Part shown: one piece after another, positions 1 to 64,000 of the stretch
How the letters are laid out: every line of letters begins with the position of its first letter
How positions within the stretch are numbered: the first letter of the stretch is position 1
Program-made: the position numbers and the translations under genes
Notes under the pieces: model-generated
Databases searched by the model: none
What the model saw: the letters and a program-made list of their open reading frames with translations, nothing else
Told to the model about the DNA's origin: nothing
Origin: Streptomyces sp. NBC_00539
GTDB taxonomy: Bacteria > Actinomycetota > Actinomycetes > Streptomycetales > Streptomycetaceae
NCBI RefSeq assembly: GCF_036346105.1
Contig: NZ_CP107811.1
Location: 5,289,501 to 5,353,500 of the forward strand
Reading direction: 5' to 3'
Length of the DNA stretch: 64,000 bases

Positions 1-39
1 CGTCACGAGGTGGCGGACGCACACGAGAGGACCCTTCGG

Positions 40-1404
40 ATGAAGAAGCAGCTGGGCACCGCCGCGATCGCGGCGCTGGTCGTCGCCGGGGCGGCCCTGC
101 CCGCGCACGCGGTGACGTACGGTACGCCGACCCTCACCCTTTCCTCGTCCTACCTGTCCGGCGCCGTCGGCGGGGTCGGTGACCAGACCGTCTCCGTGAC
201 CGTTGGGCAGAGCGGCGCCGACGTGTCCGCGCTGACCGTCAGCGCCTCCGCGTCCAGCAGGGCCTCCGTCGCCGGCCCCGGTGACGTCACGGTCACCGGG
301 GCCGGCGCGGTGCGGCAGCTCGCCGTCACCGCGCGGGGCCGCGGCTACACCGACCTGACCGTCAAGGTGACCGGACTCGGCGGCAAGACCGCCACCAAGA
401 CCCTGTCCTACGCGGCCTCCGCCGCGGTGCAGGATCCCGCCGACGCCCGCTACCTCAGCGGCGCCTCGGACTCCTCGGCCGCCGTGGACGTCGGCGGCGG
501 GTACACCGTCGTCGCCGACGACGAGAACAACGTGCTGCGCCTGTACGACCGCGCCCGCTCCGCCGCGCCGGTGCGGACCTGGGACTTCAGCTCCCAGCTC
601 GGTGTCACCAAGGAGGTGGACATCGAGGGGGCGACCCGGATCGGCAACACCGTCTACTGGACCGGCTCGCTCGGCAACAACAAGGACGGCGAGTACAAGG
701 CGCCCCGGAACACGGTCTTCACCACCACCGTCAGCGGCTCGGGCTCCGGCACGCAACTGGCGTACGGACGCTCGTACAAGAAGCTCCGCGACGACCTGGT
801 GGCCTGGGACGAGGCGAACGGGAACCGGTACGGCTTCGCCGCCGGCACCGCGGCCGGCGAGGCGCCCAAGCAGATCGACGGTTTCAACGCCGAGGGGCTG
901 GAGTTCGCGCCCGGCTCCACGACCACCGCCTACCTGGGGTTCCGGGCCCCGCTGGCGCCCGCCGTGCCGGGCGGCAAGGCGCTGCTCGTGCCGGTGACCA
1001 ACTTCGACGAGGTGCTCTCCAGCGGCGCCAAGGCGGTCTTCGGCAGCGGCGTCGAGCTCGACCTGGGTGGGCTCGCCGTCCGGGACATCCGCAAGAACGC
1101 GGCGGACCAGTACCTGATCCTGGCCGGCTCCTGGGCCGCCGACGACAACTCCGACCCGTACGCCCTCTACCAGTGGGACGGGGTCGCCGGCCACGCCCCG
1201 GTCAAGCGCGCCGACCTGCCGACGACCGACCCCGGCGGCTGGGAGGCCATCGTGGAGGTGCCGGACCTGTCGCTCCCGGGCGCACGGGTGCAGCTGATCA
1301 CGGACAGCGGGTCGGCGGACCTGTACGGCGACGGGGTCGAGGCCAAGGACCTGACGCACCCGGAGTGGAAGAAGGCGCGCACGGCCTGGTTCACGCTGAA
1401 CTAG
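40..1404 (+). CDS. secreted protein, DUF3616-like beta-propeller
   Basis: Predicted exported protein of 454 residues. Residues 1-24 are a signal peptide (Lys-Lys after Met, Ala/Val core, ending PAHA). Residues 25-130 are a Thr/Val/Ser-rich beta domain; from about residue 145 the blocks EGLEFAPG, YLGFRAPL and GGWEAIVEV recall DUF3616-type secreted propellers, sometimes annotated as esterase-like. The ATG at 40 is preferred over the in-frame GTG at 10 because it places the signal peptide at the N-terminus and has GAGAGGA at 25-31 as ribosome site. The promoter lies outside the window. Substrate unknown. Confidence 0.85.
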   Translation: MKKQLGTAAIAALVVAGAALPAHAVTYGTPTLTLSSSYLSGAVGGVGDQTVSVTVGQSGADVSALTVSASASSRASVAGPGDVTVTGAGAVRQLAVTARGRGYTDLTVKVTGLGGKTATKTLSYAASAAVQDPADARYLSGASDSSAAVDVGGGYTVVADDENNVLRLYDRARSAAPVRTWDFSSQLGVTKEVDIEGATRIGNTVYWTGSLGNNKDGEYKAPRNTVFTTTVSGSGSGTQLAYGRSYKKLRDDLVAWDEANGNRYGFAAGTAAGEAPKQIDGFNAEGLEFAPGSTTTAYLGFRAPLAPAVPGGKALLVPVTNFDEVLSSGAKAVFGSGVELDLGGLAVRDIRKNAADQYLILAGSWAADDNSDPYALYQWDGVAGHAPVKRADLPTTDPGGWEAIVEVPDLSLPGARVQLITDSGSADLYGDGVEAKDLTHPEWKKARTAWFTLN

Positions 1405-1425
1405 CCTCGTGCTGCGTACGACGGG

Positions 1426-1455
1426 CCGGGCCGGCCGGGACTCAGGCCGGCCCGG
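1426..1455. terminator. bidirectional hairpin between convergent genes
   Basis: An 11-bp GC stem (CCGGGCCGGCC, 1426-1436, pairing with 1445-1455) with an 8-nt loop sits between the convergent secreted-protein and HxlR genes and covers the HxlR stop codon. No U-tract, as is usual in Streptomyces. Confidence 0.6.
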
Positions 1456-2329
1456 GACCTGTTGAGCGCACCGCGGCGAGGGCCGCCCGGACGCTCGCCT
1501 CGATGTCCCGGATCGGGTAGAACACCTCGCGTACCGTGCGCTCCCGGTCCACCACCAGGGTCAGCCGCTTCATCCGGCTCACCCCCGCCGCCCGGAAGGT
1601 CGGCAGCCGAAGGGCCGCCACCAGCTCCAGCCCGGCGTCTGAGAGCAGCGGGAACCGCAGCCGCTCCGCCTCCGCGAACTCCCGCTGCTCGTCGGGGCGC
1701 TGGGTGGACACCCCGTGGACCGTCGCCCCCGCCGCGGTGAACTCCGCCAGCTGGTCGCGGTACGTGCACGACTCCAGCGTGCAGCCCTTCGCCCCCGGGA
1801 TCCCCGCCCAGCCCGGAGGGTAGGACTCCGCGCGGGCGTACGCGCCCGGGAAGCAGTACAGGACGGTGAACGGCGTGTCGGCCACCGGGTCGCGCAGCTC
1901 CCCGAAGCGGTCCGGCAGCAGCAGGTCCGGCAGTCGCGTGCCGCGCAGCGCGTGCACCCGTACCGCCTCGCGCGAGGCTTCGTCGGTCGTCGCCGTCATC
2001 TCTCCCTCTCCGAGGATCCAGGTGTCGCCCCAGTCCTGGAGGGCGACCAGTACCGGCAGCAGGCCCCGCCCCCGCGGGGTCAGCCGGTACTCGTGCCGTA
2101 CCGGGCGTTCCTGGTACGGCACGCGCACCAGCACCCCGGCTTCCACGAGCAGTTTCAGCCGCTCGGCGAGCACCTTGCGGGACATGCCCAGCTCGCGTTG
2201 GAACTCCTCGAAGCGGTGCACGCCGCGCGCGGCGTCGCGCACGATCAGCAGCGTCCACCAGTCCCCGACGACGTCGAGGGCCTGGGCGATGGAGCAGTCC
2301 GCGTCGCCGAGGGCGGTGCGCTGGGCCAT
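1442..2329 (-). CDS. HxlR-type regulator fused to a peroxiredoxin domain
   Basis: A 295-residue two-domain protein. Residues 1-105 form an HxlR winged helix (conserved Cys12, DVVGDWWTLLIVRD, LxPRGRxL). Residues 130-295 are an AhpC/TSA-PrxQ-like thioredoxin fold with Cys183 and Cys188 in GCTLESCTYRD, the spacing of peroxidatic and resolving cysteines in PrxQ, plus Cys159. The ATG at 2329 follows an AAGGAG site. It is divergent from an MFS exporter and a palindrome lies between the two, so it probably represses itself and the exporter, with the redoxin part sensing a thiol or peroxide signal (inference). Whether it still reduces peroxides cannot be told from sequence. Confidence 0.88.
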   Translation of the reverse strand: MAQRTALGDADCSIAQALDVVGDWWTLLIVRDAARGVHRFEEFQRELGMSRKVLAERLKLLVEAGVLVRVPYQERPVRHEYRLTPRGRGLLPVLVALQDWGDTWILGEGEMTATTDEASREAVRVHALRGTRLPDLLLPDRFGELRDPVADTPFTVLYCFPGAYARAESYPPGWAGIPGAKGCTLESCTYRDQLAEFTAAGATVHGVSTQRPDEQREFAEAERLRFPLLSDAGLELVAALRLPTFRAAGVSRMKRLTLVVDRERTVREVFYPIRDIEASVRAALAAVRSTGPGPA

Positions 2330-2346
2330 GGGAACTCCTTTGTCCG

Positions 2347-2375
2347 TTGACCCGAGGCTGCCATGCTGACATAGT
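2347..2375 (+). promoter_or_regulatory. sigma-70-type promoter of the MFS gene
   Basis: TTGACC (2347-2352, five of six consensus bases) is followed after exactly 17 bp by CATAGT (2370-2375, four of six). It points at the MFS gene, and its -10 box overlaps the palindrome at 2373-2397. Confidence 0.65.
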
Positions 2376-2397
2376 CCGTTCCCAAAAGGAACTGACT
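2373..2397. promoter_or_regulatory. palindromic operator, likely HxlR site
   Basis: A 25-bp near-perfect inverted repeat: arms AGTCCGTTCC and GGAACTGACT around a five-base centre, nine of ten positions pairing. It begins inside the -10 box of the exporter promoter and lies about 45 bp before the regulator start, so one bound dimer could shut both genes. Confidence 0.72.
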
Positions 2398-2402
2398 CGG
2401 GG

Positions 2403-3683
2403 GTGGCTGTGCCGCAGGGGATCAAAGACGTGCCGAGAACGGTCTGGCTGCTGGCCGCGGGGGTGTTCGTCAACGCCGTCGTCAGCTTCACGTTCGTCTT
2501 CGTCTTCCTGTACCTGTCCGGCCCGCGCGGTCTGGGCGCGGCCCAGGCGGGGATCGTCGTCGGCATCGCAGGCGTCGGCATGGTCGCCGGGAACTTCACC
2601 GGAGGCTGGTACGGCGACCGCTTCGGCCACCGCCGGGTCCTCTTGGCCGCGGCATGTCTCGGCGGCCTCACCCTCATGGCCTTCCCGCTGCTGTCCACAC
2701 CGCTGCTGTACGCCGCCCTGCCCGTGGCCCAGTACGCCTCAGGCGTGATCCGCGCCGCCAACTCCGCGCTGGTCGCCGTCACCGTGCCCGAGGGGGCCCG
2801 CCGGCAGGCCTTCGCCGTGGTGCGCTGCGTCTCCAACGGGGGCTTCACCGTCGGGCCGCCGCTGGGGGCCCTCGTCGCGAGCGCCTTCTCCTACGACTGG
2901 CTCTTCGTCGCCGACGGGATCGGCACCCTCCTCTTCGCCGTCTGGACCGCCCGCGTCGTCCCGGCCCGCGGCGCCTCCTCCCGGGCTGCCGCGGCCCCGC
3001 ACGGGGGTGGGGGCCGCGGCATCAGGGGCGAGTTGCGGGCGAGGCCGGCCGTGCTCGTCCTGCTCGTGGCGATCTTCGTCACCGACCTCGTCTACCGCCA
3101 GCAGTACGGCACCTTCCCGGTCTTCCTCGCCGACCACGGCCTCGACGTCAGCGCGTTCGGGCTGGTCATCGCCCTCAACGGGGGAGTCGTCCTGTTGCTG
3201 GAACTGCCCGCCGCGCTCGCCCTGCGCAACCGGCCGCCGCTGCCCGTCATCGCCGCCGGGCTGCTGTTGGTCGGCGCCGGGTACGCCGCGCTGATGGCCG
3301 GGGCGGGCGCGGCGAGTGCCGTCACCATGATGGTGCTGGTGAGCCTCGGGGAGATCCTCTACAAGACCACCGCCACCGCCTACGTCGCCGACCAGGCGCC
3401 CGAGCACGCGGCCGGGCGCTTCCAGAGCCTGTACGCCGGGGTCTCGGTCAGCGGGGTCGTCCTCGGCGCACCGTTGGGCGGAGCGCTGTACTCCGCCGCG
3501 CCCGGCCTGCTCTGGCCCCTGTGCGCGGCGCTGGCGGCGGGCGCCGGAGCCGCGGTGTTCCGGGCGTCGGCGCGGCAGGTGCGACGGGAGGGCGCGGGCC
3601 GGGGCGACGGCCGCGGCGCCGGGGGCGACACAGCGCGCCCGGCACATGAGACCGGTTCGCAACCGCAGGCCCTGGCCGGTTAG
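2403..3683 (+). CDS. MFS exporter
   Basis: Major facilitator superfamily transporter of 426 residues with about twelve hydrophobic segments. The MFS signature is seen between TM2 and TM3 as GGWYGDRFGHRRVLL. A charged, Gly/Arg-rich C-terminal tail (about 40 residues) follows the last helix. The annotated start is GTG at 2403; a second GTG at 2409 is equally possible and neither has a clear ribosome site. Substrate unknown; its divergent pairing with a drug/redox-sensing HxlR protein suggests efflux of a toxic or electrophilic compound. Its stop codon TAG lies inside the -10 box of dapD. Confidence 0.88.
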   Translation: MAVPQGIKDVPRTVWLLAAGVFVNAVVSFTFVFVFLYLSGPRGLGAAQAGIVVGIAGVGMVAGNFTGGWYGDRFGHRRVLLAAACLGGLTLMAFPLLSTPLLYAALPVAQYASGVIRAANSALVAVTVPEGARRQAFAVVRCVSNGGFTVGPPLGALVASAFSYDWLFVADGIGTLLFAVWTARVVPARGASSRAAAAPHGGGGRGIRGELRARPAVLVLLVAIFVTDLVYRQQYGTFPVFLADHGLDVSAFGLVIALNGGVVLLLELPAALALRNRPPLPVIAAGLLLVGAGYAALMAGAGAASAVTMMVLVSLGEILYKTTATAYVADQAPEHAAGRFQSLYAGVSVSGVVLGAPLGGALYSAAPGLLWPLCAALAAGAGAAVFRASARQVRREGAGRGDGRGAGGDTARPAHETGSQPQALAG

Positions 3684-3692
3684 GTTTCGGAT
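3681..3692 (+). promoter_or_regulatory. -10 box for a leaderless dapD transcript
   Basis: TAGGTT (3681-3686) lies exactly six bases before the dapD ATG, the spacing at which transcription starts on the A of ATG. There is no ribosome-binding site before dapD, which fits leaderless translation. The first three bases of the box are the stop codon of the MFS gene. Confidence 0.55.
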
Positions 3693-4673
3693 ATGACTGC
3701 TACGCGTACCACCGGCGCCGTCGCCGCCGGACTTGCCACCTTCGCCGCCGACGGCACCGTCCTCGACACCTGGTTCCCCGCCCCCGAGCTGGTCGCCGAG
3801 CCCGGCCCGGCCGGCACCGAGCGCCTCACCGCCGAGCGGGCCGTGGAGCTCCTGGGCGAGGCCGCGGCCAAGGCCATCGGGCCGGACGCGCGCCGCGGCG
3901 TCGAGGTCGTAGCCGTCCGCACCGTGATCGCCTCGCTCGACGACAAGCCGCTGGACGCGCACGACGCGTACCTGCGCCTGCACCTGCTCAGCCACCGCCT
4001 GGTCAAGCCGCACGGCCAGAACCTGGACGGCCTCTTCGGCCTGCTCGCCAACGTCGCGTGGACCTCCCTGGGCCCGGTCGCCGTCGACCAGGTGGAGACC
4101 GTCCGGCTGAACGCCCGCGCCGAAGGCCTGCACCTCCAGGTCACCTCGATCGACAAGTTCCCGCGGATGACGGACTACGTCGCCCCCAAGGGCGTGCGCA
4201 TCGCCGACGCCGACCGGGTCCGCCTCGGCGCGCACCTCGCCGAGGGCACCACCGTCATGCACGAGGGCTTCGTCAACTTCAACGCCGGCACGCTCGGCAC
4301 CTCCATGGTCGAAGGCCGCATCTCGGCGGGCGTCGTGATCGGCGACGGCTCCGACATCGGCGGCGGCGCCTCCACCATGGGCACCCTCTCCGGCGGCGGC
4401 AAGCAGATCATCTCGATCGGCGAGCGCTGCCTGGTCGGCGCGGAGGCGGGCGTCGGCATCGCGCTGGGCGACGAGTGCATCGTCGAGGCCGGCCTCTACG
4501 TGACCGCGGGCACCCGCGTCACCCTCCCGGACGGCCAGATCGTCAAGGCGCTGGAGCTCTCGGGCGCCAGCAACATCCTCTTCCGCCGCAACTCGGTCAC
4601 CGGCGCCGTCGAGGCCCGCCCGAACAACGCGGTCTGGGGCGGCCTGAACGAGGTCCTGCACAGCCACAACTGA
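3693..4673 (+). CDS. dapD: tetrahydrodipicolinate N-succinyltransferase
   Basis: Actinobacterial-type DapD of 326 residues. It transfers succinyl from succinyl-CoA to tetrahydrodipicolinate in the succinylase branch of lysine and meso-diaminopimelate synthesis, feeding peptidoglycan. The C-terminal half is a left-handed beta-helix with hexapeptide repeats ([36 protein letters not shown]). Conserved blocks [19 protein letters not shown] and [10 protein letters not shown] contain active-site residues of the family. Transcribed alone, followed by a strong terminator. Confidence 0.97.
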
Positions 4674-4716
4674 TCCGGCACCACTGATCGGCACAACCGG
4701 TCCGGTTCCGGCCGGT

Positions 4717-4769
4717 ACGCGCGAACGCCCTCCCACACCCCCGAGCGGGGTGGGAGGGCGTTCGCGCGT
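4717..4769. terminator. strong terminator after dapD
   Basis: A perfect 20-bp inverted repeat (4717-4736 with 4750-4769, arm begins ACGCGCGAACGCC) with a 13-nt loop separates dapD from the convergent small membrane-protein gene and should stop both. Confidence 0.85.
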
Positions 4770-4779
4770 GACCGGGTGG

Positions 4780-5034
4780 TCAGTGGAGGGCGATGGTGCG
4801 GACCAGGCCCGCGAAGGCCCGTTCCTCCTCCTCGGTCAGCTCGACCGTCTCCAGCGGGTGGCCGGCCGGGCCGCGCTGGCCCGGGATGGCCGCGAGGCCC
4901 TCGCGCACGCCCGGCTCCGGCGGGTGGAACCGGCCGTCCCACAGCATGCGGCCGAGGCCCATGACCCAGACCAGCGCGGCCACCAGGAGTACGGCCAGGC
5001 CGATTTCCCGGGCGAGGGAGAGGGAGGGGAGCAC
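4780..5034 (-). CDS. small single-pass membrane protein
   Basis: 84 residues, not recognised as a named family. Residues about 9-28 (IGLAVLLVAALVWVMGLGRM) form one transmembrane helix; the remainder is acidic and soluble, ending TEEEERAFAGLVRTIALH. Codon use is typical of the neighbours, so the frame is probably real. Standing between two terminators it appears to be its own transcription unit. Confidence 0.65.
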   Translation of the reverse strand: MLPSLSLAREIGLAVLLVAALVWVMGLGRMLWDGRFHPPEPGVREGLAAIPGQRGPAGHPLETVELTEEEERAFAGLVRTIALH

Positions 5035-5341
5035 GCGGTCCTCCGGGGGTGCGGGCGGACGGGATCGGGCGTGGGCCGGGCGTCTGCCCGGCGCGGGTGG
5101 AGCGGCCTGGCGGTGGTCACCCTTGCGTCAGGCGTGGGGACACTCAACACCACAACCCGCCCCGAACGGGTACGGATGTGGCGAGCGTCACGCCAGGGGT
5201 GAAAGTCCCCATCTCGCCGCCCGCCCGCCCGGTCCGCCGGCCGGGAGAACGGGCGGACGGGCCCGGCACGTCGCGATCCGGCCCCCGTGCGGGGCGGGCG
5301 GCCCGGGCGGGAGAGCACACCCGGCCGCCCGCGGTCCGCGG
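5035..5341. other. intergenic, no gene seen
   Basis: 307 bp upstream of the small membrane-protein gene and downstream of the nuclease gene. It should hold the promoter of the former; I see no clear consensus box. Apart from the hairpin at 5294-5332 nothing stands out. Confidence 0.5.
5294..5332 (-). terminator. hairpin after the nuclease gene
   Basis: Stem GCGGGCGGCC (5294-5303) with 5323-5332, extended by three inner G-C pairs past a bulge, just beyond the stop codon of the nuclease gene. Confidence 0.5.
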
Positions 5342-7183
5342 TTACGGGCGGAAGCGCAGCACCTGCGGGTCGTGGTCGCTGTTCTGGGCGGAGAACTCGG
5401 CGTTGATGTGCACGCTGTCGTACCAGAAGTTCTTGACCGCCGGGCTCGTCAGGATCTGGTCCAGCACCTGGGCGTTGCCCTGGTAGACGTAGGAGTAACG
5501 TTCCGCCTTCGGCAGCGACTTGATCGCCGAGTACAGCACGCCGCCGTCCTCCAGCGCCTTTGCCGTACCCGAGAACTCGAAGTCGTTGATGTCGCCGACC
5601 GCGAGGACCTCGGCGTTCTTCTCCGTCGCCAGGATCTCCTTGACGAAGCCGTTCACCGCCTGCGCCTGGAGCAGCCGCTTGGTCTCCGAGGACCGCACCG
5701 GCGGCTGGTGCACCGAGGTCAGACCCTCGTCGCCGCCCTTCGAGGCGAAGTGGTTGGCGATCACGAAGACCGTCCTGCCGCGGAAGACGAACTCGCCCGC
5801 CAGCGGCTTGCGGCTGTCGGCCCACGCCGGGTTCGCCGGGTCGATCCGGCCGGGGGAGTGGGTCAGGGCGGCGTGGCCCTTCTCCGACATCACGCCGGTC
5901 GCGGTCGTGGAGTCGCCCGCCGCGCGGTCGGTGAAGGAGACGCGGGCCGGGTTGAAGAGGAACACCTGGCGGATGTTGCCGCCGGGCTCGCCGCCGTCCT
6001 TGTTGTTCTCCGGGTTGATGGTCCGCCACTGGTAGGCCGGGCCGCCCGCCGCCGTGATGGCGGCGGTGAACTTGGTCAGCGTCTGCTCCGCAGAGACGGT
6101 GCCGTCGTTCTTGGCGCCGTTGTCGTCCTGGATCTCCTCCAGCGCCACGATGTCGGGGGAGGCGAGGTTCTCGACGACCGCCTTCGCCAGGTTGTCGAAC
6201 TTCGTCTGCGGGTCGGACGGGTCGAGGTTCTCGACGTTGTACGTCGCCACCGCCAGCTCGCCCGGCGCCTGCGCCTTGGTCTTCTCGGGGGCCAGCGTGC
6301 CCGGCCGCACCTGCCCGAGGGTGCGCGCGACCAGCGTGTAGCCGCCGAACTGGTTGAAGTCGAGCGGGCCTTCGGTGGTGCCGGTCAGCTTGTCGCCGAC
6401 GTTCGCCACCGGGAAGGGCTGCTGGGCGAGGGGCGCCAGCTGCTGGATCTGGAGCCGGCCGGTGTTCTGGGACTCGTAGGAGCCGTAGAGCGTGCCGCCG
6501 CGCTTGGCGGTGTTCTCCCAGCCCTTCACCGTCACCCACAGCTCTGCGTAGGGGTCGGTGGCGCCGACGACGCGCGAGGTGCCGATGGCGACGTTCATGC
6601 CCTCAAGGGACTCGTAGTAGTCCAGGGCGTACCGCGAGGGGTCCAGCGCCAGGCCGTTGATGCTGCCGCCGGCGGCCGCGTCACCCGCCGGGGCGTACTC
6701 GGCGGGGACGCTGTACTCGTTGATCGCGACGGCCTCGGGCAGCGCGTTGCCGGAGGACACCACGGTGACGGCCGGCTTGGAGATCTGGGTGACCGACTGG
6801 TTGCCGGAGGAGACCCCGCCCGGGACGTACTCGCCGACCGTGCCGTTGACCTTGACGGCGTCGCCGACCGCGACGGTCGGCACCGAGCTCGTGAAGACGA
6901 AGACGCCCTCGCTGGTGGCGGCGTTGTCGTCGGCGTCCGGGTCCTGCATCCAGAAGCCGCGCGAGCCGTACGTGCGCACGCCGGTGACGATGCCCTCGAC
7001 GCCGGTGACCTGCTTGCCGGCGAGCGGGGATATCCGGGTGGTGCCCTGGATGTCGTGGATGCGTACCGGATCGGCGGACGCGGCGCCCTCGGCCGCGTCG
7101 GCGGAACCCGCGAGCAGGCCGGTGGCCAGGGCCGTGGCGACGAGGGCCGCGATGGCGGCGGAACGGGGGTGCGTGGAGCGCAT
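5342..7183 (-). CDS. extracellular nuclease, endonuclease/exonuclease/phosphatase fold
   Basis: A 613-residue exported protein like ExeM/NucH-type extracellular DNases. Residues 1-30 are a signal peptide. Residues about 40-290 contain an OB-like region typical of the N-terminus of these enzymes. From about 310 the EEP catalytic domain shows YNVENLD, EEIQDDNG (metal Glu), NHFASKGGD, GDINDFE and the terminal SDHDP, which supply the metal and catalytic Asp/His residues. It probably degrades extracellular DNA for phosphate or nucleosides. ATG at 7183. Confidence 0.88.
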   Translation of the reverse strand: MRSTHPRSAAIAALVATALATGLLAGSADAAEGAASADPVRIHDIQGTTRISPLAGKQVTGVEGIVTGVRTYGSRGFWMQDPDADDNAATSEGVFVFTSSVPTVAVGDAVKVNGTVGEYVPGGVSSGNQSVTQISKPAVTVVSSGNALPEAVAINEYSVPAEYAPAGDAAAGGSINGLALDPSRYALDYYESLEGMNVAIGTSRVVGATDPYAELWVTVKGWENTAKRGGTLYGSYESQNTGRLQIQQLAPLAQQPFPVANVGDKLTGTTEGPLDFNQFGGYTLVARTLGQVRPGTLAPEKTKAQAPGELAVATYNVENLDPSDPQTKFDNLAKAVVENLASPDIVALEEIQDDNGAKNDGTVSAEQTLTKFTAAITAAGGPAYQWRTINPENNKDGGEPGGNIRQVFLFNPARVSFTDRAAGDSTTATGVMSEKGHAALTHSPGRIDPANPAWADSRKPLAGEFVFRGRTVFVIANHFASKGGDEGLTSVHQPPVRSSETKRLLQAQAVNGFVKEILATEKNAEVLAVGDINDFEFSGTAKALEDGGVLYSAIKSLPKAERYSYVYQGNAQVLDQILTSPAVKNFWYDSVHINAEFSAQNSDHDPQVLRFRP

Positions 7184-7454
7184 GGGCAGGAACTCCGGTG
7201 TGTGGAGGAGGGGGAACCCGGGGAATCCGGGGGCTCCCGGAATCGTGTGGAGGGGTGGTGCTCAGGTCTTCGCTACATCTACGCGCGTCAATTTCCTGCG
7301 TGAGGCGTGAAGTTGTCAAGGTCTCCAGGGAAGACGGCACCTGACTGTGGGATGAACCAAAGGCGTTGGCCCCCTGGCCGTGCCCGATATGCGTCTACGC
7401 TGGGCGTCGCCGTCCGGCCGACGGTCCCACCGCGTCCACGAGGAGAACCGCCCC
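7184..7454. promoter_or_regulatory. divergent promoter region
   Basis: 271 bp between the nuclease and the 495-residue protein. On the minus strand TTGACA (7319-7314) is a good -35 candidate for the nuclease. On the plus strand TACGCT near 7394 resembles a -10 box for the rightward gene. Confidence 0.35.
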
Positions 7455-8942
7455 ATGTCCGCAGAGCCGCACCCCACGCTGCCGCCGGTACGGCTGCACT
7501 CCGATGCGGAACTGGCCCGCGACGCCCTCGTCGCACCCCTGTTCGCCCGGGCCGTACGCCTCGCGCGCTGGGCCGGCCCCGACACGCGCGTCGAGGTCGG
7601 CGGCGAACTGGCCGCCGACCAGCTGCCGCAGGCCGCGGCCGCACTCGGACTCGACCCGGGCGACCCGGACGGCCCGGTGCACGCGAGCCAGGCCTGGCGG
7701 GTCGCCGTGGACACCGGCCTGGTGGACGTGACCGAACCCGAAGAGGACGCGGACGGGACCGGTCCCGTGACCGGTCACGGGACCGCCGAGCCCGGCGAGG
7801 ACCTCGCGCTGATCACCGGGGGCGCGCCCGGCGACGTACTCGACCTGTGGCTGGCCGCCCTGGACACCGTCCTCGCGGACGCGGCCGTCCCCGACCTGGA
7901 CGACCTCGTCGACGCCCTGGACGACGGCGGGGACATCGACTTCGACCGCCTCGACTGGAACCCGGCGCGCGAGGCGGACTTCCTCGACGGGGTCCTCGCC
8001 AACCTCTACCTGCTCACCGCCTCCGAGGGCGGCGCCGGGGAAGGCCCGGTGCCGCTGCCCGTCCTCGCCGCTTCGATGGTCGTCCCGGACGACATGGGCG
8101 ACCCCACCGACGCCGTACTGGAACAGGTCTCCGACGCGATGATGCGCCTGGACGACCAGTTCCGGCAGCTGGAGCCCATCGGACTGGTCGAGTTCCGGCC
8201 CGTGGACGAGGAGCTGATGGCCGAGGCGGGCGACGAGGAGATGCTCCCGGACCCGGCCGGGGCGGACGAGGAGGACATCGCGCGCTACGGGATGGTACGG
8301 CTGACCGCCCTCGGCCTGTACGGCGTCCGCGCCCGCATGCGCGAAGCGGGGGTGGAGGCGCCCGCCATCGGTGAACTGGCCGACAAGGGTGCGGACGCGC
8401 TGCTGGCGGCCGTCTCCCACTACCCGGAGCACGCGGCGCAGGCGGAGATCGAGCAGTGGCTGGCCGGGCGCGAGCCGGCGACGGCGGTGGCCGAACTGCT
8501 GGAGGCGGCCCGGGGCGACGACGAAGGGGCCCCGCTGCGCCGGCTGCGCTGCCAGCAGGCCCTCGCCCCGGCCGGACCCGAGGCGGAACCCGCGGTCCGG
8601 GCGGTGCTGGACGATCCGCGCCTGGGCGGGCTCGCGCGGGTGTGGCTGGCCGAGCGCGGGGCGAAGGACGTACCGGCACCGGACGGGGCGATGGTGTTCT
8701 GGCTGACGGTCGACACGATCGCGGCGCAGCTGGCGGCGGACGGTGAGGCGGAGGAACTGCCGCTGCTGATGCAGAGCCTGACGGGCCACCACGCGGGGTT
8801 CTTCGACGAGGTCTGGCGGGTGGAGCACCCGGCGACGGCGGAGGTCCTGGAGGCGATGGGCCGGCTGCACCCCGACAAGAAGGCGGCCAAGGAAGCCAAG
8901 AAGGCGGCGTTCAAGGCCCGCTCCCGCCCCCGCCGCCGGTGA
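7455..8942 (+). CDS. protein of unknown function, paralogue of 38065-39576
   Basis: 495 residues; no named family recognised. An N-terminal part (ARAVRLARWAG and a region resembling a winged helix around VHASQAWRVAVDTGLVDV) is followed by a long acidic, helical middle and a repeat-like alpha-helical C-terminal half (EQWLAGREPATAVAELLEAARG, RVWLAERG, FWLTVDTIAAQL) ending in a Lys/Arg-rich tail. The same order of blocks occurs in the protein at 38065-39576. The ATG at 7455 follows AGGAGAA; the upstream in-frame ATG at 7380 lacks a site. Cytoplasmic; role unknown. Confidence 0.85.
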   Translation: MSAEPHPTLPPVRLHSDAELARDALVAPLFARAVRLARWAGPDTRVEVGGELAADQLPQAAAALGLDPGDPDGPVHASQAWRVAVDTGLVDVTEPEEDADGTGPVTGHGTAEPGEDLALITGGAPGDVLDLWLAALDTVLADAAVPDLDDLVDALDDGGDIDFDRLDWNPAREADFLDGVLANLYLLTASEGGAGEGPVPLPVLAASMVVPDDMGDPTDAVLEQVSDAMMRLDDQFRQLEPIGLVEFRPVDEELMAEAGDEEMLPDPAGADEEDIARYGMVRLTALGLYGVRARMREAGVEAPAIGELADKGADALLAAVSHYPEHAAQAEIEQWLAGREPATAVAELLEAARGDDEGAPLRRLRCQQALAPAGPEAEPAVRAVLDDPRLGGLARVWLAERGAKDVPAPDGAMVFWLTVDTIAAQLAADGEAEELPLLMQSLTGHHAGFFDEVWRVEHPATAEVLEAMGRLHPDKKAAKEAKKAAFKARSRPRRR

Positions 8943-8960
8943 CGCGCCGCGCGGGCGACG

Positions 8961-9005
8961 GGCCCCGGTCCTGACGGCCCCGGTTCTGACGGGCCCCGTT
9001 CTGAC
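8961..9005. repeat. three imperfect 15-bp direct repeats
   Basis: Units GGCCCCGGTCCTGAC, GGCCCCGGTTCTGAC and GGGCCCCGTTCTGAC stand in tandem directly before a terminator hairpin. Confidence 0.7.
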
Positions 9006-9010
9006 GGGCC

Positions 9011-9039
9011 GGGGGCGACCCGGCGCCCGGGTCGCCCCC
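9011..9039 (+). terminator. terminator after the 7455 gene
   Basis: A 13-bp perfect stem, GGGGGCGACCCGG (9011-9023) with 9027-9039, closed by a three-base loop. Confidence 0.75.
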
Positions 9040-9156
9040 GCTCCGGCGTTCCAGGCGGGGCCCCGCCCCGCCGCCGAGGGGCCTACAACACGCCGATCAC
9101 CGGCCGGAGTTCGCCATTCCGGGCTGTGGCCAAGGGTCAGTCGGTTTTCGGGGGTA

Positions 9157-9178
9157 GTTCAGCCGCCGTTCACGTGCG
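9157..9178 (+). promoter_or_regulatory. PHO box (PhoP-binding direct repeats)
   Basis: Two adjoining 11-nt units, GTTCAGCCGCC (9157-9167) and GTTCACGTGCG (9168-9178), match the Streptomyces PhoP direct-repeat unit that begins GTTCA. They lie 63 bp upstream of a phosphatase-family gene, so phosphate-starvation control by PhoR-PhoP is likely. Confidence 0.75.
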
Positions 9179-9241
9179 GGCGGGAGCGTGTGCGCCGACG
9201 ACCGTACGACAGGCGCACCACCGCCCACCCCTGGAGCCACG

Positions 9242-10681
9242 ATGTCCCTCAGCCGTAGAGACTTCACCGCCCGCACCGTCATCGCCGGCGCGGGAGTCGC
9301 ACTCACCGGGACCGTCGGCGCCCTCGCCACCGCCCCCGGGGCGCTGGCGGCCGACGACACCGCCCGGCAGGACGAGCACGGCCGCCCGCACGAACCCGGC
9401 TACGGCCCGCTCGTCTCCGACCCGGCCGGGATCCTGGCCCTTCCGGCCGGGTTCGCCTACCGCGTCATCACCCACAGCGGCGTGACGAAGCTCGACTCCG
9501 GCGAGATCACCCCCTCCAACCACGACGGCACGGCCGCCTTCGAGGGCCACCGCGGGGTCACCCTCCTCGTCAACAACCACGAGCTGAAGGGCCCCCGCTC
9601 GGGCTGGGCCCACCCGGTCCCCCTGACCGAGGGCCTCGTCTACGACCCGGCGGCCTCCGGCGGCTGCACGGTCGTCGAGGTCCGCCGCGGCGGCGAGGTC
9701 GCCGAATGGGTCGGCATCGCCGGTACGTCCACCAACTGCGCGGGCGGTGCCACCCCCTGGGACACCTGGCTGACCTGCGAGGAGACCGAGGACCTGGCCG
9801 GCAAGAACGGGATGACCAAGGACCACGGCTACGTCTTCGAGGTCGACCCGCACGACCGCCGCGCCAACCGCGACCCCGAGCCGGTCAAGGCGTTCGGCCG
9901 GTACGCCCACGAGGCGGTCGTCATCGACCCCCGCCAGGGGCACGCCTACCTGACCGAGGACGCCTCCGGCCCCAACGGGCTGCTCTACCGCTGGACCCCG
10001 CCGAAGGGCTTCCACCACGGGCGCGGCAAGCTCCGTACGCTCGCCCCCGACGCCGGCGTGCTCGCGGCGGCCAAGTGCTTCGACAGCACCGGGCGGTTCG
10101 TGGACGACCTCTCGCGGGCGACGCAGACCGGCACCGTGTACGGGGTCGACTGGGTGGAGGTGCCGGACCGGGACGCGCGCACGACGTCGGTCCGCAAGCA
10201 GTTCGGGGCGGACGCCGTGACCCGGGCGCGCAAGTTGGAGGGCATGTGGTGGGCCGACGGGGGCGCGTACTTCGTCTCCTCCTACGCGCGCTCCGAGAGC
10301 CCGGGCGCCGCGCACGACGGCCAGGTGTGGTTCTACGACCCGAAGCGGCGCACGATCCGGCTGATGGTCCTGCTCGGGGTGAACGCGGACCCGTCCAAGG
10401 ACGGCGCCTTCGACGGGCCCGACAACATCACGGTGTCCCCGTACGGCGGACTGGTCATCGCGGAGGACGGCCAGGGCGTCCAGCACCTGCTCGGTGCGAC
10501 GGAGTCCGGCCGCACCTACCCGCTCGCCCGCAACGAGATGAACATGGGGACGGCCGAAAGCCCCGAGTACTCGGAGTTCACCGGCGTCTGCTTCTCACCG
10601 GACGGGCGCACCCTGTACGCGAACATCCAGGAGCCGGGGATCATGCTGGCGATCACCGGGCCCTGGCGGCGCACCCGCTGA
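9242..10681 (+). CDS. PhoX-type (DUF839) phosphatase, Tat-exported
   Basis: 479 residues of the DUF839/PhoX family of calcium- and iron-dependent alkaline phosphatases. The N-terminus carries a twin-arginine signal (SRRDF at 4-8, cleavage near ALA-AD at about 37). Family blocks seen are LLVNNHELKG, DTWLTCEETED, GRYAHEAVVIDP, YLTEDASG and DNITVSPYGGLVIAEDG. It would release phosphate from organic esters outside the cell. The PHO box upstream supports this role. The ATG at 9242 is chosen over the frame start at 9188 because it puts the Tat motif at the N-terminus. Confidence 0.9.
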   Translation: MSLSRRDFTARTVIAGAGVALTGTVGALATAPGALAADDTARQDEHGRPHEPGYGPLVSDPAGILALPAGFAYRVITHSGVTKLDSGEITPSNHDGTAAFEGHRGVTLLVNNHELKGPRSGWAHPVPLTEGLVYDPAASGGCTVVEVRRGGEVAEWVGIAGTSTNCAGGATPWDTWLTCEETEDLAGKNGMTKDHGYVFEVDPHDRRANRDPEPVKAFGRYAHEAVVIDPRQGHAYLTEDASGPNGLLYRWTPPKGFHHGRGKLRTLAPDAGVLAAAKCFDSTGRFVDDLSRATQTGTVYGVDWVEVPDRDARTTSVRKQFGADAVTRARKLEGMWWADGGAYFVSSYARSESPGAAHDGQVWFYDPKRRTIRLMVLLGVNADPSKDGAFDGPDNITVSPYGGLVIAEDGQGVQHLLGATESGRTYPLARNEMNMGTAESPEYSEFTGVCFSPDGRTLYANIQEPGIMLAITGPWRRTR

Positions 10682-10720
10682 CAGGCGCGCCCCGGACGCC
10701 GGGCGGCGACGCCGGCGGAC

Positions 10721-10743
10721 GGCCGGGCCCTTGCGGCCCGGCC
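10721..10743 (+). terminator. terminator after the PhoX-type gene
   Basis: Nine-base-pair stem GGCCGGGCC (10721-10729) with 10735-10743 and a five-base loop, between convergent genes. Confidence 0.6.
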
Positions 10744-10755
10744 GGCTACCGGCCC

Positions 10756-10956
10756 CTACAGGGCCGGGGCGGCCTCCGCGCGGGAGGCCGCGGCCCATTC
10801 CTCAAGCAGGAATTCGTATGCCTCGGAGGGCCACTCGTCGTCCACCCGGGTCTCGACGAGGTGCCGGATCGCCGCGTTCGCCTCTGCGGCGGACGGGCGG
10901 GCCGGACCCGCGGGCTCAAGTGTCTTCTGCATGAGTACAAGGCTACGGGCGGCCAC
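10756..10956 (-). CDS. small acidic protein, unknown
   Basis: 66 residues from GTG at 10956 (GGGGG about six bases upstream), or 58 from ATG at 10932. The core EANAAIRHLVETRVDDEWPSEAYEFLLEEWAAA looks like a compact helical protein with alternating acidic and aromatic residues. No family recognised. Both neighbouring ends are separated by terminator-like sequence, so it is a single-gene unit. Confidence 0.6.
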   Translation of the reverse strand: MAARSLVLMQKTLEPAGPARPSAAEANAAIRHLVETRVDDEWPSEAYEFLLEEWAAASRAEAAPAL

Positions 10957-11034
10957 TGACAGTCACCCCCCATTTAGGGGTGGCATCCCTCACCCGGCCC
11001 GGCCGCCGGTTGCGCAATGTGGCCGCCCACCTGC

Positions 11035-12249
11035 TCAGAGTGCCTCAGCGGCCGGTTTGACCATGCCCCGCACTGTGCGGGACTTCACAAAGTCACCCAT
11101 GGCCGTCATCTCCCACTCGCCGCTGAACTGCTTGATCAACTTGGCCATCATGACGCCCGTCTGCGGCTCCGCGCCGGTGAGGTCGAAGCGGACCAGCTCC
11201 TCGTCACTCGCCGCATCGATGAGGCGGCAGTAGGCCTTCGCCACCTCGGTGAACTTCTGGCCCGAGAAGGAGTTGACGGTGAAGACCAGGCCGGTGGCCT
11301 CGGCGGGCAGCCGGCCGAGGTCCACGACGATGACCTCGTCGTCCCCGGCACCCTCGCCGGTCAGGTTGTCGCCCGAGTGCTTGACGGCTCCGCCGAGGAT
11401 CGAGAGCTTGCCGAAGTAGCAACTGTCGATGTGGTTGCGCTGCGGGCCGTAGGCGATGACGGACGCGTCGAGGTCGATGGCCCGGCCGCCGAACGCCGGC
11501 TCCCAGCCGAGGCCCATCTTCACCTGGGAAAGCAGCGGGCGGCCCCCCTTGACGAGGGAGACGGTCTGGTTCTTCTGGAGGCTGACCCGCCCCTTGTCGA
11601 GGTTGATCTTCCCGGTACCGGCGGGTGCGGCTGCCGGCGCCGGCGGCGTCAGGGGCGCCGCGGGCGCCGCCGCGGGCATCGGCGGGGCGACGGCGGGGGC
11701 CGCGGCGACCGGCGGGGCGGTCGCGGCGGGGGCGGCCGCGGGGGGCTCCTCGTCCACCGAGACCCCGAAGTCCGTGGCGATGCCGGCGAGGCCGTTGGCG
11801 TACCCCTGGCCCACGGCGCGCACCTTCCACACGCCGCCGCGCTGGTACACCTCCACCACCACGAGGGCGGTCTCCGCGCCGAGCTGCGGCGGTGTGAACG
11901 TGGCGATCACAGCGCCGCTCGCCGCGTCCCGCACGGTGGCGGTGGGTTCGATGCCCTGGAAGGTCTGCCCGGCGGCGTCCGGGCTCGCCGTCACCACGAT
12001 CCGCTCGATGCCCGGGGGCAGGGCGGCGGTGTCGACGGTGATCGAGTCCGGCGCCGAGCCGCCGCCGGACCGGTAGTCCACGCCCGGTCCGGACGGCTGG
12101 TTGTAGAAGATGAAATCGGCGTCGGAGCGCACCTTGCCGTCCGCCGTGAGGAGGAGCCCCGAGACGTCGAGACGCACCGGGGCAGCCACGTCGACCGTCA
12201 CGCGGACGGTGTGGAGCGGCAGGTTGGAACCAGGGGTCATAGCGGTCAT
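11035..12249 (-). CDS. TerD family protein with two TerD domains
   Basis: 404 residues. The first TerD-like domain spans about 4-175 (VRLDVSGLLLTADGKVRSDADFIFYNQ, AVGQGYANGLAGIATDFGVSVDEE). A Pro/Ala linker of about 45 residues follows. The second domain is about 222-404 (INLDKGRVSLQKNQTVSLVKG, GLGWEPAFGG, GRAIDLDASVIAY, DLGRLPAEATGLVFTVNSFSG). TerD domains bind calcium and are linked to stress and membrane-associated complexes. Start is ATG at 12249 or 12240; neither has a strong ribosome site. Longer in-frame extensions run through an unrelated gene and are not coding. Confidence 0.88.
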   Translation of the reverse strand: MTAMTPGSNLPLHTVRVTVDVAAPVRLDVSGLLLTADGKVRSDADFIFYNQPSGPGVDYRSGGGSAPDSITVDTAALPPGIERIVVTASPDAAGQTFQGIEPTATVRDAASGAVIATFTPPQLGAETALVVVEVYQRGGVWKVRAVGQGYANGLAGIATDFGVSVDEEPPAAAPAATAPPVAAAPAVAPPMPAAAPAAPLTPPAPAAAPAGTGKINLDKGRVSLQKNQTVSLVKGGRPLLSQVKMGLGWEPAFGGRAIDLDASVIAYGPQRNHIDSCYFGKLSILGGAVKHSGDNLTGEGAGDDEVIVVDLGRLPAEATGLVFTVNSFSGQKFTEVAKAYCRLIDAASDEELVRFDLTGAEPQTGVMMAKLIKQFSGEWEMTAMGDFVKSRTVRGMVKPAAEAL

Positions 12250-12301
12250 GCCCGGAGAACGACCGGCACCGCTTTGCCGTTCCCTTACCCTCGCAGGATT
12301 C

Positions 12302-12520
12302 TCAGCCCCGGTTGCGCGGGTGGTCGCGGGCCGCGCGCTCGTTGCCGAACTTGTAGGAGCCGGTCCAGCGGGCCATGACCAGCTGGGCGTCGCCCGACTC
12401 CACCTCGGCGAGGAACTTCTCGGCCCGGGCCCCCCGCAGGGTGCCCGCGGCCCGGCCCCGGTGCGTGACGACGACGCGGTCGCCCTGTCTCTCGTACGTG
12501 AACCCGTGCGGCTTCGGCAT
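12302..12520 (-). CDS. small conserved basic protein, unknown
   Basis: 72 residues starting MPKPHGFTYERQGDRVVVTH; the pattern suggests a small beta-barrel followed by a helix (RAEKFLAEVESGDAQLVMARWTGSYKFGNERAARDHP). No family recognised. It stands about 50 bp upstream of the TerD-family gene on the same strand and may share its transcript. Confidence 0.65.
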   Translation of the reverse strand: MPKPHGFTYERQGDRVVVTHRGRAAGTLRGARAEKFLAEVESGDAQLVMARWTGSYKFGNERAARDHPRNRG

Positions 12521-12572
12521 GGGCGGCAGCCTGCCGGGCCCCGGGGCGGGGCGGCAACGCATTTGTCCGCCG

Positions 12573-14096
12573 TCAGGCCCCCGTGACCCGGCGCGGAAGT
12601 CCCAGCGGGTCGTCCTCGCGCAGCTCCGGCGGGAGCAGGGCGTCCGGCACCGACTGGTACGCCACCGGCCGCAGCCACCTCTCGATGGCGGTGGCGCCGA
12701 CCGAGGTGGAGTGCGAGGTCGCCGCCGGGTACGGCCCCCCGTGGTGCTGGGCCGGCGCCACCGCGACCCCGGTCGGCCAGCCGTTCACCACGATCCGCCC
12801 GGCCAACGCGGTGACCTGTCCGATCAGTTCGCCGGCCGGCCCGGCCGCGCCCCCGGTCTCGGCCGCCGAGAGCTGGAGGGTGGCGCTCAGGTTGCCGCCG
12901 AGCCGCCCCAGCACCTCGGCCGCCTCGGGTCCGGCGTACCGGACGACGACGCCCACCGGGCCGAAGCACTCCTCCAGGAGCACCTCGTAGGACGGGCCGC
13001 CGTCGAGGAGGGTCCGGGCCGGCACGGTCAGGTACCCGGCCGCGACGCGGTGTTCCCCGTCCGGGCCCGGCGGGACGGGCGCCTCGACCCCGGGCAGGGC
13101 CGACCGCTCCCGGACCCCGGCGACGAAGGCGTCCCGCATCCGGTGGTCCAGCAGCACCCCCGGACCGGTCTCGCCGAGCGCCTTGCCGAGCGCCGCGGTG
13201 AGGCGGTCGCCGTCCGGACCCTCCGGGACGAGGGCGAGACCCGGCTTGACGCAGAACTGGCCGACCCCGAGCGTGAGCGAGCCCGCGAGCCCCGTACCGA
13301 TCTCCTCGGCCCGCTCGGCGGCCGCCGCCGGGGTGACCACGACGGGGTTGAGGGAGCCCAGTTCGCCGTGGAAGGGGATCGGCACGGGCCGGGCGGCGGC
13401 CGCGTCGAACAGGGCCCGCCCGCCCCGGATCGAACCGGTGAACCCGGCCGCCGTGACGAGCGGGTGGCGGATCAGCTCCAGCCCCGCCCCGAACCCGTGG
13501 ACGACGGAGACGACCTCGGCCGGCAGCCCGGCCCGCACCGCCGCCCGGCGCAGCAACGCCGCGCACAGCTCGGAGGTCGCCGGGTGGTCCGGGTGCGCCT
13601 TGACGACCACGGGGCAGCCGGCGGCCAGGGCGCTGGCGGTGTCCCCGCCGGGGACGGAGAAGGCGAGCGGGAAGTTGGAGGCGGCGTAGACGGCGACCAC
13701 GCCCAGCGGCACCTTGTAGCGGCGCAGTTCGGGGCGCGGCGGGCTCAGCGACGGATCGGCGCGGTCGATGCGGATGTCGAGGTAGGAGCCCTCGTCGACG
13801 GCGTCGGCGAAGGCCCGCAGCTGGCCGGTGGTGCGGGCCAGCTCCCCGGTGAGGCGGCCGGACCCGAGCGCGGTCTCGGCGTCGGCGGCTTCGGCGACCT
13901 CGTCCGCGGCCCCGTCCAGCAGCTCGGCGGCCCCGCGCAGGAACGCGGTGCGGGCGGCGCGGTCGGCCAGTGCCCCACGGGCGGCGTGCGCGGCGCGTAC
14001 GGCCTCGTCCACGTCCCGGGGTGTGGCCTCCACCGCAACCCGGCCGAGCTGCTTCCCGGTGCGGGGGTCCACACTCCAGACTGGTGTTGCTGCCAT
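12573..14096 (-). CDS. NADP-dependent aldehyde dehydrogenase, ketoglutarate-semialdehyde type
   Basis: 507 residues of the subgroup of aldehyde dehydrogenases that oxidises 2,5-dioxopentanoate (alpha-ketoglutarate semialdehyde) to 2-oxoglutarate. Seen: YAASNFPLAFSVPGGDTASALAAGCPVVVKAHP (nucleotide site), HGELGSLNPVVV with the catalytic Glu, GQFCVKPG with the nucleophile Cys, and EECFGPVGVVVRY. That subgroup works at the end of hydroxyproline, arabinose or glucarate breakdown. A divergent IclR gene with an operator between them supports a substrate-induced catabolic role. The upstream pathway genes are not in the window. Confidence 0.88.
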   Translation of the reverse strand: MAATPVWSVDPRTGKQLGRVAVEATPRDVDEAVRAAHAARGALADRAARTAFLRGAAELLDGAADEVAEAADAETALGSGRLTGELARTTGQLRAFADAVDEGSYLDIRIDRADPSLSPPRPELRRYKVPLGVVAVYAASNFPLAFSVPGGDTASALAAGCPVVVKAHPDHPATSELCAALLRRAAVRAGLPAEVVSVVHGFGAGLELIRHPLVTAAGFTGSIRGGRALFDAAAARPVPIPFHGELGSLNPVVVTPAAAAERAEEIGTGLAGSLTLGVGQFCVKPGLALVPEGPDGDRLTAALGKALGETGPGVLLDHRMRDAFVAGVRERSALPGVEAPVPPGPDGEHRVAAGYLTVPARTLLDGGPSYEVLLEECFGPVGVVVRYAGPEAAEVLGRLGGNLSATLQLSAAETGGAAGPAGELIGQVTALAGRIVVNGWPTGVAVAPAQHHGGPYPAATSHSTSVGATAIERWLRPVAYQSVPDALLPPELREDDPLGLPRRVTGA

Positions 14097-14137
14097 GGCG
14101 CACTGCCTCCTGGATCTACGCCGACCCGAGCGGTGTC

Positions 14138-14153
14138 GTTCAGTATTCTGAAC
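14138..14153. promoter_or_regulatory. palindromic operator between dehydrogenase and IclR genes
   Basis: GTTCAG (14138-14143) and CTGAAC (14148-14153) form a perfect six-base inverted repeat around TATT, 42 bp before the dehydrogenase start and about 100 bp before the IclR start. Such sites are usual for IclR-family repressors. Confidence 0.65.
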
Positions 14154-14250
14154 ACCGTTCCGATGGATGAATGATCACATCCAGCGTGGACTCTATTTCC
14201 GCGTCTTCCCGGTTGACAAGGGAAACGAGACAAGAGGGGCACGAACGCCG

Positions 14251-15063
14251 ATGACCACAGGTGGGCCCGGGGCGCCGGGGGACGGAGTGGCGCAAGCGGT
14301 CGGTCCGGGAGCTCCGGCGGCCGTCAAGTCGGCCGTGCGCACGGTCATGTTGCTCGAGCACTTCGCGGCGAGGCCCGGGCTGCACAGTCTCGCCGACATC
14401 CAGCACGACCTCTCGCTCCCCAAGTCCAGCCTGTACATGCTGCTGCGCACGCTGGTGAACCTGGGCTGGGTCGAGACCGACGCCACCGGCACCCGGTACG
14501 GCATCGGCGTGCGCGCCCTGCTCGTCGGCAGCTCCTACATCGACGGCGACGAGGTCGTCGCCGCGGCCCGGCCCACCCTGGACCGGCTCTCCGACGACAC
14601 GACGGAGACGATCCACCTGGCCCGGATGGACGGGACGAGCGTGGTCTACCTCGCGACCCGGCAGTCCCAGCACTACCTGCGGCCCTTCACCCGGGTCGGG
14701 CGCCGGCTCCCCGTGCACTCCACGGCCCTCGGCAAGGCGCTGCTGGCCACCCACACCGACGACGAGGTGCGCGCACTGCTGCCGCGGCGGCTGGAGGCGG
14801 TCACCGAGCACACCCTCACCGACCGGGAGCGGCTCGTGGACGAGCTGGCGCTGGTGCGGGAGCAGGGGTACGCGGTCGACCGGGAGGAGAACACCCTCGG
14901 ACTGCGCTGCTTCGGCGTGGCGGTGCCCTACCGGACCCCGGCGCGCGACGCGGTCAGCTGCTCGGTGCCGGTCGCCCGGCTGACCCCGCAGCACGAGCAG
15001 ACCATCAAGGCGGCCCTGTTCGAGGCCCGCGACCGGCTGTCGGTGGTGACGCGCCGGATGTGA
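14251..15063 (+). CDS. IclR family transcriptional regulator
   Basis: 270 residues. The N-terminal winged helix (AVKSAVRTVMLLEHFAARPGLHSLADIQHDLSLPKSSLYMLLRTLV, about 24-70) is followed by the IclR effector domain (VYLATRQSQHYLRPFTRVGRRLPVHSTALGKALLA). ATG at 14251 is preceded by GAGGGG; the frame remains open upstream to 14167 but that extension has no start signal. Divergent to the dehydrogenase, which it probably controls. Confidence 0.9.
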   Translation: MTTGGPGAPGDGVAQAVGPGAPAAVKSAVRTVMLLEHFAARPGLHSLADIQHDLSLPKSSLYMLLRTLVNLGWVETDATGTRYGIGVRALLVGSSYIDGDEVVAAARPTLDRLSDDTTETIHLARMDGTSVVYLATRQSQHYLRPFTRVGRRLPVHSTALGKALLATHTDDEVRALLPRRLEAVTEHTLTDRERLVDELALVREQGYAVDREENTLGLRCFGVAVPYRTPARDAVSCSVPVARLTPQHEQTIKAALFEARDRLSVVTRRM

Positions 15064-15165
15064 GGCGCGCCCCCGCGGCCGGCGAATCATGAGGAAAGGC
15101 TGAGAACCCGGCCACAATCGGGGCAGAGCGGAACGCCCGAGGCCGCTCGTACGTCTTTCCGGGGG

Positions 15166-16614
15166 ATGAACAAGACGATCAGGCGCGCGTCGGTCTTCTG
15201 TCTGCTTCTGGTGGCGGCCCTCTTGGTACGGGTCACCTGGGTGCAGGCGTACCAAGGCCAGGCGCTCGCAGACGACAAGCACAACCGGCGCAACCTCATC
15301 GGGCAGTACGAGAACCCGCTGGGGAACATCATCGTGGGCGGCGAGGCGATCACCGGCTCGGTGAAGACCGGCGGCAAGGACTTCCAGTACAAGCGCACCT
15401 ACGTCGACGGCCCGCTGTACGCGCCGATCACCGGCTACAGCTCCCAGGCCTACGGCGTGAGCATGCTGGAGGGCGTCTACAAGAACGTCCTCAACGGCTC
15501 CGACAGCCGGCTCAAGACGCCGATGGACATCCTCACCAACAAGCGCGCCTCCCGGGGCAACGTGCTGACCACCATCGACAAGGGCGTCCAGAAGGCGGCC
15601 TACGACGCGCTGCAGGGCAAGCAGGGCTCCGCCGTGGCCATCGACCCGGCGACCGGCCAGATCCTCGCGATGGTCAACAACCCGTCCTTCGACCCGGGCC
15701 GGATCACGGGCGCCACCGACGAGCAGGCCTGGAAGGAGCTCTCCGCCGACCAGGGCAAGGCGATGGAGAACGTGGCGCTGCGCAAGCCGCAGGCCCCCGG
15801 CTCCACCTTCAAGCTCGTCACCATGGCGGCGGCCATCGAGAACGGCCTGGTCTCCGACATCGACGCGCCCACCGGCATCCCCGGCGCGTACACGATCCCG
15901 GGCACCCGCACCGCCCTGCCCAGCGAGGCCGGCAACGACGGCTGCAACAACGTGTCCGTGCGCACCGCGCTCCGGCTGTCCTGCAACAACGTCTTCGCCG
16001 AACTGGCCTCCAAGCTCGGCCAGGACAAGATGCGGGCGATGGCGGAGAAGCTGGGCTTCAACAAGGAGACCGCCACCCCCGTCACCGCCCGGCCCGCCAG
16101 CAAGTACCCGTCGCAGAAGATGTCGGTCGACCAGGTCGCACAGACCGGTATCGGCCAGTTCGACGTCCAGGCCACGCCCCTCCAGATGGCCATGGTGACG
16201 TCGGCGATCGAGAACGGCGGCAAGCTCGTCGCCCCGCACGTGGTCTCGGAGGTCACCGACTCCGGCGGCAACGTGCTGGAGAGCTTCAAGGACCCCAAGT
16301 CGGACCAGGTGATGAGCGCCAAGACCGCCTCGATGCTCCAGGACGCCATGCGCACCGTCGCCACGCAAGGCGGCGGCAAGCCGGCGCAGGTGGCGGGCGC
16401 CGAGGTCGGCGGCAAGACGGGTACCGCGCAGCGCGGCGTGAACAACAGCCTGCCGCCGCTCGCCTGGTTCACCTCGTACGGGAAGCTCGACGGCAAGCAG
16501 ATCGCCGTGGCCGTCGTGATCGAGAACTCGGACACCGACCGCTCCGAGATCGGCGGCGGCAGGCTGGCCGCCCCCATCGCCCAGAAGATGATGGCGGCGT
16601 GGCTCAAGAAGTAG
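15166..16614 (+). CDS. penicillin-binding protein 2-type transpeptidase
   Basis: 482 residues with an N-terminal membrane anchor (about 10-25), a dimerisation-type region, and a transpeptidase domain with the three active-site motifs: STFK (in PQAPGSTFKLV), SCN (RLSCNNVF) and KTG (GGKTGTAQ). It is a class B PBP that cross-links peptidoglycan. Unlike the pbpA beside rodA in the ftsW/pknB cluster, it stands alone, so it is the second, orphan copy. ATG at 15166 just after GGGGG. Ended by a canonical terminator. Confidence 0.92.
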   Translation: MNKTIRRASVFCLLLVAALLVRVTWVQAYQGQALADDKHNRRNLIGQYENPLGNIIVGGEAITGSVKTGGKDFQYKRTYVDGPLYAPITGYSSQAYGVSMLEGVYKNVLNGSDSRLKTPMDILTNKRASRGNVLTTIDKGVQKAAYDALQGKQGSAVAIDPATGQILAMVNNPSFDPGRITGATDEQAWKELSADQGKAMENVALRKPQAPGSTFKLVTMAAAIENGLVSDIDAPTGIPGAYTIPGTRTALPSEAGNDGCNNVSVRTALRLSCNNVFAELASKLGQDKMRAMAEKLGFNKETATPVTARPASKYPSQKMSVDQVAQTGIGQFDVQATPLQMAMVTSAIENGGKLVAPHVVSEVTDSGGNVLESFKDPKSDQVMSAKTASMLQDAMRTVATQGGGKPAQVAGAEVGGKTGTAQRGVNNSLPPLAWFTSYGKLDGKQIAVAVVIENSDTDRSEIGGGRLAAPIAQKMMAAWLKK

Positions 16615-16635
16615 CCCCCTGCCGTGCGGGGAGCC

Positions 16636-16676
16636 GCGCCGGGAACCGCCACGGTTCCCGGCGCGTTTCCTTTTTC
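16636..16676 (+). terminator. intrinsic terminator with U-tract
   Basis: A 13-bp perfect stem, GCGCCGGGAACCG (16636-16648) with 16652-16664, loop CCA, followed by GTTTCCTTTTTC. One of the few hairpins in the window with a real U-tract. The ATG of the next gene follows the tract at once. Confidence 0.9.
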
Positions 16677-17168
16677 ATGATCAGGACCGCACACGTCGAC
16701 GATCTCGACGCCATCGCCGCCCTGCACACCCGGGCACGGGCCACCTACTACCAGGGCCACATCCCCGAGGAGGAGTACGGGGGTCAGGCCGAGCTCGCGC
16801 GCACCCGCGAGGGCTGGTGCCGTGCCCTCGCCCGGACCGCCTCCGAGGGCGGGATGTTCTGCGCCGAACAGGACGGCGTCCTCACCGGCGTCGCGGCGTT
16901 CCGCACCGACGAGGGGGAAAGCGTCCTCACCCAGTTGCACGTGGACCCCGCCCACTGGCGCCGCGGCACCGGCGCGGCGCTGCACGCCGCGTGCCTGGAC
17001 GCCTGGCGCCGGGCGGGCATACGCCGGGCCCGGCTGGAGGTCTACGGGCACAACCTGCGCGCGCAGTCCTTCTACGCCGCCCACGGCTGGCGCCCGGACC
17101 CCGGGGTCCCCCGGTCCGGCACGCACGTCACGCTGTGGCTGAGCGTGGGAGCCCCGTCCGGGGAATGA
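16677..17168 (+). CDS. GNAT family N-acetyltransferase
   Basis: 163 residues with the GNAT fold: N-terminal strand IRTAHVDDLDAIAALH, acetyl-CoA motif A as LHVDPAHWRRGTGAALHAACL (RRGTGAAL), and motif B YGHNLRAQSFYAAHGWRP. Substrate unknown. The start must be ATG at 16677 because the conserved first strand begins there, yet this codon directly follows the U-tract of a terminator and has no ribosome site. Confidence 0.85.
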   Translation: MIRTAHVDDLDAIAALHTRARATYYQGHIPEEEYGGQAELARTREGWCRALARTASEGGMFCAEQDGVLTGVAAFRTDEGESVLTQLHVDPAHWRRGTGAALHAACLDAWRRAGIRRARLEVYGHNLRAQSFYAAHGWRPDPGVPRSGTHVTLWLSVGAPSGE

Positions 17169-17242
17169 GACGTTCCGGCAGATGGTTGAAGGGGAAACCG
17201 TCCGGTCCCGCCGACCGGGAGGCTCCCGAGAGAAGAAGGATC

Positions 17243-17953
17243 ATGCGCGTAGAGATATGGGCCGATGTCGCGTGCCCGTGGTGTTATGTCGGAAAGGCCC
17301 GCTTTACCAAGGGGCTGGCGGGATTCGCGCACCGCGACGAGGTGGAGGTCGTCTTCCGGTCCTTCGAGCTCGACCCGAACGGTCCCAAGGGCGTGACCGT
17401 GCCCGTCGTGGAGATGCTGGCCGAGAAGTACGGCCGGACCCTCGACGAGGCCCGCGGCATGGAGGAGCACGGCGCCGCCAGTGCGCGCGGCGAGGGACTG
17501 GAATACCGGGTGGAGGGCCGCGACAACGGCAACACCTTCGACATCCACCGCCTGCTGCACCTGGCCGCAGCCCGGGGCCGCCAGGAGGAACTGCTCGACC
17601 TGGTCTACCGCGCCAACTTCGCCGACGAGCGCAGCGTCTTCGACCCCGAGGTGCTGGTGGCGCTCGCCGTCGAGGCCGGGCTGGAGGAGGCGCAGGCCCG
17701 TACGGTCCTCGCCGACGACCACGCCTACGCCGAGGACGTGCGCGCCGACGAGCGGGAGGCGGCCGAACTGGGCGCGAACGCCGTACCGTTCTTCGTCCTG
17801 GACCGCCGTTACGGCATCTCCGGCGGGCAGCCCGCCGAGGTGTTCACCCAGGCGCTGGAGCAGGCGTGGGCCGGCCGCGAGGTCACCCCGCCCGAGGCGG
17901 AGGGCGGCGAGGCCTGCGAGCCCGACGGGGAGTGCGCCGTCCCCCGGGCGTGA
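17243..17953 (+). CDS. FrnE/DsbA-type disulfide oxidoreductase
   Basis: 236 residues, thioredoxin-like with an inserted helical domain. The redox motif CPWC is at 11-14 (WADVACPWCYVG), and the cis-Pro loop is NAVPFFVLD. FrnE proteins form or isomerise disulfides and aid oxidative-stress tolerance; some relatives act in polyketide tailoring. No signal peptide, so cytoplasmic. AGAAGGA precedes the ATG. Two extra Cys lie near the C-terminus (ACEPDGEC). The stop codon is inside a set of 15-bp direct repeats. Confidence 0.88.
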   Translation: MRVEIWADVACPWCYVGKARFTKGLAGFAHRDEVEVVFRSFELDPNGPKGVTVPVVEMLAEKYGRTLDEARGMEEHGAASARGEGLEYRVEGRDNGNTFDIHRLLHLAAARGRQEELLDLVYRANFADERSVFDPEVLVALAVEAGLEEAQARTVLADDHAYAEDVRADEREAAELGANAVPFFVLDRRYGISGGQPAEVFTQALEQAWAGREVTPPEAEGGEACEPDGECAVPRA

Positions 17954-17990
17954 GCCGTCCGGGCGTGCGCCGTCCGGGCGTGAGCCGTCC
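17946..17990. repeat. three tandem 15-bp repeats over a stop codon
   Basis: GGGCGTGAGCCGTCC (17946-17960), GGGCGTGCGCCGTCC and GGGCGTGAGCCGTCC again (17976-17990). The first unit contains the TGA of the FrnE-type gene; degenerate further copies follow to about 18025. Confidence 0.8.
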
Positions 17991-18081
17991 TCCACACGTG
18001 GGCCGTCGGGTTCAGGCGTAGGCCGTTCTCCCGGCGTACCGGGCATGGACGCCGGCCCAGCCCTGGCGCAGAGTGGAGGGC

Positions 18082-19131
18082 ATGGACCTCCCCGCCCTCA
18101 GCGCCGAGTTCGCACACTCCACCACCTACCTCAACACGGCGAGCTGCGGGGTGCTCCCGCGCTCCGCCGTCGCCGCGGTCCGGGCCCTGGCCGAGGCGGC
18201 CGGGGCCGGGGACCCGGCCGGATTCGGGGACTTCGACCGGGTGGGCCGGGTGCGGGCCGCCTTCGCCCGGCTCGTCGGCGTGCCCGTCGAGCGGGTGGCG
18301 CTCGGTTCCTCCGTGGCGACGCACGTCGGCCTCGTCGCGGCCGCACTCCCCGCCGGAGCCGAAGTCCTCTGTCCCGAAGGGGACTTCGCCTCGGTGATGA
18401 ACCCCTTCGTGGTGCGCGACGACCTCAAGGTCCGGTTCGCCCCGCTGGAGTCGCTCGCCGAAGCCGTCGGCCCCGGCACCGCGCTCGTCTCGCTGTCCGC
18501 CGTACAGTCCGCCGACGGCCGCAGCGCCGACCTCGCGGCGGTACGGGCCGCGACCGCCGCCCACGGCGCGCGGATGCTCGTCGACGCGACCCAGGCCGCG
18601 GGCTGCGTGCCCTTCGACGCCGCGCCCTACGACTTCACCGTCACCGCGGGCTACAAGTGGCTGCTCGGTGCACGAGGGGCCTCGTACCTCACCGTGTCGG
18701 AGGAGGCCGAGGACACCCTCACCCCGCTGCACGCCGGCTGGGTGGCGGCGGAGTCCGTCTGGGACGCCACCTACGGGCCGATGCCCCGACTGGCCGCAGG
18801 GGCCCGGCGCTTCGACGAGTCCCCGGCCTTCCTCGGCTACCACGCCGCCGAGCCCTCGCTGGCGCTGCTGGAGCGGATCGGCGTCGCCGCCGTCCACGCG
18901 CACGACACCGCCCTGGCCGACCGCTACCGGGCCGGCCTCGCGCGCCTGGGCCACGAACCGGTCGCGGGCACGACCCCGATCGTCACCGTCCCCGGCCTGG
19001 CCCACCGCCAGCCCGCGCTGGAGGCCGCGGGCATCGTCACATCGGCCCGCGCGGGCGGCCTGCGGGCCTCGTTCCACCTCTACAACACCGAAGCGGACGT
19101 CGACCGGCTGCTGGACGTCCTCGACGGCTGA
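18082..19131 (+). CDS. class V aminotransferase-fold PLP enzyme
   Basis: 349 residues with a cysteine-desulfurase/aminotransferase class V fold. The PLP Lys is in TVTAGYKWLLGARG; LVDATQAAGCVPFD carries the Asp that contacts the PLP ring. No catalytic Cys loop like that of IscS is visible. Start ATG at 18082 is close (two bases) behind GGAGGG; GTG at 18073 is the alternative. Substrate unknown. Confidence 0.85.
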   Translation: MDLPALSAEFAHSTTYLNTASCGVLPRSAVAAVRALAEAAGAGDPAGFGDFDRVGRVRAAFARLVGVPVERVALGSSVATHVGLVAAALPAGAEVLCPEGDFASVMNPFVVRDDLKVRFAPLESLAEAVGPGTALVSLSAVQSADGRSADLAAVRAATAAHGARMLVDATQAAGCVPFDAAPYDFTVTAGYKWLLGARGASYLTVSEEAEDTLTPLHAGWVAAESVWDATYGPMPRLAAGARRFDESPAFLGYHAAEPSLALLERIGVAAVHAHDTALADRYRAGLARLGHEPVAGTTPIVTVPGLAHRQPALEAAGIVTSARAGGLRASFHLYNTEADVDRLLDVLDG

Positions 19132-19161
19132 CCCGCCCGCCGCGGCCGGCCAACGGGCCGC

Positions 19162-20256
19162 CTACCAGGCCCCGGCCGCCGCGGCGAGCGCCGGGGCGGG
19201 GTCGACCGACAGGGCCGAGGCCAGGGCGGTCAGGGCCGCCCGCACCGCGTCCGGCGAGGCCGCCGGACCGTAGTGGTTGACCCGGACCATCTCCCGGGCC
19301 AGCGCCCCGCCGCCCGCCGCGAGCGGGGCCGCCGGGTCCGCCGCCAGCGCCTTCGCCACCACGGAGGAGGCGTCCGCCACCCGCAGGGTCGTCGCCACCG
19401 GCGCCGCCTCCACCGCCACCGGGACGTACGGGGCCACGCCCAGCGCCGTCGCACCCGCACGGGTCGCGGCGGCCGCGGCCGCGTGCCGGCCCGTCACCGC
19501 GGGCAGCCCCTCGGCGGCGATCCGGTCCAGGCAGGCCTCCAGCGCCAGCATCTCCAACTGCGCGGGAGCGTGCAGCAACGTCGTGCGGCCGGCGTCGATC
19601 CATCGCTCCTTCCAGTCCAGCAGCGACAGGTACGAGCGCCGGGGCGCGGCCGGGTTCTCCGCGAAACGGGCCCAGGCGCGCTCCGAGACCGACACCGCCG
19701 AGACGCCCGCCGGGCCGCCCATCGCCTTCTGCGCGCCGATCACGCACAGGTCCACGCCCCACGCGTCGGGGAGCAGCGGCTCCGCCCCCACCGACGCCAC
19801 CGCGTCCAGCATGAAGAGCGCGCCGTGGGCCCTCACGGCCTCGCCGATCTCCGCGACCGGGTTGGTGTTGCCCGTCGCGGCCTCGGCGTGCACCAGCGAC
19901 ACGAAGTCGGTCCCGGGGTGCGCGGCCAGCGCCTCGGCGACCTGCTCCCCGGTGACGGCGGTGTGGAACGGCACCGCCAGGTCCACCACCGTCGCCCCGC
20001 AGTCGCGCAGCCAGTTGCCGAACGTGGTCCCGTACGGGCCCGTCACGATGTTCAGCGCGGTCGAACCGGGACGGGCCCCCGAGCGGATGCACGCCTCCAG
20101 CGGCAGCAGCGCCTCGCCCTGCGTGACGACCACGTCCTGGCGGGTGCCGAGCAGCTCGGCCACCCCGCGCTCGATCGACGCGAAACGGTCGGCGGTCAGC
20201 GGCGGGAGGCCGAGCAGGGGGTGGGTCACGGCGGTGCTCTCTTCGTCCGGGGTCAC
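19162..20256 (-). CDS. PLP aminotransferase, alanine-glyoxylate type
   Basis: 364 residues, class V aminotransferase fold of the alanine/serine-glyoxylate group: NIVTGPYGTTFGNW, HAEAATGNTNPV, MLDAVASVGAEPL (Asp for PLP) and CVIGAQKAMGGPAG with the PLP Lys. The first half of the glycine-rich loop is normal for the group. Start GTG at 20256 sits six bases behind a TAGGCT box, suggesting a leaderless mRNA; GTG at 20229 behind GAAGAG is the alternative. Divergent from an amidohydrolase with only 37 bp between them. Confidence 0.85.
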   Translation of the reverse strand: MTPDEESTAVTHPLLGLPPLTADRFASIERGVAELLGTRQDVVVTQGEALLPLEACIRSGARPGSTALNIVTGPYGTTFGNWLRDCGATVVDLAVPFHTAVTGEQVAEALAAHPGTDFVSLVHAEAATGNTNPVAEIGEAVRAHGALFMLDAVASVGAEPLLPDAWGVDLCVIGAQKAMGGPAGVSAVSVSERAWARFAENPAAPRRSYLSLLDWKERWIDAGRTTLLHAPAQLEMLALEACLDRIAAEGLPAVTGRHAAAAAATRAGATALGVAPYVPVAVEAAPVATTLRVADASSVVAKALAADPAAPLAAGGGALAREMVRVNHYGPAASPDAVRAALTALASALSVDPAPALAAAAGAW

Positions 20257-20262
20257 CGGCCG

Positions 20263-20287
20263 AGCCTACCCAGCACGGACGTAAGGT
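20263..20287. promoter_or_regulatory. back-to-back -10 boxes for two leaderless genes
   Basis: On the minus strand TAGGCT (20268-20263) ends six bases before the GTG at 20256. On the plus strand TAAGGT (20282-20287) ends six bases before the ATG at 20294. Both match TANNNT with leaderless spacing; neither has a clear -35. Confidence 0.5.
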
Positions 20288-20293
20288 GCCGCC

Positions 20294-21430
20294 ATGAGCG
20301 ATGCGCGTGAGGTGGGCGGAGCGGGCCGGGCCGGCGGCGGGTCCGAGGGCGAAGTGCTGCACGTCAAGGGGCGGGTGCTGGTCGGACCCGACGACGTACG
20401 CGACGAACTGTGGGTGATCGGCGGCCGGATCTCCTACGAGCGGCCGCGCGCCGCCCGCGAGATCACCACGGTCACCGGCTGGACCCTGCCGGGCCTGGTC
20501 GACGCGCACTGCCACGTGGGCCTCGACGCCCAAGGCCCCGTCGACGCCGAGACCGCCGAACTCCAGGCGCTCGCCGACCGCGACGCCGGCACGCTCCTGA
20601 TCCGCGACGCCGGATCACCCTCGGACACCCGCTGGATCGACGACCGCGAAGACCTGCCGAAGATCATCCGGGCGGGCCGGCACATCGCCCGGACCCGCCG
20701 GTACATCCGCAACTACGCGCACGAGATCGAACCGGCCGACCTCGTGGAGTACGTGGGGCGCGAGGCGCGGCGCGGCGACGGCTGGGTCAAGCTGGTCGGC
20801 GACTGGATCGACCGCGACGCCGGGGACCTGACCGCGTGCTGGCCGCGCGCGGAGGTCGAGGCGGCCATCGCCGAGGCGCACCGCCTGGGCGCACGCGTCA
20901 CCGCACACTGCTTCGCCGAGGACTCGCTGCGCGACCTGGTCGAGGCGGGCATCGACTGCATCGAGCACGCCACCGGACTCACCGAGGACACCATCCCGTT
21001 GTTCGCGGAGCGCGGCGTGGCCATCGTCCCGACCCTGGTGAACATCGCGACGTTCCCCAAGCTGGCGGCCGGCGGCGAGGCGAAGTTCCCGGCCTGGTCG
21101 GCGCACATGCGGCGGCTGCACGAGCGCCGGTACGACACCGTGCGCGCCGCCTACGACGCGGGGGTCCCGGTCTACGTCGGCACCGACGCGGGCGGCTCCC
21201 TGCCGCACGGCCTGGTCGCCGCCGAGGTCGCGGAGCTGGTGAAGGCCGGGATCCCGGCGTCGGACGCCCTCTCGGCCACCGCCTGGGCGGCCCGCGAATG
21301 GCTCGGCAGGCCCGGCCTGACCGAGGGCGCGCCGGCGGACCTCGTGGTCTACGGCTCGGACCCGCGGGCCGACGTCGGGACGCTGGCGCAGCCGCTGCGG
21401 GTGGTGGTCGACGGGGGCATCCGGGCGTGA
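20294..21430 (+). CDS. amidohydrolase, imidazolonepropionase/prolidase-like
   Basis: 378 residues with the amidohydrolase TIM barrel: metal-binding H72 and H74 in LVDAHCHVG, Lys in GWVKLVGDW, His in VTAHCF and IEHATG, and the catalytic Asp in VGTDAGGSLPHG. The small beta domain at each end (LHVKGRVLVG ... VVDGGIRA) is standard for this superfamily. Substrate unknown, probably a cyclic amide or dipeptide. Leaderless start at 20294. Confidence 0.88.
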   Translation: MSDAREVGGAGRAGGGSEGEVLHVKGRVLVGPDDVRDELWVIGGRISYERPRAAREITTVTGWTLPGLVDAHCHVGLDAQGPVDAETAELQALADRDAGTLLIRDAGSPSDTRWIDDREDLPKIIRAGRHIARTRRYIRNYAHEIEPADLVEYVGREARRGDGWVKLVGDWIDRDAGDLTACWPRAEVEAAIAEAHRLGARVTAHCFAEDSLRDLVEAGIDCIEHATGLTEDTIPLFAERGVAIVPTLVNIATFPKLAAGGEAKFPAWSAHMRRLHERRYDTVRAAYDAGVPVYVGTDAGGSLPHGLVAAEVAELVKAGIPASDALSATAWAAREWLGRPGLTEGAPADLVVYGSDPRADVGTLAQPLRVVVDGGIRA

Positions 21431-21639
21431 GACCGGGGTGTGCCAGGGGGAACTCCCGTTCTCCCCGGGGCCGATGATTCGCACCCTTGCTCGGAAACCA
21501 CCCTTTGGGGTGAAGTCGCGTCAGGTGTGCCTTCGTTCACCCACACTGCTTAAAGAATCCGGGAGTCGAAGCCGTCGGCGTGCGCGATGTCCCCCATTGG
21601 CCGCGCGGCGGCACCCAACTCCCCGGGGGTTCCACCACC

Positions 21640-22539
21640 TTGAACAGCAACACCTTCCGCATGCCCGCGGCCGCCCTGCTCGCCACGGGGGCGGTGGCCC
21701 TGCTCACCGCGCCGCCCGCCTCCGCCACCGGCGGTTCCGGGACCGGCCCGGCGAGCGAGGGCAGGGCCGGCGCCGTCGTCCTGCGCGCCGGACTCGACGT
21801 CGGCCTGCTGGGCAAGGCCGTGCACGTTCCGCTCCGGGCCACCCTCAACGAGGTCAGCGCCCCCGCGGCGACGGCCGAGAAGACCGCCCTCACGGTGACC
21901 GTCGACGGGGCCGAGCAGGGCAGGCCCGTCAGCGTCCTGCGGGCGGACGCGGCCACCGCCGAGGCCGGCGCGGACTCCCGGAGCGCGCAGGCGCGGTCCC
22001 ACCTCGCCAAAGCCGAGGTACACGTGCCCGGACTGCCGCTGCTCTCGCTGATCCAGGTCGAGAACGTCACCTCCAAGGCCGTGTGCGAGGCCGGCCGCAA
22101 GCCGGTGGCCACCTCGAACGTGCTCGGCGCCGTCACCGTCCTCGGCAAGAAGGTGACCCTGTCGGCGGGCGGCCCCACCAAGGTCGAGGTCCCCGGGGTC
22201 GGCCTGGTCAACCTGGAGCTGTCCGGTACGCAGACCACCTCCACCACGGCCGCGGCGGCCGCGCTCCGCCTCAAGGTGTCGGTCAACCCGCTGAAACTGA
22301 ACGTGGCACAGGTCGACGGCGAGATCGTCCTGGCGGAGGCGCACTGCGAAGCCCCGGCGCCGGGCGCCCCCGCCGACGTCAAGACCCAGACGGTGCCCGG
22401 CGCCACGACGCCCGTGAAGGCCGGTCTCGCCGCAACGGGCGGCAGTTCGGCGACGCCCTACGTGGCGGGCGGGGCGATGCTGCTGCTCGGCGTCGGCGCG
22501 GGCGCGCTGGTCCTCACCCGGCGCCGCAAGACCTCGTAG
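21640..22539 (+). CDS. SCO1860-family LAxTG sortase-anchored surface protein
   Basis: 299 residues from TTG at 21640 (N-terminus LNSNTFRMP; ATG at 21661 is an alternative). A signal peptide ends near ASA-TGG. The body is Ala/Val/Thr-rich with LRAGLDVGLLGKAVHVPL and two Cys (in AVCEAGRKP and AHCEAP) that may form a disulfide. The C-terminus has a class E sortase signal, LAATG, then a hydrophobic helix and RRRKTS. It is expected to be covalently attached to the cell wall. Precise role unknown. Confidence 0.87.
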   Translation: MNSNTFRMPAAALLATGAVALLTAPPASATGGSGTGPASEGRAGAVVLRAGLDVGLLGKAVHVPLRATLNEVSAPAATAEKTALTVTVDGAEQGRPVSVLRADAATAEAGADSRSAQARSHLAKAEVHVPGLPLLSLIQVENVTSKAVCEAGRKPVATSNVLGAVTVLGKKVTLSAGGPTKVEVPGVGLVNLELSGTQTTSTTAAAAALRLKVSVNPLKLNVAQVDGEIVLAEAHCEAPAPGAPADVKTQTVPGATTPVKAGLAATGGSSATPYVAGGAMLLLGVGAGALVLTRRRKTS

Positions 22540-22579
22540 CCCCGCATCCGTCGGCCGGCGGCCCGTCAGCGGGGATCCG

Positions 22580-23797
22580 TCAGCGGGTGGCGTGCTCCAG
22601 CCCCTGGGCGCTCGCGCCGCGGGAGGTCACGGCGGCGGTGACCTGCTGGTCGACCCGGGCGTATTCGCTCCGCTTGTCGGCGGTGAGCGAGCCGTCGGCG
22701 GCGGCGCAGGAGGTGCACACGACGCGGAACGGAGGCCCCATGTCCGAGTACTGCGTGAGGTATTCGGCCTTCACCACCTCCCAGCGGCCCGGGTGCGCGG
22801 CGGCCGGGGCGAAGGTGAAGCGGGGCACCGAGGACATGTTGCCGCGCAGCTGGGCGGGCTCGTAGAAGCTGGCGATCTGGTCGCCCATGCCGTAGACCAC
22901 CCATGTACCGTTGATCTTCTCGTAGGGCTGCGGCACGTGGTTGTGCGTTCCGATGATCAGGTCGATGTCGGGGAGCCCGTCGGGGGCGCGGGAGGCGGTG
23001 AGGGCCTGGGCCAGGTCGCTCTGCTGCCGGTCGGGCGCGGTCTGCCACTCCGTGCCCCAGTGGACGCTGAGGACGACGACGTTCGCGCCGGCCGCGCGGG
23101 CGGCCCGGGCGTCGGCGATGATCCGGTTCTGGTCGATCAGGTTGACGGACCAGGGCTTGCCGGACGGGAGCGGTATCCCGTTCGTCCCGTAGGTGTAGTC
23201 CAGCTGGGCGACCTTCGCGCCGCCCGCCGTGAGGACGGCGGGCGTCTTGGCCTCGTCGGCCGTGCGGGCCGAGCCGACGTGCTTGACGCCGACGCGGTCG
23301 AGGTGGTCCAGGGTGCGGGCCAGGCCGTCGTAGCCGGCGTCGAGGGTGTGGTTCGAGGCGGTGGAGCAGCTGTCGTACCCGGCGTCCTTGAGGGCGTCGG
23401 CCAGCTGGTGCGGGGCCTTGAAGGCGGGGTAGCCGGTGTAGGGGCCGCCGGGCGGCCCGTATGGTATCTCGTGGTGGCATATCGCCAGGTCGGCGGCCAA
23501 GACGAGGGGCTTGACGCCGGCCAGTATCTTGCGGAAGTCGTGGCTCTGGCCGGTGCCGTGGGCGTCGTCCGCCGCGCGCTGGATGATCGAGGGGTACGGG
23601 ATCAGGTCCCCGGTCGCCACCAGGGTGAACGGCTTGCCCCCGACCGCGGCCGGCGCGTCCCGCCGGGGCTCGGCCCCGAGCCGCTGCTCGGTGGCGCCCC
23701 CGCCGCCCTTGCCCATCACCACGGGCACGGCCCACACGGCCCCGCCCACCAGGACCAACCCGCCCAGTCCCGCGCCTATCTTCCCGAACGCCTTCAC
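22580..23797 (-). CDS. CapA-family metallophosphatase-like membrane-anchored protein
   Basis: 405 residues. An N-terminal hydrophobic anchor (about 6-26) precedes the CapA domain: VATGDLIPYPSI, LAADLAICHHEIPYG, STASNHTLDAGYDGL, VVLSVHWGTEW and IIGTHNHVPQPYEKI, a metallophosphatase-like metal-binding set. CapA (PgsA) proteins are linked to poly-gamma-glutamate or cell-wall polymers. A Cys pair (CTSC) is near the C-terminus. GTG at 23797 is the start; the frame is open far upstream but without coding character. Confidence 0.85.
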   Translation of the reverse strand: MKAFGKIGAGLGGLVLVGGAVWAVPVVMGKGGGGATEQRLGAEPRRDAPAAVGGKPFTLVATGDLIPYPSIIQRAADDAHGTGQSHDFRKILAGVKPLVLAADLAICHHEIPYGPPGGPYTGYPAFKAPHQLADALKDAGYDSCSTASNHTLDAGYDGLARTLDHLDRVGVKHVGSARTADEAKTPAVLTAGGAKVAQLDYTYGTNGIPLPSGKPWSVNLIDQNRIIADARAARAAGANVVVLSVHWGTEWQTAPDRQQSDLAQALTASRAPDGLPDIDLIIGTHNHVPQPYEKINGTWVVYGMGDQIASFYEPAQLRGNMSSVPRFTFAPAAAHPGRWEVVKAEYLTQYSDMGPPFRVVCTSCAAADGSLTADKRSEYARVDQQVTAAVTSRGASAQGLEHATR

Positions 23798-24492
23798 CCT
23801 CGCACCCCCGTGATCACTACTCCTGCCCCGTGATCCTCCCGCACCCGGCCGCAGCCCGCCATGCGACCCCCGCCGCACCGGCCCTCCGCGGCGGCCCCGG
23901 ACGGGCGAAGCGGTTACCGCCGAGGGACCTCCGGCCCGCCGGCGCCGTTCGGCGTGGGGCGAGCGGGCGGCCCGGTTCCGACCGGCGGGCGCAATGCACG
24001 GCGCTGCCCCCCGTCGACGGGCGGGGCCGGTGTCGGGCCGCCCGGCGGCGCCGACGGATGCGACCCGGCACCGGCCGGCCCTACCGCCCTCAACGGCAGC
24101 GGCCGGGCGCCGTTCGGCACGTGGCATGCACCCTGACGCCGGGCCGGTTGCCCCGGCCGGGTGAGGCAGGGCCGGCCCTGCTGCGGAGTCGCCGGCCGCC
24201 CGGCGCCGAGGGCCGTGCACCAGCCTCCGCTCCGGCTGCGCGGGCGTGGCCCACGAGCGCGGTGCGGCGCGCAGCGGGCCCGCGGCAAGCGGGCCGGCTG
24301 CCCGGCCGACGGGGCGGGCCGAGCCACCTCGGTGGTCCGGGTGGCGCGGATCGGCGGGGCGGGACGACCGCCCCGAATGGCCCGCCGGGGGGCGTCCCCG
24401 GTACGGGGGCGCGCTGCCCGGTCCGGCCGCGTCGAACTGCCCGAGGGTGAGGTCACGTCTCGGTCGGCGAGCGCACCTGGCCCGCGCGGAAC
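23798..24492. other. gene-poor, very GC-rich stretch
   Basis: About 695 bp in which the open frames on both strands are Arg/Pro/Gly-rich and lack start signals or family motifs. I see no gene, promoter or strong hairpin. Its position next to an integrase relic suggests decayed accessory DNA. Confidence 0.5.
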
Positions 24493-24873
24493 GTGAACAT
24501 GAGGAACCCGCACGCCGTGGCGTTCGTCGAAAGCCTCGACGACGCCGGAAGCCTGTTCACCGCCCCGCCGTTCAGCCCGGCGTCCGCCTACCCCACCGGG
24601 GTCAACGTCGAGTTCGTCGTCGACCGGGGCCCCGGCAACCCGTACACCACCGGCGGAGCCGCCGACTGCGACGAGGAACGCGTCGACCCCACCCGGCCCG
24701 GCTGGCTGTCGCGGCTGCTCGACTGGCAGCAGTCCGCGCCCGACCCCGACACCTTCTGGACCGTCCTGCGCGCCGAACTCGCCCAGGACCGGGAAGTCAC
24801 CGTCTTCGCGGTGGACGGAGCCGCCGCCCCGCGCACCGGCCGGTCCGGTCGGGTCAGTTGGCCCCGCCGTTGA
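24493..24873 (+). CDS. hypothetical protein, possibly remnant
   Basis: 126 residues from GTG at 24493 (or ATG at 24499). Nearly every third codon position is G or C from about 24499 to 24830 and the composition is ordinary (FVESLDDAGSLF, LLDWQQSAPDPDTFWTVLRAEL), so at least this part was coding. The last 15 residues are Arg/Ser-rich and look like run-on past a lost terminus. No family recognised. It lies next to the integrase relic and may belong to the same decayed element. Confidence 0.5.
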   Translation: MNMRNPHAVAFVESLDDAGSLFTAPPFSPASAYPTGVNVEFVVDRGPGNPYTTGGAADCDEERVDPTRPGWLSRLLDWQQSAPDPDTFWTVLRAELAQDREVTVFAVDGAAAPRTGRSGRVSWPRR

Positions 24874-25052
24874 GGTGGACGCCGCCGAGCATCCGGCCGA
24901 GGGGCAGGTGGGCGGCGCGGGCCGCAGGGCGGGGACGGTCCGGTCCGGCGCCCCGCCCGACGGCGCGACCGGGGAGGCGCCGAGGCCCTGTCCGGACCCG
25001 GTCGGGTGGCGTCGGCCCCGGTGCGGGGCGCCGTGCCCGGTGGGGCGCCACC

Positions 25053-25272
25053 CTCAAGGCGATCATGGAGACCGCTGCCGACGACGAGTCGATCCGACCC
25101 CTGCCGGATCAAGGGCGCGGGCAAGGAGTCGCCCGCCGAGCGGCAGACCGCCACCTTGGACCAGGTCGACGCGCTCGCCCGGCAGCCGGGCCGGCGCCGG
25201 CGGCTGCTCGTCCACATCGCCGCCTACGGTCCCGCCCGGCCCGAGGAGCAAGCGGCGCTGCGGCGTGCCCTG
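25053..25272 (+). pseudogene. frameshifted, truncated tyrosine integrase
   Basis: Reads LKAIMETAADDESIR in one frame, then continues one frame over as PCRIKGAGKESPAERQTAT, LDQVDALARQ and HIAAYGPARPEEQAALRR. This is the middle of an actinomycete phage/ICE tyrosine recombinase (usual form LLKAIMNTAVDD-LIRRNPCRIKGAG-ERP-T-AQVDALA), up to and including the first catalytic Arg (the R of ARPEEQ, normally LRWGEL). The shift near 25098-25103 fits loss of about five bases. Nothing of the N-terminus or of the remaining catalytic HxxR and Tyr is present; homology stops at the end of cobC. Confidence 0.75.
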
Positions 25273-26727
25273 TCAGTGCGCGGACAGCGCAAGGGCGTGG
25301 TCGAGGGCCTGCAGGAGGCGGCCCGTCGTGGGGCGGTCGCGGACTGCCAGGCGGAGCCAGGAGGCGTCCAGGCCCGGGAAGGTGTCCCCGCGGCGGACCG
25401 CGAAGCCCAGCGCGCGCAGGCGGGCGCGGATCTGTTCGGCGCCCGGGACCCGGATCAGGACGAACGGCCCCTCGGCCACCCCCGACACCGAGATCTCCTC
25501 GAACTCCGCGAGTCCCGCGAGCAGATGCGCCCGGTCCACCGCGATCTGCCGCGCCACCGCCTCGGCCTCCGCCAGCGCCTGCGGCGTCATGCACGCCTGC
25601 GCCGCCACCAGGGCCGGCGTGGACACCGGCCACAGCGGCTGCGCCGCCGCCAGCTTCGCGATCACCTCCGGCTCGGCCAGCACGTACCCGATCCGCAGCC
25701 CCGCCAGCCCCCAGGTCTTCGTCAGGCTCCGCAGCACGACCAGCCCCGGCACGTCCGTCCGCCCGGCCAGCGCCTCCCGTTCGCCCGGGACCGCGTCCAT
25801 GAACGCCTCGTCCACGACCAGGATGCGGCCCGGGCGGGCCAGCGCCGCCACAGTGGCCGCAGGGTGGAGCACCGACGTCGGGTTGGTCGGGTTCCCGACC
25901 ACCACCAGGTCGGCCTCCTCCGGCACCGCCGCCGGGTCCAGCCGGAACCCGTCCGCCGCCCGCAGCACCACCCGCTCCACCCGGTGGCCGGCGTCCCGCA
26001 GGGCCGACTCCGGCTCGGTGAACTGCGGGTGCACCACCACCGGCCGTACGGCGCCCAGGGCCCGCGCGATCAGCACGAACGCCTCCGCCGCCCCCGCCGT
26101 CAACAGCACCCGCCCGGCCGGCAGCCCGTGCCGCTGCGCCACCGCCGCGCGGGCCGCCCGGCCGTCCGGGTACGCGGCGAGATCCCCGAGCGAGGCGGCG
26201 ATCCGCTGCTTGAGCCACTCCGGGGGCGTGTCCGCCCGTACGTTGACCGCCAGGTCGACCAGCTCCCCGTCCGCGTCCCGCACCTCCGCGTCCCCGTGAT
26301 GGCGCAGGTCGTGCCCCTGCGCGGTGGCGACGGCGCAGGTCGCAGCCACCGACCGGCGCTTGGGTACGAGGAGTTCCCCGCCCCCCGCGAGCGCCGCGGC
26401 CTCCGCCACCGAGGCGGTGCCGGCGGCGTCGCGCGCGGCGTCCGAGGGGTGCGGAACCGGGATACCGGCCAGCTTCTCCGCGGAGTAGCCGAGCAACGGC
26501 ACGCCGAAACGTTTCGCCGCGCCCGCGATACCCGCCTCCTTCGTCTTCGGCTCCACCGTGGCCAGGGCCGTCACCGCGTCCGTGGCCAGCCCCGCGCCCC
26601 GCAGCGTCTCCTCGACCAGCGCACAGACCTCCGCCACGGAGACCCCCGCACGTCCGCCCACCCCTACCACCAGCCGGGTCGCGTACTCGCCCACCGGGGC
26701 ACTCCCTCCGTCGTCCTGTCGGGTCAT
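25273..26727 (-). CDS. cobC: CobE/CbiG-C domain fused to CobC-type PLP decarboxylase
   Basis: 484 residues. Residues 15-135 match the C-terminal domain of CbiG/CobE (LVVGVGGRAGVS, TVEPKTKEAGI, GVPLLGYSAEKLA, VAEAAAL). The rest is a class I/II PLP enzyme like CobC/CobD, L-threonine-phosphate decarboxylase, which makes aminopropanol phosphate for the cobalamin nucleotide loop; NPTNPTS and SLTKTWGLAGLRIGY (PLP Lys) are seen. The same two-domain arrangement is known for actinobacterial Rv2231c-type CobC. ATG at 26727. Divergent from the ZIP transporter. Confidence 0.88.
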   Translation of the reverse strand: MTRQDDGGSAPVGEYATRLVVGVGGRAGVSVAEVCALVEETLRGAGLATDAVTALATVEPKTKEAGIAGAAKRFGVPLLGYSAEKLAGIPVPHPSDAARDAAGTASVAEAAALAGGGELLVPKRRSVAATCAVATAQGHDLRHHGDAEVRDADGELVDLAVNVRADTPPEWLKQRIAASLGDLAAYPDGRAARAAVAQRHGLPAGRVLLTAGAAEAFVLIARALGAVRPVVVHPQFTEPESALRDAGHRVERVVLRAADGFRLDPAAVPEEADLVVVGNPTNPTSVLHPAATVAALARPGRILVVDEAFMDAVPGEREALAGRTDVPGLVVLRSLTKTWGLAGLRIGYVLAEPEVIAKLAAAQPLWPVSTPALVAAQACMTPQALAEAEAVARQIAVDRAHLLAGLAEFEEISVSGVAEGPFVLIRVPGAEQIRARLRALGFAVRRGDTFPGLDASWLRLAVRDRPTTGRLLQALDHALALSAH

Positions 26728-26813
26728 TGTCGGCCCGCCGTCGTCAATACGTCTGCGTCCCCGGCCCGCGCGGGGAAGTGCGCGCGGCGCCGACAATCGG
26801 TATTCAGGGGCAC

Positions 26814-27605
26814 ATGGCCGTGATCGTGGCGTTGGGCGCGTTCCTGATGACCCTGGCGGGCGGATGGACGGCGCAGCGCGTGACCGACCGGCGCCACCTC
26901 GTGCTGGGCCTGGCCGGCGGGCTGATGCTCGGCGTCGTGGGCCTGGACCTGCTGCCCGAGGCGATGCGGGCGGCGGGCGACGAGGTGCTCGGCGTCCCGC
27001 TCGCCCTGCTGCTCTTCGTCACCGGCTTCCTGCTCGCGCACGTCGGTGAACGCCTGCTCGCCGTGCGGCAGGCCGCGCACGGGGCGGAGAACGGGGGCCC
27101 GCACGCGGCCCACGACGGGGCCCCGCGCGGCGCGGGAGGCGAGGCCCCGCGCGAGCACGCGCACCGCGCCCCCGAGGTCGGGCTCACCGCGGCCGCCGCC
27201 ATGGTCGGCCACAGCCTCGCCGACGGGGTGGCCCTGGGCGCCGCGTTCCAGGTCGGCGGCGGGATGGGCGTGGCCGTCGCCCTCGCCGTCGTCACGCACG
27301 ACTTCGCCGACGGCTTCAACACGTACACGCTCACCAGCCTGTACGGCAACGCCCGCCGCAAGGCGCAGACGATGCTCTTCGCGGACGCCCTCGCGCCGGT
27401 CGTGGGCGCCGCCTCCACTTTGCTGTTCACTCTTCCGGAGGAACCGCTCGGGGCGTACCTCGGCTTCTTCGCCGGCGTCCTGCTCTACCTGGCCGCCGCC
27501 GAGATCCTGCCCGAGGCGCACCACCGGCACCCCGCCCTGTCCACGCTGCTGTGCACGGTGGGCGGGGTGGCCGGGATCTGGCTCGTGGTCGGCCTCGCGG
27601 ACTGA
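26814..27605 (+). CDS. ZIP family metal transporter
   Basis: 263 residues with about eight transmembrane helices and a cytoplasmic His-rich loop (HAAHD, EHAHR). The metal-site helices are VGHSLADGVALGAAF and THDFADGFNTYTL, as in ZIP importers of zinc and other divalent ions. AGGGG precedes the ATG at 26814. It is embedded in, but opposite to, the cobalamin genes, so cobalt is a possible substrate (inference). No Zur-like palindrome is visible in the 86-bp promoter region. Confidence 0.85.
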   Translation: MAVIVALGAFLMTLAGGWTAQRVTDRRHLVLGLAGGLMLGVVGLDLLPEAMRAAGDEVLGVPLALLLFVTGFLLAHVGERLLAVRQAAHGAENGGPHAAHDGAPRGAGGEAPREHAHRAPEVGLTAAAAMVGHSLADGVALGAAFQVGGGMGVAVALAVVTHDFADGFNTYTLTSLYGNARRKAQTMLFADALAPVVGAASTLLFTLPEEPLGAYLGFFAGVLLYLAAAEILPEAHHRHPALSTLLCTVGGVAGIWLVVGLAD

Positions 27606-27607
27606 GC

Positions 27608-29020
27608 TCACCGCCGGGCCGCTGCGGCGCGTGCGAACCGCCGGGCGACGGACGGCTGCGCCGCCCAGTGCGTGTGCAGGTAGCTGGCGTGCACACCGTC
27701 CCGGACGAAGCCCTCGACGCGGCGTTCGGGATGCGTGAAGCCCCAGGCGGGGGCCGCTCCGGCACCCGGCTCGATCACCGTCCGGTGGAACTCGTGCCCC
27801 CGCAGCCGGGTTCCGGCCGCGGCGAGCGCGCTGTCGGACACCGCCACCGCCTCGCGGTAGCCGAGCGTCAGCCGCTCCGACATCCGCGCGTCGGCGTCGA
27901 GCACCCCGCACATCGGCTTCCCGTCCAGCGACCGGGCCAGGTACAGCAGGCCGGCGCACTCGGCCGCCACGGGGCCGCCGGCTGCGGCGAAGTCGGCGAC
28001 GGCGCGGCGGAGGGAGGCGTTGGCGGAGAGCTCGGGGGCGTAGACCTCGGGGAATCCGCCGCCGATCACCAGTCCGGTGGTGCCGTCGGGCAGGGCCTCG
28101 TCCCGGAGCGGGTCGAAGGTGACGACGTCCGCGCCGGCGGCGCTGAGGAGTTCGGCGTGCTCGGCGTAGGAGAACGTGAAGGCGGGGCCGCCGGCGACCG
28201 CGACCACCGGCCGGCGGCCGGGGTCCTGTCCCGGGTCCTGCCCCCCGGACGCCGACGGGGCCGGATCATGCCGCGCCAGAGCCCCTTCCGGGGACCAGGC
28301 CTCGCAGTCCAGGGGCGGGGCCGTGCGGGCCAGGGCCATCAGGGCGTCGAGGTCGCAGCCGGCGCGGACCTGGGCCGCCAGGGCGGCGACCGAGGAGACG
28401 GCGTCCGCCCGGCGCTCCGCGACCGGGACCAGCCCCAGGTGCCGCGACGGAGCCGCCACCTGCGGGGCACGCCGCAGGACGCCCAGGACCGGCATCCCGG
28501 CCTCCTCCAGCGCCTCCCGCAGCATCGCCTCGTGCCGGTCGGAGCCGACCTTGTTGAGGATCACCCCGCCCAGGCGCACCTGGGGGTCGAAGGACGCGAA
28601 ACCGTGCACCAGCGCGGCCACCGACCGGGACTGCGACGAGGCGTCCACCACCAGCACCACCGGCGCCCGCACCAACTTCGCGACCTGCGCCGTCGACGCG
28701 AGCTCACCCCGCCCCGCGGCGCCGTCGTACAGGCCCATCACGCCTTCGACGATCGCCAGGTCGCACCCCGCCGCCCCGTGCGCGAACAGCGGCGCGACCA
28801 GATCCGTCCCGCACATGAAGGCGTCGAGGTTCCGCCCCGGCCGGCCGGTGGCCAGCGCGTGGTAGCCGGGGTCGATGTAGTCGGGCCCGGCCTTGTGCGG
28901 GGACACGGCGAGGCCGCGCTCCGCGAAGGCCGCCATCAGGCCCGTCGCCACGGTGGTCTTGCCGCTCCCGGAGGACGGCGCGGCGATCACCAGCCGCGGC
29001 ATGTGGAGCGAGGTCACCAC
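27608..29020 (-). CDS. cobB: cobyrinate a,c-diamide synthase
   Basis: 470 residues, CobB/CbiA. The ATP-binding half begins APSSGSGKTTVATGLMAAF; the glutamine amidotransferase half has the nucleophile Cys in AAECAGLLYL and the His in HASYLHTHW. It amidates side chains a and c of (hydrogeno)byrinate or cobyrinate. GTG at 29020 lies behind AGAAGGG and overlaps the end of cobO, implying translational coupling. An Asp/Gly/Pro-rich insert (GGQDPGQDPGRRP) separates the halves. Ends two bases from the convergent ZIP gene. Confidence 0.94.
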   Translation of the reverse strand: MVTSLHMPRLVIAAPSSGSGKTTVATGLMAAFAERGLAVSPHKAGPDYIDPGYHALATGRPGRNLDAFMCGTDLVAPLFAHGAAGCDLAIVEGVMGLYDGAAGRGELASTAQVAKLVRAPVVLVVDASSQSRSVAALVHGFASFDPQVRLGGVILNKVGSDRHEAMLREALEEAGMPVLGVLRRAPQVAAPSRHLGLVPVAERRADAVSSVAALAAQVRAGCDLDALMALARTAPPLDCEAWSPEGALARHDPAPSASGGQDPGQDPGRRPVVAVAGGPAFTFSYAEHAELLSAAGADVVTFDPLRDEALPDGTTGLVIGGGFPEVYAPELSANASLRRAVADFAAAGGPVAAECAGLLYLARSLDGKPMCGVLDADARMSERLTLGYREAVAVSDSALAAAGTRLRGHEFHRTVIEPGAGAAPAWGFTHPERRVEGFVRDGVHASYLHTHWAAQPSVARRFARAAAARR

Positions 29021-29613
29021 TCGATGCCCTTCTGGCCCTTCTGGCCGGCGTCCATGGGGTGCTTGACCTTGGTCATCTCGGTGACCAGGTCGGCGAACTC
29101 CAGGAGCTTGTCCGGCGCGTTGCGGCCGGTGATGACCACGTGCTGGGTGCCGGGACGGTCCCGCAGCACCTCGATCACCTCGTCCACGTCGATCCAGCCC
29201 CAGTGCATGGGGTACGCGAACTCGTCCAGCACGTACAGCCGGTGGGTCTCTGCGGCCAGGTCCCGCTTGACCTGCTCCCAGCCCTCTTTCGCCGCCTGCT
29301 CGTTGTCGAGCTGCGCGTCGCGCTGCACCCAGGACCAGCCCTCGCCCATCTTGTGCCAGACGACCGGGCCGCCCTCACCGGAGGCGCCGAGCACCTTGAG
29401 CGCGTTCTCCTCGCCGACCTTCCACTTGGCCGACTTGACGAACTGGAACACCCCGATCGACCAGCCCTGGTTCCAGGCGCGCAGCGCCAGTCCGAAGGCG
29501 GCCGTCGACTTGCCCTTGCCCGGGCCGGTGTGGACGAAGACGAGCGGACGGTTGCGACGCTGGCGCGTCGTGAGTCCGTCGTCCGGAACGACGGTCGGCT
29601 GTCCCTGCGGCAT
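29014..29613 (-). CDS. cobO: cob(I)yrinic acid a,c-diamide adenosyltransferase
   Basis: 199 residues, CobA/CobO/BtuR family. P-loop GPGKGKSTAAFGLALRAWNQGW, then FQFVKSAKWKVGEE, LYVLDEFAYPMHWGWID and VVITGRNAPDKLLEFADLVTEM. It moves the adenosyl group of ATP to cobalt. Its ATG shares one base with the stop of the chelatase gene (TAATG) and its end overlaps cobB, so the three are co-translated. Confidence 0.96.
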   Translation of the reverse strand: MPQGQPTVVPDDGLTTRQRRNRPLVFVHTGPGKGKSTAAFGLALRAWNQGWSIGVFQFVKSAKWKVGEENALKVLGASGEGGPVVWHKMGEGWSWVQRDAQLDNEQAAKEGWEQVKRDLAAETHRLYVLDEFAYPMHWGWIDVDEVIEVLRDRPGTQHVVITGRNAPDKLLEFADLVTEMTKVKHPMDAGQKGQKGIEW

Positions 29614-31727
29614 TACGCGGCCCTCCTGGAGCTGTCCGATGCGGTACGTACGTTCTTCACGAGGCCGGCCAGCGAGTCGGCCCGCAGCCCGTCGAGGGTG
29701 ACGGCCGGCCCGCCGAGGTCGGCGGCCAGCGCCCCGGCCAGTCCCAGCCGGACCGGGCCCGTCTCACAGTCCACGACCACCGAGGTCAGCCCCTGCGCGG
29801 CCAGCATCCGGGCACTGCGCCCCGACAGCTCGCGCGGGTCCCCGCCGAGCGCGTCGGCCGACGTGGCCCGCCCGTCGGTGACGACCACGAGCAGCGGCCG
29901 GCGCGAGGGGTCCCGCAACCGCTCGATCCGCAGCACCTCGTGGGCTTTGAGCAGTCCGGCCGCGAGCGGCGTCCGGCCGCCGGTGGGCAGCTGCTCCAGC
30001 CGGGCCGCCGCCGCGTCCACGGAGGAGGTCGGGGGCAGCGCCAGCTCGGCGGTCCGGCCGCGGAAGGTGATCAGACCGACTTTGTCGCGGCGCTGGTAGG
30101 CGTCCAGCAGCAGCGACAGCACGGCGCCCTTGACCGCGCCCATGCGCTGCCGGGCGGCCATCGACCCCGACGCGTCGACGAGGAACAGGACGAGGTTGCC
30201 CTCACGGCCCTCGCGGGTCGCCTGCCGCAGGTCGTCCTTGCGTACGACCAGCCCGCGCCCGCTGCGCCCGCGCGCCTTCTGGTGCGGCGCGGCCGCCTGG
30301 ACGGTCGCGGCCAGGTGGAGCTTGGTCAGCTGCCCGCGGGGGCGCTGGGAGCCGGTGGTGCGGCCGTGCGCGGTCCTGGCGCGGGAGCGGCGGCCGGCCG
30401 CGCCCTCGCCGAGACCGGGCACGCTCAGCACCTTGGTCCGGAAGGGCTCGGCGGCCCGCACGGGCGCCTGTTCGGGCGCGCCGGAGGCGGGGGAGTCCGC
30501 CGGGGAGTCCGCCGGGGCGCCCGCCCGGGCCGGTTCCGGGGAGTCGGTGCCGGGCCGGGGCTCCGGCTCGGGCTCCGCCGGGGGCGCTTCGGCCGCCTGG
30601 TCGGGGGCGCCGTCCTGCGGGGGCCGCTGCCCGCCGCCGTCGGGTCCGTCGTCGGGGCCGTCACCCTCGTCGTCGGGGCCCCGGGGCTCCGGTTCCGGGT
30701 CGGGCTCCGGCTCGTCGTCGGGGAACCGGTCCAGGATCTCGTCCAGCTTGTCCTCGTCCAGGCCCGGCGCGTCGAACGGGTTGCGGCGGCGCCGGTGGGG
30801 GAGCGCGAGCAGCGCGGCCTGCCGCACGTCCTCCTTGCGCACCTCGGTCCGCCCGGCCCAGGCGGCCAGGGCCGTAGCGGTGCGGGCCATCACGATGTCG
30901 GCCCGCATGCCGTCGACCTCGAAGCCGGCGCAGGTGGCCGCGATCCGGAGCAGGGAGGTGTCGCCGAGCACCACCTTCGGCAGCAGCGCCCGCGCGGCCA
31001 CCACCCGGGCGCGGACCTCGCGTTCGTCGTCGGCCCAGCGGCTCGCGAAGCCGGCGGGGTCGTCCTCGTAGGCGAGCCTGCGGCGCACCACCTCGACGCG
31101 CTGGGCGGGCTCGCGCGAGGCCGCGACCTCGACGGTCAGTCCGAACCGGTCCAGGAGCTGGGGGCGGAGCTCGCCCTCCTCGGGGTTCATCGTGCCGACG
31201 AGGAGGAAGCGGGCCGCGTGGCGGACGGAGACGCCCTCGCGCTCGACGTAGGAGGCGCCCATCGCGGCGGCGTCCAGGAGCAGGTCGATGAGGTGGTCGT
31301 GGAGGAGGTTGACCTCGTCGACGTAGAGGATGCCGCGGTGGGCGTCGGCGAGCAGGCCCGGCTCGAAGGCCTTCACGCCCTCGGCGAGGGCCCGTTCGAT
31401 GTCGAGGGCGCCGACCAGGCGGTCCTCGGAGGCGCCGACGGGCAGCTCGACCATCCGCGCGGGGCGGGCGGCGCCCGGGCCTGGATCGTGGGGGCCGTCG
31501 GGGCACGCGGGATCGGGGGCGCCCGGTGCGCACGAGAACCGGCATCCGGGGACGACGTCCACCTGCGGCAGCAGCGCGGACAGCGCGCGGACGGCGGTGG
31601 ACTTGGCGGTGCCCTTCTCACCGCGCACGAGCACGCCGCCGACCGCCGGGCTCACGGCGTTGAGCAGGAGCGCGAGGCGCAGGTCGCTCTGGCCGACCAC
31701 TGCGGTGAACGGGTAGGGGGTGCTCAT
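29613..31727 (-). CDS. ChlI-ChlD-type chelatase subunit (putative cobaltochelatase)
   Basis: 704 residues. Residues 1-350 are an AAA+ ChlI/BchI ATPase (Walker A GEKGTAKST, Walker B GILYVDEVNLL, TMNPEEGELRPQLLDRFGL). A long acidic/Pro linker (about 355-465, PEPDPEPEPRG and similar) joins a C-terminal von Willebrand A domain with a MIDAS motif, FLVDASGSM, and TDGRAT. Such fusions serve as the CobS/CobT-like motor for CobN in cobalt insertion; cobN itself is not in the window. ATG at 31727; a 394-bp gap precedes it. Confidence 0.92.
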   Translation of the reverse strand: MSTPYPFTAVVGQSDLRLALLLNAVSPAVGGVLVRGEKGTAKSTAVRALSALLPQVDVVPGCRFSCAPGAPDPACPDGPHDPGPGAARPARMVELPVGASEDRLVGALDIERALAEGVKAFEPGLLADAHRGILYVDEVNLLHDHLIDLLLDAAAMGASYVEREGVSVRHAARFLLVGTMNPEEGELRPQLLDRFGLTVEVAASREPAQRVEVVRRRLAYEDDPAGFASRWADDEREVRARVVAARALLPKVVLGDTSLLRIAATCAGFEVDGMRADIVMARTATALAAWAGRTEVRKEDVRQAALLALPHRRRRNPFDAPGLDEDKLDEILDRFPDDEPEPDPEPEPRGPDDEGDGPDDGPDGGGQRPPQDGAPDQAAEAPPAEPEPEPRPGTDSPEPARAGAPADSPADSPASGAPEQAPVRAAEPFRTKVLSVPGLGEGAAGRRSRARTAHGRTTGSQRPRGQLTKLHLAATVQAAAPHQKARGRSGRGLVVRKDDLRQATREGREGNLVLFLVDASGSMAARQRMGAVKGAVLSLLLDAYQRRDKVGLITFRGRTAELALPPTSSVDAAAARLEQLPTGGRTPLAAGLLKAHEVLRIERLRDPSRRPLLVVVTDGRATSADALGGDPRELSGRSARMLAAQGLTSVVVDCETGPVRLGLAGALAADLGGPAVTLDGLRADSLAGLVKNVRTASDSSRRAA

Positions 31728-32121
31728 GCGGTGCCTTTCCTCGTACGGGTACGGGTTCGCGTGCGCGGGCGGTTGTGGGGGCGCGGGGCGCCGGCCGGGG
31801 GGCGGGGGCGCGCCGCTGCGGCGGGGCGGCTCCGGGCTGCCGGGCCGCCGCAGGCCGCCTGGCACCGGGTGCGGTGCGCGGGCGCGCTGCGGGGCGCCGC
31901 TGCGCGGGGCTGTCCCCCACCCGCCCTTCGCCCGTTCCCCGGGGCTCCGCCCCGGAGCCCGCGCCTCACACGCCGGCGGGGCTGAATGGCCGACGAGGGG
32001 GGCGCGGGGGCCAGGGGGCCGGCCCCCCACGGCGGCGCCGCACCGGCGACGGGTCCGGGGCGGAGCCCCGGGGAAGGGGGAACGGGCGGCGAGGGGAACC
32101 GCTCCCGCGGCGCCGCGGGCC
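31728..32121. other. gap between cobQ and chelatase genes
   Basis: 394 bp without a gene. It must carry the leftward promoter of the chelatase-cobO-cobB operon unless cobQ transcription reads through. I searched for a second cobalamin riboswitch (B12 box, GCCACTG core) and saw none. The right half is a dispersed inverted repeat. Confidence 0.55.
31931..32086. repeat. long inverted repeat, dispersed Streptomyces type
   Basis: Left arm 31931-31956 (CCCGTTCCCC then GGGGCTCCGCCCCGGA) pairs with 32054-32086, where TCCGGGGCGGAGCCCCGGGG is an exact 20-base complement and the rest carries a short insertion. About 97 bp separate the arms, including CGCCTCACACGCCGGCGGGG. As I remember, the same sequence style (GGGGCTCCGCCCCGG with CTCA-CGCCGG-GGGG) recurs between genes in many Streptomyces genomes. 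Confidence 0.65.
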
Positions 32122-33645
32122 TCACGGGGCACCCGGAGGGAGGAAGGGGAGGCCCGTCGGGGCGCCGCCCTCGATCAGACCCAGCAGCGCGGCGGTGTCG
32201 GCGTGCTCCTCGATCAGATCGCCCAGCAGGTCCAGCTGCCGCTCCCGCAGCGCGGCGAACGACGTGTCGGCCGCCGGGACGAACCGGCGCCCCGCGGCAG
32301 CCGCCACCTCCCGCAGGAACGCCCGGCGGAAGCCGTCCGACTCCAGCGAGCCGTGCCAGTGCGTACCCCACACCCCGCCGACGCGGCAGCCGTCCAGGAA
32401 GGGCGTCCCGCCCAGCACCTCGGCCACCCCGTGGTGGATCTCGTACCCCTCCACCGCCTCGCCCAGCGCCGAACCGACCGGCCGCGCCAGGGTCTTCTCC
32501 CGCTCGAAGCGGACGCGTACGGGCAGCAGTCCCAGGCCGTCGACGGTGCCCGCCCGGGACTCCACCTCGTCCTCGATCCGCTCGCCCAGCACCTGGAACC
32601 CGCCGCAGATCCCCAGCACCGGCCGGCCGGCCGCCGCCCGCGCGGCCAGGGCGTCGGCCAGACCGCGCTCGCGCAGCCACGCCAGAGCCCGCACCGTGCC
32701 CCGCGTACCCGGGACCACCACCAGGTCGGCGTCGGTCAGTTCCTCCGGCCGGTCCACGAACCGCACCACGACCCCGGGCTCCGCCGCCAGCGCGTCCACG
32801 TCGGTGAAGTTCGACATCAGCGGTACCGCGCACACCGCGACCCGCAGCACGTCCTCGCCGACCGGAGGGGCGACCACGGATTCCCGTACCGCCCCGCGCA
32901 GCGAGACCCTCAGGCCGTCCTCCTCGTCGATGCCCAACCCGTGCCGGTAGGGCAGCACGCCGTAGGTGGCCCGCCCCGTCAGCCCGCGGAGCATCTCCAT
33001 GCCGGGCTCCAGCAGCGAGACGTCGCCGCGGAACTTGTTCACCAGGTAGCCGGCGATCAGCGACTGGTCCTCGGGCGACAGCAGCGCCGTCGTACCGAAG
33101 AAGGAGGCGAAGACGCCGCCCCGGTCGATGTCCCCGACCACCACCACCGGGAACCGCGCGGCGCGCGCGATGCCCATGTTCACGATGTCGGTCCGGCGCA
33201 GGTTGATCTCGGCCGGACTGCCCGCCCCCTCGCAGATCACGGCGTCATACGTGCCCCGCAGTTCCTCCAGGCAGTCCGTGACGATCCCCAGAAGCTGCTC
33301 CTGCCGCCCGCCGTGGTAGCCCCGCGCACTCATCTCGCCCACCGGCTTGCCCAGCAGCACCACCTGGCTGCTGCGGTCACTGCCGGGCTTGAGCAGCACC
33401 GGGTTCATCAGCGCGGTCGGCTCCACGCGTGCGGCCTGCGCCTGCATCGCCTGCGCCCGGCCGATCTCCGCGCCCTCGCGCGTGACGAACGAGTTCAGCG
33501 ACATGTTCTGTGCCTTGAACGGCGCCACCTTCACGCCCTGCCGGGACAGCCAGCGGCAGATGCCCGCCGTCACCACGCTCTTGCCCGCGTCCGACGTGGT
33601 CCCGGCTACCAGCAGACCGCCGCCCCGCTTCACACCGTTGCTCAT
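32122..33645 (-). CDS. cobQ: cobyric acid synthase
   Basis: 507 residues, CobQ/CbiP. Dethiobiotin-synthetase-like ATP site [19 protein letters not shown], then [22 protein letters not shown] and [12 protein letters not shown]; glutamine amidotransferase half with Cys in [10 protein letters not shown] and His in GTHWHGSLE. It amidates side chains b, d, e and g of adenosyl-cobyrinate diamide. The ATG overlaps the stop codon of cobD (ATGA). Confidence 0.96.
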
Positions 33646-34616
33646 GCCCGCCCCTTCCTCGACCGGCGTACGACCGGCCACCGCGTCACCGCACACCGCA
33701 GTGCCACGCACGCCCCAAGCGCCACCCACGTCACCCGACGCGACAGCCGTACCGCCCGCTCGATGTCCGCCACTTCGACCGGCCGTCCTGCGGCGCCGTT
33801 CAGCACGGCCCGGTGTTCGACCCGTCCGCCGTACGCGAGGGTCCCGCCGAGGCGTACGCCCAGCGCCCCGGCGAACGAGGCCTCCACCGGACCGGCGTTG
33901 GGGCTCGGGTGCGCGGCGGCGTCGGCGCGCCAGGCGCGCACGGCTCCCCGCCGGTCGGGCCCGGACAGTACGGCGGCGAGCGCGGTCAGCCGGGCACCGG
34001 GCCAGCCCGCCAGGTCGTCGAGCCGGGCGGAGGCCCAGCCGTAGCGCAGGTAGCGAGGCGACTTGTGGCCGACCATCGCGTCCAGGGTGTTGACGGCACG
34101 GAACGCCAGCAGTCCGGGCACGCCCGCGAGGGCGCCCCAGACCAGCGCCCCGACCACGGCGTCGGAGGTGTTCTCGGCGACCGACTCCACGACGGCGCGG
34201 GCCAGCTGCTGCTCGTCCAGGGCCTGCGGGTCGCGCCCGCACAGGTGCGGCAGCCGCTCCCGGGCCACCTCGGCGTCCCCGGCGGCCAGCGCCCCGCCGA
34301 TCGCGCGGGCCTCCCGGCCGAGCGAGGTACCGCCGACGACGGCCCAGGTGGCGGCCGCGGTCAGGGCGATACGGGCGGCAGCGGGCCGGGAGCGCACGGC
34401 GCGGGCGCCGAGCGCACCGACGGCGGCCGCGCCCCCGGCGCACACCAGGGTGTGGACCACGCCCCGTGCCCGGTCGTCCCGCCACAGGGCGCGTTCGAGG
34501 GCGGCGGCGGCTCGTCCGAAGGCGGCCACGGGGTGCCCGCGGCGCGGATCCCCGAGGATCCGGTCGCCGATCAGGCCGGCCGTGGCGCCGTACGCGAATA
34601 CGCGATCGGCACGCAT
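33642..34616 (-). CDS. cobD: adenosylcobinamide-phosphate synthase
   Basis: 324 residues, CobD/CbiB integral membrane protein. Motifs: [18 protein letters not shown] near the N-terminus, [43 protein letters not shown] and [15 protein letters not shown]. It joins aminopropanol (phosphate) to cobyric acid. First gene of the cobD-cobQ unit and directly under a cobalamin riboswitch. ATG at 34616; the longer frame start at 34799 would lie inside the riboswitch. Confidence 0.95.
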
Positions 34617-34654
34617 GGTGGCAGTTGTGTCCTCGCTCAGGGTCCGCGCCCTGG

Positions 34655-34800
34655 TTCGACGTGTCCGGCGGCGAGAGTTCCTGGCTCCCGGGACGCACGG
34701 ACCGCGTGCGCTACCCGGTGACAGTGGCGGGACCGCGCCGGATTCGCACCGGACTTCCTCTCCATGCCGCCGTAATGGCTCGGGCAGTCCACCACGCACC
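34655..34800 (-). ncRNA. cobalamin riboswitch
   Basis: On the minus strand the leader of cobD shows the aptamer landmarks in order: GTCCGGTGCGAATCCGG (P3/P4-like hairpin), GGTCCCGCCACTGTCACCGGG (conserved GCCACTG core, plus positions about 34722-34732) and GAGCCAGGAACTCTCGCCG (B12 box, plus positions 34669-34687). It ends about 40-50 bases before the cobD ATG; the gap contains AGGA and a small CAGGG/CCCTG hairpin that may form the translational switch. Adenosylcobalamin should repress cobD-cobQ. Confidence 0.9.
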
Positions 34801-34863
34801 GCGAACGCCCGTCAACTTGCCGTTGACCTGCGGCGAGGGAGCGGGACGGCCGGGCAGGGTACG

Positions 34864-34900
34864 CGAAAGCTCCCCACGGGAATCCCGCGGGGAGCTTTCG
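34864..34900. terminator. hairpin between cob leader and pit operon end
   Basis: Stem CGAAAGCTCCCC (34864-34875) with 34889-34900, 12 bp, with a 13-nt loop that has a small GGG/CCC inner pairing. Confidence 0.7.
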
Positions 34901-34902
34901 AC

Positions 34903-34953
34903 GACCGGCGCGTCGGCCGACGCACGGTCAGAGCGTCGGCCGACGCGCCGGTC
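34903..34953. terminator. strong hairpin after the pit operon
   Basis: A perfect 21-bp inverted repeat (34903-34923 with 34933-34953) and nine-base loop, just downstream of the small membrane protein of the pit operon. Its arms contain GCGTCGGCCGACGC, itself a palindrome. Confidence 0.85.
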
Positions 34954-34959
34954 CTCGCG

Positions 34960-35181
34960 TCAGCTGACGATCAGGTAGATCGCGTAGGCCACGGCGAGGC
35001 CGCACAGCGCGAAGCACGCGTACGCGCCGCTGCGGGCCACGGTCGCGGTCCCGCCCTGCTCGGTGGCGGTCTCGTGCTTGGAGAGACCCACGAGGCCCAG
35101 GGTGAACAGGGCCACGAGGGCGACGGTGGCGGAGAGGCTGACCCCGAAGACGGAGCCGAGTGCTGCCCAGTCGATCTTCAT
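34960..35181 (-). CDS. small membrane protein next to pit
   Basis: 73 residues with two hydrophobic helices (VFGVSLSATVALVALFTLGLVGL and ACFALCGLAVAYAIYLIV) and a short polar loop. It starts 28 bp after the pit gene and ends at the operon terminator. Small proteins like this are found beside pit in other Streptomyces; function unknown, possibly an accessory of the transporter. Confidence 0.8.
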   Translation of the reverse strand: MKIDWAALGSVFGVSLSATVALVALFTLGLVGLSKHETATEQGGTATVARSGAYACFALCGLAVAYAIYLIVS

Positions 35182-35209
35182 ACCGCTGATTCCTCTGTCG
35201 TTCTCGGGG

Positions 35210-36475
35210 TCAGACCGCGGCGGCCGGGGCCGCGGGTGCCGGGGTGGCCGCCGGGATGGTGGCCTTGAGGTCCTCGTCGGTCACGGCGGCCGTGGTACCG
35301 GCGGCGGCGATCGGCGGGACGGTGACGGCGGCCATGGCCGTGGTGACGACACCGGGCGCCTCGGCGGCGGCCGTGGCCGTCTCCGTGACGTTGTGGTGGT
35401 CGACGACCTGGCGGCGCGAGATGAACCAGATCGCGGCGCAGGAGGCGACCAGGAAGACCACGACGGCGGCGACGCCGACGTTGCCGGTCCGCATGACCAG
35501 CTCCGCACCGGCGCCGACCAGGGCGGCGGCGGGCAGGGTCAGGCCCCACGCGATGAACATCCGGGTGGCGGTGGACCAGCGGACCACGCCGCCCTTGCGG
35601 CCCAGGCCCGCACCCATGACCGCGCCGGAGCAGGCGTGGGTGGTGGAGAGGGAGAAGCCGAGGCTGGAGGAGGCCAGGATGACGCTGGCGGCCGAGGTCT
35701 GGGCCGCGAAGCCCTGCTGCGGCTGGAGGTCGGTCAGGCCGCTGCCCAGGGTGCGGATGATGCGCCAGCCGCCCAGGTAGGTGCCCGTCGCGATGGCCAT
35801 GCCGGCCGAGATGATGACCCAGACCGGGGGGTTCGCACCGGACTCCAGGGCGCCGCCCGCGACGAGCGCGAGGGTGATGATGCCCATCGTCTTCTGCGCG
35901 TCGTTGGTGCCGTGCGCGAGGGAGACGAGACCGGCCGAGGCGATCTGACCGGCGCGGTAGCCCTTGGTGGAGGTCTTCCCGCCGACCTTGCCGCCGAGCT
36001 TGTACGTGAGCCTCGCGGCCAGCATGGCGGCCGCACCGGCCACGAGGGGAGCCGCGACCGCGGGGATGAGCACCTTGGTGACGACAACGCTGCCGTTGAC
36101 CGCGCCGAGGCCGGCCGAAGCGACCGCGGCGCCGATCAGGCCGCCCATCAGGGCGTGGGAGGAGCTGGAGGGAAGCCCGACCAGCCAGGTGACGAGGTTC
36201 CAGAGGATCGCGCCGACCAGGGCGGCGAAGATCACCTCTGGCTGGATGCCCTCCTCGTTGACCAGGCCCTTGGAGATCGTCTTGGCGACCTCCACGGACA
36301 TGAACGCCCCGACGAGGTTGAGCACGGCGGACATGGCCACCGCGGTCTTGGGCTTGAGAGCGCCGGTCGAGATGGTGGTCGCCATCGCGTTGGCTGTGTC
36401 GTGGAAACCGTTCGTGAAGTCGAACACGAGAGCGGTGATGATCACGATCCCGAGGAGAAGCGTTATGTGCTCCAT
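35210..36475 (-). CDS. pit: low-affinity inorganic phosphate transporter, Pit family
   Basis: 421 residues, about ten helices. PiT signature repeats are DFTNGFHDTANAMATTISTGAL near the N-terminus and SLAHGTNDAQKTMGIITL in the second half; SSSHALMGGLIGAA and STTHACSGAVMGAGL are the inverted-repeat partners. It carries metal-phosphate with protons. The C-terminal 90 residues are Ala/Thr/Pro-rich. A PHO box lies upstream; the counterpart in S. coelicolor is pitH2. Confidence 0.93.
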   Translation of the reverse strand: MEHITLLLGIVIITALVFDFTNGFHDTANAMATTISTGALKPKTAVAMSAVLNLVGAFMSVEVAKTISKGLVNEEGIQPEVIFAALVGAILWNLVTWLVGLPSSSSHALMGGLIGAAVASAGLGAVNGSVVVTKVLIPAVAAPLVAGAAAMLAARLTYKLGGKVGGKTSTKGYRAGQIASAGLVSLAHGTNDAQKTMGIITLALVAGGALESGANPPVWVIISAGMAIATGTYLGGWRIIRTLGSGLTDLQPQQGFAAQTSAASVILASSSLGFSLSTTHACSGAVMGAGLGRKGGVVRWSTATRMFIAWGLTLPAAALVGAGAELVMRTGNVGVAAVVVFLVASCAAIWFISRRQVVDHHNVTETATAAAEAPGVVTTAMAAVTVPPIAAAGTTAAVTDEDLKATIPAATPAPAAPAAAV

Positions 36476-36816
36476 TTACCCAGGCTTCTGTTTGGCGTCA
36501 GTGGTTCGGCGACCGTAGGCAACCTGGGTGAACGGAAGATGAACTGAGGGGGGTCGGTCGGTGTCCCGTCCCGGTGCCCGATCGGGGGCTTCCTCCCGAT
36601 TCGGCCCCAGATCCCGCGATAAGGGCACGTCAGGGCGGGTGAACGTCTGTTTCCGGAAGGAGCTTCGAGCGGCTGGGCGGCCCCGTGCCCGCCGCGCGAC
36701 GAGACCCAGATCACGTGGCGCTCCCGCCAAGCGGAACCGTCACCGGCCGTGACGCGACGGCTGCGGAACGATCTCCTCCAGTGGCCCGCGCGCCGCCGCG
36801 CCCCGACACTGGAGCG
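36476..36816. other. divergent intergenic region with PHO box
   Basis: 341 bp between pit and the alpha/beta hydrolase. Besides the PHO box at 36523-36544 it contains CCGATCGGG and AAGGAG (36657-36662), the latter not placed before any convincing start. No gene seen. Confidence 0.45.
36523..36544 (-). promoter_or_regulatory. PHO box upstream of pit
   Basis: On the minus strand two adjoining units, GTTCATCTTCC (36544-36534) and GTTCACCCAGG (36533-36523), fit the 11-nt PhoP direct-repeat unit; a weaker third unit may follow (TTGCCTACGG). The site is about 50 bp before the pit ATG, so PhoP acts at or near the promoter. Confidence 0.75.
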
Positions 36817-37947
36817 GTGCGTACCGCCACAGCGACGGCAGCGGCCGTCACCACGACCCTGATCGGTGCCGGAGCGGCCGTCGTCGCGGCCGGCCGGTAC
36901 GCCGCCGACGCGGCCCTGCGCCCCGAACCGGGCCGCCCCCTGCCCGGCGTCCCCCGGCTCACCGTCCACTCCACCGCGGCCGGCCGGGTCGTCCTGACCC
37001 GCTCCCTGGCCTCCCTGCGCCCCGGCCGGTACGGCCTGGACGCCCCCGGTGTGCACGCCGTCGTCGGCCCCGTCCTCACCGGCGTGCCGCACGGTCCCGA
37101 CACCGTCGTGCGCCGGCTCCTCGCCGTCACCCACGGCAGCCTCGACCCCGGTACCCGGGTCTGCCTCACCCCCCAGGTCCACCTCGGAAACCCGCGCACG
37201 GCCCTCGGCCTCGACCACGCCGACGTCGACGTCCCCGGCGAGCTCGGCCCGCTGCCCGCCTGGTTCGTCCCGGCGGCCCGCGACACCTGGGTCATCACCG
37301 TGCACGGGCTCGGCGGCACGCGCGAGCACCCGATGGTCGTCATGCCGTTCCTGCACCGCCACGGGCTGCCCGTCCTCGACCTCGCCTACCGCGGCGACCT
37401 CGGCGGCCCCCGCCCGCCCGACGGCGTCGGCCACCTCGGGGAGTCGGAGTGGCGCGACGTCGACGCCGCCATCCGCTACGCCCTGCGCTACGGCGCCCGC
37501 CGCGTCATCCTGCACGGCTGGTCCACGGGCGCCACGATGGCCCTGCACGCCGCCGAGCGCTCGGCGCTGGCCGACCGGATCTCCGGACTGGTGCTGGACT
37601 CCCCGGTCCTCGACTGGCACGCCACCCTGCGCGCCCTTGCCGCGGCCCGGCGCACCCCGGCGCCGCTGATGCCGTTCGTGCTCCGGGCCGCCGAGAGCCG
37701 CGCGGGCCTGCGCGTCGACCGGCGCCCCCCGGGCGCCGACCCCGGCCTGCTGCGGATGCCCGTCCTGATCTTCCACGGCCCCGACGACACGCTCGCCCCC
37801 TGGGGGCCCTCCCGCCGGCTCGCCGCGGCCCGCCCCGACCTCGTCACCTTGAAGGCCGTCAGGGACGCCCCGCACGGGGCGATGTGGAACGCCGGCCCCG
37901 AGGTGTACGAGGAGACCCTGCGCCGCTTCTTGACCCCTCTCATGTGA
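36817..37947 (+). CDS. alpha/beta hydrolase
   Basis: 376 residues with an N-terminal hydrophobic segment (about 8-26). Catalytic triad candidates: Ser in HGWSTGATMALH (GxSxG), Asp in HGPDDT and His in APHGAMWN; oxyanion block HGLGGTREHP. It resembles membrane-anchored serine hydrolases/peptidases of the BEM46 type. The start is unclear: GTG at 36817 behind GGAG (short spacing) or GTG at 36781. Substrate unknown. Confidence 0.82.
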   Translation: MRTATATAAAVTTTLIGAGAAVVAAGRYAADAALRPEPGRPLPGVPRLTVHSTAAGRVVLTRSLASLRPGRYGLDAPGVHAVVGPVLTGVPHGPDTVVRRLLAVTHGSLDPGTRVCLTPQVHLGNPRTALGLDHADVDVPGELGPLPAWFVPAARDTWVITVHGLGGTREHPMVVMPFLHRHGLPVLDLAYRGDLGGPRPPDGVGHLGESEWRDVDAAIRYALRYGARRVILHGWSTGATMALHAAERSALADRISGLVLDSPVLDWHATLRALAAARRTPAPLMPFVLRAAESRAGLRVDRRPPGADPGLLRMPVLIFHGPDDTLAPWGPSRRLAAARPDLVTLKAVRDAPHGAMWNAGPEVYEETLRRFLTPLM

Positions 37948-38064
37948 AAGCCCTGTGGCGGACGGGGTGGCGTGGCCGTCTTGTCCCGTTATGCGCGCCG
38001 GGTCACCCACAGCAACGACCCATTCCGTTTGGGCTTTCGGCCAGTGACGGGCGAGACTGCTTCC

Positions 38065-39576
38065 GTGACGTCCCGAAAGCCTGATGAGCAGTTGGCTCGC
38101 GACTCCAGACTCCGACTCGTCTCCCCGCGCTCCGTCGCCGCGGCCCGCAAGGCGGTGACCGACCGGCGGACGCGAACCACCCCCCGGCCCCCGGCGGGCA
38201 CGCCCGCGACGGCCGACCTCGCGAACCGGGCCCGGGCCTCACTCGCCGACGCGGTACGCCTGGCCCGCTGGGCCGAGCGGCACCTCGGGGCCGGAGACGG
38301 GGGAAGGCCCGCCCCGGCGGGCGCGCTGCCCGCCGCCGACGTCGAACGGGCCGCGGACGACCTGCGCCTGACGCACGGCCAGATCCGTGTCGGCTGGGAC
38401 CGTGCCCGTCTGTCGGGCCTGGTCGAGGTGCACGGCGGCCACGCCCGGCCGGGCTGGCGCCTGCGCGCCTGGGACCGCGACGACACCGCCGTCCTGCGCG
38501 GCTGGGTCGCCCTCTTCGACGCCTGGTCGCTCGTCCACCCGGCTCCCGCCGACATCGCCCCCGCCGCGGTGGCCGAGGTCGTCGAGGCCATGCCCCAACT
38601 CCTGTCCCTGCTCCAGCTGTCCGCCGGTCCGGTGACCGTCCCGGACCTGCTGGACCTGCTCGGCCAGCGGGTGACCGAACTGCGCGACGAACGGTGCGAG
38701 GTCCCGTACGAGGGCGCTGCCACGGACGGCACCGCCACGGACGGCACCGCCACGGACGGCACCGCCACGGACGCCTGCGCGCACGACGGCCCCGTGGTGG
38801 CGGTCACCGCCCGGGCGGCCCCCTCCGCCCAGGAGAGCGCCCCCGCGCCCCCCGTCCCCCTCGCCCGGCTGCTGCGCTGGGCGCTCGGCGGGCTCGCCGC
38901 GGTCGACGCCGTCACCCTCGGGCCCGCGCAGGCCACCCTCACTCCGCTCGGCAGCTGGGCCGTATGGGTCAAGCTGGAGCAGATCTGCGTCGCCGCGCAG
39001 AGCCCGGCCGGGAACATCGAACAGTCCGCCGCCGCCATGCTGCACGGCTGCGCCCGGCTCACCCCGGGCCCCGCGCGCGCCGAGTACCGGGCCTGGCTCG
39101 CCGCCCGGCCCGTCGGACACGCCGTCAGCGAACTGCTCCAGGCCGCCCGCGGCGAGGACGCCCTGCTGCGCGGCCTCGCCTTCGAGGCGCTCCGCGTGGT
39201 CGGCGCCCCCGCCGAACCCGAGGTCCGCGGCGCCGTCCGCGATCCGGCGCTGCGGCCCTACGCCCTGCTCTGGCTCGCCGAGCACGACGGGGTGGACCCC
39301 GACGAGGCGCAGGACGTCCTCACCCCCGAGGAGTCCACCTGGCTGTGGGTGGACACCGCCGCGGCCATCGCGGACCACGGCGAAGCCGAACTCCTGGCCC
39401 GCCACCTCGACTCGGCCGTGCGCACCACCGTGCCCCGGCTGCTGGACGAGGTCCGGGCGGTGGGCCACCCCCGGACCGTGCAGGTCCTGGTCGCGCTGGC
39501 GGCCGCCCATCCCGACCCGGCCCTGGCCAAGGCGGTCCGCCGGGCCGCCTTCCAGGTCCACACCGGCGGCGCGTAG
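38065..39576 (+). CDS. protein of unknown function, paralogue of 7455-8942
   Basis: 503 residues, no named family. Blocks shared with the 7455 protein, in the same order: ADAVRLARWAERH, a winged-helix-like LRLTHGQIRVGWDRARLSGLVEV, AWLAARPVGHAVSELLQAARG, LLWLAEHDG, TWLWVDTAAAIADHGEAELLARHL and GHPRTVQVLVAL. A low-complexity insert (ATDGT repeats) sits near residue 220. Start GTG at 38065 is the best guess; earlier in-frame starts exist at 37972 and 38044. Role unknown. Confidence 0.82.
   Translation: MTSRKPDEQLARDSRLRLVSPRSVAAARKAVTDRRTRTTPRPPAGTPATADLANRARASLADAVRLARWAERHLGAGDGGRPAPAGALPAADVERAADDLRLTHGQIRVGWDRARLSGLVEVHGGHARPGWRLRAWDRDDTAVLRGWVALFDAWSLVHPAPADIAPAAVAEVVEAMPQLLSLLQLSAGPVTVPDLLDLLGQRVTELRDERCEVPYEGAATDGTATDGTATDGTATDACAHDGPVVAVTARAAPSAQESAPAPPVPLARLLRWALGGLAAVDAVTLGPAQATLTPLGSWAVWVKLEQICVAAQSPAGNIEQSAAAMLHGCARLTPGPARAEYRAWLAARPVGHAVSELLQAARGEDALLRGLAFEALRVVGAPAEPEVRGAVRDPALRPYALLWLAEHDGVDPDEAQDVLTPEESTWLWVDTAAAIADHGEAELLARHLDSAVRTTVPRLLDEVRAVGHPRTVQVLVALAAAHPDPALAKAVRRAAFQVHTGGA
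38719..38775 (+). repeat. 15-bp tandem repeat inside a gene
   Basis: GCCACGGACGGCACC three times in tandem (38719-38763) plus a partial fourth unit, encoding ATDGT-ATDGT-ATDGT-ATD. The unit is a multiple of three, so copy-number changes would keep the frame. Confidence 0.9.
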
Positions 39577-39652
39577 CACCGCGGGGCGTGCGGACGCACC
39601 GCCTGCACGGGCGCACACGCGTGCGGGCGTACGGAGGTACGCGCCGCCGGGG

Positions 39653-40048
39653 TCAGACCTGCGGCGCGTACGTCCCGAAGCTCCAGATGTTGCCCTCGGC
39701 GTCGCGGGCCATGTAGTCCCGCGAGCCGTAGTCCTGGTCGGTCGGCTCCATCACGATCTCCACGCCGTGCTCCGCGGCCCTGCGGTGGTGGGCGTCCACG
39801 TCGTCCACGACGACGTAGACCCCGGCGGGACCGCCGTCCGCCATGGCCTTGTCGAAGGCCCCGCCGCGGCCCTTGCTGCCGAGCATCACCGCGCCGTTCC
39901 CGTACGACAGCTCCGCGTGCATCACGGTGCCGTCCTCACCCTCGTAGACGGCGACCTGCGTGAAGCCGAAGGCCTCGGTCAACTGCCGGATCGCGGCCTT
40001 GGCGTCGCGGTAGAGCAGCGTCGGAACGATGGACGGAACACCTGCCAT
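39653..40048 (-). CDS. VOC (glyoxalase/bleomycin-resistance) family protein
   Basis: 131 residues with two beta-alpha-beta-beta-beta modules: VPTLLYRDAKAAIRQLTEAFGF and GVYVVVDDVDAHHRRAAEHGVEIVMEPTDQDYGSRDYMARDAEGNIWSFGTY. Candidate metal ligands are His in MHAEL and Glu in DAEGN. GAGGGAG precedes ATG at 40048. Of the PhnB-like subgroup; substrate unknown. Confidence 0.87.
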   Translation of the reverse strand: MAGVPSIVPTLLYRDAKAAIRQLTEAFGFTQVAVYEGEDGTVMHAELSYGNGAVMLGSKGRGGAFDKAMADGGPAGVYVVVDDVDAHHRRAAEHGVEIVMEPTDQDYGSRDYMARDAEGNIWSFGTYAPQV

Positions 40049-40155
40049 GACGATCACTCCCTCTCGTGCGGTGCGCGTGTGCGGATCTGCGCCCAGGTGA
40101 CCGGCGGGGCGGCCACCTCGACCCGCGGCCCCAGCATGGCAGGCCCCGCCGACGG

Positions 40156-41046
40156 TCAGCGGAAGGTGTCGCACCGGGCCATGTCACCGGTCCGGTAGCC
40201 CTCGTAGAACCACTGCCGGCGCTGCTGCGCCGAGCCGTGCGTCCAGGTCTCCGGGGTGACCCGCCCCTGGAACTTCTCCTGGATCCGGTCGTCGCCCACC
40301 GCGGCCGCCGCGTCGAGACCGTCCTGGATGTCCTGCTCGGTGAGGCTGGTGATCAGCGGGCGTCCGGTGGACTCGTCCGGGGTCCGGGTCGCGTTGTGGG
40401 CCCACACCCCGGCGTAGCAGTCGGCCTGGAGCTCCACCTTGACCGAGCTGCTGTTCTCGCCCCGCTGCCCGTCCTGGTACGCGCGCAGCACTCCCGTCAT
40501 GTCCTGGACGTGGTGCCCGTACTCGTGGGCGACCACGTACGCCTGGGCGAAGGGTCCGCCGCTCGCGCCGAACTTCGTCCGCAGCTCCTGGAAGAAGCCC
40601 AGGTCGAGGTAGACCTTCCGGTCACCGGGGCAGTAGAACGGGCCGACCGCCGAGGTGGCCGGGCCGCAGGCGGTGTCCACCTGACCGGTGAAGAAGACCG
40701 TCGAGGCGGGGACGTACCGGGCACCCCGTCGCAGGAACTCCTGCCGCCAGTAGTCCTGCGTGCTGTTCGTCACGGCGACGAGCCGGCAGTCCTCGCGGGT
40801 GTTGGCGTCGTGGCCGGTCCGGCAGGTCTGCTGCACCTGGGCGGCGGACGAGGGGCTCGTCACCGGCCGGGGGCTCCCGCCCGACAGCCCGAGCTGGTCC
40901 GGTCCCACCCCCAGCAGCAGTCCCAGGACCAGGGCGATCACACCGACCAGGCCGCCGCCGATCGTGGCCCTGCCGCCGGGGACGCGGCTGCCGCGCTGGT
41001 CCGAGACCTCCGACGTGTCCAGATGTGCGTCGTCGTCGAACTGCAT
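40156..41046 (-). CDS. neutral zinc metallopeptidase, YpfJ family
   Basis: 296 residues. One transmembrane helix (about 33-50) anchors an outside domain with the zinc motif HEYGHH (VVAHEYGHHVQDM), a third ligand in VKVELQADCYAGVW, and conserved FYCPGDRKVYLDLGFF. Four Cys in the outer domain may form disulfides. GAGGGCGG lies before the ATG at 41046. Cell-surface protease of unknown target. Confidence 0.9.
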   Translation of the reverse strand: MQFDDDAHLDTSEVSDQRGSRVPGGRATIGGGLVGVIALVLGLLLGVGPDQLGLSGGSPRPVTSPSSAAQVQQTCRTGHDANTREDCRLVAVTNSTQDYWRQEFLRRGARYVPASTVFFTGQVDTACGPATSAVGPFYCPGDRKVYLDLGFFQELRTKFGASGGPFAQAYVVAHEYGHHVQDMTGVLRAYQDGQRGENSSSVKVELQADCYAGVWAHNATRTPDESTGRPLITSLTEQDIQDGLDAAAAVGDDRIQEKFQGRVTPETWTHGSAQQRRQWFYEGYRTGDMARCDTFR

Positions 41047-41207
41047 GCCGCACCGCCCTCGCTCCCACGTGTCCGCCCCTGCGGCGACCGCCACGTCCTC
41101 ACTGATACGTGCCCCGGCGCGCGCGGGTGATCCGTGCGCCGAACGGAGGATCCGGTCAGGGCGCGCAGGTCGCCGGGCGCCCCCGAAAAGTGGTTGCGCG
41201 CCCCCGG

Positions 41208-41219
41208 TAGAATGTCTTC
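41208..41219 (+). promoter_or_regulatory. -10 box of the leaderless ABC-F leader
   Basis: TAGAAT (41208-41213, five of six consensus bases) ends six bases before ATG at 41220, so the transcript should begin on that ATG. Confidence 0.6.
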
Positions 41220-41243
41220 ATGGCAAATCTCCTCGCGGATTAG
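41220..41243 (+). CDS. seven-residue leader peptide (uORF)
   Basis: ATG at 41220 opens a frame encoding MANLLAD and a TAG stop. It starts at the predicted transcription start and ends 64 bases before the ABC-F GTG. A CGAAGCTTCG palindrome (41250-41259) flanked by GCG/CGC follows at once. The arrangement is that of ribosome-mediated attenuation known for antibiotic-resistance ABC-F and related genes in actinomycetes; here it is an inference. Confidence 0.5.
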   Translation: MANLLAD

Positions 41244-41307
41244 CGGCGTCGAAGCTTCGCGCGTCCCTGCCCCCCTTCCGCCGTCCCCACCGCCCTGGAG
41301 TATTTCC

Positions 41308-42906
<1,599 letters not shown>

Positions 42907-43291
42907 TGCGCGCGGGGGCCCCGCGCGGGCCCTCCACGGTCCCCCTCCTGGCGTGATCCAGTTCCTTATGGATCATTCGGCCCACGCGTGATCCATCATC
43001 TGAGTGAGGCGGTCTCATACCGCCGCACCGCCACGACGGCCCCGGCCGTGCCCGTTGGGGTACGCGACCGGGGCCCGTCCGGTTTTCGGCGTCCTGCCCC
43101 TGACCTGGTGATTCCTTGCGCGGGCGGGGGAGTGTGACGGAGGTCATGCGGCGGAACGCGAGATTCCGCTCTGCTCGTGCGTCCACTCCTCGGCAAATGC
43201 CGTCGTACCGACCTTGCTGAATGGGTGGCCAGGATCGCGGAGAGGGGTGATCATGAGAAGTCCAGAGCGCACTTCCCATGAGGAGGCACGG
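42907..43291. other. region upstream of gbn with GATC cluster
   Basis: 385 bp without a gene. TGATCCA occurs at 42954-42960 and 42989-42995 and its complement TGGATCA at 42969-42975, three alternating copies within 42 bp; two further GATC sites lie at 43233 and 43249. A GCGCGGGG/CCCCGCGC hairpin follows the ABC-F stop codon. The gbn promoter should be in the right half. Confidence 0.6.
43036..43078 (+). terminator. hairpin downstream of ABC-F
   Basis: ACGGCCCCGG (43036-43045) pairs with CCGGGGCCCGT (43068-43078, one bulged C) and CCGGTTTTCGG follows. Confidence 0.5.
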
Positions 43292-43513
43292 GTGGCCGAG
43301 ACTCTGAAGAAGGGCAGCCGGGTAACCGGCGCCGCGCGCGACAAGCTCGCGGCAGACCTGAAGAAGAAGTACGACTCCGGTGCGAGTATCCGGGCGCTGG
43401 CCGAGGAGACCGGCCGGTCCTACGGATTCGTCCACCGGATGCTCAGCGAGTCCGGAGTCGTGCTGCGCGGTCGCGGCGGCGCGACGCGCGGCAAGAAGGC
43501 GGCCTCGGCCTGA
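43292..43513 (+). CDS. gbn: GATC-binding nucleoid-associated protein Gbn
   Basis: 73 residues, the length of the S. coelicolor nucleoid protein Gbn (SCO1839). A basic N-terminus (AETLKKGSRVTGAARDKL) leads to a helix-turn-helix, KKYDSGASIRALAEETGRSYGFVHRMLSESGVVLRGRGG, and a basic tail. Gbn binds GATC-containing sites across the chromosome and affects development. GTG at 43292 has a perfect AGGAGG; the longer frame from 43214 or 43253 is not needed. Confidence 0.92.
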   Translation: MAETLKKGSRVTGAARDKLAADLKKKYDSGASIRALAEETGRSYGFVHRMLSESGVVLRGRGGATRGKKAASA

Positions 43514-43631
43514 CCCTGGCCGTCACGGACGGTTCTTCGGTGGCCCCCGGTCGGCCGTGTGGCCGACTGGGTGGTTACTGTGCAGTCACTTAGGCCGGGA
43601 TTGCCGGCCGCTGCACACCGGAGGCACCGAG

Positions 43632-44411
43632 ATGGCTCTGCTCGACAAGGACGGCGTACGGCTCACCGTGGACGACACGGTCGCCACGGTGACACTGACC
43701 AATCCGGCCAAGCGAAACGCTCAGTCCCCCGCGCTCTGGCGGGCTTTGGCGGAGGCCGGACGGTCGTTGCCGGGCAATGTCCGGGTCGTCGTGCTTCGCG
43801 GCGAAGGCAAGTCCTTCTCCGCCGGACTCGACCGCCAGGCGTTCACGCCCGAAGGCTTCGAGGGTGAGCCGTCCTTCCTCGATCTGGCGCGCGGTTCGGA
43901 AGAACTGCTCGACAGGACCATCGCCGAGTACCAGGAGGCGTTCACCTGGTGGCGGCGCAACGACATCATCTCCGTCGCCGCCGTGCAGGGGCACGCGATC
44001 GGCGCCGGCTTCCAGCTCGCGCTCGCGTGCGACCTGCGCGTGGTCGCGGACGACGTGCAGTTCGCCATGCGCGAGACCAGCCTCGGCCTCGTGCCCGACC
44101 TGGCCGGGACCCAGCCGCTGACCTCGCTGGTCGGCTACGCCCGCGCGCTGGAGATCTGCGCGACGGGCCGCTTCGTGCATGCCGAGGAGGCCGAACGGGT
44201 CGGCCTGGCGAACCTCGTGGTCCCCGTGGACGAGCTGGACGCTGCCGTCCAGGACCTGTCGACGGCGCTGCTGGCCCCGCCGCGCGACGCCGTCATCGAG
44301 ACGAAGGCGCTGCTCCGCGACGCCACGTCACGCCCCTACGACGCCCAGCGCAGCGCCGAACGTGCGGCGCAGGCCCGCCGTCTGCGCGACCTGGCCGGCC
44401 TCTCCGACTGA
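43632..44411 (+). CDS. enoyl-CoA hydratase/isomerase family protein
   Basis: 259 residues, crotonase fold. Oxyanion-hole segments GEGKSFSAGLD and VQGHAIGAGFQLALACDLRVV are intact. The usual second catalytic Glu is near ETSLGLVPDLAGTQPL (the common form is E-GLVPD-GG). A GGAGG site precedes ATG at 43632. Probably acts on acyl-CoA in fatty-acid or aromatic breakdown. A strong terminator follows. Confidence 0.9.
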   Translation: MALLDKDGVRLTVDDTVATVTLTNPAKRNAQSPALWRALAEAGRSLPGNVRVVVLRGEGKSFSAGLDRQAFTPEGFEGEPSFLDLARGSEELLDRTIAEYQEAFTWWRRNDIISVAAVQGHAIGAGFQLALACDLRVVADDVQFAMRETSLGLVPDLAGTQPLTSLVGYARALEICATGRFVHAEEAERVGLANLVVPVDELDAAVQDLSTALLAPPRDAVIETKALLRDATSRPYDAQRSAERAAQARRLRDLAGLSD

Positions 44412-44417
44412 CCTGCC

Positions 44418-44462
44418 ACCCCTCCGCCGCCCGGCGTACCGCGTCCTCCGGGCGGCGGAGGG
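44418..44462. terminator. bidirectional terminator
   Basis: A perfect 16-bp stem CCCCTCCGCCGCCCGG (44418-44433) with 44447-44462 and a 13-base loop, between the convergent crotonase and SDR genes. Confidence 0.85.
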
Positions 44463-44511
44463 GCTCCGCGCGTGCGCGAGCCGGGTCACCTGACGCCGGT
44501 CGCGGGCGCCG

Positions 44512-45267
44512 TCAGAAGCCGTGGCGAGCGCCGCCGTCGACCGGGAGCATGACGCCCGTCAGGTAGGACGCCGCCGGGGAGAGGAAGAACGCCGCCGTGC
44601 GGCCGAACTCCTCGGCCGTGCCGTAGCGCCGCAGCGGGATGCGCGATTCATTCGCCGCCCGTGCCGCGGCCGCGTCACCGGACAGGCCGTCCAGCTCCCG
44701 CACCCGGTCCGTGTCGATCCGCGAGGGCAGCAGCCCGATGACCCGGATGCCCCGCGGGCCCAGGTCCACCGCCAGGGACTTCGCGAAGCCGGCGAGGCCC
44801 GGGCGCAGGCCGTTGGAGATGGTCAGGCCGGGGATCGGCTCGTGCACCGAGCCCGAGAGCACGAAGCCGATGACCCCGCCCTCGCCCAGCTCGGCCGCCA
44901 CTGCCCGGGCGAGGCGGACCGCGCCCAGGAAGACCGACTCGAAGGCGGCCGACCACTGCTCGTCGGTGTTGTCCGCCGCCGCGCCCGGAGCGGGACCGCC
45001 GACGCTGATGAGAATGCCGTCGAGGCGGCCGAAGCGTTCCACGGCGGTGGCGACGAGCCGCGCGGCCGCGCCGGGGTCGGAGTTGTCCGCCGCGACGCCC
45101 ACCGCGTTCGGTCCCAGGGAGGCGGCGGCGGACGTCGCGCGCTCCTGGTCCCGGCCGGTGACGACCAGCTTCGCGCCTTCGGCGGCCAGTTCGCGGGCGG
45201 AGGCGTAGCCGAGGCCGCGGGTGGCTCCGGTGACGATGTAGACACGGTCCTCAAGTCCAAGATCCAT
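44512..45267 (-). CDS. SDR-fold protein lacking the catalytic Tyr and Lys
   Basis: 251 residues with the short-chain dehydrogenase fold: TGATRGLG (12-20) for the nucleotide, NSDP and a GG...P version of the usual NNAG loop, SGS at 138-140. Where the family has YxxxK, this protein has Ser151 and Arg155 (ISNGLRPGLAGFAKSLA). The C-terminal LTGVMLPVDGG is normal. It may bind NAD(P) without classic catalysis or use another proton donor. ATG at 45267. Eleven bases from the SURF1 gene on the same strand. Confidence 0.87.
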   Translation of the reverse strand: MDLGLEDRVYIVTGATRGLGYASARELAAEGAKLVVTGRDQERATSAAASLGPNAVGVAADNSDPGAAARLVATAVERFGRLDGILISVGGPAPGAAADNTDEQWSAAFESVFLGAVRLARAVAAELGEGGVIGFVLSGSVHEPIPGLTISNGLRPGLAGFAKSLAVDLGPRGIRVIGLLPSRIDTDRVRELDGLSGDAAAARAANESRIPLRRYGTAEEFGRTAAFFLSPAASYLTGVMLPVDGGARHGF

Positions 45268-45277
45268 GCCGGACACG

Positions 45278-46072
45278 CTACGCCGGGGCGGTCGCCAATT
45301 CCGAGGCGGCCTTGGCCGACGCCTCGTCACGGTCCCGCTTCTCCCGGCGCACCAGGATCACCCACCCCACGGGCACCGCCGCGGCGAACAGCCACCACTG
45401 CACGGCGTACGCCATGTGCGGGCCGATCGAATCGTGGTCGGGCTCGGCGACCGGCTCCGGGCTGCCGCCCGCCGGGGCGGGGGCGGTGAGCTCCAGGTAG
45501 CCGCCGAGCACGGGCCGGCCCACGTACGCCGTCTGCTGGGTGCTGTTGATCAGCATCACCTGGCGCTCCGGCAGGCCCTTGCGGTCCTTGATGCCGCTGT
45601 CCCCGCTGGTCTCGTCCGCCTTGAGCCGCCCGGTGACCGTCACCTCGCCCGTGGGCGCGGCCGGCACCGGCGGGTACGCGCGGGAGTCCTCGCCGCCCGC
45701 CACCCACCCGCGGTTGACCAGCACCACCCGGCCGTCGTCCAGCACCAGCGGGGTGACGACCTGGAAGCCGACCTTGTCGTCGTTGGAGGTGCGCATCCGC
45801 ACGACCACCTCGTGCGCCGAGTCATAGGTACCGGTGGCCGAGACCGCGCGCCAGTAGTCGTTCCTCGGGACGACGTGGCCGGGTGAGGTGAGCTCGCTCA
45901 CGGGGACCGGCTTGCCGTACAGGTTCCTCGCGATCAGCTCGTTCTGCGCGACCCGGTGCTCATGGCGGTGGTACTGCCAGAACCCCAGCTTGATCATCAC
46001 GGGGATGAGGGCGAGGGTGATGAGGGTGAGGCACACCCACTGCCGGGTCAGCACAAAGCGGTACACGCCCAC
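45278..46072 (-). CDS. SURF1 family protein
   Basis: 264 residues with a transmembrane helix at each end (TLITLALIPVMIKLGFWQ at about 15-32; WWLFAAAVPVGWVILVRR near 235-252) and a periplasmic-side domain between (VLVNRGWV, GYLELTAP). LGFWQ(YHR) and VNRGW are SURF1 hallmarks. SURF1 proteins help assemble haem-copper cytochrome oxidase. GTG at 46072. Followed closely by the atypical SDR gene. Confidence 0.92.
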   Translation of the reverse strand: MGVYRFVLTRQWVCLTLITLALIPVMIKLGFWQYHRHEHRVAQNELIARNLYGKPVPVSELTSPGHVVPRNDYWRAVSATGTYDSAHEVVVRMRTSNDDKVGFQVVTPLVLDDGRVVLVNRGWVAGGEDSRAYPPVPAAPTGEVTVTGRLKADETSGDSGIKDRKGLPERQVMLINSTQQTAYVGRPVLGGYLELTAPAPAGGSPEPVAEPDHDSIGPHMAYAVQWWLFAAAVPVGWVILVRREKRDRDEASAKAASELATAPA

Positions 46073-46114
46073 GACGGTACCCCCACCCGCGAAGGCCGCG
46101 GCGGCCGGGTGGCG

Positions 46115-46375
46115 TCATCCCGGGGAGCCGGCCGCGCTGCCCACCTTGTCGACGATCCCGGCCCTGCCCTCCGCCCGGGCGCAGTGCGCTCCGCAGTACC
46201 AGTGGCCGTCCGCCTCGACGCCCTGTCCGATGATCTGCACCCGACAGTGCTCGCAGATGGGCGCCATCCGGTGGATGGCACAGGAGAAGGAGTCGAACAC
46301 GTGCCGCGCACCGTCCTGGGTCTCCACGTAGAACGCCAGGTCGTAATCGTTTCCGCATACTTCGCAACGGGCCAT
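46115..46375 (-). CDS. small zinc-ribbon protein
   Basis: 86 residues with paired cysteines: CEVCG at 4-7, CEHC in the middle and CGAHC towards the end, plus a lone Cys in SFSCAIH. Likely binds one or two zinc ions. No named family recognised. ATG at 46375 and no overlap with neighbours; transcribed toward SURF1 with a 42-bp gap. Confidence 0.75.
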   Translation of the reverse strand: MARCEVCGNDYDLAFYVETQDGARHVFDSFSCAIHRMAPICEHCRVQIIGQGVEADGHWYCGAHCARAEGRAGIVDKVGSAAGSPG

Positions 46376-46439
46376 GCGCCACAGGGTGGGACCGGACGGC
46401 GGGCTCGGGGAAGAGGGCGCGTGGCGAGTCGTGCGAGGG

Positions 46440-47411
46440 TCACCCGTCTGCCGGAGCCACGTCCCTCAGGAGCTGGGTGAAGGCCGCCTCGTCGACCACC
46501 GGCGTTCCGAAGGACTTCGCCTTCACGGTCTTCGAGGTCGCCGAATCGGGGTCGTTGGTGACCAGGAGGCTCGTGAGCCGCGACACACTCGTCGCGACGT
46601 GCAGACCGGCCTCGACCGCACGGTCCTCCAGGAGCTCCCGGTCCACTGAGGTGTCCCCGGAGAACGCGATCCGCATGCCCTGCTTGAGCGGCTCGCCGTC
46701 CTGGAACCGGCCCGGGTTGGGGTACGGGCACGGCGGGCGCTTGCGGGAGGGCCGCCAGCTCGTCGCCCCGAAGGGGCCCTGGTAGCCGATGCGGGGCGCG
46801 GCGGGCGAGTCCGACCACTCCGTGAGCGGGCGGCATTCCAGCAGGGGCAGCCGTACGCCGTCCCGGGCGGCGGCGTGCAGCGACGGACGGAAGGCCTCGG
46901 CGAGGACGCGGGCGTCGTCGAGGGCGTGGTGGGCGCGCTGCTGGACCACGCCGAAGTGCGCGGCGAGCGACTCCAGCTTGTGGTTGGGCAGCGGAAGGTT
47001 CAGCTCCTTCGACAGCGCGATCGTGCACAGCCGCTGACGGACCGGCGCGGCCGCGGCGGCCCGGGCGTACTCACGGGCGATCATCTGCCAGTCGAAGATG
47101 GCGTTGTGCGCGACCAGCACCCGGTCCTCCAGGCGGCCGGAGAACTCCTCGGCGATGTCCTCGAAGAGCGGGGCGTCCTGGAGCATGTCGCTGGTCAGAC
47201 CGTGGATCCACACCGGCCCCGGATCCCGGCGCGGGTTGACCAGGGTGTACCAGTGGTCCTCCACGTTGCCCTGCGCGTCGAGCCGGTAGACGGCTGCGGA
47301 GACTATCCGGTCGTCGCGAGCGAGCCCGGTGGTCTCCACGTCGACGACCGCGTACCCCTGGGGGTACGCGGTCGGCCACATCGTCTCTGCGGTCGTTCGG
47401 TCGTCGAGCAT
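46440..47411 (-). CDS. DEDDh exonuclease with C-terminal BRCT domain
   Basis: 323 residues. The N-terminal exonuclease (about 15-180) resembles the DNA polymerase III epsilon proofreading domain: VVDVETTGL (D-E), LVAHNAIFDWQMI and AHHALDDARVLAEAF (H-D). A linker with PCPYPNPGR leads to a BRCT domain at about 245-323 (QGMRIAFSGDTSVDRELLEDRAVEAGLHVATSVSRLTSLLV). The pairing suggests a repair nuclease guided by protein contacts. ATG at 47411. Confidence 0.9.
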   Translation of the reverse strand: MLDDRTTAETMWPTAYPQGYAVVDVETTGLARDDRIVSAAVYRLDAQGNVEDHWYTLVNPRRDPGPVWIHGLTSDMLQDAPLFEDIAEEFSGRLEDRVLVAHNAIFDWQMIAREYARAAAAAPVRQRLCTIALSKELNLPLPNHKLESLAAHFGVVQQRAHHALDDARVLAEAFRPSLHAAARDGVRLPLLECRPLTEWSDSPAAPRIGYQGPFGATSWRPSRKRPPCPYPNPGRFQDGEPLKQGMRIAFSGDTSVDRELLEDRAVEAGLHVATSVSRLTSLLVTNDPDSATSKTVKAKSFGTPVVDEAAFTQLLRDVAPADG

Positions 47412-47699
47412 GGTCACAGAGGATATCGGCACGGACCGACACCCGGGGCCCGACGGGTTTTCACCGGCCGTCCGCCACCGCGCCCCGCCGCTCGTTGCGG
47501 CCCGCCGAGGAGGTCGCCGCAGCGGGCGGCCGGCCCGCGCGGCCGGCGCCGCCCCGGCCGGCCGTGGCGGACGAGGCGGACCCGTCGTCGGGCACCTAGG
47601 CGGGCAGCGAGGCGGGCAAACAAGCCGGGGAAACAAGACGGGGGACAAGGCGGAAAAGAAGGCCGGCAGTGAGCGGTCGGCCCCTCGGCTGCCGGCGGA
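47412..47699. other. gap without a gene
   Basis: 288 bp upstream of the exonuclease and downstream of the TetR gene. GC-rich, with a loose purine-rich repeat (AACAAG every 13-14 bp, 47617-47650). No gene seen. Confidence 0.4.
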
Positions 47700-48395
47700 T
47701 CACCCGGGCGCGGGCCGGTCCGGCAGGCGCGGACGGTGTGCGGGCGGCGCGCCGGCACGGCCCGTCGGCGAGGCCGCGCCGGGGGCCAACAGGGCCTGGA
47801 CGAGAGCCCGTACGGACAGCAGGAACAGCCGTTCCGGATCCGGCGGGCGGGCCAGGGCGCGCGAGAGCGCCGGGTCGCCGGGCGCCGCGGCCGGGCCCCA
47901 GAGCTGCCCCTCGTCGGGGGACTGGGCGGGGGAGCGTTCGCGGTTGCGCTCCACCAGCAGGAAGCCGACGATCTGGAACTGGACGGCGCGCACCGCGTCG
48001 GCGGCCCGGGCCCCGCGCAGCCCGGCCGCGCGGACCTCCTGCACGAGGGCCTGCTGGGCGGGGAGGAACATCCGCTCCGTCAGCCCGCGTTCGTGGACCA
48101 TCGCGATCAGGTGCGGCCTCCCGCGCAGTTCGCGGCGCAGCAGCCGGGCCACGGAGACGATCCGCTCGGCCGGGGTGCGGCCCGTGGGCCTGATCGCACC
48201 CATCTCCAGCACGGTGCGCTCCACGAGGGCGTCGAGCAGCGATTCGCGGTTGCCGACGTGCCAGTAGATGGAGGTGACGGCGGTGCCGAGTTCCGCGGCC
48301 AGCCCCCGCATGGTGAGGGCCGCCGGGCCGTGCCGTCTGACCAGGGACGCGGCCGCGTCCAGTACCTCCTCGCGGGTCAGCGCGCTTCGCGCCAT
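47700..48395 (-). CDS. TetR family transcriptional regulator
   Basis: 231 residues. The N-terminal helix-turn-helix is REEVLDAAASLVRRHGPAALTMRGLAAELGTAVTSIYWHVGNRESLLDAL (about 8-57). The C-terminal ligand domain ends in an Arg/Pro-rich tail. ATG at 48395; the longer frame from 48512 crosses the operator and has no site. Divergent from the acetoacetate-decarboxylase-family operon, with two palindromes between, so it probably represses both. Confidence 0.9.
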   Translation of the reverse strand: MARSALTREEVLDAAASLVRRHGPAALTMRGLAAELGTAVTSIYWHVGNRESLLDALVERTVLEMGAIRPTGRTPAERIVSVARLLRRELRGRPHLIAMVHERGLTERMFLPAQQALVQEVRAAGLRGARAADAVRAVQFQIVGFLLVERNRERSPAQSPDEGQLWGPAAAPGDPALSRALARPPDPERLFLLSVRALVQALLAPGAASPTGRAGAPPAHRPRLPDRPAPG

Positions 48396-48410
48396 GGATG
48401 CGCCGCCAAT

Positions 48411-48425
48411 CTGTCGGTCCGTCAG
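48411..48425. promoter_or_regulatory. palindrome near the TetR start
   Basis: CTGTCGGTCCGTCAG fits CTGNCGGNCCGNCAG, a perfect inverted pattern of the kind bound by TetR proteins, 16 bp from the regulator ATG: a candidate autoregulatory site. Confidence 0.55.
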
Positions 48426-48464
48426 TTGTCGCGGTCGTGGGTCTTTACCCTTCATCGTCCGCGG

Positions 48465-48479
48465 TGTAACTGTGTTACA
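48465..48479. promoter_or_regulatory. palindromic operator of the decarboxylase operon
   Basis: TGTAAC and GTTACA form perfect six-base arms around TGT, 26 bp before the ATG of the first operon gene, where the core promoter is expected. Confidence 0.65.
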
Positions 48480-48505
48480 GACCCGACCGAGAGGTGGTGC
48501 GAGAC

Positions 48506-49303
48506 ATGGCACGCGTACGGTACGGAGCGCGGACCGGGGCCGAGATCACGGCGTCGCGCGAGAAGAGCGCCAAGCTCCCCGACATCTGGTCCACCGGTGT
48601 GGTGGCCGTCTGGGAGAGCGACCCGGACGTGGTCGCGGCGGTCCTGCCGCCCCCGCTCAAGCCCGCCGAACGACCCCTGGTACGGGCCAACATCAGCAAG
48701 GTCGACCTGCCCGGTTACCCGCTCGGCGCCGGCTCGGTGGCCGTCGCGGCCCGCCACGGCGAGGTCGAGGGCTGGTACCCGCTCGTCATGCCGATGACCC
48801 ACGAACGCGCCCTGGTCGGCGGCCGTGAGGTGTTCGGCGAACCGAAGAAGCTGGGCGAGGTCACCGTCGAGCGCGAGGGCCTGGTCGTCCGCGCCTCCCT
48901 CGCCCGGCACGGCATCGCCTTCGTGGAGGTGCGCGGGGCCGTCGACGGCGCCCTCCCGCTGCCCGGGCCCACCGTCAAGACCGACTTCTACTTCAAGTTC
49001 CTCCCCGCCGTCGACGGTTCGGGCTTCGAGGCCGACCCGGTGCTCGTGCACTGCACGCGCAACGAGAAGGTCCGCAGGCTGGAACACCTCACCGGGGACG
49101 TGGTGCTGCGCGAGTCGATGTTCGACCCGGTGGCCGACCTGCCCGTACGCCGCATCGTGGAACTGACCATCGGCGAGAAGACCACCGACCAGAAGGGCCG
49201 GGTCGCCGAACGCGTCAGCGCCCAGGCCCTCCTCCCGTACATCCACCAGCGCTACGACGACCCGCTCCAGGTACTCGACGGGCCGCCCGAGGGGAGCGTG
49301 TGA
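48506..49303 (+). CDS. acetoacetate decarboxylase family protein
   Basis: 265 residues. The family's Schiff-base Lys lies in the conserved VFGEPKKLGEV; MPMTHERALVGGRE and FYFKFLPAVDGSGFEADPVLV are typical. True acetoacetate decarboxylases and a wider group acting on other beta-keto acids or hydrating intermediates share this fold. First gene of a four-gene operon with ribosome site GAGAGGTGG before ATG at 48506; the next gene starts at the stop (TGAGATG). Confidence 0.88.
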   Translation: MARVRYGARTGAEITASREKSAKLPDIWSTGVVAVWESDPDVVAAVLPPPLKPAERPLVRANISKVDLPGYPLGAGSVAVAARHGEVEGWYPLVMPMTHERALVGGREVFGEPKKLGEVTVEREGLVVRASLARHGIAFVEVRGAVDGALPLPGPTVKTDFYFKFLPAVDGSGFEADPVLVHCTRNEKVRRLEHLTGDVVLRESMFDPVADLPVRRIVELTIGEKTTDQKGRVAERVSAQALLPYIHQRYDDPLQVLDGPPEGSV

Positions 49304-49304
49304 G

Positions 49305-50189
49305 ATGCACCTCGAACCGGGACAGGTCGCCGTCGTCACCGGCGCGGCCGGCGGCATCGGGCTCGCCATGGCCCGCCGCTTCGCCGCCGAGGGACTGCGG
49401 GTCGTACTCGCCGACGTGGAGGAGGGCGCCCTGCGCGAGGCGGCCGCCGAACTGACCGCCGAAGGCGCGGAGGTGCTGGCCAGGCAGGTCGACGTCAGCG
49501 AACGCGATGCGGTCGTCGCCCTCGCGGACGCCGCCTACGACACCTTCGGCGCCGTGCACGTCCTGTGCAACAACGCGGGCGTCGGCTCCGGCGCCGAGGG
49601 CCGGATGTGGGAGCACGAGCCCAACGACTGGAAATGGGCGTTCGCCGTCAACGTCTGGGGCGTCTTCCACGGCATCCAGGCCTTCGTCCCCCGCATGATC
49701 GCGGGCGGCGCCCCGGGGCACGTCGTCAACACCAGCTCCGGCGACGGCGGGATCGCCCCGCTGCCCACCGCCTCCGTGTACGCCGTCACCAAGGCCGCAG
49801 TGGTCACCATGACCGAGTCCCTGTACGCCCACCTCAAGGCGGAGGGCGCCGACGTCGGCGCCTCCGTCCTCTTCCCCGGACCGCACATGCTGCGCACCGG
49901 CCTGTGGGAGTCGCACCGCAACCGGCCGGAACGCTACGCGAAGCAGCGGCCGCGCAAGACCCCGTACCGCAGCCTCCACGACTACGAGGCCGCGATGAAA
50001 CGGGCCGGCCACGAGGTGCGGTTCACCCCGGTGGAGGAGGTCGCCGAGCACGTGGTCGACGGCATCCGCGCCGACCGGTTCTGGATGCTGCCGGCCGGCG
50101 AGCACAGCGACCGGCAGATCCGCGCCCGTTCGCAGTCGATGCTCGACCGCGCCAACCCCGCCTACCTCGAAAGCTTCATCCTCGACTGA
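49305..50189 (+). CDS. short-chain dehydrogenase/reductase
   Basis: 294 residues, classical SDR with a complete active site: TGAAGGIGLAMA (nucleotide), NNAGVGS, the Ser in NTSSGDG, and YAVTK (Tyr-x3-Lys). The C-terminal extension (residues 215-294) is longer than usual. Second gene of the TetR-controlled operon, one base after the decarboxylase-family gene. Confidence 0.92.
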   Translation: MHLEPGQVAVVTGAAGGIGLAMARRFAAEGLRVVLADVEEGALREAAAELTAEGAEVLARQVDVSERDAVVALADAAYDTFGAVHVLCNNAGVGSGAEGRMWEHEPNDWKWAFAVNVWGVFHGIQAFVPRMIAGGAPGHVVNTSSGDGGIAPLPTASVYAVTKAAVVTMTESLYAHLKAEGADVGASVLFPGPHMLRTGLWESHRNRPERYAKQRPRKTPYRSLHDYEAAMKRAGHEVRFTPVEEVAEHVVDGIRADRFWMLPAGEHSDRQIRARSQSMLDRANPAYLESFILD

Positions 50190-50208
50190 GGAGCAGAGGA
50201 GCCCTGCC

Positions 50209-51495
50209 GTGAACGCGTACGAAGACCCGTACCTGATCATCTCCTCCGACTGCCACGCGGGACTGCCCACCGAGCGCTACCGCCCCTACCTCGACTCCCG
50301 CTTCCACCCGCAGTTCGACGAGTTCCTCGGACAGCAGGGCGCCCGCCGCGAGGAGGCCACCCGGCTCGGGGTGCGCAACGACGCCTTCGCCGAGAAGTGG
50401 TTCTACGACCACGAGGAAGGCCTCAGGGGCGGCTGGGACGTGGGGCAGCGGCTCAAGGAACTCGACGGCGACGGGGTGGCCGCCGAAGTCGTCTTCCCCG
50501 ACGCGGACGCGGTCGACAGCCGGACCGCGGCCCCCTTCGGGGTGGGCCTCGGCCTCTCCGGCGACCAGGACCCCGAGCTCGGCATGGCCGGCGCGCAGGC
50601 CCACAACCGCTGGCTGGCGGAGTTCGTCTCCGAACACCCCGAACGGCACTGCGGCGTCGCCCTGCTGCCCATCACCGGCGAGCCGGCGAAGGTCGTCGCG
50701 GAGATCCACCGGGCGAAGGAGTCCGGGCTCGGAGCACTGATGATCCCCTCCATGTGGGTCGACCGGGCGCCCTACCACGACCGCCGCTACGACCCCGTCT
50801 GGGCGGCTGCGGCCGAGACGGCGATGCCGGTCGTCACCCACTCGGGGGCGGCGCCCCGGCACGAGTACGGCGACCACCTCGGCATCTACGTCTCCGAGGT
50901 CACCTGGTGGCCGGCCCGCCCGCTGTGGTTCCTGCTGTGGTCGGGGGTGTTCGAACGGCACCCCGGGCTCAAGTTCGGCGTGGCGGAGTCGGGCTGCTGG
51001 TGGCTGCCCAACCAGCTGTGGTTCATGGACCGGCTCTACCTGGGGGCGCACGGCGGCAAGAAGCTCTCCCCGTTCGCGGAGCTGAAACGCCCGCCCAGCG
51101 AGTACCTGGACCGGCAGGTCTTCGTCTGCGCGACGAACACCAAGCGGCGCGAGCTGGCCCAGCGCTACGAGATCGGCGTGGACAACATCCTGTGGGGTTC
51201 GGACTTCCCCCACCCCGAGGGCACCTGGCCCGACACCCGGAACTGGCTGCGGAACACCTTCCACGACATCCCGGTCGGCGAGAGCCGCCGGATGCTGGGC
51301 CTGGCCGCGGCGGAGGTCTTCGGCTTCGACACCGCCGAGCTGGCCCCCCTCGCCCGGCGGATCGGCCCGACCCCCGCGGAGCTCGGCCAGAGCGCCGACC
51401 AGGCGGCGGTGGAGGCCTCCTGGGCCGGCTCCCGCGAGGTGGGCCGGCACTGGCTGACCGGCCACGACTTCCCGTCGCTGGGGGTCTCGTCATGA
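50209..51495 (+). CDS. amidohydrolase_2 family protein
   Basis: 428 residues, metal-dependent TIM-barrel amidohydrolase of the PF04909 group that includes decarboxylases of aromatic and beta-keto acids. Metal residues: SSDCHAG near the N-terminus, the His in VVTHSGAAP, and the Asp in ILWGSDFPHPEG. GAGGAGCAGAGGAG precedes GTG at 50209. The following gene is a paralogue and overlaps by four bases (ATGA). Confidence 0.88.
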   Translation: MNAYEDPYLIISSDCHAGLPTERYRPYLDSRFHPQFDEFLGQQGARREEATRLGVRNDAFAEKWFYDHEEGLRGGWDVGQRLKELDGDGVAAEVVFPDADAVDSRTAAPFGVGLGLSGDQDPELGMAGAQAHNRWLAEFVSEHPERHCGVALLPITGEPAKVVAEIHRAKESGLGALMIPSMWVDRAPYHDRRYDPVWAAAAETAMPVVTHSGAAPRHEYGDHLGIYVSEVTWWPARPLWFLLWSGVFERHPGLKFGVAESGCWWLPNQLWFMDRLYLGAHGGKKLSPFAELKRPPSEYLDRQVFVCATNTKRRELAQRYEIGVDNILWGSDFPHPEGTWPDTRNWLRNTFHDIPVGESRRMLGLAAAEVFGFDTAELAPLARRIGPTPAELGQSADQAAVEASWAGSREVGRHWLTGHDFPSLGVSS

Positions 51496-52712
51496 CGCAG
51501 GACCGCTACACGGTCATCTCGGCGGACTGCCACGCGGGCGCCGACCTGCTCGACTACAAGCCGTACCTGGAGAAGCGCCACCACGACGAGTTCGACGCCT
51601 GGGCAGCCACCTACGTCAACCCGTACGAGGACCTCCTCGCCGACACCGCCGACCGCAACTGGAACTCGGCCCGGCGCGTGGCCGAACTCGAAGCGGACGG
51701 CATCGTCGCGGAGGTCGTCTTCCCCAACACCATCCCGCCGTTCTTCCCCAAGACCTCCCTGATGGCCCAGCCGCCCACGGCCGCGGAGTACGCACTGCGC
51801 TGGGCGGGCCTGCAGGCCCACAACCGCTGGCTCGCCGACTTCTGCGCGGACGCCCCGGGCCGGCGGGCCGGGGTGGCCCAGATCCTGCTCAACGACGTGG
51901 ACGAGGCGGTGCGCGAGATCCGCCGCACCCGGGCGGCGGGCCTCACGGGCGGGATCCTCCTCCCGGGCGTCCCGCCGGGCTCCACCGTCCCCGAGCTCTA
52001 CTCCTCGGCCTACGACCCGATCTGGGCGGTGTGCGACGAACTGGACGTCCCGGTCAACCACCACGGCGGCTCGGCGTCCCCGCCGCTCGGCGACGAACCG
52101 GCCGCCAGGGCCGTCTTCATGGTGGAGACCACCTGGTTCTCGCACCGGGCCCTGTGGCACCTGGTCTTCGGCGGGGCCTTCCGCCGCCACCCCGGTCTCA
52201 AGCTGGTCCTGACGGAGCAGGGCTCCGGCTGGATCCCGGGCGTGCTGGACATGCTGGACTACTACCACGCCCGGCTGGTCGCCGCCTCGGCCACGGCGGA
52301 GGCCAAGTTCGGTGCGGGCCTGGCGGATTCCATGGGCAAGGGCCCGAGCGAGGTGTGGCGGGACAACTGCTTCGTGGGGGCGAGCTTCATGCGTCCCCAC
52401 GAGGTCCCGCTGCGGCAGCGGATCGGCCTCGACAAGATCATGTGGGGCAGTGACTACCCCCACGACGAGGGCACCACCCCCTTCTCCCGCGAGGGCCTGC
52501 GCATCGCCTACGCGGGCCTGCCGAGGGAGGAGGTCGCCGCCATGGTCGGCGGCAACGCGGCCCGCGTCTACGGGTTCGACCTGGAGCTGCTGGACCCGTT
52601 GGCGGCGGAGCACGGCCCCCTCGTCTCGGAAACCGCCGAACCCCTCACCGAAATCCCCCCACAGGCCACCAGCCCCGCCTTCGCCCGCGGGGCCTCGGTC
52701 CGCGTCTGGTGA
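51492..52712 (+). CDS. amidohydrolase_2 family protein, tandem paralogue
   Basis: 406 residues, paralogous to the preceding gene: SADCHAG, AHNRWLADF, VNHHGGS and IMWGSDYPHDEG take the same positions. The HHGG version of the second metal site differs from the THSG of its partner, suggesting different substrates. Last gene of the operon; translationally coupled. Confidence 0.88.
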   Translation: MTQDRYTVISADCHAGADLLDYKPYLEKRHHDEFDAWAATYVNPYEDLLADTADRNWNSARRVAELEADGIVAEVVFPNTIPPFFPKTSLMAQPPTAAEYALRWAGLQAHNRWLADFCADAPGRRAGVAQILLNDVDEAVREIRRTRAAGLTGGILLPGVPPGSTVPELYSSAYDPIWAVCDELDVPVNHHGGSASPPLGDEPAARAVFMVETTWFSHRALWHLVFGGAFRRHPGLKLVLTEQGSGWIPGVLDMLDYYHARLVAASATAEAKFGAGLADSMGKGPSEVWRDNCFVGASFMRPHEVPLRQRIGLDKIMWGSDYPHDEGTTPFSREGLRIAYAGLPREEVAAMVGGNAARVYGFDLELLDPLAAEHGPLVSETAEPLTEIPPQATSPAFARGASVRVW

Positions 52713-52818
52713 CGCGACCCCTCCCGGGGCGGCTCACGGCAGGTCCGTGATCCGCTCCACGGGAGGCGGTCCGCCGCCGTGGACCCACGTAAGGGGTACC
52801 CCGGGTAACCGCGATGGA

Positions 52819-52830
52819 TACCGATCGGTA
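52819..52830. promoter_or_regulatory. palindrome upstream of the hydroxylase operon
   Basis: TACCGATCGGTA is a perfect 12-bp palindrome, 44 bp before the ATG at 52875. GGGGTACCCC (52793-52802) is a second palindrome upstream. A TATGGT box (52863-52868) exactly six bases before the ATG suggests a leaderless mRNA. Confidence 0.5.
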
Positions 52831-52874
52831 ACAACCCCTAGCGGCGGCGGTGGGGGCGCCTCTATGGTGCGGGC

Positions 52875-53747
52875 ATGCCGAACCTGCCCGATGTCGTGCT
52901 GTGGTCCATACCCGCCTTCGTGCTGCTCACCGTCGTGGAGCTGGTGAGCTACCGGCTCCATCCCGACGAGGACGCCGCCGGGTACGAGGCCAAGGACGCG
53001 GCCACCAGCATCGCCATGGGTCTCGGCAGCATCGGGTTCGACCTGCTCTGGAAGCTCCCGGTCGTCGCGGTCTTCACGGCGGTCTACGAACTGACCCCGC
53101 TGCGCGTGCCGTTCCTGTGGTGGACCGTCCCGCTGATGCTGCTCGCCCAGGACTTCCTCTACTACTGGCAGCACCGCGGCCACCACGTCATCCGGATCCT
53201 GTGGGCCTGCCACGTCGTCCACCACAGCAGCCGGCGGTTCAACCTCACCACCGCCCTGCGCCAGCCCTGGACCAGCGCCACCACCTGGTGGTTCTACCTG
53301 CCGATGGTCGCCCTCGGGGTGCACCCGGCCGTGATCCCGTTCTGCTACGGCATCAACCTGCTCTACCAGTTCTGGGTCCACACCGAGCGCATCGACAAGC
53401 TGCCGCGGGCCTACGAGTACGTCTTCAACACCCCCTCCCACCACCGCGTCCACCACGCCTCCCAAGGCGGTTACCTGGACCGCAACTACGGCGGGATCCT
53501 GATCGTCTGGGACCGGATGTTCGGCTCCTGGGTGGGGGAGGGCGAGAGGCCCGTCTACGGGCTCACGAAGAACATCAACACCTTCAACCCGCTGCGCGTG
53601 GCCACCCACGAGTACGCCGCCATCGCCCGCGACGTCCGCGCCGCCCGCAGCTGGCGCGAGCGCGCCGGACGGGTCTTCCGCGGCCCCGGCTGGCAGCCCG
53701 CCCCGGCCGCCGAGCCCGCCAAGGCCGCGGCGGAGCAGGCCGCGTGA
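52875..53747 (+). CDS. membrane di-iron hydroxylase, alkylglycerol-monooxygenase-like
   Basis: 290 residues of the fatty acid hydroxylase/sterol desaturase superfamily, about four to five helices. The eight-His di-iron set is complete: HRGHH (100-104), HVVHH (113-117) and HHRVHH (189-194). The stretches HHSSRRFNLTTALRQ, LLYQFWVHTE, NTPSHHRVHHA and VYGLTKNINTF closely resemble alkylglycerol monooxygenase (AGMO/TMEM195) as I remember it, which hydroxylates ether lipids so that they break to glycerol lipid and fatty aldehyde. The stop overlaps the start of the YhhN gene (GTGA). Confidence 0.85.
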   Translation: MPNLPDVVLWSIPAFVLLTVVELVSYRLHPDEDAAGYEAKDAATSIAMGLGSIGFDLLWKLPVVAVFTAVYELTPLRVPFLWWTVPLMLLAQDFLYYWQHRGHHVIRILWACHVVHHSSRRFNLTTALRQPWTSATTWWFYLPMVALGVHPAVIPFCYGINLLYQFWVHTERIDKLPRAYEYVFNTPSHHRVHHASQGGYLDRNYGGILIVWDRMFGSWVGEGERPVYGLTKNINTFNPLRVATHEYAAIARDVRAARSWRERAGRVFRGPGWQPAPAAEPAKAAAEQAA

Positions 53748-54430
53748 GCGCCACCGAGTCCCGTACCCCCTCCTGGGCGCACCCCGTACCGGACGACACC
53801 CGCGGGCGGGTGCTGCTCGCCGCGTTCGCCGCCGCCGGCGTGCTCGACCTCGCCTCGCTGCTCGCCGGCTGGCACCTCGGGCACGTCCTCGCCAAGCCGC
53901 TGCTGATGCCGCTGCTCGTCGCCCACGTGGTCACCCGAGGGGCGCCCCGGCTGCTCGTCGCGGCCCTGCTGTTCGGGTGGGGCGGGGACCTGGCGCTGCT
54001 CTTCGACGCCGGGCCCGCCTTCCTCATCGGCATGGGCTCCTTCGCCGCCGGGCACGTCTGCTACCTCCTGCTCTTCGGCAGGGGCAGGACGCACCCCGCG
54101 CTCGGGGGCGCGTACGCCGCCGCGCTCGTCGCCACGGTCGCGCTGCTCTGGAGCGACCTTCCGGGCGACCTGAGGGTGCCCGTCGCCGGGTACAGCCTGC
54201 TGCTCACCGCGATGGCCTACCGCTCCAGCGCCCTCGGGACGCGCGCGGCGATCGGCGGGGCGCTGTTCCTGCTCTCGGACACCCTCATCGCCACCGGCGT
54301 CGCCGACTGGCCGCAGCCGCCCCGACCGGACCTGTGGATCATGGCCACCTACCTCGCCGCCCAGTACCTGCTGGCCACGGGCGCGCTCGCCTCCCGGCAG
54401 GCGTACGGTGGGTCAGTCATACAAGACTGA
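53744..54430 (+). CDS. YhhN (lysoplasmalogenase-family) membrane protein
   Basis: 228 residues with seven to eight helices. YhhN/TMEM86 family marks: AKPLLMPLLVAHV, LLFGWGGDLALLF, FLIGMGSFAAGHVCYLLLF, AYRSSALGTRAAIGGALFLLSDTLIA. Characterised members hydrolyse the vinyl-ether bond of lysoplasmalogens, giving a fatty aldehyde. GTG at 53744 overlaps the hydroxylase stop by four bases, so the two are co-translated. Confidence 0.88.
   Translation: MSATESRTPSWAHPVPDDTRGRVLLAAFAAAGVLDLASLLAGWHLGHVLAKPLLMPLLVAHVVTRGAPRLLVAALLFGWGGDLALLFDAGPAFLIGMGSFAAGHVCYLLLFGRGRTHPALGGAYAAALVATVALLWSDLPGDLRVPVAGYSLLLTAMAYRSSALGTRAAIGGALFLLSDTLIATGVADWPQPPRPDLWIMATYLAAQYLLATGALASRQAYGGSVIQD
54413..54430. promoter_or_regulatory. 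inverted repeat before the alcohol dehydrogenase
   Basis: TCAGTC (54413-54418) and GACTGA (54425-54430) form perfect six-base arms around ATACAA. The repeat ends on the YhhN stop codon and lies 30 bp before the dehydrogenase ATG: a candidate operator for an internal promoter. Confidence 0.55.
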
Positions 54431-54459
54431 ACCAACCTGATCGGGAGGGCAGCACCACC

Positions 54460-55503
54460 ATGCGTGCCACCGTCATCCACGCCCCGCACGACATCCGCGT
54501 GGAGGAGGTGCCCGACGCTGCGATCCAGCGCCCCGAGGACGCCGTCGTCCGCGTCCTGCGTGCCTGCATCTGCGGCAGCGACCTGTGGGCCTACCGCGGC
54601 GCGGCCGCGCGCCGGCCCGGCCAGCGCATCGGTCACGAGTTCCTCGGCATCGTCGAGGAGACCGGCTCCGCCGTCTCCGGCCTGCGCGCGGGCGACCTCG
54701 TCGTCGCGCCCTTCATGTGGTCGGACGGCACCTGCGACTACTGCTCCGAGGGCCTGTACACCTCCTGCGTGCACGGCGGCTTCTGGGGTTCGGTCGGCTA
54801 CGACGGCGGCCAGGGCGAGGCCGTGCGCGTACCGCACGCCGACGGCACCCTGGTGAAGCTGCCCGCCGACGCGGCCTCCGACGAACACCTGCTGACCGGG
54901 CTGCTGTCGCTGTCCGACGTCATGGGCACCGGCCACCACGCAGCCGTGGGCGCCGGAGTCCGCAAGGGCTCCACGGTCGCCGTCGTCGGTGACGGCGCGG
55001 TCGGCCTGTGCGGCGTCCTCGCGGCCAAGCGGCTCGGCGCCGACCGGATCATCGCCCTGGGCCGCCACACCGCCCGTACCGACATCGCGAAGCGGTTCGG
55101 GGCCACCGACATCGTCGCCGAACGCGGCGAGGCCGCCGAGGCGGCCGTCCGCGAGCTCACCGGCGGCCAGGGCGCCCACTGCGTCATCGAGGCCGTCGGC
55201 ACCGAGCAGTCCATGCGCACGGCGGTGAACATCGCCCGCGACGGCGGGGCCATCGGCTACGTCGGCGTCCCGCACGGCAGCGGCACCGGCCTCGACCTCG
55301 GTGTCATGTTCGACCGCAACCTCACCCTGCGCGGGGGCGTCGCCCCGGTGCGCGCGTACATCCCGGAGCTGCTGGAGGACGTGCTGAGCGGCGCGATCGA
55401 CCCGGCGCCCGTCTTCGACCGGGCGGTCTCCCTCGACGAGGTGCCGGACGGCTACCGCGCGATGGACGACCGCAGCGCCCTCAAGGTCCTGATCACGCTC
55501 TGA
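54460..55503 (+). CDS. zinc-dependent alcohol dehydrogenase
   Basis: 347 residues, medium-chain dehydrogenase. Catalytic zinc: CGSD(LWAY) and GHEFLGIVEE; a reduced structural-zinc loop is seen as CDYCSEGLYTSC. Nucleotide fold VAVVGDGAVGLCGVLAAKRLGAD. GGGAGGG precedes ATG at 54460. It starts 29 bp after YhhN on the same strand, so fatty aldehydes from the upstream enzymes are plausible substrates (inference). Confidence 0.9.
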   Translation: MRATVIHAPHDIRVEEVPDAAIQRPEDAVVRVLRACICGSDLWAYRGAAARRPGQRIGHEFLGIVEETGSAVSGLRAGDLVVAPFMWSDGTCDYCSEGLYTSCVHGGFWGSVGYDGGQGEAVRVPHADGTLVKLPADAASDEHLLTGLLSLSDVMGTGHHAAVGAGVRKGSTVAVVGDGAVGLCGVLAAKRLGADRIIALGRHTARTDIAKRFGATDIVAERGEAAEAAVRELTGGQGAHCVIEAVGTEQSMRTAVNIARDGGAIGYVGVPHGSGTGLDLGVMFDRNLTLRGGVAPVRAYIPELLEDVLSGAIDPAPVFDRAVSLDEVPDGYRAMDDRSALKVLITL

Positions 55504-55516
55504 GGCGGTCCCGCAC

Positions 55517-55546
55517 GGCCGGCCGGGGAACCTCCCCCGGCCGGCC
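55517..55546. terminator. bidirectional terminator
   Basis: GGCCGGCCGGGG (55517-55528) pairs fully with 55535-55546 around a six-base loop, between convergent dehydrogenase and protease genes. Confidence 0.8.
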
Positions 55547-55562
55547 GCGTGCGTACGTGCCG

Positions 55563-57116
55563 TTACTTCACGGCCTTGAGGGCGTCCACCACGCCGTAGC
55601 CGTAGTAGCCCGTCTGACCCCACTTGGCCTGGCAAGTGGTGGCGTCGATCAGCGTGCCCGCACCGTCGTAGATCTTGTCCGGGCAGGCCGCCTTCGTGGC
55701 CTGCGCCTTGAGCATCGCCTGGAGCTGCGAGGGCGTCGCCGACGGGTGGGCGCTCTTGAGCAGGGCCGCGACGCCGGCGACGTGCGGACCGGCCATCGAG
55801 GTGCCCTGCTTGTAGCCGTAGCCGCCGCCCGGGAGGGTGGACAGCACGCGGCCGTTGGCGTCCGGGGTGTCCGGTATCTGCCACTTGTCGCCGCCGGGCG
55901 CCGCCACGTCGATGACGCCGAGGCCGTAGCTGGAGTAGTAGGACCGCAGCCCCTTGTCACCCGTGGCGGAGACGGAGACCACCCCCGGCAGCTGCGTCGG
56001 CAGGTCCAGGCAGTCGTGCGGGTCGACCGTGCGCGGCGTCGGGGTCCCGTCGTCCGGGCTCGTCGTGTCGGTGATCGAGTGGGAGGCCAGGTCCCAGTTC
56101 TCGTTGCCCGCGGAGGCCACGTTGAGCACGCCCTTGCGCTCCGCGTACTTGGTCGCCCGGCCGATGGCCTCCACCAGCGCCTTCTGGTCGTCGTCCGACT
56201 TGCAGTTGAAGTACCAGGGGTCGACGTAGTAGCTGTTGTTGGTCACCTCGATCCCCTTCTCGGCGGCGAACACGAAGCCGCAGACGACCGCTTCGGTGTA
56301 GAAGAGGCTGGTCCCGGGCTCGCTCACCTTGATCGCGGCGACCTTCGCGCCCGGCGCGACACCGCTGACGCCGATGCCGTTGCGGGCGGCCGCGATGGTG
56401 CCCGCCACGTGCGTGCCGTGGTCGCTGCCGTCCGGGTACGGGCGCCACGCCCCGTCCGTGGTGTCGGCGACGCCGCCGACGCAGTTGGCCGACTGGCTCT
56501 TGGAGAAGTTCGCGGCGAGGTCCGGGTGGGTGTCGTCGACACCCGTGTCGATGACCCCCACCGTCACGTCGGGGCTGCCGGGGTTGATCGCCTGCGCCTG
56601 GTCGGCCTTGATCGCCCGCAGGTCCCACTGGTTGGGCTCCAGCGGCTCCTGTCCGGGCTGCGCGCTCGCCGCCGCCTTCGCCGCGTCCGCCGCGCCGAGG
56701 GGCTGGGTGGTGCCCTCCTCGGTCGTCTGCACCGTCTTGAGGGGGGCGGTGCGGGTGGCGCCGACCGACACGAACAGGCCGCGCTGGGCGCGCAGCTGCT
56801 TGGCGAAATCGGGGTTCTGGGAGTGGGCGACGATCACCCCGATCTGCTCGTACGTGGTCACCACCGTCCCGCCGGCCCGCTCCACGGCCTTCGTGGCGGC
56901 CGTCACGGTGGCGTACGTGTTCAGGTTCGCCACGTACGACAGCTCGGGACCGGACGTGTCCGGCTTGGCGGTGACCGCCGCGTCCGCCGTCGTGCCCAGG
57001 GGCGCGGCGGAGGCCGCGACCGGGGACAGGAAGGCGAGCGAGGCGGTGAGGGCCAGGCCGGCCGGTACGGCGAGACGGCCGCGCCTCTTGGGGGATCGTG
57101 ACCCCAGCTGAGCCAT
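55563..57116 (-). CDS. secreted subtilisin-like serine protease (S8)
   Basis: 517 residues. Signal peptide 1-38 (RRGRLAVPAGLALTASLAFLSPVAASA), a propeptide to about 165, then the S8 domain with Asp in VIDTGVDDTHPD, His in DGSDHGTHVAGT, the Asn block VASAGNENW and Ser in GTSMAGPHVAG. Several Cys could form disulfides. Extracellular peptidase; counterpart of S. coelicolor SCO1824 by position. ATG at 57116. Confidence 0.94.
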   Translation of the reverse strand: MAQLGSRSPKRRGRLAVPAGLALTASLAFLSPVAASAAPLGTTADAAVTAKPDTSGPELSYVANLNTYATVTAATKAVERAGGTVVTTYEQIGVIVAHSQNPDFAKQLRAQRGLFVSVGATRTAPLKTVQTTEEGTTQPLGAADAAKAAASAQPGQEPLEPNQWDLRAIKADQAQAINPGSPDVTVGVIDTGVDDTHPDLAANFSKSQSANCVGGVADTTDGAWRPYPDGSDHGTHVAGTIAAARNGIGVSGVAPGAKVAAIKVSEPGTSLFYTEAVVCGFVFAAEKGIEVTNNSYYVDPWYFNCKSDDDQKALVEAIGRATKYAERKGVLNVASAGNENWDLASHSITDTTSPDDGTPTPRTVDPHDCLDLPTQLPGVVSVSATGDKGLRSYYSSYGLGVIDVAAPGGDKWQIPDTPDANGRVLSTLPGGGYGYKQGTSMAGPHVAGVAALLKSAHPSATPSQLQAMLKAQATKAACPDKIYDGAGTLIDATTCQAKWGQTGYYGYGVVDALKAVK

Positions 57117-57403
57117 GGGTTCTCCACATCGTCAGTGAAAGGGCCGTCCGCGCATGGTCCGCGCAGGCGACGGGTTCATGACAGGCGAACCTAGTGCCGG
57201 ACTTCACCCCTGCGCCATCAGTTCGAAGAATCCCGTGGGACGAGCGAGGCGGAGGAAAACGGCCGCAGAAACGGAACATGCTGAACCGTCCCGTCGCGTG
57301 AGCCGTGCCGTTGTCAGGGGGAACCGGCGCCACCGCCCCCCACCACGGAGGTTGTTTTGTCCGTACCAGCCCCCTCGCACCCGCGTCACAAGGAGAGCCC
57401 CCG

Positions 57404-57772
57404 GTGACAACCCAAGCAGCAGCGCAGCCGCCCGGCGGCCTCGACCCACGTCCGGCGGGCCCCACGGCCGAAGAGTTCGAACGGGTCCAGCAGAGCCCGG
57501 AGTTCGCCGCACTGCGCCGCTCCCACCGCTCCTTCGCCTTCCCCCTCACCGTCACGTTCATCGCCTGGTACCTGCTGTACGTCCTGCTCTCGAACTACGC
57601 GGGCGGCTTCATGGGGACCAAGCTCTTCGGCAACATCAACGTGGCCCTCTTCCTCGGCCTCGCCCAGTTCGCGACGACCTTCCTCATCGCCTGGCTCTAC
57701 TCGCGGCACGCCGCCGCCGACCTCGACCCCAAGGCCGCCGCCATCAAGGCCCGGATGGAGGCCGGGGAATGA
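57404..57772 (+). CDS. DUF485 membrane protein
   Basis: 122 residues with two helices (FPLTVTFIAWYLLYVLLSNYA and INVALFLGLAQFATTFLIAWLY) and the DUF485 motif FERVQQSPEFAALRRSHRSFAFP. Such proteins are encoded before actP (as YjcH in E. coli) and are thought to assist the symporter. AAGGAGAG precedes GTG at 57404; the stop overlaps the actP start. Confidence 0.9.
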   Translation: MTTQAAAQPPGGLDPRPAGPTAEEFERVQQSPEFAALRRSHRSFAFPLTVTFIAWYLLYVLLSNYAGGFMGTKLFGNINVALFLGLAQFATTFLIAWLYSRHAAADLDPKAAAIKARMEAGE

Positions 57773-59394
57773 GCACTCCACTGCACCTGACGGCCGCCGC
57801 CGGGGCCACCGAGCACCGGCCGCTGATCATCACCCTGTTCGGGCTGTTCGTCGTCGCCACCCTCGTCATCACCGTCTGGGCCGGCCGCCAGACCAAGGAC
57901 GCCGCCGACTTCTACGCCGGCGGCCGCCAGTTCACCGGCTTCCAGAACGGCCTGGCCATCTCCGGCGACTACATGTCCGCCGCGTCCTTCCTCGGCATCG
58001 CCGGGGCCATCGCCCTCTTCGGCTACGACGGCTTCCTCTACTCCATCGGGTTCCTCGTGGCCTGGCTGGTGGCCCTGCTGCTCGTCGCCGAGCCGCTGCG
58101 CAACTCCGGCCGCTACACGATGGGTGACGTCCTCGCGTACCGGATGCGCCAGCGGCCCGTGCGTACCGCCGCGGGCACCTCCACCATCGTGGTGTCGATC
58201 TTCTACCTGCTCGCCCAGATGGCCGGCGCCGGCGTGCTGGTCTCGCTGCTCCTGGGCATCACCAGCGACGGCGGCAAGGTGGCCGTCGTCGCCCTGGTCG
58301 GCGTCCTGATGATCCTCTACGTGACCATCGGCGGGATGAAGGGCACCACCTGGGTCCAGATGGTCAAGGCCGTCCTCCTCATCGCGGGCGCCCTGCTGAT
58401 CACCTTCCTGGTGCTGCTCAAGTTCCACTTCAACGTCTCCGACCTGCTGGGCAAGGCTGCGGAGAACAGCGGCAAGGGCGCCAAGTTCCTGGAACCCGGT
58501 CTCAAGTACGGCGCCAGCGGGACCACGAAGCTGGACTTCATCTCGCTCGGCATCGCCCTGGTCCTGGGCACCGCGGGCCTGCCGCACATCCTGATCCGCT
58601 TCTACACCGTGCCCACCGCCAAGGCCGCCCGGAAGTCCGTGAACTGGGCCATCGGCATCATCGGTGCCTTCTACCTGATGACGATCGCCCTCGGCTTCGG
58701 CGCCGCGGCCCTGCTCGAGCGGGCCGACATCCTCGCCTCCAACAAGGCGGGCAACACCGCGGCGCCGCTGCTCGCCCAGGAGGTCGGCGGCGGTCCCGGC
58801 ACCACCGGCGGGGCCGTCCTGCTCGCGGTGATCTCCGCGGTCGCCTTCGCCACCATCCTGGCGGTGGTCGCGGGCCTGACCCTCGCCTCCTCCTCGTCGT
58901 TCGCGCACGACATCTACGTGAACGTCATCCGCAAGGGCAAAGCCACCGAGAAGGAAGAGGTCCGCGCGGCCCGCTGGTCCACCGTCGTGATCGGCGCCGC
59001 CGCCATCGGACTCGGCGCCCTCGCCCGCGACCTCAACGTCGCGGGCCTGGTCGCCCTCGCCTTCGCCGTCGCGGCGTCCGCCAACCTGCCGACGATCCTC
59101 TACAGCCTGTTCTGGAAGCGCTTCACCACCCAGGGCGCGCTGTGGTCCATCTACGGCGGCCTGGTCTCCTCGGTCGTCCTCGTGCTCTTCTCCCCGGTGG
59201 TTTCCGGCAAGCCCACCTCGATGTTCAAGGACGCCGACTTCTACTGGTTCCCGCTGGAGAACCCCGGCATCGTCTCCATCCCGCTCGGCTTCCTCCTGGG
59301 CTGGCTGGGAACCCTCCTGTCGAAGGAGCGGGCCGACCCCCGGAAGTTCGCCGAACTCGAGGTCCGGGCCCTGACGGGAACAGGCGCTCACTGA
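57769..59394 (+). CDS. actP: cation/acetate symporter ActP
   Basis: 541 residues, solute:sodium symporter family with about 13 helices. Blocks GRQTKDAADFYAGGRQFTGFQNGLAISGDYMSAASFLGI and GTAGLPHILIRFYTVPTAKAARKSVNWA identify the ActP subgroup. Takes up acetate and similar monocarboxylates. ATG overlaps the DUF485 stop (ATGA). Ended by a 17-bp hairpin. Confidence 0.93.
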   Translation: MSTPLHLTAAAGATEHRPLIITLFGLFVVATLVITVWAGRQTKDAADFYAGGRQFTGFQNGLAISGDYMSAASFLGIAGAIALFGYDGFLYSIGFLVAWLVALLLVAEPLRNSGRYTMGDVLAYRMRQRPVRTAAGTSTIVVSIFYLLAQMAGAGVLVSLLLGITSDGGKVAVVALVGVLMILYVTIGGMKGTTWVQMVKAVLLIAGALLITFLVLLKFHFNVSDLLGKAAENSGKGAKFLEPGLKYGASGTTKLDFISLGIALVLGTAGLPHILIRFYTVPTAKAARKSVNWAIGIIGAFYLMTIALGFGAAALLERADILASNKAGNTAAPLLAQEVGGGPGTTGGAVLLAVISAVAFATILAVVAGLTLASSSSFAHDIYVNVIRKGKATEKEEVRAARWSTVVIGAAAIGLGALARDLNVAGLVALAFAVAASANLPTILYSLFWKRFTTQGALWSIYGGLVSSVVLVLFSPVVSGKPTSMFKDADFYWFPLENPGIVSIPLGFLLGWLGTLLSKERADPRKFAELEVRALTGTGAH

Positions 59395-59410
59395 GATACT
59401 CCAGACGCCC

Positions 59411-59450
59411 GCCGTGGCCGTGTCGTATTTCCCTACGACACGGCCACGGC
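59411..59450 (+). terminator. terminator after actP
   Basis: A perfect 17-bp stem, GCCGTGGCCGTGTCGTA (59411-59427) with 59434-59450, and a TTTCCC loop. Confidence 0.88.
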
Positions 59451-59570
59451 ACGTCTCGTTCGTTCGGGCACCACAACAAGTCACGGGCGTCGCGTAGGCT
59501 CGAAAGCAGCGCACACATGTCTCGACCGAGCGGCGCTACCTCTACGAAGCGGACAGGGGAGGGGCCCACA

Positions 59571-60560
59571 GTGCTTCTCGACACCTACGGCCGCGTGGCC
59601 ACTGACCTGCGCGTCTCACTCACCGACCGGTGCAACCTGCGCTGCACCTACTGCATGCCCGAGGAGGGCTTGCAGTGGCTGCAGAAGACGGACCTGCTCA
59701 GCGACGACGAGATCGTCCGGCTGATCCGCATCGCCGTCACCCGGCTCGGCATCACCGAGGTCCGGTTCACCGGCGGCGAACCGCTGCTGCGCCCCGGTCT
59801 CGTCGGCATCGTCGAGCAGTGCGCGGCCCTCGAGCCGCGGCCCGACATGTCGCTGACCACCAACGGCATCGGCCTCAAGCGCACCGCACAGGCGCTCAAG
59901 GCCGCCGGCCTGGACAGAGTGAACGTTTCGCTGGACACCCTGAGGCCCGAGGTGTTCAAGACCCTCACCCGCCGTGACCGCCACCACGACGTCATCGACG
60001 GCATGGCCGCCGCCCGCGAGGCCGGCCTCACCCCGGTGAAGGTCAACGCGGTGCTCATGCCCGGACTGAACGACGACGAGGCCCCCGACCTGCTCGCCTG
60101 GGCCGTGGAGAACGCGTACGAGCTCCGCTTCATCGAGCAGATGCCGCTCGACGCGCAGCACGGCTGGAAGCGCGAGGGCATGATCACCGCCGGTGACATC
60201 CTCGCTTCGCTGCGCACCCGCTTCACCCTCACCGAGCAGGGAGCCGACGAACGCGGCTCCGCCCCCGCCGAGCGCTGGCTCGTGGACGGCGGCCCGGCCA
60301 CGGTCGGGGTCATCGCCTCCGTCACCCGCCCGTTCTGCGGCGCCTGCGACCGCACCCGCCTCACGGCCGACGGCCAGGTGCGTACGTGCCTCTTCGCCAC
60401 CGAGGAGTCGGACCTGCGGGGCGCGCTGCGCTCGGGAGCCCCGGACGAGGAGATCGCCCGCCTGTGGAAGGTGGCGATGTGGGGCAAGAAGGCCGGCTCC
60501 GGCCTCGACGACCCGAGCTTCCTCCAGCCCGACCGCCCGATGTCGGCGATCGGCGGCTAG
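59571..60560 (+). CDS. moaA: GTP 3',8-cyclase
   Basis: 329 residues, radical SAM enzyme of molybdenum cofactor synthesis. N-terminal cluster CNLRCTYC, SAM-binding FTGGEPLLRPG, C-terminal second cluster CGACDRTRLTADGQVRTC, and the required terminal Gly-Gly. With MoaC it converts GTP to cyclic pyranopterin phosphate. GGGGAGGGG precedes GTG at 59571. The TAG stop is part of the target-site duplication of a MITE inserted right behind the gene; the protein end is intact. Confidence 0.96.
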   Translation: MLLDTYGRVATDLRVSLTDRCNLRCTYCMPEEGLQWLQKTDLLSDDEIVRLIRIAVTRLGITEVRFTGGEPLLRPGLVGIVEQCAALEPRPDMSLTTNGIGLKRTAQALKAAGLDRVNVSLDTLRPEVFKTLTRRDRHHDVIDGMAAAREAGLTPVKVNAVLMPGLNDDEAPDLLAWAVENAYELRFIEQMPLDAQHGWKREGMITAGDILASLRTRFTLTEQGADERGSAPAERWLVDGGPATVGVIASVTRPFCGACDRTRLTADGQVRTCLFATEESDLRGALRSGAPDEEIARLWKVAMWGKKAGSGLDDPSFLQPDRPMSAIGG

Positions 60561-60720
60561 GCCGTCTCTTTCGGATCTTGCCTGACCCACGCCGTCCGGC
60601 ACCGCACCTCGCCGCGTTGTCGGGGCGCCGGAGTACGTCCAGTACACCGGCGCCCCTCCGCCTTGCGATGCACGGCACCGGACGACGCGGGCTTGACCGG
60701 CCAGATCCGAAAGAGACGGC
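60561..60720. mobile_element. 160-bp MITE with CTAG target duplication
   Basis: Perfect 18-bp terminal inverted repeats, GCCGTCTCTTTCGGATCT (60561-60578) and its complement (60703-60720), bounded on both sides by CTAG (60557-60560 and 60721-60724). The interior has no gene but folds: GGGGCGCCGG..GTAC..CCGGCGCCCC. CTAG duplication is typical of IS5-group transposases, so it is probably moved by such an element encoded elsewhere. The left CTAG supplies the moaA stop codon. Confidence 0.88.
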
Positions 60721-60769
60721 CTAGAGCAGCGCCGGGCCCGACAGGGGCCGGCAGCCGCCCGTCACGCCA

Positions 60770-60802
60770 CGAGGCCCCGTCCGGCGACCGGACGGGGCCT
60801 CG
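60770..60802 (-). terminator. hairpin after the 60845 gene
   Basis: A perfect 15-bp stem CGAGGCCCCGTCCGG (60770-60784) with 60788-60802 and a three-base loop. Confidence 0.82.
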
Positions 60803-60844
60803 ACCCGTTCTCGAGCGAAGCTCCGGCGCACCTGCGGCGGCTTT

Positions 60845-61102
60845 CTAGCGCTCGCGCTCCGAGCCCTCCGGCTGGACCCACTCCTCCAGCTTCACGACGT
60901 CCTTGAGGAAGCCGCGCACGTCCAGGAACCGCGAGAGGTGCTCGCGGTGCTCCTCGCAGGCCAGCCACGTCTTGCGGCGCTCCGGCGTGTGCAGCTTCGG
61001 GTTGTTCCACGCCAGGACCCAGACGGCCGCGGCGCGGCAGCCCTTGGCGGAGCAGGTGGGGTCGGTGCCGGGGGTGCTGGTGTCCGTATCAGGGGAGTTC
61101 AC
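60845..61102 (-). CDS. small Cys-containing protein, unknown
   Basis: 85 residues. CSAKGC near residues 17-22 and CEEHREH near 49-55 could bind zinc (two Cys, then Cys-x2-His). The middle reads AAAVWVLAWNNPKLHTPERRKTWLAC, the end is charged. Conserved-looking composition but no named family recognised. GTG start at 61102; ends before a strong hairpin. Confidence 0.75.
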   Translation of the reverse strand: MNSPDTDTSTPGTDPTCSAKGCRAAAVWVLAWNNPKLHTPERRKTWLACEEHREHLSRFLDVRGFLKDVVKLEEWVQPEGSERER

Positions 61103-61239
61103 AGCTCAACCCTACAAACGGAAGGGCGACGCCGAGCAGCCACGGGGGGAGCTGCCCGGCGTCGGTCCGTCGCTCCGACGGGGGATGCGGAGCGCGTAGG
61201 CAGTATGTCACGCAGGACCCGGTGCGGTGCACCGGAACT

Positions 61240-61572
61240 TCATGATTGATCTGAGGTTTTCTTGAGGTTTCCCGCCTCCAGGGCCGGGCGCACAGGAGCG
61301 GGCAGGAAGTGCGAGGGGAGTGAGGGCGCCGACTCGCGCCCCGCGTTGGCGATGACCACCGCGACGTAGGGCAGCAGGGCGCCCGCCACCAGCGTCACGA
61401 TCGCCACGTGACGCTCCACGTTCCACAGGAAAACGGTCGCGATGACCGAGAGCGTCCTGATCGTCATCGAGATCACGTACCGGCGCTGCCGGCCGCGTAC
61501 GTCCTCGCTGAGGCCCATCCGCGCTCCGGTGATCCGGAAGACCTCGGCCCCGTTCCGCTTCGACCGTTCCAC
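61240..61572 (-). CDS. DUF3099 membrane protein
   Basis: 110 residues from GTG at 61572. EVFRITGARMGLSEDVRGRQRRYVISMTIRTLSVIATVFL is the DUF3099 core; two helices (about 34-50 and 58-75) form a hairpin in the membrane. A polar tail ends NLKKTSDQS. Short spacing to GGTGGAGC makes the exact start uncertain. Function unknown. Confidence 0.8.
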   Translation of the reverse strand: MERSKRNGAEVFRITGARMGLSEDVRGRQRRYVISMTIRTLSVIATVFLWNVERHVAIVTLVAGALLPYVAVVIANAGRESAPSLPSHFLPAPVRPALEAGNLKKTSDQS

Positions 61573-61750
61573 GCTCCACCACCCGATCCACCCGCCGGGC
61601 GCTCCCGGCCCGGACCCCTTCCACCGTACGCCCGGGGCCACCGGGACGAGGAGAGGGGGTGCCCCCGAACGGCGCTGCCGGAATGCGGGCCGTGCGGGGT
61701 GCGCCGAAACTGGGCCCACCTGCGCACAACGCGCCACGAGGAGGCTCGAC

Positions 61751-62032
61751 ATGCATTGGTTGTGGGCGATCATCGTCGGTTTGGTGCTGGGGCTGATCGC
61801 CAGGGCCATCCTGCCCGGCAAGCAGCACCAGCCGATCTGGCTGACCGTGATCTTCGGCATCATCGGAGGCATCCTCGGCAACGCCGTGGCCACATGGATC
61901 GGTGTCCACGACACCAAGGGGATCGACTGGATCCGGCACCTGCTCCAGCTCGCCGGGGCCGTCCTCATCGTCGGACTCGGCGACATGGTCTACATGGCCC
62001 TCAAGGGCGACCGACGGCACCAGATGACCTGA
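61751..62032 (+). CDS. GlsB/YeaQ/YmgE family membrane protein
   Basis: 93 residues, three helices: WLWAIIVGLVLGLIARAIL with the family's GKQHQPIWLTVIFGIIGGILGNAVATWIG, and LLQLAGAVLIVGLGDMVYMAL. The family is called transglycosylase-associated and is often stress-induced; biochemical role unclear. GAGGAGG precedes ATG at 61751. Confidence 0.9.
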   Translation: MHWLWAIIVGLVLGLIARAILPGKQHQPIWLTVIFGIIGGILGNAVATWIGVHDTKGIDWIRHLLQLAGAVLIVGLGDMVYMALKGDRRHQMT

Positions 62033-62059
62033 GCGACCCGGCTCCCTCCGCGGACGTGA

Positions 62060-62101
62060 CGAAGGGGCCGGTACGGACGTCCGTCCGTACCGGCCCCTTC
62101 G
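62060..62101. terminator. bidirectional terminator
   Basis: A 20-bp inverted repeat (62060-62079 with 62082-62101, arm CGAAGGGGCCGGTACGGACG) between the convergent GlsB-family and tyrS genes. Confidence 0.88.
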
Positions 62102-62115
62102 CGCGCGGGGGCTCG

Positions 62116-63381
62116 TCAGCCCGTGATCTCGACCGCGGCCAGGTTCTTCTTGCCGCGGCGCAGTACGAGCCAGCGCCCGTGCAGCAGGTCCTCCGCGGCC
62201 GGCACCGCGTCCTCGGCGGTCACCTTCACGTTGTTCACGTAGGCGCCGCCCTCCTTCACGGTCCTGCGGCCCGCGGACTTGCTCGCGACCAGGCCCGTCT
62301 CCGCGAAGAGGTCCACGACCGGGGCGAGCTCCGCGACCCGGGCGTGCGGCAGCTCCGACAGGGCCGCGGCCAGTGTCGCCCGGTCCAGGTCGGCCAGCTC
62401 GCCCTGGCCGAACAGCGCCTTCGAGGCGGCGATCACGGCGGCGCACTGGCCGGCTCCGTGCACCAGCGTCGTCAGCTCCTCCGCCAGCGCCCGCTGGGCG
62501 GCGCGCGCCTGCGGCCGCTCGGCGGTCTGCTTCTCCAGCTCCTCCAGTTCCTCGCGGGACTTGAAGGACAGGATCCGCATGTAGCCCGAGATGTCCCGGT
62601 CGTCCACGTTCAGCCAGAACTGGTAGAACGCGTACGGGGTGGTCATCTCCGGGTCGAGCCAGACGGCCCCGCCCTCGGTCTTGCCGAACTTCGTACCGTC
62701 CGACTTGACCATCAGCGGCGTCGCCAGCGCGTGCACCTGGGCCTGCGGCTCCATGCGGTGGATCAGGTCCAGGCCGGCCGTCAGGTTGCCCCACTGGTCC
62801 GAGCCGCCCTGCTGGAGGGTGCAGCCGTAGCGGCGGTACAGCTCCAGGAAGTCCATGCCCTGGAGCAACTGGTAGCTGAACTCGGTGTAGCTGATGCCCT
62901 GGTCGGATTCCAGCCGCTTGGCGACCGAGTCCTTCGTGAGCATCTTGTTGACGCGGAAGTGCTTGCCGATGTCCCGCAGGAACTCGATGGCGGACATCCC
63001 CGCCGTCCAGTCCAGGTTGTTGACCATGACCGCCGCGTTCTCGCCCTCGAAGGACAGGAACGGCTCGATCTGCGTACGCAGCCGCGTCACCCAGTTCGCG
63101 ACCGTCTCCGGGTCGTTCAGGGTGCGCTCGGCGGTCGGTCGCGGGTCACCGATCTGCCCGGTGGCCCCGCCGACCAGCGCCAGCGGCCGGTGACCGGCCT
63201 GCTGGAGCCGGCGCACCGTGAGGACCTGCACCAGGTGCCCCACGTGCAGCGAGGCCGCCGTCGGGTCGAATCCGCAATAGAACGTGACAGGACCGTCCGC
63301 GAACGCCTTGCGCAGCGCTTCTTCGTCGGTGGACTGGGCGAACAGCCCGCGCCACTTCAGTTCGTCGACGATGTCCGTCAC
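62116..63381 (-). CDS. tyrS: tyrosyl-tRNA synthetase
   Basis: 421 residues, class Ic synthetase of the TyrRS-A type. [15 protein letters not shown] contains the HIGH motif (HVGH), KFGKT is the KMSKS counterpart, [31 protein letters not shown] binds tyrosine, and an S4 RNA-binding domain ends the protein ([20 protein letters not shown]). AAGGAGAG lies before GTG at 63381. Confidence 0.97.
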
Positions 63382-63458
63382 GGTCGTGACTCTCCTTGAA
63401 CGAGATGAACCAGATGAAGAGGGTTTCCCCGCCAGTCTAGGCGGGCGGGGAGGGCCCC

Positions 63459-64000
63459 TCAGACGCCCTTGCTGACTGAGCTCATGTTGAAGTCCGGGAT
63501 CCGCAGGGCCGGCATCGCGGTGCGGGTGAACCAGTCGCTCCACTCGCGCGGCAGGGTCTTCTCGGTCCGGCCGGCCTCCGTGGCCCGCGACAGCAGGTCC
63601 ACGGGGGACTCGTTGAACCGGAAGTTGTTGACCTCGCCGATGACCTCGCCGTTCTCCACGAGGTACACGCCGTCCCGGGTCAGGCCCGTGAGCAGCAGCG
63701 TCGCCGGGTCGACCTCGCGGATGTACCAGAGGCAGGTCAGCAGCAGGCCGCGCCCCTGGTGGCCGGTGCCCGCCACCATCTCCTCCAGCGACTTCTCCCC
63801 GCCCCCGTCCAGGATCAGGTTCCCGAAGCCGGGGGAGAGCGGGAGCCCGGTCAGGTCCGCGCTGTGCCGGGTCGTCGTCAGCCGGGTGAGCTCGCCGCCG
63901 CTCATCCACTCCGTGGCCGGGACCGGAAGGCCGTTGTCGAACACCGAGGCGTCGTCGCCGGAGCTGTGTGCGATCACGAACGGCGCGGACTCCAGGCCCG
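63459..64000 (-). CDS. TldE/PmbA-type metalloprotease subunit (partial)
   Basis: C-terminal 180 residues; the gene continues beyond the right end of the window. [86 protein letters not shown] is typical of the TldE C-terminal domain. With TldD it forms a peptidase that degrades unfolded peptides and matures some modified peptides. Its TldD partner is expected just outside the window. Confidence 0.9.

Follow-up and report, generated by a model that had tools for sequence, protein, structure and literature searches.

The question raised by this locus of Streptomyces sp. NBC_00539 is whether two overlapping genes, one for a membrane hydroxylase resembling AGMO and the other for a YhhN-family protein, could act together on the ether bonds of lipids. 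Judging from the sequence evidence, we see an even chance that the hydroxylase and YhhN form a two-gene unit with which actinomycetes dismantle ether lipids. Open-access literature searches returned no paper on such a unit, in line with the initial annotation, which knew of no described bacterial operon of this kind; as far as these searches reach, a linked AGMO-like/YhhN pair would be the first predicted bacterial gene unit covering both ether classes. The organisms that carry the pair turn over soil lipids. The features discussed below are listed in Table 1, with positions given in the window, i.e., the whole 64,000-nucleotide stretch of DNA that was analysed.

Table 1. Features of the hydroxylase–YhhN locus, with positions in the window.
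Feature	Position	Strand	Details
Promoter-like block	52804..52868	+	GTAAC pair, palindrome, TATGGT hexamer
Hydroxylase ORF, AGMO-like membrane di-iron (predicted)	52875..53747	+	290 aa, ATG start; PF04116
YhhN/TMEM86-family membrane protein, predicted lysoplasmalogenase	53744..54430	+	228 aa, GTG start; PF07947
Zinc-dependent medium-chain alcohol dehydrogenase, accessory neighbour	54460..55503	+	347 aa; ADH_N + ADH_zinc_N

Profile searches assigned the hydroxylase to the FA_hydroxylase family (99.9 bits against a cut-off of 31) and the YhhN protein to its own family (121.3 bits, cut-off 25.6), and both domains of the dehydrogenase were recognised (ADH_N, 79.3 bits; ADH_zinc_N, 83.3 bits). The hydroxylase is the single PF04116 match found in a search of the whole genome, and its gene is not a chance reading frame, since the orthologues of other genus members are 74–93% identical to it among the matches listed (150 listed, 167 positive genomes). 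The gene arrangement was as originally described: YhhN shares the last four bases of the hydroxylase ORF, and the dehydrogenase ORF begins 29 bases past the YhhN stop codon.

Three stretches on which the resemblance to AGMO had been based, HHSSRRFNLTTALRQ, NTPSHHRVHHA and VYGLTKNINTF, are all present in the hydroxylase, and its histidine motif is complete, although the conserved histidines number nine instead of the eight counted earlier. They are H100, H104, H113, H116, H117, H169, H190, H193, and H194, and correspond to the nine histidines of human AGMO which, according to the accessible text of PMC7911779, are essential for this enzyme together with Q162, D233, N235, Y236, W243, and D244. 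All 15 of these published residues were found in the hydroxylase, at an offset of −32 up to the seventh residue and of −31 from the eighth onwards, so that by this residue test the protein is AGMO-like, as had been proposed. Comparison with control proteins revealed that the nine histidines, W243, and D244 are common to other PF04116 proteins, and N235 and Y236 are often so, while D233 separates the AGMO-like proteins from the others only partly, being present also in the R. etli control and at loci L130 and L131. The one AGMO residue setting the hydroxylase apart from the compared PF04116 proteins is Q162, the equivalent of which is shared by 154 of the 156 AGMO-like rows but by none of the 10 more distant PF04116 rows having a residue at this position. 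Eight other PF04116 proteins all lack the Q162 equivalent, as well as the TALRQ and NTPSHHRVHH stretches; this comparison served as an indirect test of a grouping with sterol or carotenoid hydroxylases, which the initial annotation had named as a result that would refute its proposal.

The hydroxylase thus shares with animal AGMO/TMEM195 the membrane fatty-acid-hydroxylase motif and the complete set of published essential residues with near-identical spacing, but it is a shorter protein with fewer long helices: nine transmembrane domains have been proposed for human AGMO (PMC7911779, accessible text), whereas the structure model of the 290-aa hydroxylase contains four helices of at least 18 residues and one of 15. 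Since nine transmembrane domains were not found among the helices of the predicted model, we use the label ‘AGMO-like’ rather than AGMO. A PDB sequence search with the hydroxylase gave no match, and its profile version gave one, with an E-value of 0.05, taken as chance. PMC7911779 presents AGMO as the only known enzyme degrading alkylglycerols and lyso-alkylglycerophospholipids, and mentions that its purification could not be reproduced. Being short and bacterial, and retaining the full published set of essential residues, the hydroxylase could serve as a tractable stand-in for addressing AGMO structure, mechanism, and the pterin question. The ornithine-lipid hydroxylase OlsE (NCBIfam NF052566) belongs to the same superfamily, and its assignment to our protein was rejected because of a weak match (40.6 bits versus an equivalog cut-off of 475).

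A bacterial AGMO-like enzyme of known function, the prodigiosin cyclase PRUB680, was reportedly described by de Rond in 2017. In the accessible text of PMC6667630 and PMC7484904, PRUB680 of Pseudoalteromonas rubra is an AGMO-like oxygenase recruited for C–H oxidation of a pigment, and its gene sits away from the prodigiosin gene cluster. Compared by this description, not by sequence, PRUB680 resembles the hydroxylase as a bacterial AGMO-like oxygenase and differs in having a pigment as its substrate. Members of the hydroxylase family were found in Actinobacteria, Bacteroidota, and Proteobacteria, and their gene contexts differ; for example, a member on a Pseudomonas plasmid adjoins an SDR gene, with a DUF1302 gene nearby. 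Such a spread, like the PRUB680 precedent, favours the view that the hydroxylase performs another chemistry, hydroxylating or cyclising a membrane lipid or a specialised metabolite, with YhhN working alongside as a general membrane hydrolase. However, the pairing with a lysoplasmalogenase-type protein persists across genera and also on a plasmid, and we regard this view as rather doubtful.

For YhhN, the residues K51, G81, D82, H104, G171, S178, D179, and Y203 match all eight proposed catalytic residues of TMEM86A (K43, G81, D82, H104, G182, S189, D190, and Y213; PMC11994398), the correspondence being set by motif and spacing rather than by a TMEM86 alignment. Rv1401, an actinobacterial member of the YhhN family, is a measured lysoplasmalogenase according to the accessible text of PMC9052158. 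In terms of family profile and residues, by which they were compared, the window protein has PF07947 and the eight residues in common with the lysoplasmalogenases Rv1401 and TMEM86A/B, and differs from them in that its gene, predicted to encode a lysoplasmalogenase, overlaps an AGMO-like gene. The only match in a PDB sequence search with YhhN had an E-value of 0.098.

From the families, residues, pairing, and spread of the two genes, we infer the following activities and substrates for an ether-lipid unit. On 1-O-alkyl glycerols or lyso-alkyl phospholipids, the AGMO-like oxygenase would hydroxylate the carbon that bears the ether; the resulting hemiacetal would break down, releasing a fatty aldehyde, with glycerol or a glycerophosphodiester as the other product. 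The same products would arise from the vinyl-ether (lysoplasmalogen) counterpart through hydrolysis by YhhN, located in the same membrane. In some Streptomyces, the released aldehyde may be reduced or oxidised by the adjacent zinc dehydrogenase. Regarding the tetrahydrobiopterin on which animal AGMO depends, the genome context is uninformative: a search revealed no biopterin-dependent aromatic hydroxylase in the genome, and pterin dehydratase (PF01329), tried as a pterin marker, is present in 241 of 247 genus genomes. Other organisms are the most likely source of the vinyl-ether substrates, as food or for detoxification, since PF10520, the known aerobic plasmalogen desaturase family (PEDS1/CarF-type), was found in none of the 61 genomes searched (that of the strain and 60 relatives; in the positive control, 1 of 18 other genomes matched).

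Membrane di-iron enzymes are capable of either hydroxylation or desaturation. The absence of PF10520 from these 61 genomes also agrees with serial action of the two proteins, where the hydroxylase would desaturate the alkyl ether and YhhN would hydrolyse the vinyl ether formed, a scheme that would explain the tight pairing and the four-base overlap more readily than if each enzyme served its own substrate range in parallel. If so, an AGMO-like enzyme turning alkyl-ether lysolipids into vinyl ethers would replace the PEDS1/CarF-type desaturase in an ether-cleavage pathway so far not known, opening the ether bond via desaturation and hydrolysis instead of AGMO-type direct hydroxylation, and transient plasmalogens could occur in actinomycetes. 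Nevertheless, the residues fit AGMO, whose reaction, as far as it is described, gives the aldehyde without a second enzyme, and of the 162 Streptomyces genomes with YhhN, 11 have no hydroxylase in the 1e-50 test, which makes serial action appear quite improbable.

The preferred reading, a unit acting on both ether classes, relies on the conservation of the pair. The link between the two genes is above chance, since YhhN lies directly downstream of the hydroxylase at 134 of the 150 genus places among the matches listed. Scoring hydroxylase presence by the 1e-50 test in 247 genus genomes, we found both genes in 151, only the hydroxylase in 16, only YhhN in the above 11, and neither in 69; in a separate check, none of five Streptomyces without the hydroxylase contained YhhN. 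Within the genus, this linkage is partly ordinary synteny, because 29 of 30 close Streptomyces loci retain a subtilisin neighbour, which has no evident functional tie to the hydroxylase, compared with 24 that retain YhhN. On these grounds, the two could be unrelated membrane genes held together by genus synteny; yet outside the genus YhhN stands beside the hydroxylase in two separate clades, neither subtilisin nor dehydrogenase was found next to the pair there or on the plasmid, and an absence of any functional link seems very improbable.

Beyond Streptomyces, the pair was detected in Streptacidiphilus, Nonomuraea, two of four Micromonospora loci, and one further genus (G040); the divergent Streptomyces copy of G016 is also paired. 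On the Streptomyces plasmid p3211-1, the pair stands alone amid transposase genes; the public p3211-1 record carries the annotations ‘sterol desaturase family protein’ and ‘lysoplasmalogenase’. In the tree, the paired hydroxylases belong to two clades, with support of 100/99 and 98/94, each of which also includes unpaired members. Hydroxylases next to YhhN are a minority of the clade, and the gene occurs with no adjacent YhhN in many other actinobacteria, Bacteroidota, and Proteobacteria. Adjacency across actinomycetes was seen in several genera but at none of the 54 named loci outside Streptomycetaceae, Micromonospora, and Nonomuraea, some of which are on short contigs; in one other family (f6, g8), nine genomes contain both genes located apart. 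The lack of conserved linkage that the initial annotation had set against its own proposal did not occur, as the linkage is maintained within the genus and beyond, and retention of the pair in several actinomycete genera suggests a single bacterial ether-lipid unit.

YhhN persists at loci where the hydroxylase is absent or eroded. Among the 11 Streptomyces genomes with YhhN only, nine regions were examined (G551 and G608 were left out), and tblastn revealed hydroxylase pieces in four of them (L102, L103, L107, and L109), L102 containing 30 N. Region L110 of G588, a genome above the hydroxylase threshold, contains 377 N. Deletion in every such genome was rejected, clear core losses being counted in three.

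The search for further conserved neighbours at 73 chosen loci was muddied by overlapping frames in high-GC DNA, and the largest groups were the hydroxylase and its own overlapping frames. A group in 20 loci comprised the SDR gene of the window, at scattered distances and on both strands; another, in 11 loci, overlapped the GntR region, and the remaining groups were found in at most six. The alcohol dehydrogenase, initially taken as part of the operon, has to be excluded from its core: it occurs in only 14 of the 30 close Streptomyces loci and was not found with the pair elsewhere (E ≤ 1e-60, within 9 kb). A few unpaired hydroxylases have weaker dehydrogenase relatives in their vicinity, for example upstream in L075. 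The best PDB sequence match of the dehydrogenase was the alcohol dehydrogenase 4cpd (E 4.3e-58); none of its 20 NCBIfam matches reached its own cut-off, and the NADPH-dependent aldehyde reductase Ahr (NF047908) was rejected at 37.2 bits versus a cut-off of 470.

Upstream of the hydroxylase, GTAAC occurs at −70 and −47 relative to the ATG, and the TATGGT hexamer (52863–52868) is positioned 12 nt 5′ of the ATG, suggesting a leaderless hydroxylase transcript. A standard sigma-70 scan of this region found nothing. The perfect 12-bp palindrome TACCGATCGGTA at 52819–52830 was rejected as a conserved operator, being present in only 4 of the 54 loci compared (52 distinct sequences). At the 53 loci with a resolved start, GTAAC was found within −75 to −35 in 48 (1.7% in letter shuffles), a TA[CT][CG][GT]T hexamer at −12 or −13 in 45 (0.8%), and both together in 45, compared to 0.03% in letter shuffles.

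The source genome (7.5 Mb) is in two contigs, and the window spans positions 5,289,501-5,353,500 on contig 1. ORF coordinates and Pfam matches agree with the initial annotation, which had described a four-base overlap of the AGMO-like hydroxylase and YhhN genes, with a zinc alcohol dehydrogenase 29 bp further on. The hydroxylase is the single PF04116 match in the source genome, and, among the matches listed, the closest named loci showing the identical gene order are from Streptomyces.

Genes of the hydroxylase–YhhN locus (window positions)
Gene	Coordinates	Strand	Remarks
Hydroxylase	52875-53747	+	290 aa; Pfam support
YhhN gene	53744-54430	+	Shares 4 bases with hydroxylase end; Pfam support
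Zinc dehydrogenase	54460-55503	+	Begins 29 bases past YhhN; Pfam support

The region at 47700-52712, upstream of the hydroxylase, may be a catabolic operon of its own. Its plus strand has genes for an acetoacetate-decarboxylase-like protein and an SDR, along with a tandem pair of Amidohydro_2 genes that overlap by four bases; on the minus strand, the ORF at 47700-48512 resembles a TetR gene on visual inspection.

Nine histidines and six other residues are reported as essential in human AGMO (PMC7911779). When this pattern was slid along the window hydroxylase, 15 of 15 residues were found (human numbering): H132, H136, H145, H148, H149, Q162, and H201 at an offset of -32, and H221, H224, H225, D233, N235, Y236, W243, and D244 at -31. 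Fetched loci supplied 156 AGMO-like rows for an alignment, including two exact-duplicate rows and excluding beforehand the copies in L102, L103, L107, L109, and L110. Across these rows, the equivalents of the histidines, D233, N235, and D244 were invariant; Q162 was kept in 154 rows, W243 was W in 146 and F in 10, and the Y236 position varied (Y 62, F 53, H 41). This conservation is partly a result of selection, because the patterns with which the 80 named loci were picked, YQ[FY][WF][IVL]HT[ED] and TPSHHRVH, cover some of the histidines, while Q162 lies outside them.

Among ten more distant PF04116 loci (11 rows), the Q162 position was filled in ten rows, by V, I, four N, and four H, and by Q in none of the ten. 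Two of these controls, L130 and L131, are nevertheless fairly near (39% and 34% identity) and also carry the D233 equivalent. PF04116 proteins in general share the histidines, W243, and D244, and N235 and Y236 are also frequent beyond the AGMO-like rows. Eight further PF04116 proteins, used as a second control, contained no Q162, TALRQ, or NTPSHHRVHH, and only the R. etli protein had the D233 equivalent. Two plasmid relatives with 55% identity kept both the Q and D equivalents, the p3211 hydroxylase having TAVRQ where others have TALRQ. Identity with the ornithine-lipid hydroxylase OlsE was ruled out by score. The protein is described as AGMO-like, a possible rather than an established member of AGMO proper.

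The AlphaFold2 model of the hydroxylase is confident (mean pLDDT 94.4, pTM 0.90, 77 sequences). In a VIA structure comparison, both PDB entries listed were the yeast hydroxylase Scs7p, with modest scores (Z 5.4, rmsd 6.5, 181 aligned; Z 5.3, rmsd 5.9, 181 aligned). The length and predicted helix count argue for a shorter AGMO-like form. A longer form, with an N-terminal-half insert of up to ~100 residues, occurs in four loci of other actinobacteria (L093, L096, L099, and L101), and comparable N-terminal pieces were seen at other loci too. The Tenacibaculum locus L175 has two AGMO-like copies, at 4197-5003 (-) and 7848-8657 (+); in one row, the Q162 equivalent is K.

In TMEM86A/B, eight proposed catalytic residues have been mutated, with the activity of TMEM86A falling below 10% except for H104 and G182 (PMC11994398). 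Mapped by motif and spacing, their counterparts in the window YhhN, a predicted lysoplasmalogenase, are K51, G81, D82, H104, G171, S178, D179, and Y203. Of 63 aligned rows (62 distinct), 56 keep H104, and each of the other seven residues is conserved in 62 or 63. YhhN-family proteins are already known as lysoplasmalogenases. Activity has been measured for the actinobacterial member Rv1401 (PMC9052158).

In a sample of 247 genomes from the genus, searched for the hydroxylase at E <= 1e-50, the hydroxylase was found in 167 and YhhN in 162 (both in 151, hydroxylase only in 16, YhhN only in 11, neither in 69), which gives an odds ratio of 59 and a Fisher p of 1.5e-33 with shared descent ignored. 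YhhN lay directly downstream on the same strand at 134 of the 150 hydroxylase places listed, with 90-396 bases between the matched stretches; at the other 16, it was 1.4 Mb off in one, on another contig in four, and without a listed place in 11, six of which still had YhhN in the genome. A separate check covered 75 genomes that have the hydroxylase and five Streptomyces that lack it; YhhN was detected in 61 of these 80, and in none of the five. Much of this linkage could be due to synteny alone: at 30 close Streptomyces loci, YhhN was adjacent in 24 and the dehydrogenase in 14, and a subtilisin gene was nearby in 29. In genome G012 (loci L030 and L112), the hydroxylase is 1.4 Mb from a YhhN–dehydrogenase–subtilisin block, which points to a unit that was either broken up or reassembled. 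At window-type loci of three other Streptomyces (L103, L107, and L109), YhhN is kept beside a hydroxylase without its catalytic core (tblastn; no N there); thus YhhN is able to persist alone.

More distant genomes separate a true link from synteny, because YhhN is kept there beside the hydroxylase, while the subtilisin and the dehydrogenase were not found; this applies to Streptacidiphilus, Nonomuraea, two of four Micromonospora loci, a genome of another family (G040), and a divergent Streptomyces copy in G016. In Streptomyces sp. 3211, the linear plasmid p3211-1 (L216, NZ_CP020040.1 189021-190561) carries a hydroxylase with 55% identity and, separated from it by 29 bases, a gene annotated 'lysoplasmalogenase'; transposase genes flank the pair, and no subtilisin or dehydrogenase is annotated within 5 kb of it. 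YhhN adjacency, whose conservation the initial annotation suggested testing, is kept within the genus, in other genera, and on a plasmid. In total, 19 of 80 named loci, out of at least 591 confirmed stretches, were paired: 16/21 in Streptomycetaceae, 2/4 in Micromonospora, 1/1 in Nonomuraea, and 0/54 in the others listed, some of them on short contigs. YhhN adjoined the hydroxylase in none of the Acidimicrobiia, Bacteroidota, and Proteobacteria loci examined, and nine genomes of one genus (g8, family f6) had both genes, apart in all. On a Pseudomonas plasmid (L217, NZ_LN809998.1), a 41%-identical hydroxylase adjoins an SDR gene, with a DUF1302 gene near; this differing context hints at other substrates in Gram-negatives.

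On the hydroxylase tree, paired members lie in two separate supported groups (100/99 and 98/94), each also with unpaired members; the whole tree has five changes of pairing state. The YhhN tree follows these groups in part: partners of the second cluster (98/88), joined by three unpaired YhhNs from Streptomyces, and support for the first is weaker. The pair is therefore either old, with losses, or formed more than once.

Bacterial AGMO-like proteins are not new, since PRUB680 of Pseudoalteromonas rubra is known to cyclise prodigiosin (PMC6667630, PMC7484904), and both mammalian ether-lipid cleavage routes are set out in PMC9131029. Across titles, abstract openings, and passages of the open-access literature, no paper was found joining AGMO-like and YhhN proteins in a bacterium. 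The family assignments are ordinary; what gives the locus value is that the pair is conserved, has spread separately, and can be tested.

PF10520, the lipid desaturase family that acts in aerobic plasmalogen synthesis, was not found in 61 genomes (the source and 60 relatives), the search being able to find it, as one of 18 other genomes, a Deltaproteobacteria MAG, was positive. For this strain, the known aerobic pathway is therefore an unlikely source of vinyl ethers. The YhhN substrate would be either lipids from other organisms or a product supplied by the hydroxylase itself. A lysoplasmalogen-specific phospholipase D has been published from the actinomycete Thermocrispum (PMC5095149). Regarding the electron donor, the source genome has no aromatic biopterin hydroxylase and two pterin dehydratases, a family nearly universal across the genus.

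A search of 185 sequences (E <= 1e-10) detected a GntR-type regulator gene at 14 fetched loci: 10 have it directly upstream of the hydroxylase and in the same orientation, three have it divergent, and one has it downstream. It was found at 0/30 close Streptomyces loci; both regulators tested had GntR and FCD domains by Pfam. Loci with the regulator directly 5' of an AGMO-like gene come from several families of actinomycetes (L160, L197, L052, L059, L181, L210, and others), and a Tsukamurella plasmid has the GntR gene and then the hydroxylase, without YhhN. At the close Streptomyces loci, the pre-ATG region is conserved (54 loci compared, two duplicates included): GTAAC usually occupies -46 or -47, and 12 or 13 nt before the hydroxylase ATG stands a hexamer resembling TA(C/T)GGT. 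Of the 53 loci whose start is resolved, 45 have both elements. The hexamer–ATG distance suggests that the hydroxylase transcript may be leaderless.
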